In this document: piece after piece, positions 1-33,243 of the stretch
How the letters are laid out: each line of letters opens with the position of its first letter
Numbering within the stretch: the stretch's first letter is position 1
Origin: a virus
Length of the DNA: 33,243 nt
IMG/VR virus record: IMGVR_UViG_3300027980_000288
Location: 1-33,243 of that record
Reading direction: 5' to 3' (one strand)
Notes under the pieces: model-generated
What the model saw: the letters and a program-made list of their open reading frames with translations, nothing else
What the model was told of the DNA's origin: nothing
The model's database searches: none
Translations under genes and position numbers: made by a program

Positions 1-3000
1 CCAATTCTGTAATTAACACAACGGCATTCAAAATTCTAGTAGATGGATTTACTGGCGTAGCAAAAATATTAACTAATATTATCAGCCTTGTCAATAGTTT
101 ACCCGGACAAGTTCTTACTGGTATATTGGCTCTTAAAGCTTTATCTTCTCAACGCACAAAGATTCTTAGCGATATCTTTTTACGCGGTCTTGGAAGTCCA
201 CGAGATGGATCTTTTGCAATACCCGGTAGAAATCGTGGAGGAATTATTCCCGGAGGCGGTCCTGATAAAGATAGCGTGTTGGCATATCTTACTAAGGGTG
301 AATATGTTATTCCGCGAAAATCTGTTAAAAAATATGGTCTTAATTTTATGGAAGCTATTAGGAGCGGTAATCTTGCTGCTTTTAATGACGGCGGTGTTGC
401 CGGTAAAGGATTAGATACTTTAGGAGCCACTGGAAAGATTAATCTACAAAATAGTATTTTACGTGAAGGCAAGGGCCTTGTGGGTTCTATAAAATACTTA
501 AGATTATTATTTCATAAAATAGTTGATGGACTAGAAGATGTTCCGGATGAAATTAAAACTGCTGTTAAAAGTACTAATATACAAACACTGCAAAAAGATC
601 AGCTTTTTACTAATAATATTGGACAGACTCGTAGTGGTTCACAGCTAAAAGGTGTTACTACTAGAAAGGGTAATGTCTTATTTAATACCAATAAAGCAAC
701 TGATTTTACTGTTGCTCATGAGACTGGTCATGTGGTAGATAGAGCTTTGCGTGGTGGTGCGCAAAGGGCCAGCGAAACATCAACTGCTGGAGGTTCCTTC
801 CAATACCAAATTGTAGAAAAATTAAGAGCAAATCTTGTTGAAGAAGGAAAGCTTGGTAAGGCTCGCTTAACAAATGCTGAATTATTCGCAGATCTTTTTG
901 CCAATACTACACAAGAAGCCAGAAATATTTTAGCTTCTACTATTGATGCTAGAAAGGGTTCTCAAAAACTAGCTAAACTATTTGAACAATCTGCACAAGG
1001 TGGTGTTTTACCGGGATTTGGTAAATTAACAGCAAGTAGTTTTGGCGGATCTAATTATCTTGGTACTAGTTTAGCTCCTCAAACTCCACAAATTATAGAT
1101 CAAATTAGGACACAACAAGCTAGAAAAGAAAATGATATTGTAGCAGCTAGAACTGCAAAAGCTTCTAAGAAACCTTTTGGATCAAGTATTCTTGCTGGCG
1201 GTTTAATTAGCGGTGGATCAGGGATATTACAAGGCGGTATTGCGAGTTTGCAAGATGGCACAAAGAAATTGACTAATCAATTTGGTAAATTAACAAAAAC
1301 CACAGGCGGTAGTCTGGCTATTATTAGCGGTGCTACGGCTGCGATGGCAGCTATTGCCACAGTGAGTGAGGACGCTTCTAGTACATTTTCTGATATGGTT
1401 ACTGTGATTGGTGAGACTATAGGTGCTCTTACTTTAATGACATATGTATTAAATACAGAATTTGCACAAAAAACATTAGGATCTTTGGCTGGCGACTCGG
1501 AAGAAGCGCAAGCAGCATTTACAAAAAGATTGTCATTAGTAGCTGGCGCAGCAATTTTAGCCTATCAGGGTTTTAAATTTCTTACAAAAATTTCTAAAGA
1601 ACGCGCAGAAGCAGATTTAAAAGCTGCGAAATCTGCCGGTGAATTTGCAGACGCTTTATTCAGAACACAATTTCAAACAACGGATATCGGTGGAAACTTA
1701 AATAAGATTTTTGGATCAATTGGTAAAGGTTTTAGTGAAAAGGGCTTTTTCGGCGGAATTGGTAATTTGCTTTCTTCTTCTCTTGTGGAGGATTTACGGG
1801 AATCTTTTGCGCCAACAGGTCAGTTTCAAAGATCTGTCGGTGATTTTAATATCAGAGAAATAGAACGCGTTTTAACGGCTCGCGAAAAGGCTGGTGTCCG
1901 TGGTGAACTTTCTGTTAATGTCGAAAGTAAACTATTTAGCACAATTGCCTCTTTGCCAGCTTTAATTAAAGAATCTCAACAAAGAGGAGATTTAGATCTC
2001 AATCGTGAAGGTTTTAAGCAACAAGCTGAAGCTTTAAGTAAACTATTGAGTAGATTAAGTAAGGCGGATTTTGAGCGTATCAGCGGTGACTTAAGGGGTG
2101 GTAAATTTGATTTAAATCTAATTCGAGAACAATTAGGTGTTGATGTCTTGCAAGACGCAAACATAGCTCGCGCATTTGATAGTGTTGCCCTCTTCCTTGA
2201 TAATTTAGAAAAAGTGGCGCAAGGAGCAAATGCACGTTTAACTGCTTTTGACGCAAAACTTTCTCAGATTCTTTCTGATCAACGTGGTGGCTTTGAAGTA
2301 TCTTCGGGATTTTTTGATAATGCTAAAAGAGGTTTCGGCGCAAGTCCAGAAGTCGCTGGGGCAATACAAAGAGCTTCTCGTTTTGATCCGAATCTAGCAC
2401 AAGCTGCTCAGGCCGAAATTCAAAATGCTTTTTCAGCAAGAACTCTTTCTAGACAAATTTCTGCAAAGCAAATTAATCCCAATGAAGCAAAAAATGTAGA
2501 TGATTTAATTGTAGGTCTGACAGATCGTTTCAGCAACTTGGGTGGTTCTGGAGATGTTTTTGGAACCTTTTTAGAAAGTCAACAAGCTGCCTTAGAAGAA
2601 GCATTAACTGGCGGAACTTTTAATGCTAAAAAGATTAATGAAGTAATAGAATCTTTCATCAATGATTTGGATAAAGGTAATACAGATGCGGTACAACGCT
2701 TGACATCTGTCCAACAAAGATTTGCAGATGAACAATCGCGCTTGATCAATGAGCGATTAGATATTGAACGTAATATTGTTCAAAGATTGAACCAAAATGT
2801 TGATTTACAAAAACAATCTTTAGAATTTCGGCGTAGAGCATCTGGCCAAAGTGGTCCATTGGGGGCTGGTGTAGTTGCTGGTTTACAAAATCAACAGTTA
2901 GGTAATATCTTGCGTGGTACTGGAATACGTAACTTTAATGTAAATAGTTTAGGTGGAGCACTGGCAAAATCTGAAAATCGTATTGCATCTTTGCAGGGCA

Positions 3001-3809
3001 AACCCGGTACACAAGTAGCTTTGGCTGCAGAACAAGGTATAAGAGATAAGATTCGCAATGCTTTAGAGTATATTGCTGATGGTGGTTTAACTTTTGAAAG
3101 TGCTATGGAAAGATTTAATAAAGCTGCAGAACAAGCCGCAGCCTCATCTGATAGGTTGACTAATGCCATGACTGGTACCGATGCACAATTTATTGAGACG
3201 ATTAAAGCACAGGCAGCGTTTAATCAGGTTACATCTGCAAGTTCACCAGAACAAGCTAGAGCTTTGCTACTTGGATTTAGTGATGAGGTTCGTGCCGGAG
3301 TTGGACAAATTGCTGGATCTTCTACCCAAAATAAAGAGCTTTTACAATCTGCTATTGGGGTCTCTCCGCTTGCGGCTGCTTCTCCTGAGGCTAAGGCTGT
3401 ACAAGAAGAGTTTAAGAAACGGCAAGAGGCTAACAATTTACTAGTTGGATCGCAAGAAAGATTAATCGCCTCTAATGAGAAACTTTTTATTAATATTGAT
3501 GCATTGATTAATGGCCAAACTGTAGCAGTAAATCAATTTGCTGCGGCCGCAGATAAAGCAGCTCAAGCTTTTGCGAATATTCCAAATGAAGTTAATCATA
3601 CTTTCAATGTCAGTCCAATTGTTGTTCGGTTTGAAGGAGCTGCGGCTCTTAATAACTTAAATGAAGCTGTCGGAGCCGTTGTTGAGGGACAAATTAATGA
3701 AGCGATCAATAACTTTGGAAATGATTTACAAAGACAAAATAAGGGTATAAAAGTTAGCGATGCAAGAGCTCAAAGACAAGCTGCACGTGCACGCAATACC
3801 GCATTTTAA
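1..3809 (+). CDS. Tail tape-measure protein with embedded zincin-like domain (5' partial)
   Basis: The frame is open from the first bases, so this is the C-terminal part (at least 1,268 residues) of a larger protein. Numbering here is from the TTG at 126. Residues about 39-80 carry the Gly-rich GGIIPGGGPDKDS segment followed by LTKGEYVIPRKSV, a signature common in phage tape-measure proteins. Residues 198-202 are HETGH and 252-256 are ELFAD, the arrangement of a zincin metallopeptidase (two His, catalytic Glu, downstream acidic ligand). Hydrophobic segments follow at about 397-445 and 468-490, then long Ala/Gln/Lys-rich helical sequence to a short C-terminal domain. The known role of the family is to set tail length and to be ejected into the cell at infection. 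It heads the virion gene block. The tape-measure call is firm; peptidase activity is inference. Confidence 0.85.
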   Translation, partial: NSVINTTAFKILVDGFTGVAKILTNIISLVNSLPGQVLTGILALKALSSQRTKILSDIFLRGLGSPRDGSFAIPGRNRGGIIPGGGPDKDSVLAYLTKGEYVIPRKSVKKYGLNFMEAIRSGNLAAFNDGGVAGKGLDTLGATGKINLQNSILREGKGLVGSIKYLRLLFHKIVDGLEDVPDEIKTAVKSTNIQTLQKDQLFTNNIGQTRSGSQLKGVTTRKGNVLFNTNKATDFTVAHETGHVVDRALRGGAQRASETSTAGGSFQYQIVEKLRANLVEEGKLGKARLTNAELFADLFANTTQEARNILASTIDARKGSQKLAKLFEQSAQGGVLPGFGKLTASSFGGSNYLGTSLAPQTPQIIDQIRTQQARKENDIVAARTAKASKKPFGSSILAGGLISGGSGILQGGIASLQDGTKKLTNQFGKLTKTTGGSLAIISGATAAMAAIATVSEDASSTFSDMVTVIGETIGALTLMTYVLNTEFAQKTLGSLAGDSEEAQAAFTKRLSLVAGAAILAYQGFKFLTKISKERAEADLKAAKSAGEFADALFRTQFQTTDIGGNLNKIFGSIGKGFSEKGFFGGIGNLLSSSLVEDLRESFAPTGQFQRSVGDFNIREIERVLTAREKAGVRGELSVNVESKLFSTIASLPALIKESQQRGDLDLNREGFKQQAEALSKLLSRLSKADFERISGDLRGGKFDLNLIREQLGVDVLQDANIARAFDSVALFLDNLEKVAQGANARLTAFDAKLSQILSDQRGGFEVSSGFFDNAKRGFGASPEVAGAIQRASRFDPNLAQAAQAEIQNAFSARTLSRQISAKQINPNEAKNVDDLIVGLTDRFSNLGGSGDVFGTFLESQQAALEEALTGGTFNAKKINEVIESFINDLDKGNTDAVQRLTSVQQRFADEQSRLINERLDIERNIVQRLNQNVDLQKQSLEFRRRASGQSGPLGAGVVAGLQNQQLGNILRGTGIRNFNVNSLGGALAKSENRIASLQGKPGTQVALAAEQGIRDKIRNALEYIADGGLTFESAMERFNKAAEQAAASSDRLTNAMTGTDAQFIETIKAQAAFNQVTSASSPEQARALLLGFSDEVRAGVGQIAGSSTQNKELLQSAIGVSPLAAASPEAKAVQEEFKKRQEANNLLVGSQERLIASNEKLFINIDALINGQTVAVNQFAAAADKAAQAFANIPNEVNHTFNVSPIVVRFEGAAALNNLNEAVGAVVEGQINEAINNFGNDLQRQNKGIKVSDARAQRQAARARNTAF

Positions 3810-3820
3810 GGGCGTTTATA

Positions 3821-5278
3821 ATGTCAAGTAAAGTAACTTACAATAATAAATATTTAGAACCTGTTCAATCAGTTGCTATCAGCGTAGATCCATCGAGAAC
3901 CGATGCTGGTGTGCGGTATAATAGTCGTTATAATATAACGATTAGTGGTACTATTTTAGCATATAAAGGATCGCCTACTACCAGCGGAACATTTGGTGCG
4001 TTTGGCCCAGATGTTTGCGAAACTATCGGCGAAAATGAATATGCTGATGCCATTATGGCAAAAAGATGTGCTATTGAATCTTTGTTTAATGAAGACAACA
4101 AACAGCTGTATCTTGGAACAGAAACTGGCGGAAACCCGCTAACCTGTTATCCAAGACTAATTAATTTTACACTTGCAGATTCTACCAATCCTGTTTATGC
4201 TCCTTATACTATTGAGTTAGAAGCAGACACTGTATATTGCGGCAATTCTTCTATTGATCCAACTGGAGATAGCTGTGTAAGAAGTTACAGCGAAACTTGG
4301 GATATTGAATTTGACGATTCTTTAAAACTTAATTATTATGGTGATAATCGAGTTTTCAGAATAACTCATACCGTGAGTGCTGAGGGTGGCGTAGTTGCTG
4401 ATAGCGGCGGGAATATTCTAGATCCGCTTGATTGTGCACGAAACTTCGTGTGTAATCGTATCGCCGATAACGCTTTGGTCCCCGATAATTGCATGCCGGA
4501 TTTTACTGGATGTCCGACCAAATTAAACTACGTGGACGTTCACAATATAGATGCGATCGCCGGATCGTATTCAGTTACTGAATCTTGGGTTTGTTCTTCC
4601 TCAAATTATGTAGATAATTACACGGTTGAACTTACACAAGATAATAAAGCATCCTGTCCGACTGTTTCCGTTAACGGCGAAGTGACAGGATTTGATACAA
4701 GAGTGAGCGGCGTAGTAGCATCTGGAGACAGTGCTTATTCCCGTGCCGTCACCTATTTTAATAGTATTGATTCATCTGGAATTCTAAGTCGTGCCGAAGC
4801 ATATACTAATTTAGATCTGGATGATAATTATGTTTCTCGTTCTGTAAGTCTCAATCCATTTGTTGGCACTGTGGGCTACCAATACACATTTAAGAGACGT
4901 CCGATCAAACGTATTCCGAGTGCTACTTGGGAAAATATCACCTTAAGTAATAATTGGGGTGAAGAAACACACTCTATTGCTAATATTTTAGGACAAGGTG
5001 AAATTATTCAAAAACTTGGTTCCGTAAAAGTCTTAAAACGCACTTTAAATATTGAAGCTACTTTTCCATGCGGAACTGGATTTCCAATTGATGGGCCAAG
5101 ATTTCACTCTACATATGCTACAGATTTACAGAATGTGGTGGACCTATATGATCCTTATAATAGATCTGGCTATGATGTTGTAGCAGTTGAATCTCAAAAT
5201 GAGAATTGGGCTGAAGCAGACGGTAGTTATACATATAGTGTTTCTTGGGTTATGCAACCTGCAGGGATTTGCGTATAA
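3821..5278 (+). CDS. Virion protein downstream of tape measure, probably tail/baseplate
   Basis: This encodes 485 residues starting at ATG 3821, with a modest AAGGG about 8-10 nt upstream. I do not recognise a named family. The sequence is rich in Ser, Thr, Asn, Tyr and Gly with alternating beta-type patterns, few Lys-rich helices and 13 cysteines, typical of an extracellular or virion beta protein. There is no signal peptide or membrane segment. Its place directly after the tape measure is where many tailed phages encode distal-tail or baseplate components. The stop overlaps the start of the next gene (TAATG at 5276-5280), implying coupled translation and related function. A tail structural role is inferred from context only. 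Confidence 0.6.
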   Translation: MSSKVTYNNKYLEPVQSVAISVDPSRTDAGVRYNSRYNITISGTILAYKGSPTTSGTFGAFGPDVCETIGENEYADAIMAKRCAIESLFNEDNKQLYLGTETGGNPLTCYPRLINFTLADSTNPVYAPYTIELEADTVYCGNSSIDPTGDSCVRSYSETWDIEFDDSLKLNYYGDNRVFRITHTVSAEGGVVADSGGNILDPLDCARNFVCNRIADNALVPDNCMPDFTGCPTKLNYVDVHNIDAIAGSYSVTESWVCSSSNYVDNYTVELTQDNKASCPTVSVNGEVTGFDTRVSGVVASGDSAYSRAVTYFNSIDSSGILSRAEAYTNLDLDDNYVSRSVSLNPFVGTVGYQYTFKRRPIKRIPSATWENITLSNNWGEETHSIANILGQGEIIQKLGSVKVLKRTLNIEATFPCGTGFPIDGPRFHSTYATDLQNVVDLYDPYNRSGYDVVAVESQNENWAEADGSYTYSVSWVMQPAGICV

Positions 5279-8200
5279 TGGCTACATATTTAGGATCTCA
5301 TATTGAATCTTTTGATTGCAACATGGGTTGGGGCAACGCTGAAAGTTCTGTTGATGTTACATTAGTAGACTGTGTTGGTGATGGATTATCATTTTCGGCA
5401 GGTACTATTGGCGGGCCTACAAGATTTATTTACGGTAGCTTTGATTATTTTGGTATTTTAGAAAAGTATAATACTGAAGAAAATAGTGGTGCTTACGCCA
5501 AACATAGTGCAAATATTAGTAATGGTCTTGATATTATCAATGGTGTTGAAATCATTATTAATGATTATTATGGTAGTGTCAATAGCGTGCCTAATTTACT
5601 TAATGTCTTTGGATACTTAGAAGATAGTGGTGGTTTTGGCGGTAGTGAAATTAATGATGCTGGTATGCCTTGGAAAGCCATTAGAGCTGGCGTAGAAGGT
5701 ATTGTAAACAGTCCATCTACTGGTAATTTTGGAAACGGAATTACTTATAAGGGATATAGATATAAGGTTGATCTGAATGATCTTCCATCGGCACTTCCGT
5801 CATATTACAGATTTAACGGCGACAGTATAACTCTTACTGACTTCATTGATGAATGTTGTCTTGCTGGCGGTGCAGATTACTTCATCAGTATGGAACCAGC
5901 TACTGTTGCAGATTCTGGTAATTTTGTTGGAATTTTTAAAGTCAATACTGTTGATAGAACCACAGAAGCCACAACTGGAAACATCGCAAGTTATATCGGC
6001 AGTAATTGTATTTCTGAACGAGAGTATGGTTTGGAAATGCGCAAAGCAACTAATGGTAAATTTGTTGTTGGGCCTCCGGTTGATCGTGTGTGGTTTGTGC
6101 TTCCAACTACCAGTGGCAATAATGATCCCACCGGAGGAATTACACAGAGTGAATATAGTAATGATACTGTGTTGCCATACTTTGGATTAGACGGTGATGG
6201 TAACTATATTGTTGGTTACGGCCCATCTGGGGATACGAATGAATATTACTTCGATATAGATATTAAAGATGCTGGATATCCGCAGGTTACTTCTTATACT
6301 ACGTGCTTGGGTGAATTACGCGCTGCTAAAAAGGGCCGACTTTCTTGGGAGGGTTACTTAGCAAAACGTAATATGAATCGTTATATTATTAATCCGACTG
6401 GTCTACAGACTGAATTTTTTGAATCTCATGCTGGACCGTCTGGCTTTGCCTTCTCAAGCTATAATGGCGTAGATACTTTTGCAATTCCTAAATATGGTTA
6501 TGAACAAGCCTTCCACCAAAAGGGTAGAGCTTACGCCCACACGCACTATCCAACTAGTTCTGGTAGAGTACTAACTTATAATCATGACGGAGTACCCAAT
6601 CCCTACTTTCTTAGAGCAACAGCTCTAGGATTACCAGATGCTTTTGGAATCGCGGCGGCCAGAATGCTTGAGGGTGATCTTTACACTAAAGCCTCTACTT
6701 CTTCATTTTTTGCTAAAGTATATGCTGAATTTAAAAATACACTTGGCGTCGGAAATGAGTTTTTACAGCAAGCTTTAAGACCTAGTGATGCTAGGAATGC
6801 TAGTAAATTTGAAGATTTCACTAATGGTAATATCGGCGATAAAACTTTAATTATTTATCGTAAGATTAAAGATTTGGCCGACAATTATTATAATCGGCGA
6901 TTTATGGTTTCTGCACCATTTACCGTTGGCGCCGTTCAACCAGAATCTTATAATATCCGAACAAGTAATGAACCTACGGATCTAGGATATATAGATGAGT
7001 CCCAATGGTCTTCTGCTTATAGCAATGGTTTAATCCCTGATATCTCTGGAATTGCCACGATTACTTCTGCCGATAATAGATTTCATCCATATGTCAAATA
7101 TGAAAATGCACTAATAGTTAGTACTGGAACTGGTATTGTATCCGGCCCATATGACTTTTCTGATATAAGTAGTGAAAGTAAAATCGCTAGTGTGCCAGTT
7201 ACAGCATCTGGATTTACATACTACGATATATTTATTCGGTGTAGTACTTTCCCAAATATGGTTTATCAAGACACAACAACATTATTAAACCCGCGGGTAG
7301 TCATTGAAATTCCGGGCGCAGTCAAACCTATTGAGAATGTTCAATCTTATGCTAAATCCTTCTTTAATTTAATGGATGAACGCGGGAACGGAGTCGGCGG
7401 TGCTTTTGAGAATGACTCCAGTGTGAACAATGAATTCATTCAAAAAAGATTAGATAAGGTTGGTGCTGATAAAATCCAGTTTCATGATGGTGAAGAGTTC
7501 CATTATGCCGATCTTTATGCTGTACCCCTCCGCAGTAATTTATTGAGTTACGGCCCTTGGTACGCGGTTGGTGCAGATGGCGGTGTACGTTATGAGAAAA
7601 ACGCAGAATTAACACCGTGGAATTATGGTGGTTACACTGCATTGAATACTGCTGGTAATGCAAGAGCTTCTCAAGAAGTGACAAATCAAACCTTTGAAGA
7701 GGCTGGATCTGTTACTATAATGGGTTCTCCGTTACTGAAACCGGGTGATCAATTAATAGTTAATGGACCCTATATAACAGATATGAGTGTTCGCACGTCG
7801 GATGATGGAATTCAAACTACTTACAGAATGCAATCTTGGTCTGCGCATAGAGCAATTGACAAATTACGAAGTCATAATAATCGGCGGTTACAAAGATTCA
7901 TCCGTCAATCTTATCAATCTCAAAGAATTTACAGAGAAGGATTGAAAAGTGGAAGATTCTCCAATGCGGTAGATTTTATTAGCGGATTAGCTAACAAGTT
8001 TACTAGTTTAGATGAGTACGGACAAAGGAATAAACCCAGCACTTCTCATAATTTAATTGGTGGACAATTTAATGGTATGAAATCTGAAGTGGCTATGCAA
8101 CCCTTTTATAATGTTTCTGCTCAATTAAGTAGTGATTATTTTGACAAAGCATTTATGACTCTTGATGGATTATATCGTCCGGTTTCTACCGTTGAACATA

Positions 8201-8826
8201 CTGGAATGAATTATTTTCAAATTCCACCTTCTGGTATAAATGGATTGACTGGTATGGATTTAAATCCGTGGCAGAGTGGTCATGATCTTGGATTTATTAC
8301 CAGAGGAACTGGATTAGATGATACTTATGAAGACGTAGTAAATACTGGATGGTATGATGAATTCCGTGGTGTTGGTTTTAAATATCCATCTATAGGAGTT
8401 GGTTGGGGCCGTGATCAGCACGGACGCCCATATCCACCCAGTTCTAGTAATCCAGAAAATTATGAAGAGGATTACATAGGCGATAGTACGCTGTGGGCGG
8501 CAGCTCCAGTTGATATGAGATTTGATACTGATTATAAATTATGGCAAGCCCCGCCCATTCAAATGGGAATAGCTTATAATGAATTTCCGGCATCAAGTGG
8601 TATTACTTCACCGTCTCAGGGAATAGTGCTTAGATACGATCCAACTTATTTAGGTGGTTCTGGGATATTGTTATCTAGCGGCGATGCATATTGTTTTGAT
8701 TCTACTATGGGAATTATTGAATCAGGAACAATTGTCTACTACTATAATATTGCTGGTAAAAATCATATTCTTTATGCGGCTTGTAACCCAGATTCTGAAG
8801 CTTTACAAATAATTGCATCATATTAG
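5278..8826 (+). CDS. Large tail protein, possible baseplate hub
   Basis: This encodes 1,182 residues. I use the ATG at 5278, which overlaps the preceding stop by one base (TAATG) and has AGGG about 12 nt upstream; a longer in-frame start at 5245 would add only 11 residues inside the previous gene. The N-terminal 200 residues contain FDYFGILEKYN, then a segment about a small excursion (NDYYGSVNSVPNLLNVFGYL) and later DFIDECCLAGGADYFISM. This layout resembles the domain order of large hub-type tail proteins that I have seen described, but I cannot name a family. The rest is Tyr/Gly/Ser-rich beta-type sequence, ending in several Pro/Gly-rich loops. It probably forms part of the tail tip. An adhesin role is also possible. 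Confidence 0.55.
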   Translation: MATYLGSHIESFDCNMGWGNAESSVDVTLVDCVGDGLSFSAGTIGGPTRFIYGSFDYFGILEKYNTEENSGAYAKHSANISNGLDIINGVEIIINDYYGSVNSVPNLLNVFGYLEDSGGFGGSEINDAGMPWKAIRAGVEGIVNSPSTGNFGNGITYKGYRYKVDLNDLPSALPSYYRFNGDSITLTDFIDECCLAGGADYFISMEPATVADSGNFVGIFKVNTVDRTTEATTGNIASYIGSNCISEREYGLEMRKATNGKFVVGPPVDRVWFVLPTTSGNNDPTGGITQSEYSNDTVLPYFGLDGDGNYIVGYGPSGDTNEYYFDIDIKDAGYPQVTSYTTCLGELRAAKKGRLSWEGYLAKRNMNRYIINPTGLQTEFFESHAGPSGFAFSSYNGVDTFAIPKYGYEQAFHQKGRAYAHTHYPTSSGRVLTYNHDGVPNPYFLRATALGLPDAFGIAAARMLEGDLYTKASTSSFFAKVYAEFKNTLGVGNEFLQQALRPSDARNASKFEDFTNGNIGDKTLIIYRKIKDLADNYYNRRFMVSAPFTVGAVQPESYNIRTSNEPTDLGYIDESQWSSAYSNGLIPDISGIATITSADNRFHPYVKYENALIVSTGTGIVSGPYDFSDISSESKIASVPVTASGFTYYDIFIRCSTFPNMVYQDTTTLLNPRVVIEIPGAVKPIENVQSYAKSFFNLMDERGNGVGGAFENDSSVNNEFIQKRLDKVGADKIQFHDGEEFHYADLYAVPLRSNLLSYGPWYAVGADGGVRYEKNAELTPWNYGGYTALNTAGNARASQEVTNQTFEEAGSVTIMGSPLLKPGDQLIVNGPYITDMSVRTSDDGIQTTYRMQSWSAHRAIDKLRSHNNRRLQRFIRQSYQSQRIYREGLKSGRFSNAVDFISGLANKFTSLDEYGQRNKPSTSHNLIGGQFNGMKSEVAMQPFYNVSAQLSSDYFDKAFMTLDGLYRPVSTVEHTGMNYFQIPPSGINGLTGMDLNPWQSGHDLGFITRGTGLDDTYEDVVNTGWYDEFRGVGFKYPSIGVGWGRDQHGRPYPPSSSNPENYEEDYIGDSTLWAAAPVDMRFDTDYKLWQAPPIQMGIAYNEFPASSGITSPSQGIVLRYDPTYLGGSGILLSSGDAYCFDSTMGIIESGTIVYYYNIAGKNHILYAACNPDSEALQIIASY

Positions 8827-8835
8827 GATTAAGAA

Positions 8836-11712
8836 ATGAGACGCGGCAGACCTTGTGCTTGTGGCTGTGTGGAATGTGTTGGATATACTTGTACGAATCC
8901 ATACACTAGCGACGGATGCTTAACACGAGTATTACAACATTTTTATGATGATTTCGAAGAACCGTATAGCAATCCGGGTTGGGAAAATGGAGACCGCTTC
9001 ATTGCAACTGGTGGTTATGGTGTACCAGTAGAAAGTGGATTTGTTTCTGATACTGTTCCGGGATCATCTCTACCATCACCAGTAGATTGTTTAAGTTATA
9101 TTGGCGCTTGTACTTGGTGTTATGATTTAGCTTGTGATGGATCTGGTGTTGGCGGCAGTATAGAAATAGAAAACGGTCCAAAGATTACTGTTTGTCATGA
9201 CAGCGTTGTTTTTTATCCACCTGATGGATCTGGTGTAGAAATAGCAACAAATTTTCAAAGTTGTGATAATATTGTGATGTATTTTCGTCACTATGCCATT
9301 CCGCCAGTAGGAAATTATAATCAATCTATTCAAATTATACACAGAAGAAATGGCACCATAAGCGGATGTAATAATTATAATGGTTTAGCCGTTACACCTG
9401 CTGGTACTGGTGATTGTGATTTCACAAGTTGTTTAATTTATTCAAATGATTTTGTAGAATCTACTGGACAATATACTATTAGTTCTTCATTAGATACTGT
9501 TATTGGCGCTAATGCTACACGAGATTGGAAAATTGATCAAGTCTGTATTACGCAGAATGAAGTTAAAAAGAATCCGGGATGGTATGACTGCTACGATAAT
9601 GGAGACTGTGGCAGATATATTAAACCAAATTATTTTAATTGGAGCGATACATTTTGTAATTATGCCGAAGAATCTGGTAACTATATTAATTTAATTTGGG
9701 GTTTCGATATAGATGAATTGTTCTATGAAGATTGCGATTGGGAACCGCCTGTTGGATCTTCAGCTCAAGGTCTTTTTGTTACACCATTATCACAAATTAC
9801 TATTGACTGGCATGATACTGGTATTTTGAATGTCGTTCCAATTATGGCCATACAAGATGTCAATACTATTGTTTGTGACACTGGCAACACTTATGGGCGT
9901 ATGGTTGCTTTTAGTGGTGATGGTTGCGGGTGTTATGGTGATTTACCCATATTATCTTTTAATGATCCAACCAAGATGGGTATCTATGGCAGTACTTCTG
10001 CTCAAGCAGAACAGGGTAACATGACTATAATGGGTACTACAAACCCATTTCCAAATCTTGGTCGATCAGTGTCTTGGCCGACTGATACTATTACAACTAA
10101 TTGTGACTTACCAAATCATAGTAGTGATGCTAATTTATCAAATGTAAGTTTATTAACTATTCCGCGCGAAGACAATCGTTACTCTGTAAATCGCTATTAT
10201 GAGCTAGAGGGTTTTTACTCTAACGATGAATTTCTTTTCGATTACACATTGGATCCGCAGTGGATTTGTTCCTATAATTGTTACAAACTCTCATTTAACA
10301 CATCTTACAATTGGTGGGAAGGAACATATTGGGCAATAGAAGGTTCTGGTACTTCCTCACACCCTTTACCTAGTGGTGGACGTATTACCGGCGCTGGTGT
10401 GAATGTTTATTCAGATTTTGATGGTATTGACTTTGATTCTATTTATAAAAGTGATCAGTGTTGTTCATCATATGATATGTATATTTATTCACCTTGTGGT
10501 GGGGGAACAACATTTTATACTGAATTACATGAAGTAAGTGGTGATCTGGCCTCCTCTACATTAACAATGAATGTAGGAGCTTCTATTTTTAATTCATTTA
10601 TGTCCGCTGGCAACTTTCAAGCTATTTATGATACTGATACTTCAATAAATTCTTGGTGTGCTGGTTTTGATTTTCAACAAAGTACTTGTTGTTTGTTTGA
10701 TTGGGAATCAGATATTGCTAATAGTACTGATTATAACATTGTTTCATATCCAATAAATACAGGATGTTTCCACCCCGTTTATCAAGGACTTGGTCAAGCT
10801 GATCTTAAGGCTATATGGGGTCCTCCAGCAGGTAATGGTTTACCGTTTTGTATGCTAGATCCTTTTGGATTTCCTGTTTATAATTCAGTAGATGAGCCGC
10901 AATCTAATAGAACTATTGATCAAGCAAATTCAAGACAAAGTCCTAAATTTGGTAAAGTATTTAATAGAACAGGAGCATCTGGAATATGCTTAGTTAGTAC
11001 TGATGAAATTAAAATTTATGATGCGACATTAGGATTTGGTACTTTTGCGGTTCCGGTAGATCAATGGGATGTGGCAAACGGCACCGCAGATTGCAGTTAT
11101 AACAATGTATCAATTTTAAACGGCGAAGTCAGAGCAGAATATTATTTTTATGCTGGCAGTGGAATTTCTGAATATGGTAATTATGCAGGGACGATTACTG
11201 ATTTACCAGATATTGGCCATAATTCTTTTGCGCCAAGTGGATATCCATTCTTAACTAGCGATTGGACTTATTCACACATGGTTCCTACCGCTCCTGCACA
11301 TTGTTGGGTATGGTATGATTCTGTGGATTCAGAAATTAAAGCAGCTCTAAAAGGACCACAATCTGCTTGTGCTACCTTAGATGGATTATTTGAAATTATG
11401 AGTAGATATTTTACTAGTGGTTTTCAAGGAGAATTGATCACTGATTGGATGCAGTCTGAGACCGATTTAAAAGATGGTAGATATTTCGCAGAAGTTAATG
11501 TGTTGAGTGCTAGTGGTGAACCACTTAAGTTGGAAATATTACAACCATTTAAGTCTTATATAAAATTTCCAATTGAAAATGGTTCTAATAATGGAGAAGA
11601 GCCAGACTGTCCTTCTGTGAGTGGTTTGGAAGAAATTTATTTCCGACACATTCCAAGACTTTGTCGAGTTGTCTTAACAGAAACAAGTGAAAATAGATTG
11701 TGTTTATCATAA
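8836..11712 (+). CDS. Cysteine-rich putative tail/adsorption protein
   Basis: This encodes 958 residues from ATG 8836, with AGGA about 8 nt upstream. By my count there are 41 cysteines (about 4%), starting with CACGCVECVGYTC at residues 7-19 and including several CC pairs (QCC, TCC) and CxC or CxxxC pairs throughout. The protein is also rich in Trp, Tyr, Gly and Asn, poor in Lys, and has no membrane segment. No family is recognised. Position after two tail genes suggests a tail-tip, fibre or receptor-binding component. The cysteines could form disulfides in the mature virion or bind metal. The last bases overlap the next gene by 13 nt. Confidence 0.5.
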   Translation: MRRGRPCACGCVECVGYTCTNPYTSDGCLTRVLQHFYDDFEEPYSNPGWENGDRFIATGGYGVPVESGFVSDTVPGSSLPSPVDCLSYIGACTWCYDLACDGSGVGGSIEIENGPKITVCHDSVVFYPPDGSGVEIATNFQSCDNIVMYFRHYAIPPVGNYNQSIQIIHRRNGTISGCNNYNGLAVTPAGTGDCDFTSCLIYSNDFVESTGQYTISSSLDTVIGANATRDWKIDQVCITQNEVKKNPGWYDCYDNGDCGRYIKPNYFNWSDTFCNYAEESGNYINLIWGFDIDELFYEDCDWEPPVGSSAQGLFVTPLSQITIDWHDTGILNVVPIMAIQDVNTIVCDTGNTYGRMVAFSGDGCGCYGDLPILSFNDPTKMGIYGSTSAQAEQGNMTIMGTTNPFPNLGRSVSWPTDTITTNCDLPNHSSDANLSNVSLLTIPREDNRYSVNRYYELEGFYSNDEFLFDYTLDPQWICSYNCYKLSFNTSYNWWEGTYWAIEGSGTSSHPLPSGGRITGAGVNVYSDFDGIDFDSIYKSDQCCSSYDMYIYSPCGGGTTFYTELHEVSGDLASSTLTMNVGASIFNSFMSAGNFQAIYDTDTSINSWCAGFDFQQSTCCLFDWESDIANSTDYNIVSYPINTGCFHPVYQGLGQADLKAIWGPPAGNGLPFCMLDPFGFPVYNSVDEPQSNRTIDQANSRQSPKFGKVFNRTGASGICLVSTDEIKIYDATLGFGTFAVPVDQWDVANGTADCSYNNVSILNGEVRAEYYFYAGSGISEYGNYAGTITDLPDIGHNSFAPSGYPFLTSDWTYSHMVPTAPAHCWVWYDSVDSEIKAALKGPQSACATLDGLFEIMSRYFTSGFQGELITDWMQSETDLKDGRYFAEVNVLSASGEPLKLEILQPFKSYIKFPIENGSNNGEEPDCPSVSGLEEIYFRHIPRLCRVVLTETSENRLCLS

Positions 11713-12329
11713 AATCTGAAGATGAAATTAAAAACATTCCTCATCACACGAAGTATATATTTACATACGTTCCATTGCATGAATTTACAATGAAAGGGAC
11801 TCATGTTATACATGTACTAGATGACCCGATGAAAATGAACCGTCCGGGATTATCATCTTATGTAATTACCCGTGGATTTGATAAGGCCGGATTAATGCGG
11901 TGGGATGAGCCATTGGAAGATTTCATTAAAGTTTTTGAAGCAAAACAAATCATTATTTCAAATCAATCTAAAAGATATATGACATTAGGAGATGTTTCAG
12001 TGGTTAGTAATACTAAAAAGGTAATTAATTTCGCCGGAGCTTTAGTTAAACATATAGCTAATGGTTTACGAAATGTAAGTGAAGAAGAACAAAAACGGCG
12101 ACTAGAAATTTGCAATTCTTGCCCGTTATTATTAAACGGCGAATGTTCACTGTGCGGATGTCCAGTAGAAGAAAAGACTAAGTGGGAATCAGAAGATTGC
12201 CCAGATGATCCATCTCGTTGGACTGGTGAAGCAAAGAAAAAGCAGGCGTTGCCGCCTGCTCCTCAAACTCAACCCGCTCCTATGAGCCAACCTAGAAAGA
12301 AAAAGGGCGGCTGTGGATGCGGTGGTTAA
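11700..12329 (+). CDS. Small protein with six-cysteine zinc-binding-like motif (DUF6171-like)
   Basis: This encodes 209 residues from a GTG at 11700 that lies 13 nt inside the previous gene; no better start is visible. The N-terminal 120 residues have no recognisable motif. Residues 134-175 read RLEICNSCPLLL, then GECSLCGCPVEEKT and SEDCPDDPSRW, with Cys at 138, 141, 149, 152, 154 and 167. This C-x2-C...C-x2-C-x-C...CP-x-W pattern matches what I know of DUF6171-type small metal-binding domains. The tail is Pro/Gln-rich and ends KKKGGCGCGG. It is the last gene of the virion block, and its stop overlaps by 3 nt that of the convergent gene. Its 3' part contains the terminator hairpin of the opposite operon. 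Function unknown. Confidence 0.6.
   Translation: MFIIKSEDEIKNIPHHTKYIFTYVPLHEFTMKGTHVIHVLDDPMKMNRPGLSSYVITRGFDKAGLMRWDEPLEDFIKVFEAKQIIISNQSKRYMTLGDVSVVSNTKKVINFAGALVKHIANGLRNVSEEEQKRRLEICNSCPLLLNGECSLCGCPVEEKTKWESEDCPDDPSRWTGEAKKKQALPPAPQTQPAPMSQPRKKKGGCGCGG
12241..12260 (-). terminator. Intrinsic terminator of the - strand operon, inside an opposing gene
   Basis: Read on the - strand, a perfect 8-bp stem AGCAGGCG/CGCCTGCT is closed by a GCAA tetraloop and followed at once by TTTTCTTT. This is a textbook intrinsic terminator with a GNRA loop. It lies 66-85 nt beyond the stop of the last - strand gene and entirely within the coding sequence of the + strand gene that ends at 12329. On the + strand the same hairpin is followed by CCTCAAAC, so it should not terminate the virion transcript. 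Confidence 0.8.
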
Positions 12330-13069
12330 TTTTTTTGTTGATGCTTCTGAATGTAATTAAAGAATGCATGTCCTTGTTCTAAACTAAAATCATCTAGATT
12401 TGCCGGACCTTTAAATTCTCTTAGACATTCTTCAAGACTGATTCCAAGAGCCACTAATTTCTTATGAATTAAGTTTTTAACTCTTTCAGTAATTTTCTGA
12501 ACATCAGCTGATGGTGCTGGTTCAAAGGCATCCTCTGTATAACCAGAAACCATTTCTTCAGCTGAAGTTACCTGTAGGCCGAGTGCTTTTTTGAGTGCTC
12601 GGCTTTCTGCTTTGGTCTCTGCAGTAGCTGCCGGATGTTGAGCAAATTTATTATTCTTTGTCTCTACACAATCTGCTAATCCACGAAATGTACGCACTGG
12701 ATACGACACATCAATATTGCCGTAGTCAATTGGTAAAGACATTTTCCAATAAATTTGTAACTCATACAATACTGTAACCACACGACTATCTTCTGTTGGG
12801 CTTACATCAAAATTTACCGGCCCAGCAAATTTAAAATCGCCCAAATATTTTTGAGCTAATCGCCGAAGACCAATACATCTTGGATATCTTTCCTCATATT
12901 TCTCTTCTTCTGTAAGTTCAGACATGAGCATCTCTTGCCATGCATCACTGCCATACGCAAGATTTTGTTCGTCTAGAGCCTCTTCTACTGTGGTTGGTTG
13001 TTGAGGTTCTTCAAATGCAATTTTAAAATCATCATTTGATTCTTCATCAACTACTTTACGTTTAGCCAC
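12326..13069 (-). CDS. Putative single-strand annealing / DNA-binding protein
   Basis: This encodes 247 residues from a GTG at 13069, chosen because AAGGGG (13079-13084) lies 9 nt upstream; the start overlaps the previous stop by 8 nt. The first 45 residues are acidic and low-complexity. The central part (about 60-165) ends with AATAETKAESRALKKALGL, the Ala/Thr/Arg-rich helix that characterises several phage annealing proteins of the ERF/Rad52-like type. A short helical C-terminal domain, with residues like LVALGISLEECLREF and DDFSLEQGHAF, resembles the C-terminal module often attached to such proteins. The inferred role is annealing or recombination of phage DNA. It is the promoter-distal gene of the operon, far from the Cas4/RecB-like nuclease. 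Family call tentative. Confidence 0.5.
   Translation of the reverse strand: MAKRKVVDEESNDDFKIAFEEPQQPTTVEEALDEQNLAYGSDAWQEMLMSELTEEEKYEERYPRCIGLRRLAQKYLGDFKFAGPVNFDVSPTEDSRVVTVLYELQIYWKMSLPIDYGNIDVSYPVRTFRGLADCVETKNNKFAQHPAATAETKAESRALKKALGLQVTSAEEMVSGYTEDAFEPAPSADVQKITERVKNLIHKKLVALGISLEECLREFKGPANLDDFSLEQGHAFFNYIQKHQQKN
12578..12606 (+). terminator. Possible + strand terminator inside an opposing gene
   Basis: On the + strand GCCGAGTGC pairs with GTGCTCGGC (nine pairs including two G-U wobbles) around a TTTTTTGA loop, followed by TTTCTGCTTT. The wobbles only pair in the + strand RNA, which suggests this strand is the functional one. It lies about 250 nt past the last virion gene stop, within the - strand annealing-like gene. 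The T-tract is interrupted, so it is weaker than the terminator at 12241. It could instead be a by-product of the RALKKALGL codons, which contain the direct repeat GCACTC. Confidence 0.45.
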
Positions 13070-13385
13070 TATTTAATACCCCTTGTAAATTTTGAAAAGT
13101 TAAGTCGCAAACTGTTGGTCTACGACCACAATATTGTTCAATTTTGTCTGCATGATCCATACATCGGCACAATAAATAATCTGCTGATCGGAATAATTCA
13201 ATATTCTTTTCATACGAAATACCATTATTGTGCCAATCTAAATCATATACATAATAAATGCGCTTACTATTAGTTGGAATTCTTTCCGCTATTAAGGCTT
13301 CTTCACCTTGCGTATATATTAAAATGTTATCCCATAAACTATATACATTTAAAATTGGTAAACAAGAAATATCATCCTGAGACAC
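13062..13385 (-). CDS. Hypothetical protein, possibly a glycosyltransferase fragment
   Basis: This encodes 107 residues from the GTG at 13385. Upstream in-frame ATGs (13514, 13451) would overlap the preceding gene by 80-140 nt and add low-quality sequence, so I prefer the GTG, although no clear Shine-Dalgarno supports it. The protein has the pattern RIYYVYDLDWHNN, then RSADYLLCRCMDHADKIEQY and a short GRRPTVCDL stretch. This is reminiscent of the C-terminal half of GT-B glycosyltransferases, where a marked-residue loop precedes the sugar-nucleotide site, but no family motif is complete. It is followed by the annealing-like gene with an 8-nt overlap. The function is unassigned. Confidence 0.45.
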   Translation of the reverse strand: MSQDDISCLPILNVYSLWDNILIYTQGEEALIAERIPTNSKRIYYVYDLDWHNNGISYEKNIELFRSADYLLCRCMDHADKIEQYCGRRPTVCDLTFQNLQGVLNSG

Positions 13386-13899
13386 CGACGCTATAGTGAA
13401 CAGTGCCGCCTGAGACGGCTGGTTCTGTATTATATTTTTTATCTGCAACATCCTTTGACTCTTCTTGTTCGACTTTAGCAGGAAGCACATCAGGTTCTTT
13501 TTGTACGGTAACAATTCGTTTTTCCTTTAAATCAATAATTTTTTTACCTAAGTGACTAAACCAATCTGGTAAACCGTGACGAATAATGACATAATCAAAA
13601 TATTGAAAATCAATTTTTAAATCATTATAATTCATATTTAAAACAGCAGCTTTACTATTGGGGAAAAGCCCAGATCTATATCTATTAACTAATCCATCTT
13701 CTTCTAAGACAACAACATCGTGTCCCTTCTCTGCTAGATATTCTCCCTCTGGAGACAAACCTCCATCAAGATCTAAAATCTTTTGTCGACCTTTAACTTT
13801 ATTTAAAAGTTTTTTATCGTCTTTATCTACTGGATCTCCACCAGCATCCAAAATTCCTTTTAATTGCATTCTTTGTGTAGTTAGTGATATTTTTTTCAT
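13372..13899 (-). CDS. Methyltransferase-like protein (degenerate SAM motif)
   Basis: This encodes 175 residues starting at ATG 13899, whose ATG overlaps the previous stop as ATGA. Residues about 40-70 read KILDLDGGLSPEGEYLAEKG then HDVVVLEEDG, matching the order of a class I SAM-methyltransferase motif I and the acidic residue ending strand 2, with a DxDGG variant of the usual ExGxG. YFDYVIIRHGLPDWF (about 100-114) would be the motif IV region. The final 40 residues are Lys/Glu/Ser-rich and look disordered. It is short for a complete methyltransferase and may be a core-only form. The substrate is unknown; the sugar or surface-glycan context is an inference from neighbours. Confidence 0.5.
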   Translation of the reverse strand: MKKISLTTQRMQLKGILDAGGDPVDKDDKKLLNKVKGRQKILDLDGGLSPEGEYLAEKGHDVVVLEEDGLVNRYRSGLFPNSKAAVLNMNYNDLKIDFQYFDYVIIRHGLPDWFSHLGKKIIDLKEKRIVTVQKEPDVLPAKVEQEESKDVADKKYNTEPAVSGGTVHYSVGVSG

Positions 13900-14369
13900 A
13901 TTATTCCAAATGCCTTATTATTAGTTGTTGTGATGATTCCGGTACGTCCGGTGATTTTTTCCAACTCATCAAAAATTTTTTTTTCATCTTCTCTATGAAC
14001 ATCATCTACAATCATTGTAACATCTGTATTGAATAAATCAATATTTTTTATAAATCCATACCGCCCAATAATACCCGGTGGACCATCAATTAAAATACAT
14101 GAGTATTCTTTTGGTAATGATTTTAATGCATATGCGTCATACCAACTATCTTTAATTGGCGCGTAAATATACTTTATATTTGCGGAACTATGCATACCAA
14201 TAAATTTGTAATCATGTTCAACTGAAAAAACTTTCCAGTACTTTGCTAATACAGCAGTTGCTTGTCCACTTCCTAATTCTATAATATTAGTAAAACTAGG
14301 AATATTTTGCCGCATCCAAACAAAGATCTCGTAGTCTATTGACCACTCTCCAAAATTTTCTTTTTCCAT
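13896..14369 (-). CDS. SAM-dependent methyltransferase, class I
   Basis: This encodes 157 residues from ATG 14369, overlapping the preceding gene by 34 nt. Motif I is clear at residues about 29-42 (IIELGSGQATAVLA), followed by VFSVEHD at the end of strand 2. The motif IV region is YSCILIDGPPG at about 88-98, and VTMIVDDVHRED follows as a later beta strand. The compact length matches small Rossmann-fold methyltransferases. It is embedded among glycosyltransferase genes, so methylation of a sugar or of a surface polymer is a reasonable guess. DNA or protein substrates cannot be excluded. The fold assignment is good; the substrate is unknown. Confidence 0.65.
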   Translation of the reverse strand: MEKENFGEWSIDYEIFVWMRQNIPSFTNIIELGSGQATAVLAKYWKVFSVEHDYKFIGMHSSANIKYIYAPIKDSWYDAYALKSLPKEYSCILIDGPPGIIGRYGFIKNIDLFNTDVTMIVDDVHREDEKKIFDELEKITGRTGIITTTNNKAFGII

Positions 14370-15049
14370 TCTTCTATCTTTTTAGATTGTCTTATTGACA
14401 ATATATGGTTATCTTTCAAAAGTTTATCCCATTCACAATCTTTATATGTCTCTGGATTTACAGAGGAAAGATTAATATCGACTTTCTCTTGTAAAGAGAA
14501 TACATTAATACAGTTTTCAAAATCAAATGGGGTTAATGCCACTTTACCCAAGCTATTAATTTTCATTATTTCTTCAATTTCGTTAGCGGCGCATATAACA
14601 TTGGTCTTATACAGAGCTCCAGTAAATTCTTGTGGAATAGATCCGCAAGTAGCGATACCATAACCCTCACCAAATACTTTTAATGAATAGCCCAAAGATT
14701 CAATCTTTTTAATAAAGATCATACTGTCGGGCCGTCTATTAAATAATACAACTTCTGTTCCATAAAGCTCTTTTGGTTCAAGAAATTTTAATTGCAATGG
14801 ATCAAATCCTTGCTGAAAGTTGTAGTTCAGTCCGGGAAATGACAATCCCGGAGCGCAAAATTTTATGGTTGGAAACTGATCCATAGCTCTTTCAGCCTCG
14901 GCCACATTTTCTGTTAAAATCATATCCGGAATAGGATCTTCAGAAGCCATCTGAAATACTGATTTTTGTTGTATTATTAATTGGACATCTCCGCCAGAAA
15001 GAATTTTACCCGCTGACAGTAATCCGTATATATTGGTTTTAATTATCAT
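14336..15049 (-). CDS. Hypothetical protein of the glycosyltransferase cluster
   Basis: This encodes 237 residues from ATG 15049, 11 nt inside the preceding gene. There is no clear family motif. The layout is suggestive of a degenerate GT-B protein. An N-terminal half has alternating strands and helices (YGTEVVLFNRRPDSM, about 95-110), and a C-terminal segment (GYGIATCGSIPQEF, then TNVICAANEIEEIMKINSLG and VALTPFD) sits where GT-B enzymes bind the nucleotide. The C-terminus is Lys-rich. It sits between an NTase-like gene and a methyltransferase. Any glycosyltransferase assignment is inference from context and a weak pattern. Confidence 0.45.
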   Translation of the reverse strand: MIIKTNIYGLLSAGKILSGGDVQLIIQQKSVFQMASEDPIPDMILTENVAEAERAMDQFPTIKFCAPGLSFPGLNYNFQQGFDPLQLKFLEPKELYGTEVVLFNRRPDSMIFIKKIESLGYSLKVFGEGYGIATCGSIPQEFTGALYKTNVICAANEIEEIMKINSLGKVALTPFDFENCINVFSLQEKVDINLSSVNPETYKDCEWDKLLKDNHILSIRQSKKIEEWKKKILESGQ

Positions 15050-15743
15050 AATTTAAAAATGATTTCGATGTATCTTCAATTGCTTCTAATTTAAATTCTT
15101 CAAAAAGTTCAAAGTCAAACATATTTTTTCTACATGTAGAACTGCAAACTTTTTTCTTCAATCTTGCCACATCTGGCTTAGAAAGTTTGGTTAGTCCTAA
15201 AAATTTCTTATTCGATTTAAAAGTAAATGATCTGATGTTATTTAATCTATCTTGTATTAATCCAACCCCATTGGCTTTAATTTCTTTATACAATGTAGCA
15301 CTATTTTCTGCATCATATAATTTTTCAAAAGAAAAATAGGACGGAACAAATTCTCCTCTTAAGAAGAATACTAATGGAGATAAACTTGCATTAATTCCAA
15401 TTCTAACATCTTCTGCTGAATTTGAAACATCATAGATTACATTTTCAACAATACAATATTCACTTCTTCGATCAAACTTTAATACCTTGTTGATCTTATG
15501 ACCGCCGACAATAATAATTTCTGGATCATAACAAAATGCATGTATCACATCTAATTGATAATTTAATATTTCTGATCCAGCATACTCCATTAATGATGGA
15601 GGTAAATTGGATATTTTATTACAATATGGTCTAGAATTAATAATAATAAAAGCAGCTTTGTGACACACTTGGTGTTTAGAGGCTGGCTTAACTTTATCAT
15701 AAATTACACTACGACCCTCATATTTAAAGGTAGAGATGGGCAT
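15039..15743 (-). CDS. Nucleotidyltransferase-like protein (MobA/sugar-NTase fold, degenerate)
   Basis: This encodes 234 residues starting at ATG 15743; a purine-rich AGAGGA abuts the ATG with no spacing, so the start is uncertain. Residues about 50-80 read LPPSLMEYAGSEILNYQLDVIHAF and then PEIIIVGGHK. This follows the KPLLPLGGKPLLEYQ...VIVTG layout of sugar-nucleotidyltransferases and MobA-like enzymes. A later DVSNSAEDVRIG, then LVFFLRGEFVP, fits the loop and strand before the metal-binding residue. The classical GxGTRLxP nucleotide loop at the N-terminus is missing: the N-terminus reads KAAFIIINSRPYCNKI instead. It may bind rather than activate a nucleotide. The fold call is moderate and activity is doubtful. 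Confidence 0.45.
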   Translation of the reverse strand: MPISTFKYEGRSVIYDKVKPASKHQVCHKAAFIIINSRPYCNKISNLPPSLMEYAGSEILNYQLDVIHAFCYDPEIIIVGGHKINKVLKFDRRSEYCIVENVIYDVSNSAEDVRIGINASLSPLVFFLRGEFVPSYFSFEKLYDAENSATLYKEIKANGVGLIQDRLNNIRSFTFKSNKKFLGLTKLSKPDVARLKKKVCSSTCRKNMFDFELFEEFKLEAIEDTSKSFLNYDN

Positions 15744-16440
15744 TCCTCTGTCTTAATTTACGCAAGCATTCCTCACGCACCTTACCCCGAATTGGATCAG
15801 CACTATTATTAGATCCCATTCTTACAACACTTAAAACTTCTGGGTGGTGCCAAGCAACACAATGCTGTATAGCTCTAAGCCAAAAATCATAATCTTGCGC
15901 AACTCGCATTGATTCATCATAATAAACTTCATTACTCAACTGAGCTTTTTTAAATACCCAAGATTTTACTAAACTATTACATTGAATTTGGCAATTTCTC
16001 CACATCATTTCTGGAGTAGTAGAAATTTTATATTCTCTAGCATAGAAATCATGATCGTTATAATAATGTAAATAATCATCATATACAATACCAATTTCGT
16101 CATTACTCTCAGCAATGTTATATAACGTTTCTACTTTCTTATCATACATCCAATCATCAGCATCTAGCAGCTGAATATATTTAAAACCAAGCTTTAAAGC
16201 AGCATTAACGCCAACATTTCTAGCTGATCCCGGGCCGCCATTCTTTTTATAAATTACTTCTATGCCGTGTTTTTCATAAGACTCTAATACACCTCTAGAA
16301 TTATCAGTAGAACCATCATCTACTACAATAATTTTACATGGATAAGATTGACTGAGAGATGATTCTACCGCTTTCTTAACATATTCTTGATGATTATAAT
16401 TAGGAATTACAATTGCTACTTCTGTGCTTTGATTGTCCAT
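15724..16440 (-). CDS. GT2 family glycosyltransferase
   Basis: This encodes 238 residues from ATG 16440, with AAGG 6-9 nt upstream. It is a classical GT-A family 2 enzyme: VAIVIPNYNHQEYV at about 8-21, VVDDGSTDNS at about 39-48, the NGGPGSARNVGV acceptor-side segment, the metal-binding LLDADDW at about 91-97, and QDYDFWLR near residue 186, the catalytic-base region. Such enzymes transfer a sugar from a nucleotide donor to an acceptor. The likely target is unknown: virion protein, phage DNA or host surface. It is one of at least four sugar-transfer genes in this cluster. The enzyme family is sure. Confidence 0.9.
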   Translation of the reverse strand: MDNQSTEVAIVIPNYNHQEYVKKAVESSLSQSYPCKIIVVDDGSTDNSRGVLESYEKHGIEVIYKKNGGPGSARNVGVNAALKLGFKYIQLLDADDWMYDKKVETLYNIAESNDEIGIVYDDYLHYYNDHDFYAREYKISTTPEMMWRNCQIQCNSLVKSWVFKKAQLSNEVYYDESMRVAQDYDFWLRAIQHCVAWHHPEVLSVVRMGSNNSADPIRGKVREECLRKLRQRNAHLYL

Positions 16441-16859
16441 AAACCACCTTCATCAATGTTTATTTCTAGAATTTCGCATCCCATTTTAGTTAACAGCCTA
16501 CGCATCTCAACCATTGGAAACATACAACGCATCGGTGTTGGACGTTTAAATAACTGATTATTCAAAGCATTTAGATCTAAGCGTCTAGCAATCAAATTTT
16601 TAGACATAATATACGGATCTAATCCGCCGATAATTAATTGTCCTCCATTACGCAACATGTATAACCAGTGTTCCATAATGGGTTCGATCATACTTATATC
16701 TAAATAATCAATAAAGTCTGGAGCATAAAATTCTGTAATTTCTGCGGGTGCAAATAATGCACTGAAATCGCCATAATTTTGATTGAAATCTTTATTCAAT
16801 GGACTGGCGTAAAAATATCCATCTTTTTGTGGTTCTGTAATTGTGACTTGAATTTTCAT
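16416..16859 (-). CDS. Methyltransferase-like protein, lacking the SAM loop
   Basis: This encodes 147 residues from ATG 16859, sharing one base with the stop of the next-upstream gene (TAATG). The middle contains an IMEHWLYMLRNGGQLIIGGL segment, the typical motif V/VI region of class I methyltransferases (helix, then LxxGGxLIIG). A C-terminal MRRLLTKMGCEILEIN matches the last helix and strand. The upstream half that should carry the glycine-rich SAM loop is replaced by a short segment (YASPLNKDFNQNY) with no GxGxG. It could be a truncated methyltransferase or a partner of the neighbouring one. It is well conserved in the C-terminal half only. Confidence 0.5.
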   Translation of the reverse strand: MKIQVTITEPQKDGYFYASPLNKDFNQNYGDFSALFAPAEITEFYAPDFIDYLDISMIEPIMEHWLYMLRNGGQLIIGGLDPYIMSKNLIARRLDLNALNNQLFKRPTPMRCMFPMVEMRRLLTKMGCEILEINIDEGGLWTIKAQK

Positions 16860-17812
16860 TAAATGACTTCGTTAATTAAATTTGTCCAATTTTGTGTAAA
16901 TTTTGTTTTAGAAAACTTTTCTATCACAGTCTTTCGTGCATTGTCTCCAATTTGTTGGAGGGTTTCTTTATTTAATGACAAAATATGTTGCACTAATTTT
17001 TTACCATCTTTATCATTATTTACATCATACAGAAATCCATTATAACCATGCTGAATTACCTCTGGAATCATACTGGTAGCTGATGATATACAACAACATC
17101 CACAAGACATGGCCTCAAATAAGGAGAATGGCATCGTTGATGCTCTGCTCGTATTGAGAAAAATATAATGATTGTTATAGATATCAATCAATTCATCTAT
17201 GTTTTCTGCAGGCTTAGAAATTCCCGTCTTGGATGTTCCCACTAATTTAGTGGAAAGAGAAGATGTGATATTCTTCCATCCTGTATAATTACACGGCCCA
17301 TCTCGTTGATCAAATTCATTTACTACTGAAAGTAGTGATAGTGATTTCTGTTGTTTGCGGCGACTTTCAAAGAGTTCTGTATCTACACACTGCGGAATCA
17401 CTGTATGATGCATAGGAAACTGCCATTGATTAACACTATACTGTGAAAGAAATACATTCTTATCGCCGATTAAAGCATTAAGATTTAGATCTGAATCTCT
17501 TTGTGGTAAAGTGTGTTCTAATTGAATCAATGGCACTCTAAGTTGTCGCGCCGCTTTTGAAAATAATTGATGTTGGCCATATTTATGTTGACTTAAAATA
17601 ACATCTGGTTTAATATTCGGCGTCAATACATTTACAATTTCATGATTGGCCGGTAGAGGTGCATAGTTGAAATCCCACTCTTTGGCTCCTTGATAATTCC
17701 ACATGATGAAATTAAATGGCAGATCGTCCATATAAGATTGATATCTTTCATGGGTCGCCGCCGTCAATACTGTAGGTTTTTCTTTTGTAAATTCTTTAAC
17801 TAAATTCTTCAT
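16859..17812 (-). CDS. GT4-like glycosyltransferase (GT-B fold)
   Basis: This encodes 317 residues from ATG 17812, with AAGGA 8 nt upstream. Two Rossmann halves are visible. The N-terminal half includes VILSQHKYGQHQLFSKA and PLIQLEHTLPQRD. The C-terminal half includes PFSLFEAMSCGCCCISS then MIPEVIQHGYNGFLYDV, the classic GT4 donor-binding segment (E-A-x-S-C-G...G-x-N-G). The final helix (KTVIEKFSKTKFTQNWTNLI) matches the family C-terminus. The N-terminal Rossmann loop is short compared with usual 370-400 residue members. It lies at the start of the sugar cluster, just downstream of the hairpin at 17830. Substrate and acceptor are unknown. Confidence 0.75.
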   Translation of the reverse strand: MKNLVKEFTKEKPTVLTAATHERYQSYMDDLPFNFIMWNYQGAKEWDFNYAPLPANHEIVNVLTPNIKPDVILSQHKYGQHQLFSKAARQLRVPLIQLEHTLPQRDSDLNLNALIGDKNVFLSQYSVNQWQFPMHHTVIPQCVDTELFESRRKQQKSLSLLSVVNEFDQRDGPCNYTGWKNITSSLSTKLVGTSKTGISKPAENIDELIDIYNNHYIFLNTSRASTMPFSLFEAMSCGCCCISSATSMIPEVIQHGYNGFLYDVNNDKDGKKLVQHILSLNKETLQQIGDNARKTVIEKFSKTKFTQNWTNLINEVI

Positions 17813-17829
17813 TCGAAATCCTTAAAGGG

Positions 17830-17851
17830 CACCCGGCCTTTCGACCGGGTG
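17830..17851 (-). promoter_or_regulatory. GNRA-capped hairpin in the only gap of the - strand operon
   Basis: Read on the - strand, CACCCGGTC pairs with GGCCGGGTG (nine pairs, one U-G wobble) around a GAAA tetraloop. It lies between the stop at 17864 and the AAGGA Shine-Dalgarno of the next gene, in the only intergenic gap over 4 nt here. It is followed by CCCTTTAAGG, so the T-tract is weak. It may be a leaky terminator, an RNA-processing site or a 3' stability element rather than a full terminator. Confidence 0.6.
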
Positions 17852-17863
17852 TTTGACCTACTT

Positions 17864-18259
17864 TTATACTTCTTTCTTAAGTTCTCGATCCCATCTCTTC
17901 CATCCACGATCAGGTAAATATTCTCCTGATTCCAGATCTTTAATACGAGGATACAGAACTCCATTATCTGTCTGTCCCATAGTTAATTTAGCTCCCTTAA
18001 GAGCTGGTCTTTCATCTAGGCAAATAAATTCAAAGTATTTAATCTCTTTACCCTTGGCGTCTTTACACGCGCGGATACTCAATTTAGTCTTATTCGACCA
18101 AACCGACTTTCCTTCTTCGTCAGTTTTAACGGCATTTTCGCCACTTCCCCAAAGATTTTCCATGTGATGTAACCACTCAAAAGCTTCAACATCACTTTTG
18201 ACTTCTTCAGAAAAAACAACTTCACGTCCGCTAACTCTAGCTTTAAATTCAATTCTCAT
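17864..18259 (-). CDS. Hypothetical conserved-looking phage protein
   Basis: This encodes 131 residues from ATG 18259, in ATGA overlap with the preceding glycosyltransferase gene. I do not recognise a family. The protein is charged (Lys, Glu, Asp), with alternating strands such as MRIEFKARVSGREVVFSEEV at the N-terminus, AFEWLHHMENLWGSGENAV in the middle, then IKYFEFICLDERPALKG and a conserved-looking GWKRWDREL at the end. There is no signal peptide, membrane segment or cysteine cluster. It is followed directly by a strong hairpin and is the only gene so separated from its downstream neighbour, which could mean different mRNA abundance. A nucleic-acid-binding role is possible but unsupported. 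Confidence 0.55.
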   Translation of the reverse strand: MRIEFKARVSGREVVFSEEVKSDVEAFEWLHHMENLWGSGENAVKTDEEGKSVWSNKTKLSIRACKDAKGKEIKYFEFICLDERPALKGAKLTMGQTDNGVLYPRIKDLESGEYLPDRGWKRWDRELKKEV

Positions 18260-19332
18260 TCAATATTCTCCAATAGATTTTTAATATGATTTTCATCGTT
18301 AAAATCAGATAAATTTACAGGTTCAAAATTCTTCCTGTTTTCAAAAACAAATCTCATACTTTGACGTATTTGTTTTTGATCGGGACAATTCCAAGTGTCC
18401 CATCCATTTTGGTAATTCGGTATAGCTCCACCAGCATAGGAAGTTCCTGTAACTGAATGAAAACTATTTTCGTCTGGAAATAATTCCATTAATTTTTTTG
18501 TACCACCATAAAATGGCGCTATCACATTTTTGCCTAATTGTGCAGCCTCATAAGCTGGTATGCACCAACCCTCTCCATGTGAGGCAGATACAAAACAATC
18601 CATTACACAATGTAATCCACTAATTTGACTGTCAGTTAAATCACGAGTTAAGGTCATTTCTTCTTTATAGTCATGGATATTTTGATACAATTTTAAATTA
18701 TCTTTAATAGTTTTATAAAGCTCGTTTAAATCCTGAGTTGTTTTAATTATCAAGTTTACAGGTTCATTTGGATCAAATTCTGTATGAAAAGCTGCAATTA
18801 AATCTTCAAGATTTTTACGGTGTGTAGCTGTACTAATAGTATAAAAATTGTAATTCCCTTCTAAATTTGGGATTTGTAAAGGGAGTTCCTCTGGGAAAGC
18901 TGGCTTAATTCTATGAGGTATAACTTTAATCGGAATAAATGACGCAACTGATTTAGTGTTAAGGAGACATTGTTTAGCATCTTCATTTGGCACCCAAATC
19001 TCATCTGCCATGTTCATGTACTCAGGCCATAAACTATATCTAATATCATTTGTTTCTAATTCTACCCATAAAATATTTTTAACATTGGGTATCCTTTGAA
19101 AAAAATTAGGTAATACATATTGGATAACAGTAGTTACACCTTCAATCGATTTGTTTTCGGCTTCTGTAATCCATATTGGGATGTCCTCTTGATGAGCCAG
19201 ATCAACACTTCTAGTGACTAAATCGGTGTGATCGTTCAAAAGTTCCATTTCTTGTCTAGCTAGTTTACCCCATCCTGAATTATTAGGTTCTCTATAATGA
19301 CCTACGAAAAGGATTTTCTTCTTAGTTCCCAC
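18256..19332 (-). CDS. GT4-family glycosyltransferase
   Basis: This encodes 358 residues from a GTG at 19332 (31 nt inside the preceding gene), with a purine-rich stretch upstream. It is a GT-B enzyme. The N-terminal Rossmann start KKILFVGHYREPNNSGWGKL carries a Ser/Gly acceptor loop. ADEIWVPNEDAKQCLL is the usual mid-protein strand-helix, and TISTATHRKNLEDLIAAF matches the K-x2-x2-L-I-x-A-F segment that begins the C-terminal domain. SHGEGWCIPAYEAAQLGKNV is the donor-binding motif (H/E-G...E-A-x-x-x-G). It is coupled to the next-upstream GT4, suggesting successive additions to one glycan. Acceptor unknown. Confidence 0.85.
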   Translation of the reverse strand: MGTKKKILFVGHYREPNNSGWGKLARQEMELLNDHTDLVTRSVDLAHQEDIPIWITEAENKSIEGVTTVIQYVLPNFFQRIPNVKNILWVELETNDIRYSLWPEYMNMADEIWVPNEDAKQCLLNTKSVASFIPIKVIPHRIKPAFPEELPLQIPNLEGNYNFYTISTATHRKNLEDLIAAFHTEFDPNEPVNLIIKTTQDLNELYKTIKDNLKLYQNIHDYKEEMTLTRDLTDSQISGLHCVMDCFVSASHGEGWCIPAYEAAQLGKNVIAPFYGGTKKLMELFPDENSFHSVTGTSYAGGAIPNYQNGWDTWNCPDQKQIRQSMRFVFENRKNFEPVNLSDFNDENHIKNLLENIE

Positions 19333-20879
19333 TGATTATATCTTTCTCTATATGACTTAAATTTATTATAAACTTCCTTACGTGTAATCTGCATAGGCTT
19401 ATCTCCCAATTCATTATTCTGACTCAATGGAATAACCATACCAGCATTTAACGCATCTATAAAATATAGGTGTGTGTATGACCCTATAAAATTAGGTTCT
19501 TGGGCTACTTTAGTAATACACCACATGATATATTCAGAATTGCTCAGATAGGCTAGCTCTTGAAATTCTGGTATGTTCCTAACATCAATAGGTTTTTCCC
19601 AATTCTTTACCTTATTTTGTTCTACCAAATTTACAAGCTTAACCCATTTTTCTTTACATGTTTCTTCAGTATAATTTTCGGCAGCTTTATTTGCTATAGA
19701 AATCCTATCATATTGATAGGTTGTTGGGTCTTTTAAGATTTCAACAAAACCATCAATATCTATAACTGCTCTATTACACAAACTTTTCATTTCTGTATCA
19801 TATGCAATTGGTTTAACGCCGATCGCATCAATTTTAGGAATGACATCTTGTTGTGCTGAATAATCAGTAGAAACAACTTTGACTCCGCACATCGCAGCCT
19901 CAATTGTTGGTATACCGAATCCTTCGGAATTATGAGGTTGGAGATATAGATCGAAGCTGCTGTACAAATGTCGCAATCCTTTTTCATCCAATCCCTTTAA
20001 GACACTAGCTGTGATTACGTTGCCGCCACATTTACTACACTTAAAAGATCTATGATTAAATAATCTATGAGAAACATCATGACAATTCTCACAAATATAA
20101 GTCATATAGACTCTATTTTGGATTCCATATCTTGCAAATAAGGTCGGCAAGTCCCAACCTTTATCTGGGTAATGCGTATGACAATACAGAAACAAATCAT
20201 CAACTTGAGCAACGGCCGCACAAAGTTCAGGAAATCTTTTCCGATTTTGATTCCGCATTACAGTACCGACCAATTTAATATCGAGTGGCAAACCCAATGC
20301 TTTACGTGCGTTTTCTTTACTGATTAAAGAATGTTGTTTAAATCCGGGAGAAATAAATGGCATTAAATTTCGGCAATGATATTGTTGTTTCAACCATGAC
20401 TCAGACCATTCATTATATGTTGTGACATAATCAGCTTCATGAAAAGCATCTAACCAGTCGGCCTTTTGAGGCAGAGTATCTACTGTTGGAGATAGGATTG
20501 ATGTAAAGCAATCATGGAATGGAGATTCAGTAATAAATCTATCATACCAATAATCTCTTACTGAAATAACAATATCTGGTTTTTCTTGTAAACAAATCTG
20601 TTCAAACATCCATGAACCGAATTTAGCATCACCACTAGATGATTCTCGCTGAGAATAGATGCGTTGACTTTCTTTATCATTACTGTGCGGCACATTTAGA
20701 TATACTCGCCAAGGACACCTTCTAGCATATTCCGTATGCTCTCTGATGTTTGGATTCCCATAACTAGCAAGTTCAGCAACTTGATGACCAGCATTGTGTA
20801 AAGCTTCTGCTATTTGTCGATAGTAAGCTGCATATCCAGTACATAGATAGGTGTATTCACTAATCAGTAATATCTTCAT
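19302..20879 (-). CDS. GT4-family glycosyltransferase with inserted zinc ribbon
   Basis: This encodes 525 residues from ATG 20879, 20 nt inside the preceding gene. The N-terminus MKILLISEYTYLCTGYAAYY is a GT-B Rossmann start with a glycine acceptor loop. The C-terminal domain carries PHNSEGFGIPTIEAAMCGVK, the donor-binding motif. Between them Cys263, Cys266, Cys281 and Cys284 form a C-x2-C-x14-C-x2-C zinc ribbon inserted just after the start of the C-terminal Rossmann domain. The family is normally about 370-420 residues, so the insert and a C-terminal extension of about 110 residues (ending in MQITRKEVYNKFKSYRERYN) explain the extra length. Its role in sugar transfer is likely; the acceptor is unknown. 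Confidence 0.85.
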   Translation of the reverse strand: MKILLISEYTYLCTGYAAYYRQIAEALHNAGHQVAELASYGNPNIREHTEYARRCPWRVYLNVPHSNDKESQRIYSQRESSSGDAKFGSWMFEQICLQEKPDIVISVRDYWYDRFITESPFHDCFTSILSPTVDTLPQKADWLDAFHEADYVTTYNEWSESWLKQQYHCRNLMPFISPGFKQHSLISKENARKALGLPLDIKLVGTVMRNQNRKRFPELCAAVAQVDDLFLYCHTHYPDKGWDLPTLFARYGIQNRVYMTYICENCHDVSHRLFNHRSFKCSKCGGNVITASVLKGLDEKGLRHLYSSFDLYLQPHNSEGFGIPTIEAAMCGVKVVSTDYSAQQDVIPKIDAIGVKPIAYDTEMKSLCNRAVIDIDGFVEILKDPTTYQYDRISIANKAAENYTEETCKEKWVKLVNLVEQNKVKNWEKPIDVRNIPEFQELAYLSNSEYIMWCITKVAQEPNFIGSYTHLYFIDALNAGMVIPLSQNNELGDKPMQITRKEVYNKFKSYRERYNQWELRRKSFS

Positions 20880-21162
20880 TTTCTTCTTTTAGTATATCAA
20901 AATGAATAGCTTTGATTCTTGTTTTTAAACCAGAGCCTCTTAATTCTCCTAAAACCCATAAACAGTCGTTTAATTCTACCTGATCTTTAATCGTATCAGC
21001 TGCCGTAGAATAAAAATCAATAGTGAATTCATCAATATTTTTAACTTGTTTTCTACGTCGTACGCAAGCTAATTTTACAGTAACCTTGTTTGTGTAGTAA
21101 TCAATACCAATAACCACACCAGTTCCCGATACTGTCATCGGGGTTGAACCATCCAAACTCAT
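20860..21162 (-). CDS. Small OB-fold-like protein, possible ssDNA-binding protein
   Basis: This encodes 100 residues from ATG 21162, 2 nt past the preceding stop. The strand pattern GTGVVIGIDYYTNKVTVKLA, then FTIDFYSTAADTIKDQVELN and DCLWVLGELRGSGLKTRI resembles the five-strand OB fold of minimal SSB proteins. These have a conserved aliphatic-x-G-E/G-L motif where LGELRG sits here. The acidic tail KEENEDITD is compatible with the SSB acidic C-terminus, though it lacks the DDxxF end. It sits directly after the polymerase cluster. I see no cysteine cluster. SSB function is a moderate inference from fold pattern and context. Confidence 0.4.
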   Translation of the reverse strand: MSLDGSTPMTVSGTGVVIGIDYYTNKVTVKLACVRRRKQVKNIDEFTIDFYSTAADTIKDQVELNDCLWVLGELRGSGLKTRIKAIHFDILKEENEDITD

Positions 21163-21164
21163 TT

Positions 21165-21515
21165 TTATTCACTTTCATCAAAATATTTTTCATATGTTTT
21201 ACCATCCGGTGTTTCAATTTCTTTAAAAATGATACTTAAGGGTATCATATAAGCATTGCAGATATTTTGTAAAAATGATTCTGCCGCTTCTTCTGGATCT
21301 ACTGGACCCTTTGAAACTGATTCCGGAATGAATGCTTCGCTACATTCATCATCTATAGCTATTTGCCGATAATAAATTCCTTCCTCATTACTAAAAATAG
21401 TTGCCGATTTCACTTCGGGAACTGCTTGATTATATTCAATTTTAATTTCCCCATCAGTCTTTTTAACAAGAATATAATATCCTGTGTTAATTAACCGTTG
21501 ACTTATAGTTCCCAT
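21165..21515 (-). CDS. Hypothetical protein next to polymerase
   Basis: This encodes 116 residues from ATG 21515; the start overlaps the polymerase stop by 13 nt. No family is recognised. The first half consists of alternating strands (TGYYILVKKTDGEIKIEY, then ATIFSNEEGIYYRQI) and the second of a helix region (PEEAAESFLQNICNAYMIPL) with an acidic C-terminus. There is no transmembrane segment or metal motif. Tight coupling to the C-terminal polymerase gene suggests a replication-module accessory, but that is context only. Confidence 0.55.
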   Translation of the reverse strand: MGTISQRLINTGYYILVKKTDGEIKIEYNQAVPEVKSATIFSNEEGIYYRQIAIDDECSEAFIPESVSKGPVDPEEAAESFLQNICNAYMIPLSIIFKEIETPDGKTYEKYFDESE

Positions 21516-23506
21516 ACTTCCTCCAAGACTAATCCACCTCGATTAGATCTTTTTGCATGTAACATAATAATGTTGTTATCATATAATTGATTTTCATAAA
21601 CCATTTTAGATGGAAAGCAGACACAATCGCATTCGCCGGTCATGTCTACTAATTTAAAACTGGCCATTACTTGACCTTTGAGCTTACCATTCTTAATTGT
21701 AAATTCTCTGTGATCAGTAATCTCACCAGCAATAATAAACTCGTTTAAATATTTCTTTTTAATATCAGCACATTTGTGCTTACCCATTGGAATTTTACCC
21801 GAATTAATTTTACGGGCAGAAATACTTGTTCCAAGTAATTCACGTTCATGATCAACAATATTATCAATATGATCATTTAAATCCATTGGCGGGTGCTCTA
21901 ATGCATTAAGAACACTTTCATGAATACTTTTATCTCTTCTGGGTTTTCCATTTTTAATATAATATTCTGCGGCAGCTTTTAAGCTCGTAAATTTATGTTC
22001 TTCATAAAATGCACGAATATGTTTTTGTTCTGTTTTATTATACACAGTCCACTGATTGTATTCAAATTCAGCTTGAACTCTACCCACCATTAATTGATCA
22101 AAACATCCGGTTCGGATCATTGAGATCATTTGTTTTTTATTCCAATTATGGCTATGTAAAATAAGAAATTCTATCCAAGAACAGTTTTCAAAAGTAAGAT
22201 TATTATCTACTTTATCAAAACTTTTTTCTCCACAATTTTTAATAGAAGACAAACCAAAAGTAACTTTGTCTCCAGCCATATCAAAATCAATTTTTGGATA
22301 TTGTTTGATTGTCGGTGGAACAATGGGAATCTTTAGACGTCTAGATTCAGAAATTACTGAACGAATTTCAGTACGTGTGTCAGCTTCATTTTTTGCATTT
22401 CTTAACCACGCACAGATATACTCTTGCGGGTAATGGGCCTTAGCCCACGCTGTCCAATATCCAGTTAAGGCATAACCGACACTGTGTGAGTTTGAACTTA
22501 TTAAGCCATTATCTAGATAGAATGTATGACTTGTATTCTTAACTTGCAAATCCACACTATTTCCTTGACGTCGTACTTGTACTATACCATTAACTGTGAC
22601 AGAATTTCCCGTTTTTTCCAAAATTTTTGCATTTTTTTTGAAAATTTCTAATATCGGCATCTTTCCAAGTGACGTAACAAACTGATGAGTGGGAGAGCAC
22701 ACAACCTCTCCGGCATTTGTTGAAACCTCTAGCATTTGAGTTTGATGAAAAAACACATTCTCAACTCTGCACACACCCTCGGGGGTGTAAACTTCGTCGC
22801 CAGTGCGGACATTAGTAATTTGCATCGGACCCTTTGTGGTTGCTACCAACGTATCGGGAGCTAAACATTTATTAAATGAATATCTAGCTGCGGCAGAGAT
22901 TTGTTCAAATAAAAATTCACCTTCAGCTTTAGTAATTTTACCTACTTTTTCAACTCCGGAAATGAATTTTTCCTTAAAAGAAAATACAATATCAGCTTTT
23001 TTCTTTGCGATACCCTTTAAGAACTTAAGTGATTCACTTCCTGAAAAGCCAGCAACCCTTTGAGCAATTAATAAAATATCTTCTTGATAAACTAAAATGC
23101 CATATGTTTCTGGAGTTAACTGAAAAAGAATATCATCTGGATTATTACCAATTCCATTCTTCCTATCACAGAAAATTTTTGTTAAAGATACTCCATTTTC
23201 ATCTAAACTATTCAACGTACCGGGTCTAATGACTGCTATCAAAGCCGCCGCATCTTCAATTTTTTCTGGTTTTAATTCAGATGCCCAAGTTTTTCCTAAG
23301 AAAGACTCTAACTGAAACACAGATTGTGTGTGGCCCTTGGCATAAACCTCCCAAGATTTTTTACACGCCACATTATCCTCTTCAAACGAAGGGTCACGAA
23401 AGTCAATAAATGGCTTACCGTTAACCTCTAATACTTTACATCCACATTCTAATTGCTTATATTGTTTCACACTAAACATCCTTATGACAGACAACAAATC
23501 TGTCAT
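21503..23506 (-). CDS. dnaE: DNA polymerase III alpha, C-terminal half, with mini-intein
   Basis: This encodes 667 residues before splicing, 541 after. The extein starts in the region after the third catalytic Asp of DnaE: SVFQLES (about 61-67), then IRPGTL (about 93-98), TPETYGILVYQEDILLIAQR (about 130-149) and the FNK|SHSVGYALTGYWTAWAK block, split by the intein at 214-339. These are fingers and helix-hairpin-helix segments of C-family polymerases. The end (FIIAGEITDHREFTIKNGKL to the C-terminus) is an OB-fold. The tau-binding extension of longer DnaEs is absent. The other half is at 25592-27445. The start is uncertain: this ATG gives the longest form, but a GTG at 23470 has AAGG with 9-nt spacing and no overlap, and an ATG at 23479 lies next to that AAGG. 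Confidence 0.9.
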   Translation of the reverse strand: MTDLLSVIRMFSVKQYKQLECGCKVLEVNGKPFIDFRDPSFEEDNVACKKSWEVYAKGHTQSVFQLESFLGKTWASELKPEKIEDAAALIAVIRPGTLNSLDENGVSLTKIFCDRKNGIGNNPDDILFQLTPETYGILVYQEDILLIAQRVAGFSGSESLKFLKGIAKKKADIVFSFKEKFISGVEKVGKITKAEGEFLFEQISAAARYSFNKCLAPDTLVATTKGPMQITNVRTGDEVYTPEGVCRVENVFFHQTQMLEVSTNAGEVVCSPTHQFVTSLGKMPILEIFKKNAKILEKTGNSVTVNGIVQVRRQGNSVDLQVKNTSHTFYLDNGLISSNSHSVGYALTGYWTAWAKAHYPQEYICAWLRNAKNEADTRTEIRSVISESRRLKIPIVPPTIKQYPKIDFDMAGDKVTFGLSSIKNCGEKSFDKVDNNLTFENCSWIEFLILHSHNWNKKQMISMIRTGCFDQLMVGRVQAEFEYNQWTVYNKTEQKHIRAFYEEHKFTSLKAAAEYYIKNGKPRRDKSIHESVLNALEHPPMDLNDHIDNIVDHERELLGTSISARKINSGKIPMGKHKCADIKKKYLNEFIIAGEITDHREFTIKNGKLKGQVMASFKLVDMTGECDCVCFPSKMVYENQLYDNNIIMLHAKRSNRGGLVLEEVWEL
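22490..22867 (-). other. DnaE mini-intein, 126 residues
   Basis: This is an in-frame insert between FNK and SHS of the polymerase. It starts with Cys1 (CLAPDTLVATTKGP) as block A and has GDEVYTPEG after it. Block B is VVCSPTHQFVT with His61. The insert ends with block F/G VDLQVKNTSHTFYLDNG then LISSN, with the final Asn126, and Ser as the +1 extein residue. The penultimate residue is Ser instead of the usual His. No LAGLIDADG or HNH endonuclease is present. Splicing residues (Cys1, His in B, Asn end, Ser+1) look intact, so it is probably active. Confidence 0.9.
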
Positions 23507-23954
23507 CTAGATACTTACGTATTTTACTCCTAACTGTTCGCCACTGCAAACCGCCATTGCCACAGCCGGGCCGAGTCATTATAATTTTTTGCCATTGCAT
23601 AATATCTACAAGTTTTTTAAGATTTTTACAAGAAGCTTCAATTAATTCAATTGGCGAATCATCTTTCCAGTGAAATTTGGTTTGCAATCCCACTACATAA
23701 AACTTGTTATGTCCCAACATTCTAGGACCATCTAATAATAGATGGTAATCCTCAATATCAATATCTTTATATTTGTCTACTATTTGTCCCCAATTCCATG
23801 CTAAGTATTTAAATTTAGCATTAAACTGTTCAGCAATACCTCGGCCCATTACTAAGCTGCCATTCATTTTAACCATATTATTAGTAGTACAAACTAAGGC
23901 ATCTACATCTTGCTGTTCCGCGATACGCCAGAAATCTTGTTCTTCTTCTATCAT
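23472..23954 (-). CDS. Macro-domain protein (ADP-ribose binding/hydrolysing)
   Basis: This encodes 160 residues, ATG 23954, in ATGA overlap with the preceding exonuclease gene. It is a single macro domain. DALVCTTNNMVKMNGSLVMG at residues 18-37 ends in the MGRGIAEQF loop, where Asn25/26 and Gly-rich turns contact ADP-ribose. The second loop is MTRPGCGNGGLQW at 126-138. This NGSLVMGRG...GxGNGGLxW layout is what I know from phage macro domains and yeast Poa1-like ADP-ribose 1''-phosphate phosphatases. Likely activities are removal of ADP-ribose from DNA or protein, or ADP-ribose-phosphate hydrolysis. Placed between exonuclease and polymerase, it may repair ADP-ribosylated DNA or proteins; that is inference. 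Confidence 0.85.
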   Translation of the reverse strand: MIEEEQDFWRIAEQQDVDALVCTTNNMVKMNGSLVMGRGIAEQFNAKFKYLAWNWGQIVDKYKDIDIEDYHLLLDGPRMLGHNKFYVVGLQTKFHWKDDSPIELIEASCKNLKKLVDIMQWQKIIMTRPGCGNGGLQWRTVRSKIRKYLDDRFVVCHKDV

Positions 23955-24751
23955 ATAATGTTTTTCTCTTTTAAAATATTATGAATAGGTAATACGGTTT
24001 CACCCTCGGTCACCCAATCAACCTCCTCTACAACACTCCGTAGTAGCTTCTGTATTCTGATATATATCTCCGCGGTCCACAGAACGTCTACAAGCGCGTG
24101 ATGAGCGTTAATGGAGTCAAACCCTAAATATTCTTTGATGACGTCTAGAGAGCGTCTGTGTGGTTCCTTCATGCTTTCAAATATCATAAAGCACATCTGA
24201 GCGATATCTACCGCCATCGCTGGATAAAATAACCAGTTTGGACCAAATCCCCAAGGCTCTTTATGTAACTTATAGTGATCAATAATTTCAGATGATTTAG
24301 CTTTTTTGAGCGCTACCCGACTCATTGGTTTATTTTGTAATGAGCGTAATTTGTGCAGGTGTCCATTTTGTAATCGGTTTGCTATCTGCATATCAAACGG
24401 CAGATTGAAACCAGCTGCAATTGGGGCTTCCCACGCATTATCTTTTGGGGTATGAAACTTAACCCAATTAGTAAATGAATCCCATACATTCTTAGGGTTT
24501 GGAAAGGTTTTGATTTGATCAACTGTAAATTTGTTCTTTTCCAAAGCTTGTTTTTCAAGTGGTCTCAAATTGTATAAATCAACTTCGTCATCATGAACAA
24601 TATTCATTGTGCCATAAAAAAGACCATTGTCACAAATTGTCAATCGGCGACCGTCTAGCATTACTGCACCTAAACTAATTGGTTGAGTAAACTCCGGATC
24701 TCTACTAGTTGTTTCAAAATCAAAAATACAAATCTTATTGTAATTGATCAT
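23951..24751 (-). CDS. DEDDh 3'-5' exonuclease (DnaQ-like proofreader)
   Basis: This encodes 266 residues from ATG 24751, 17 nt inside the preceding gene. Motif ExoI is FDFETTS (Asp11, Glu13), ExoII GFNLPFDMQI (Asp120), and ExoIII HHALVDVLWTAEI with His217 and Asp222 (H-x4-D). The family removes mispaired 3' nucleotides using two metal ions, normally as the epsilon partner of polymerase III. A helical region rich in charged residues lies between ExoII and ExoIII. The gene sits between the two polymerase halves, so a proofreading role for this replicase is the natural reading. The polymerase PHP domain also keeps its metal residues, so two nuclease activities may coexist. Confidence 0.9.
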   Translation of the reverse strand: MINYNKICIFDFETTSRDPEFTQPISLGAVMLDGRRLTICDNGLFYGTMNIVHDDEVDLYNLRPLEKQALEKNKFTVDQIKTFPNPKNVWDSFTNWVKFHTPKDNAWEAPIAAGFNLPFDMQIANRLQNGHLHKLRSLQNKPMSRVALKKAKSSEIIDHYKLHKEPWGFGPNWLFYPAMAVDIAQMCFMIFESMKEPHRRSLDVIKEYLGFDSINAHHALVDVLWTAEIYIRIQKLLRSVVEEVDWVTEGETVLPIHNILKEKNII

Positions 24752-25238
24752 TTAATTTTTTCATTTCTAATTCAAATTGATCTAATTTTTTGGGAGAGCC
24801 ACATAATGCGCTTGGGGCGTCAAACTGCTCCACTGGAAAAAGCTTATTATATTTTTTTATTTGCTTACCCAATCCAATCACCCCTTTTACTGGCTCACAT
24901 CCTTGACGGCGCAAAGCTGTTTGTAAATCACAAAATTCCTTTAACAGCCATATTCGTGCACATTCTTTTTTTTCACTTATTTTGTTATTATGTATACACT
25001 TAATGAATGGTGTAAAATACCAACCGTTTATACCAGCTGATTGCAAACGGCGTGTCAAGATTGTATATTCTAGTTCAGTAAGAAATTCTCTTGTCTCATC
25101 CATTTGTTTAGTAATCTTTAAGTCGCAGATAAAAAAGAATTTAGGCATACCTTCCCACATAGGTGTCATTGGCCCATAATCCATGTTTTTATATAACGGA
25201 CATGATTGACAAGCTATTATTTCATTCTTGATTCCCAT
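24735..25238 (-). CDS. Fe-S uracil-DNA-glycosylase-like protein (family 4 type), degenerate catalytic site
   Basis: This encodes 167 residues from ATG 25238, overlapping the preceding gene by 17 nt. The N-terminal CQSCPLY (Cys10, Cys13) and YFTPFIKCIHNNKISEKKEC (Cys81, Cys93) match the four cluster ligands of family 4 uracil-DNA glycosylases. GLGKQ near 122-126 matches the final strand/loop with G-x-x-A. The normal catalytic GEAPGxxED after the first cysteines is replaced by ICDLKITKQMDETREFL. Thus I see an Fe-S-UDG fold without the catalytic Glu/Asp and without the HPSP motif. It could bind damaged DNA or act in another way. UDG-family fold fairly likely; activity doubtful. Confidence 0.55.
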   Translation of the reverse strand: MGIKNEIIACQSCPLYKNMDYGPMTPMWEGMPKFFFICDLKITKQMDETREFLTELEYTILTRRLQSAGINGWYFTPFIKCIHNNKISEKKECARIWLLKEFCDLQTALRRQGCEPVKGVIGLGKQIKKYNKLFPVEQFDAPSALCGSPKKLDQFELEMKKLNDQLQ

Positions 25239-25602
25239 TTTTTAACTCACAATTTTCATTTTCTAAAAACTCTATATAATTTTTTAAATTAAAGATTTCT
25301 GCTTCTAAATCATCTTGATGCATATCCTCAGCTTCTAATTCTTTATCATAAGCCTTAAATGCATATGCAAATCCAAAAATAAAATGTAATAAACTACTTT
25401 TAAGTAACTCTCCGTCTTTTAAATCTGGATTGGTAATGATCTCGTGTACACATTTACTATACAAAGAGTATAAAAATTTTTCTTTCTTTACAGAATGAAT
25501 AATGTTTAAAATTTTAGATTCATTCATATCTAAGATAGATTGAAGTTTTTCTACAGGAAAATCTTTCAGCAATAAATCTTTTGTTGCTTTGCTAATCTTC
25601 AT
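25222..25602 (-). CDS. Hypothetical helical protein between polymerase halves
   Basis: This encodes 126 residues from ATG 25602, 11 nt inside the N-terminal polymerase gene. No family is recognised. It is predicted nearly all helical by eye. An N-terminal helix-turn region (LLKDFPVEKLQSILDM) leads to a middle with LLKSSLLHFIFGFAYAFKAY, a possible hydrophobic helix, and then a Glu/Leu/Asn coiled-coil-like C-terminus (EAEIFNLKNYIEFLENENCE). It overlaps its neighbours at both ends. The role is unknown. Confidence 0.5.
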   Translation of the reverse strand: MKISKATKDLLLKDFPVEKLQSILDMNESKILNIIHSVKKEKFLYSLYSKCVHEIITNPDLKDGELLKSSLLHFIFGFAYAFKAYDKELEAEDMHQDDLEAEIFNLKNYIEFLENENCELKNGNQE

Positions 25603-27445
25603 AATTGGATTGTAATATATTATTAAGTTCCATTAAACAATCCAAATTCTTCAATGCTAAAATATCAAATTTTACTAGACTAACATCTTCGAAAGAATAC
25701 ATGTCTAAGGCACAAATATTCTTATTTTTCTTTTGATCTCTAGTTATTGGAGCGTTGGATGTTATTGGAAGATCTGAGATGATAACAGCAGATGGGTGAG
25801 AAGAGGTTGATTTAATTGCACCTTCTAATTGAATTGCTAATTTAAAATACTTTGCCCATTCACCAACAAGTTTATTATTGCCGCTTTCATCAGTTTCAAC
25901 CCTACAGTAATCATGGAGTAATTCCGGTTCTTCTTTAAGCGTGTAGAGTAATAGTGAGTCAGTTCCTTCTCGTTTTGAGAATTCTTCCAACTTGTCAGAA
26001 ATCTTATCTTTGGCCGGAATTAATTCCGAAACTTTATTCATTGTTGTGTGATCACATACTTGATATACGCGAAGGACATCCTTTAACGCACCCCGTCCTT
26101 GTAATTTACCAAAGGCAACTGCTTGAACAACATGCTCTTCTCCGTATTTTTCTGTAATATATCGAATTACATCATCGCGGCGAGATGTTGGAAAGTCTAC
26201 ATCATAATCCGGTAATTGCCCAGCTTTAGCGCGGTCAACAGAATAGAATCTCTCAAAGAGTAAATTGTATTTAATCGGATCGAGAGAGGTAATTCCGAGA
26301 AAGAATCCGGTAAGACAGCCGCCACCGGAACCACGAGCTGGCCCCACAAGCATTCCTTGATTAATGGCCCACTGTACATAATCTTGGACGATGAGGAAAT
26401 ATCCAGAAAGATTGGATGAACAGATAAGTTCGAGTTCTGTTTCCAAACGTTTCTTGTAAATTGGGTCATTATCATATTGTTCTTCGAGAACTTTGTAACA
26501 TATTTCTTTAAGTTTAGCGTTATCGTCGTCGGAAAATTTCGGAATGGCTGGTTTGCTAGTGATGTCATAATCTTCTATCTTATCTACAATTTCTTGTGTT
26601 GCATCAAGTAATTTTTGTGGATAACATTTATTAGCAACCTCATTAGTAATTAAACCATATTTCCCGGAAGTAAAGTATGGTATATCATCCAAATATTTTA
26701 CTTGTGTATTCTGCTTAATTGCCACAAATGTTTTGTGTGCTGGGGCATCAGATTCATCAATATAATGTGAGTCGCCGGTACCAACTGATTGAAATCCATG
26801 TTGTTCTGCAAGTCTAAAAAGAGTTAAACCCAATGCTTGTTGAAGCATATCATCCTGATCAAATAGTTGGCATTCAACATAAAAGTCTTTGCCGAATACA
26901 TTTTTATATCTAGAACATATCTCTATGAATTCTTCTTCGTAAGTTGGGAGAAGGTATTGGTCCGCACATTCTAGTGTCTCGCACATAGAGACACCTTCAT
27001 TATTATAAAATATAATATTTGCTAAAGCTGTACCCAAATGACCACATATGACTATTAAACCCTCACTGTGATTAAATAATGCTTCTTCGTCAATTCTGGG
27101 ATAATAATAAAAATTATTAGCGGCATACTCGGTTAATTTACACAGATTCTGGAATCCTGTTTTATTTTTTGCAAGTACCACTAAATGATCTAATTTACGA
27201 TTCTCATTATTCTTTTCTTTTGCTGATTTTGAATCTTGGCAGATATAAAACTCAATACCATAAATTGGTTTTATACCTTCTTTTTCGCAAGCTTTACATA
27301 AGTCTACACAGTTAGACATATTGCCGTGATCAGTGAGAGCAACGGCAGTTTGACCATCTGCTTTTACAAATTTTACAATATCTTCAATCTTTGAGAAACT
27401 ATCCCATGAATATAATGAATGTACATGTAAATTTGTAAAGCTCAT
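25592..27445 (-). CDS. dnaE: DNA polymerase III alpha, N-terminal half (PHP and palm)
   Basis: This encodes 617 residues from ATG 27445, whose ATG overlaps the preceding stop. Residues 6-43 are the PHP domain start (LHVHSLYS, then ALTDHGNM) with further PHP metal ligands at HLVVLAKN, VECQLFD and TGDSHYID, so a metal site looks complete. The palm follows: VGPARGSGGGCL, LDPIKYNLLFERF, then LPDYDVDFP with the catalytic Asp pair (Asp413/415/417 region). VKFDILALKNLD near the end has the third Asp (Asp594). The protein stops about 23 residues later, at the point where intact DnaE continues into fingers. The remainder is encoded at 21503-23506 with four genes in between. Phage origin is inferred from context. 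The N-terminus is otherwise full length. Confidence 0.92.
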   Translation of the reverse strand: MSFTNLHVHSLYSWDSFSKIEDIVKFVKADGQTAVALTDHGNMSNCVDLCKACEKEGIKPIYGIEFYICQDSKSAKEKNNENRKLDHLVVLAKNKTGFQNLCKLTEYAANNFYYYPRIDEEALFNHSEGLIVICGHLGTALANIIFYNNEGVSMCETLECADQYLLPTYEEEFIEICSRYKNVFGKDFYVECQLFDQDDMLQQALGLTLFRLAEQHGFQSVGTGDSHYIDESDAPAHKTFVAIKQNTQVKYLDDIPYFTSGKYGLITNEVANKCYPQKLLDATQEIVDKIEDYDITSKPAIPKFSDDDNAKLKEICYKVLEEQYDNDPIYKKRLETELELICSSNLSGYFLIVQDYVQWAINQGMLVGPARGSGGGCLTGFFLGITSLDPIKYNLLFERFYSVDRAKAGQLPDYDVDFPTSRRDDVIRYITEKYGEEHVVQAVAFGKLQGRGALKDVLRVYQVCDHTTMNKVSELIPAKDKISDKLEEFSKREGTDSLLLYTLKEEPELLHDYCRVETDESGNNKLVGEWAKYFKLAIQLEGAIKSTSSHPSAVIISDLPITSNAPITRDQKKNKNICALDMYSFEDVSLVKFDILALKNLDCLMELNNILQSNYED

Positions 27446-28020
27446 AATATACCTGTAATTTGAAATAATGCTATGATAGCGGCAGAAGGATACTCCACAT
27501 CCTTTATATAATAATGTAACTTATTAGTGACGGCTGGCATTAAGAAAAAAGAATCTTTTTTACCAGCTTTTTCAAATTTTACACCATGTTTTGGATAATC
27601 ATCTACTAATATGCCATCATTATCAACAACAATTGATTTACTATGGGTAATAATTAAATTTTTACTCATATCTGGAAAATGATCATTTAACCATAATTGT
27701 TTACCGGCTGAACAAATACCATTTGGTATAGGTGAAGTTAAGAAGAAAACATTTTCTTTACCATACTTTTCAATACTTAACTTAACACACTGTTCTGCCC
27801 ACGGTAGAAATGGAATAGTTCTCCAAAATTCTTGATCCAGCACTAACCAAAACTCATCATGAGTCATATTTACTAACTCATTTATTTCTCTATGTCCTAG
27901 ATTTTCAGGATTTAAATAAGGATTCTTAATTCCATGAAATTTACACGCCGCATCAGATGTATCTAGTAATGTTTCATCAAGATCCCAAAAAATTCTTTTC
28001 TTTTCAATCTTTTTTATCAT
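27442..28020 (-). CDS. 5'(3')-deoxyribonucleotidase-like HAD phosphatase
   Basis: This encodes 192 residues from ATG 28020, chosen because GGAAGGA (28027-28033) is 6 nt upstream; upstream starts at 28023 and 28047 are possible. It is a HAD fold: FWDLDETLLDT at 11-21 (nucleophile Asp13, acid Asp15), then VFFLTSPIPNGICSAGKQLW (Thr/Ser motif II with the Cys-x-x-K-x-x-W segment of NT5C-type enzymes), and ILVDDYPKHG with the acidic motif. Enzymes of this type hydrolyse dNMPs to deoxynucleosides. Its stop overlaps the polymerase start. It may adjust dNMP pools during phage replication. Substrate specificity is inferred. Confidence 0.75.
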   Translation of the reverse strand: MIKKIEKKRIFWDLDETLLDTSDAACKFHGIKNPYLNPENLGHREINELVNMTHDEFWLVLDQEFWRTIPFLPWAEQCVKLSIEKYGKENVFFLTSPIPNGICSAGKQLWLNDHFPDMSKNLIITHSKSIVVDNDGILVDDYPKHGVKFEKAGKKDSFFLMPAVTNKLHYYIKDVEYPSAAIIALFQITGIL

Positions 28021-29023
28021 CATTTTTCCTTCCGCCACCTTCACCATAAGTATTGATTTTGGTTAAGTCAGCATATTGTTCAACCGTCTTTTTCATTCCA
28101 TCTTCACTAATCTTTTTATGAAGAAAATCACACAATGATGCTCCATTAGTGAAACTTGTAGGTTTACTAAACGAACAACAATACTTGCATTTCCAACTCT
28201 TTTGTGATGGATCAAATCTTTTAGGCGGCTTGCGTACATTTTGCATAAGATTAAAGTGTTTTCTAATATTATGTTCAGCTTCTTTCAACATCTCTTTGGT
28301 GCCCATAACTGAAAAAATACCGCCAGCATTTATAAAAAACAAACTCATTATAAATTGTTTCTCAGGATAAAGTTGATTTAATGCATACAAATAGAATAGA
28401 AGTTGATGATCCTTTTTAAGATATTCAACTGTTTTTTCTTCATCTGTAGCGAAATCATTTCTTCGACCTGTTTTAAAATCCAAGACTTCATATACATCGT
28501 CACCGTGATCTATGATCGTATCAATCGTTCCACGAATTGCTAGGTGCCCAGTATGTTTTTCTCCGTCAATAGTTACAGAATATCTAGCCCACGGTTCTTT
28601 AATTTCAAAATCAAAGAATTTTTCAGTCTCTATAATATTCAGAGTTGCCGGATCATGTTCTGGATAATCTATCAAAGACTTAGTTAACCATTGATCAATT
28701 TCTTTCTCACTAATTTTTTTGTCAAAATCAATATGAGTTTCTACACCTTTATAGTATTCAATAACTTTTGGCAGTGTCTTTTTATAATCTTTAGCCCAAT
28801 CAACTTTGACGATACCAAAATTATCATCTTCAATTTCAGATTCATTAATTCTTTCGGCCATACCAGCCAAGGCTCTTAACTCAGCACACTTATGGAAGAT
28901 AGTACCTTTGGTAGCTGCTGCTCCAGCCTTATTTGAGAACCCAAAAACATATTGTAAATAGTATTGGTGTTCGCAGAATTTATACGTTCCGATTGCAGAG
29001 CTTCTAAGATACGGTACTAGCAT
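28004..29023 (-). CDS. Cas4/RecB-like PD-(D/E)XK nuclease with Fe-S cysteines
   Basis: This encodes 339 residues from ATG 29023; an in-frame TTG two codons upstream (29029) has a better AAGG spacing and is the alternative. Motifs in order: the N-terminal YKFCEHQYYLQY with Cys17, GTIFHKCAE with His44, IRGTID with Asp168, and YEVLDFKTG with Asp182 and Lys184, followed by QLLFYLYAL with a catalytic Gln. The C-terminus WKCKYCCSF...SLC supplies the other three cluster cysteines. This is the layout of AddB/Cas4-type 5'-3' exonucleases. It may prepare ends for recombination with the annealing-like protein at 12326-13069 or process replication DNA. No CRISPR array or cas1/cas2 is present, so a CRISPR role is not suggested. 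Confidence 0.85.
   Translation of the reverse strand: MLVPYLRSSAIGTYKFCEHQYYLQYVFGFSNKAGAAATKGTIFHKCAELRALAGMAERINESEIEDDNFGIVKVDWAKDYKKTLPKVIEYYKGVETHIDFDKKISEKEIDQWLTKSLIDYPEHDPATLNIIETEKFFDFEIKEPWARYSVTIDGEKHTGHLAIRGTIDTIIDHGDDVYEVLDFKTGRRNDFATDEEKTVEYLKKDHQLLFYLYALNQLYPEKQFIMSLFFINAGGIFSVMGTKEMLKEAEHNIRKHFNLMQNVRKPPKRFDPSQKSWKCKYCCSFSKPTSFTNGASLCDFLHKKISEDGMKKTVEQYADLTKINTYGEGGGRKNDDKKD
28027..28033 (-). promoter_or_regulatory. Shine-Dalgarno fixing the nucleotidase start
   Basis: GGAAGGA on the - strand lies 6 nt before the ATG at 28020, supporting this start rather than the upstream ATG at 28047 (which would precede the Shine-Dalgarno). It lies within the 3' end of the Cas4-like gene. 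Confidence 0.6.
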
Positions 29024-29813
29024 GATCAATTTTTACCTTTTTATTTTCTAAAAAGTTATTATCAACCAAATATTTAATAACTAATTCATTTTTTTCAATC
29101 ATATTTAAATCATCTGGTACGATTAAATCGTAACGATCATTATCAATATTTTTTAATCCATTTTCTGATTTGGCTGAAGACTTCAGAACACTGCGTGAGT
29201 GTTTGATTAAACATACATTGTCAGGATCTGCCAACTTACGCTTTTCGCAAAATTCAAATTCATTTAAGAATCTTCCATCTGGAAGAATAGCAACTTCTGG
29301 TTGCCATTTTTCTAAGGTTTTAAAGGCACCTTTAATATGTACATCTGGATCAATGACACGTAAAACATCTGTGCCAAAAACTTCTAAGAGCTGGCGATAA
29401 GTCATTGGATCATTAACTTTGTGTTTGCCTTTGTAATAGCTAGTATCTACTAGCTTATTCATCATTTTCCAAGTAATTTCAGACGGCGAATTCTTATCAT
29501 CGTCTGAACCATATAATTTTTCTAATGGAACACCAAACATTAATGATACAACATGTTTTAACTTATCTGCATAACTTGCATGCATAACATATTTGTAAAC
29601 ATTATGTGCATAAAATGTTCTAATATTTTCTTCTTGGGTGTCAATATCAAATTTAAATCCCGTGCCGTCTGCATATTCTACAAACATCTCACCCTGATCA
29701 TTAAATTTAACAACTGGCACAACTTCTTTTTGAACAGCAATATAACCATAAATTGCAGTTGCCGTTGTCGTTTTTCCAGATTGCTTAGTTCCAAATAAAC
29801 AAATTTCTTTCAT
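29004..29813 (-). CDS. Deoxynucleoside monophosphate kinase
   Basis: This encodes 269 residues from ATG 29813, in ATGA overlap with the primase stop; an ATG at 29825 is less likely because it has no Shine-Dalgarno. A P-loop GTKQSGKT at residues 8-15 is followed by ASYADKLKHVVSLMFGVPLE, the LID/helix segment shared with phage dNMP kinases (T4 gene 1-like), then YRQLLEVFGTDVLR and LPDGRFLNEFEF with the conserved D-x-R. The family phosphorylates dTMP, dGMP and modified dNMPs for phage DNA synthesis. It is next to an NT5C-like phosphatase and the polymerase, so control of nucleotide pools is likely. Firm family call. Confidence 0.9.
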   Translation of the reverse strand: MKEICLFGTKQSGKTTTATAIYGYIAVQKEVVPVVKFNDQGEMFVEYADGTGFKFDIDTQEENIRTFYAHNVYKYVMHASYADKLKHVVSLMFGVPLEKLYGSDDDKNSPSEITWKMMNKLVDTSYYKGKHKVNDPMTYRQLLEVFGTDVLRVIDPDVHIKGAFKTLEKWQPEVAILPDGRFLNEFEFCEKRKLADPDNVCLIKHSRSVLKSSAKSENGLKNIDNDRYDLIVPDDLNMIEKNELVIKYLVDNNFLENKKVKIDHASTVS

Positions 29814-30796
29814 ATCTTTTTCCATGTTGGTAAAATACTTAATTCTATTTCTTTATCAGTCATGCTATCAATATCTTTTTTAGATAGTTTTGGTGCAAAG
29901 ATACCGAAGTCATTCATGTAATTTTTAATAAACTTTTGTTTGAATTTCTTACCCGCATCATCATTATCATATGCTAGTAAGATTTTCTGAATACCAAGAC
30001 TTTTCAGTAATTGCATTCGTTCTCTACTGAAGTCTCCTCCCAAACACGCCACAGCTGGCATTCCTAGTTGATCTAATCTCCAAACACAAGATACCCCCTC
30101 AACTAATATAACCTTATTTCTTTCACCAATGCGATGAATATTGTATAAAGTTTTTGCTTTTTGAGAATCTTTTTGCATAATCCATTTCGGACCGAAATCT
30201 ATACATGGCTTATTTGGATTATGATACTGTGAGCACTTTTGACATTCGGAGAAATGTGAGCGAGCTACATAACCCATATACTTACCAGAAATATCATGAA
30301 ATGGCACTACCGCTCTGTCTTCGGCTGGAAAGTGAAAACAATCTCCAACTTCAAACTTTTCCAACGTAATAGCTGGAAAATTACGGGTAATGGAATAATA
30401 GTCTGATGGAATTTTTAATCCCGGCAAAGGTTCACAGTAATGAATCTCATTAGAAGTCTTTTCGATTTCTTGCCGTATATTACTGCGGTCTATTGATGTT
30501 CCTTCTTTGATAAATTTTAAGACTTGGCTGTCTGTAAAAGTTTTATCGTAGTGAGCTTCCAACGTTCCCTTGACTAAGCCAAATACTGATCTTTCATACT
30601 TTTCAGAACAATTATCACTCCAACAGGACCAAATACCGTTTGGCATTTTGATTGAAGACTTATTGATCGACTGTGATCCGTGAATAGGACACTTTAATTT
30701 AATATTATCTCCAAACACCTTGTATTCAATATTTAATTTATCCAATAATGAATAAACTCTTTCAGTTGCTAAAATATTAAATTTCGAGATCTTCAT
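29810..30796 (-). CDS. DnaG-like primase with extra Cys cluster
   Basis: This encodes 328 residues. I start at ATG 30796 (MKISKFNIL), as a longer start at 30871 would add 25 residues of basic sequence overlapping the helicase. A CHC2-type zinc finger is at Cys36, His39, Cys58 and Cys63 (C-x2-H-x18-C-x4-C). A second cluster, CQKCSQYHNPNKPC, lies at about 197-210. The TOPRIM domain is VILVEGVSCVWRLDQLG with the catalytic Glu, then ILLAYDNDDAG with the metal-binding Asp pair. It lacks the helicase-binding C-terminal domain of bacterial DnaG, which is common in phage primases. The next-upstream gene is the helicase, so they likely act together. Confidence 0.88.
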   Translation of the reverse strand: MKISKFNILATERVYSLLDKLNIEYKVFGDNIKLKCPIHGSQSINKSSIKMPNGIWSCWSDNCSEKYERSVFGLVKGTLEAHYDKTFTDSQVLKFIKEGTSIDRSNIRQEIEKTSNEIHYCEPLPGLKIPSDYYSITRNFPAITLEKFEVGDCFHFPAEDRAVVPFHDISGKYMGYVARSHFSECQKCSQYHNPNKPCIDFGPKWIMQKDSQKAKTLYNIHRIGERNKVILVEGVSCVWRLDQLGMPAVACLGGDFSRERMQLLKSLGIQKILLAYDNDDAGKKFKQKFIKNYMNDFGIFAPKLSKKDIDSMTDKEIELSILPTWKKI

Positions 30797-32192
30797 CTTT
30801 GTCTTTATTTTGATCTTTCTGTTCAGATGGATCCTTTTTACCGTGTAAACCAACTTCAATAATTGAAGCAAGTTCTTTTCTCATATTTAATGAGATGTAT
30901 TCTCCAAGTTCGTGCTCCCCACCGTACCGACTTTTCAGTGTAATCAATTTACGATTACCATTTGGAAATCCATCGTTAGTTCTTTCTTCTAACGTTTTGT
31001 GTTTAAAAATACTAAATGAATTTGCTAACCAAAGTAATCTATCTGATTGAGAAATGACAGCTGTAGATTCTTTATCAATACCGTCACGATTTAGCTGTAC
31101 AAAACTTAAGCATGGAATATCATAGCGTTTAGCGAAATCTGTCATCTTGGAAATTTGAAATCCTAAGGCTTGAAATTCGGCCATATCGCCAGCATCATCC
31201 ATACTCATCAGCTTAAAATAATCATAGACGATAGCACATTGATTAGCTTTCCCGTCAGCTTTAATACCCACCTCTTTATAAATCCATCTACGAATGATTG
31301 ATAAGATTTCGTCAAATGGCATACCAGCTACAGACTTATGATAAATTGGTCGTTTTTCTAACGCATCTACCGAATTATAAACTTTTTGTTTATGTAAAGG
31401 AATGTTGCCAAATTTACCATTTTCTACTGAATTGATTTCAACTTCGGCGAGGTTGGCAATAAATCTTGGTAGAACTTCCTTGTATTGCATTTCAGTGTCC
31501 AAGATCAGGACTGGAAAATCAATACTTGATATGAACAACGATGCTATTTGTCCAATAAAAGATTTACCAACACCAGATCTAGCACCTATTAAATGTACGC
31601 CTGTACGTAATCCACCGCCAATAGACTTGTCAAATTCTGACCATCCTGTTGGGATACCAACAAGATCAGTTGGGTTAGCTTCCCAATCTTCAACAATACT
31701 TTTGGCATCTTGACCAATTTTAATTGGATTCTCATCACCATTACTATATTTTTTAATAAGATCGAAAATTGCTGATTCAGAAACTGAAAAGATTTTATCA
31801 ATTGTTTCTGATCCCGAACATTCTGCTAATTCTTGAATACATTTCTTATGTAAAATTTGACTTTCTTGAATTAGTTTAATATTACGTAAGCGTTGTGCTA
31901 ATTGACGAACTGAAGATGGGTCTGGATCTACTTTAAAAATCTGTTCAATTTTAGTAATGTCTTTTGACTCAATGCCCATTTGCATTGCTTCAGATAAAAC
32001 AGATGAGACTTTAAAAGCATTATTATTATGAAAGATTTTTTCGAATGTTGCAAAAACAATCTTATTTAAAAATCCATCAAAATGAGCTTCGTTGATTAAA
32101 TCAACGCAATCTACAAAACTGTCTTTTCCGCCAGCCAAAATAGAAGACAATAAAAAGTTTTCATCTAGCATCTTGACATTGTTCACAGACAC
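30777..32192 (-). CDS. Replicative DnaB-type helicase
   Basis: This encodes 471 residues from GTG 32192. I chose it because GGAGG (32201-32205) lies 8 nt upstream; an ATG at 32207 would contain that Shine-Dalgarno, and an ATG at 32171 is possible. An N-terminal helical domain of about 145 residues is followed by a linker and the RecA-like domain. Walker A GARSGVGKS has Lys210; LILDTEMQ is the H1a-type element; Walker B is CAIVYDYFKLM; and FVQLNRDG is the sensor and H4-like segment. GGEHELGEY near the C-terminus is the arginine-finger region. The C-terminal tail is Lys/Asp/Glu-rich. It unwinds DNA 5'-3' ahead of the replicase in the expected partnership with the primase just downstream. Confidence 0.92.
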   Translation of the reverse strand: MSVNNVKMLDENFLLSSILAGGKDSFVDCVDLINEAHFDGFLNKIVFATFEKIFHNNNAFKVSSVLSEAMQMGIESKDITKIEQIFKVDPDPSSVRQLAQRLRNIKLIQESQILHKKCIQELAECSGSETIDKIFSVSESAIFDLIKKYSNGDENPIKIGQDAKSIVEDWEANPTDLVGIPTGWSEFDKSIGGGLRTGVHLIGARSGVGKSFIGQIASLFISSIDFPVLILDTEMQYKEVLPRFIANLAEVEINSVENGKFGNIPLHKQKVYNSVDALEKRPIYHKSVAGMPFDEILSIIRRWIYKEVGIKADGKANQCAIVYDYFKLMSMDDAGDMAEFQALGFQISKMTDFAKRYDIPCLSFVQLNRDGIDKESTAVISQSDRLLWLANSFSIFKHKTLEERTNDGFPNGNRKLITLKSRYGGEHELGEYISLNMRKELASIIEVGLHGKKDPSEQKDQNKDKDEDLEI

Positions 32193-32727
32193 AATGATAT
32201 CCTCCATTTGGTGATTTTATCACAAAGTCTCTTTTCATTTCAACCATTTGATGACATTTTTTACACTCAGCTTTAATAAGTTTTACTGGTGGTCTATATT
32301 GTTTATCTATTTTCTTTTCATCTCCAAACTCTAAATGAGGTAACTTAGTTGGCCTTAAGTGTTTTAGGTTTTCAGGAATTTCTGCATCTGGATTTGTAAT
32401 AAAAACATAAGACTCTTCAGAATCTGTTTCTAAATCCTCAACAATATCATTTAATTCATTGGTAATTTGCTCTTCAACATCATTACTTTCATTGCCGAAA
32501 AAAGTAATTAAATCACGTAATTCTTCGATGGTATATTCTTTAATTGGTTGTAAAGATTTTGACATTTTAGTTGTCAAATATTTATAAAGCTCTCTCTTAC
32601 TTGCTGTTTTGGGATTGAATAAATCTGGAACTTCTAAGTTTTTACCAGTAATTTTATTATAAGCCTTAACTACTATATCCCAATTACCTTCTAAAATTCC
32701 TTTTTCAATATCTTTTAATAATTTCAT
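32161..32727 (-). CDS. Hypothetical protein with C-terminal zinc ribbon
   Basis: This encodes 188 residues from ATG 32727, 4 nt after the preceding stop. The N-terminal half is helical and charged (KGILEGNWDIVVKAYNKITG, then TASKRELYKYLTTKMSKS). The middle is acidic (DVEEQITNELNDIVEDLETD). The C-terminus holds a C-x2-C zinc ribbon with ECKKCHQMVEMKRDF and, 16 residues on, YHCVCEQC. It overlaps the helicase gene and so belongs to the replication module. A helicase loader or DNA-binding accessory would fit but is not shown by sequence. Confidence 0.55.
   Translation of the reverse strand: MKLLKDIEKGILEGNWDIVVKAYNKITGKNLEVPDLFNPKTASKRELYKYLTTKMSKSLQPIKEYTIEELRDLITFFGNESNDVEEQITNELNDIVEDLETDSEESYVFITNPDAEIPENLKHLRPTKLPHLEFGDEKKIDKQYRPPVKLIKAECKKCHQMVEMKRDFVIKSPNGGYHCVCEQCQDAR
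32201..32205 (-). promoter_or_regulatory. Strong Shine-Dalgarno fixing the helicase start
   Basis: GGAGG on the - strand lies 8 nt before the GTG at 32192, inside the last codons of the upstream gene. Of the three possible helicase starts this one has the best site, so a GTG start is favoured despite two nearby ATGs. Confidence 0.65.
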
Positions 32728-32731
32728 ACTT

Positions 32732-33211
32732 TTACTTTGAAAATGATAAGCTGTGTAACGTAACTGCCATTTTTTGCAGTCCTTCTAACATACCAAACAA
32801 TTTACTTACGTACTGATTCAAACTAATTACTTGATTATTCAATTCATCAATATGCTGATGTTCATTACATGCATTTGCCGTAATAATTTCTTTCGGCAAA
32901 AATTCTTTTTCCGATGTATAACTCTTCCACACCTTAGATAATTCTTTATCCAGTTCGCTTTTTGCTAAAGCTTGTGCAGTCCTAAATTCCGCTAATTTAG
33001 CGGAGAGATGAACGCAATATTGATAGATAAAATACTGAGCTTCGGCACATTCGGCTTTATTTAATCTTTTTAAATCTGCTAAAGTAAGATTGATATAATC
33101 GTTATACTCTATTTCGTTTTCGGCATGTACTTCTTTGATTTTAGCCTGATCAAAAAGGGCCGTTTCTGTGTTATTAATTTTTTCTAAATAAGGATTCTGT
33201 GATAATTTCAT
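32732..33211 (-). CDS. Hypothetical helical protein
   Basis: This encodes 159 residues from ATG 33211, with AGTGGA just upstream. It is helical, with heptad-like Leu and Ala spacing (YFIYQYCVHLSAKLAEFRTA, then QALAKSELDKELSKVWKSY and VISLNQYVSKLFGMLEGLQK), so a coiled coil is likely. Three Cys are scattered. No family is recognised. It is the first - strand gene seen in the window and probably follows further genes upstream. An early-gene or replication accessory role is only context. Confidence 0.5.
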   Translation of the reverse strand: MKLSQNPYLEKINNTETALFDQAKIKEVHAENEIEYNDYINLTLADLKRLNKAECAEAQYFIYQYCVHLSAKLAEFRTAQALAKSELDKELSKVWKSYTSEKEFLPKEIITANACNEHQHIDELNNQVISLNQYVSKLFGMLEGLQKMAVTLHSLSFSK

Positions 33212-33243
33212 TCCACTCTTTTTTCTTGTTGTACGGTAATTCT

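Follow-up and report, generated by a model that had tools for sequence, protein, structure and literature searches.

The divided dnaE locus

The window, by which we mean the whole stretch of DNA analysed here (33,243 nucleotides, IMG/VR record IMGVR_UViG_3300027980_000288), encodes DNA polymerase III alpha in two separate genes. Both lie on the minus strand, 2,085 bp apart, and each has its own start and its own stop. The first, dnaE-N (25592-27445, 617 aa), codes for the PHP and palm/thumb half, and the second, dnaE-C (21503-23506, 667 aa including an intein), for the fingers, HHH and putative OB half. The single polypeptide of a DnaE-type C-family polymerase is found neither among the ORFs of the window nor in the split loci of its family. 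Four genes stand between the halves on the same strand, overlapping head to tail and having individual start codons. A HAD-like nucleotidase (27442-28047, minus strand) and a PD-(D/E)XK nuclease (28004-29029, minus strand) belong to the same run of overlapping genes, and genes for a DnaB-type helicase and a primase adjoin the block.

The initial annotation had read this locus as a DnaE split into two genes with four others between them, the first gene holding PHP and palm with all three catalytic Asp residues, and the fingers-to-OB part forming a separate gene more than 2 kb downstream. The first gene answers fully to this description. It matches the Pfam families PHP (1.4e-39), which lies N-terminally as in the DnaE type, and DNA_pol3_alpha (4e-68), and the catalytic D413, D415 and D594 are invariant among the distinct N halves of the family (135/135). 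Nine positions that we take, from general knowledge of the PHP family, to be metal ligands are kept in nearly all distinct N halves. For the second gene the distance, the fingers (DNA_pol3_finger, PF17657, 4.5e-24) and the HHH domain (HHH_6, 4.7e-6) stand, both matches being above the cut-off and the fingers motifs conserved, while the OB match stays below threshold (24 bits against a cut-off of 27). PHROG profiles likewise assign PHP and palm to the first gene and fingers and HHH to the second.

AlphaFold models of the halves, built from family alignments, support the view that each half folds as in DnaE. The dnaE-N model (pLDDT 76) resembles DnaE all along its length (TM 0.74, E 5e-43). The dnaE-C model, made for the related locus L137 (pLDDT 83), has a beta-rich C-terminus and can be aligned with DnaE over 528 columns and with Taq DnaE all the way from fingers to OB, though its domains are poorly placed. 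It lies about 4 A from the fingers of E. coli DnaE when the fingers are taken by themselves, and 11-16 A rmsd when all domains are superposed, so the relative placement of its domains is uncertain.

Where exactly is the polymerase divided? Compared with solved DnaE structures, dnaE-N ends at about Taq residue 636, and the C-type halves of the family restart at about Taq 646 (E. coli 586). The break falls in the palm-to-fingers connection, about 20 residues past the third catalytic Asp, and puts palm and fingers on different chains, as first proposed. The last residue of dnaE-N stands 23 positions beyond Asp594 and 15 beyond the motif VKFDILALKNLD. On the other side of the break dnaE-C begins with an N-terminal extension (23366-23506, minus strand) in which alignments mark C21-G-C23 and C48. 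The C-x-C motif is present in 138 of the 152 distinct dnaE-C sequences, and the extension is seen in the alignments neither in intact DnaE nor in the split DnaE of phage phiT1.

A feature overlooked by the initial annotation is a contiguous, in-frame mini-intein of 126 aa inside dnaE-C (22490-22867, minus strand; residues 214-339). It is inserted between FNK and SHS (YSFNK before it, SHSVGYAL after it) and has the characters of a mini Hint intein: Cys1 (CLAPDT), block B SPTHQF and a terminal SSN followed by S. Its best solved relative is the gp41-1 intein (6qaz, E 3.5e-5). Loci L185, L183 and L181, the last with Ser1, and Rhodococcus phage Weasels2 have this dnaE site occupied too. Its intact splicing motifs suggest that the intein excises itself. 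It lies about 180 residues downstream of the break and has nothing to do with it.

The genes between the halves are unequally characterised. Next to dnaE-N, whose end it overlaps, lies a helical protein of 126 aa (25222-25602, minus strand) for which no family was found; 25 residues of it match a 102-aa gene at the equivalent place in locus L184. Then follows a putative Fe-S protein of the UDG-like type (24735-25238, minus strand, 167 aa), which has no Pfam match and no PDB match and apparently lacks the usual UDG active-site motif. Its putative identity comes from its Cys pattern, from a weak match (23% identity) to the gene at the equivalent place in L184, and from a true UDG (PF03167, 3e-20) at that place in L324. 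The third gene codes for a DEDDh 3'-5' exonuclease (23951-24751, minus strand, 266 aa; RNase_T 7e-8), with the complete catalytic set D11, E13, D120, H217 and D222 invariant in all of 135 distinct sequences. The fourth is a macro-domain protein (23472-23954, minus strand, 160 aa) with a Pfam Macro match just above the cut-off (1.3e-4) and a phrog_335 match at 7e-24; it is absent from L184, the closest relative. The first reading of these four genes stands for the exonuclease, the macro domain and the familyless helical protein, and is less secure for the UDG-like one, which matched nothing in Pfam or PDB. A uracil-DNA glycosylase domain is also fused to the C-terminus of a DnaE, that of Rhizobium phage RHEph10 (gp048, L162 4152-7565, residues 986-1119), which echoes the UDG-like genes in the blocks of the window, L184 and L324.

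The same block is present in IMGVR_UViG_3300005590_000001, a sister contig of 171,987 bp from another assembly. This contig is 99.5% identical to the window, the DNA identity being 97-99% over most of the block, and smaller IMG/VR records match the block over the portion that they cover. An independent 172-kb contig with the whole block means that the block is not a chimera, and a chimeric insertion of the intervening genes finds no support. In the sister contig we found a single DNA_pol3_alpha domain, a single finger domain and no other DNA polymerase, PolA and PolB included. The UDG-like gene is only 71% identical between the two phages, against more than 99% for its neighbours, which may be a sign of gene replacement by recombination.

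Distribution and history of the split

An exonuclease scan of IMG/VR gave 79 loci beyond the sister contig. The exonuclease adjoins the dnaE halves in all of them and stands between N and C wherever the contig covers both. Scans with both halves brought the number of loci ordered dnaE-N, DEDDh exonuclease, dnaE-C to 218, representing 153 distinct N+C pairs, with some contigs counted twice among the loci. Of the other loci, 3 are unsplit, 2 have an exonuclease with a broken frame, 2 are unclear and 11 incomplete. The usual content of the gap is an ORF of about 60 aa with a conserved SCC motif, followed by the exonuclease. This small ORF (for example in L075-L153, with an SCC..NA motif) matched no Pfam family and was not found in the sister contig. 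In the closest relatives of the window, L184 and L188 (50% identical in the N half, 41% in the C half), the gap holds the exonuclease, a UDG-like gene and two small genes, and neither macro gene nor intein is present. L077, L283 and L287 carry homing endonucleases or several additional genes between the halves. The split is shared by all 218 loci, a family trait that the initial annotation had overlooked, and the set of four genes is not: the exonuclease is the sole constant intervening gene of the family, and the others are variable cargo.

Twelve contigs of 131-230 kb were searched for polymerases with PF00136, PF00476, PF07733 and PF17657. Each had one PF07733 domain and one finger domain (in one contig the finger match was divided by an insert), that is, exactly one dnaE pair. 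PolA and PolB were found in 0/12 of these contigs, all of which are classed linear, and a second polymerase could conceivably lie beyond their ends. Both halves are under strong purifying selection (median dN/dS 0.041 for dnaE-N and 0.034 for dnaE-C, with 0.024 for the exonuclease), and N-half and C-half distances are correlated (r=0.947).

In INPHARED no cultured phage with the order dnaE-N, exonuclease, dnaE-C was found among the matches listed. The exonuclease family appeared there, again among the matches listed, only in DAC19-kind Bacteroides phages, with no dnaE within about 12 kb on each side. Two gut entries named 'Bacteriophage sp.' (MT837784 and MT835570) were rejected as sources of phage dnaE, for they look like bacterial dnaE contigs. 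The T4-type capsid profile PF07068 had no match anywhere, the controls included. The window is best explained as DNA of a phage with a large genome, one of a broad group of uncultured phages found mostly in water. In L283 (9972-10955), L190 (2756-4030) and L244 (2010-3239) the dnaE block contains or adjoins genes with DUF1559 or DUF1501, which are typical of Planctomycetota, and two MAG contigs from the group bear the label Bacteroidota. The hosts may belong to Planctomycetota or Bacteroidota.

A tree of 37 rows unites the window, L184, the other split loci and the three unsplit ones in a single clade (100/100), to which neither bacterial DnaE nor other phage DnaE nor phiT1 belongs. The unsplit near relatives L259, L290 and L186 have an uninterrupted palm-fingers junction, so the split is not compulsory in the group. 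In L259 and L290 the exonuclease lies just upstream of the unsplit dnaE, with an additional ORF between them in L290. These two are nested among the split rows, which would mean re-fusion; however, the AU test does not reject a single split clade (p=0.086). The unsplit relatives may be ancestral or re-fused, both directions being compatible with the tree and with this test. The C-x-C extension common to the window and the large group favours one split before these lineages parted.

The group is also rich in inteins. In L075 (838-3919), L089 (1-2813) and L146 (4766-7826) a true split intein fractures dnaE-N itself between GPGRG and SAAG, and an endonuclease-like ORF separates the fragments, so that the replicase there is encoded in three pieces. 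Such split-intein fractures occur elsewhere in the group and are not the cause of the palm-fingers break. Another dnaE-C intein, with HNH-like sequence, sits between RPG and CLEA in L089, L093, L142 and L185. It is missing in L139, although L139 and L142 have almost the same dnaE-N, which suggests a recent gain or loss. Other genes of the sister contig are affected as well. For example, a full intein, which includes a LAGLIDADG domain, interrupts an NAD-dependent epimerase (L063 17241-19724). The large subunit of ribonucleotide reductase (L071 3443-6744) is fractured by a split intein, with an ORF between its halves that is GIY-YIG-like by eye and has no Pfam match. An RNA ligase-like gene (L065 6114-8651) is apparently fractured too, its parts being separated by an opposite-strand ORF and its C part bearing an intein C-terminus.

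Proposed assembly and function of the two halves

If palm and fingers are made as separate chains, then we can ask: how do they form a polymerase? Junction alignments reveal no intein halves at the break, as the initial annotation had held. The N half ends in a normal DnaE helix, and dnaE-C starts with a non-intein extension of variable length. Searches of Rfam found no introns in the window, L137, L184 or phiT1, the sole match being a tRNA in phiT1. Taken together with the separate starts and stops, the purifying selection and the clade-wide split, this leads us to infer that the halves assemble non-covalently, as had been thought probable.

We consider that such a two-chain alpha, together with the exonuclease, is the replicase of the phage and its sole replicative polymerase, with a probability of roughly 0.84. 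PHP, palm, thumb and the three catalytic Asp would be on the N chain, and fingers, HHH and OB on the C chain, which would lose its internal intein by self-excision before the chains assemble. The two chains would then bind along the normal palm-fingers interface, as within bacterial DnaE, to give a catalytically active enzyme, and the DEDDh exonuclease would join both, as epsilon does, to complete the replicase core. A more elaborate form of this proposal, which we regard as speculative and rather unlikely, makes the core an obligate assembly of three parts (N chain, exonuclease and C chain), with the C-x-C motif and the conserved Cys48 of the C chain clasping the joint of palm and fingers through a metal or through thiols. 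Were it true, assembly could switch on polymerase activity, and fingers subunits would in principle be exchangeable.

The split enzyme could instead be a repair or accessory polymerase, the phage genome being copied by the host replicase. Group 2.2 jumbo phages, which have a minimal split Pol III beside a PolB replicase (PMC7824862), provide a precedent, and the UDG-like genes in the dnaE block of the window, L184 and L324 would suit a repair function. The absence of PolA and PolB from the 12 long contigs, the adjoining phage genes for DnaB-like helicase and primase, and the full alpha architecture with its neighbouring exonuclease make this improbable.

Covalent rejoining of the halves, whether through protein trans-splicing or through RNA-level splicing or bypass across the intervening genes, seems very improbable. 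In its favour, the group has split inteins in dnaE-N (L075, L089, L146), and in the sister phage a ribonucleotide reductase and, apparently, an RNA ligase are fractured. However, the break itself shows an ordinary DnaE helix on one side and a non-intein extension on the other, the window, L137 and L184 lack Rfam introns, the intervening genes overlap head to tail with their own starts, and the dnaE-C intein is internal and contiguous. About as improbable is the idea that the halves act separately with host partners, N for instance as a PHP nuclease or nucleotidyltransferase and C as a protein that binds DNA. Both halves make up recognisable sets of domains and the PHP ligands are nearly all kept, yet the polymerase Asp triad is invariant, the fingers motifs are conserved, every split locus has the halves side by side, the two co-evolve, and in near relatives they are fused. 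An assembly chimera or a decaying gene, for which only the oddity itself speaks, is refuted by independent assemblies, more than 100 distinct sequences and a dN/dS of about 0.04.

In bacteria palm and fingers belong to a single chain and move relative to each other in each catalytic cycle. A large natural family in which the only replicase found would work with palm and fingers on separate chains makes the need for chain continuity at this hinge testable and offers a natural two-component C-family polymerase. The unsplit relatives L259 and L290 and the independent split of phiT1, known from an isolate record, serve as natural controls. The family also indicates that, over a deep clade of phages, the gene of a proofreading nuclease can stand between the two parts of its polymerase.

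Comparison with known split polymerases

Cyanobacterial DnaE (Ssp, Npu) is likewise encoded by two genes, and there a split intein beside the FNKSH motif joins the product. The break in the window lies about 180 residues upstream of FNKSH and has neither intein-N nor intein-C. The intein that does occupy this motif in the window is of the gp41-1 type, but is contiguous and placed in dnaE, at the site before the S of FNKS that it shares with Weasels2.

The actinophages Hager, ChewyVIII, Weasels2 and Zenon also have DnaE in two genes, sometimes with a small gene between them and again without intein halves. There, however, the break separates PHP from the polymerase, which remains one chain, whereas in the window family it separates palm from fingers. 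In Enterococcus phage EF5 an HNH gene lies within dnaE. The same palm-fingers break occurs in Rossellomorea phage phiT1 (gp20/gp19/gp18, PV767480), a named isolate record, with products of 573 and 469 aa and one small ORF between. By the tree this break is independent, and it has neither the intervening exonuclease nor the C-x-C extension. Both dnaE genes of phiT1 are annotated merely as DNA polymerase III subunit alpha.

Group 2.2 jumbo phages have a split minimal Pol III alpha, without PHP, encoded by distant genes in the presence of PolB (PMC7824862). In them, too, the catalytic module of a C-family alpha is distributed over two proteins that are expected to reconstitute it. They lack PHP and other Pol III domains, whereas the window family keeps the series from PHP to the putative OB. 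Their genes are distant, whereas those of the window family are neighbours with an exonuclease between, and they have PolB, found in 0/12 of our long contigs.

Since the split of jumbo phages was reported earlier (PMC7824862) and those of actinophages are known, a split C-family polymerase as such is not new. Our literature search, which covered few subscription journals, found no paper on a palm-fingers split with an intervening exonuclease. What is new here is a full-length alpha, the sole polymerase found, that is broken between palm and fingers and has an exonuclease gene between its halves, across a large uncultured clade.
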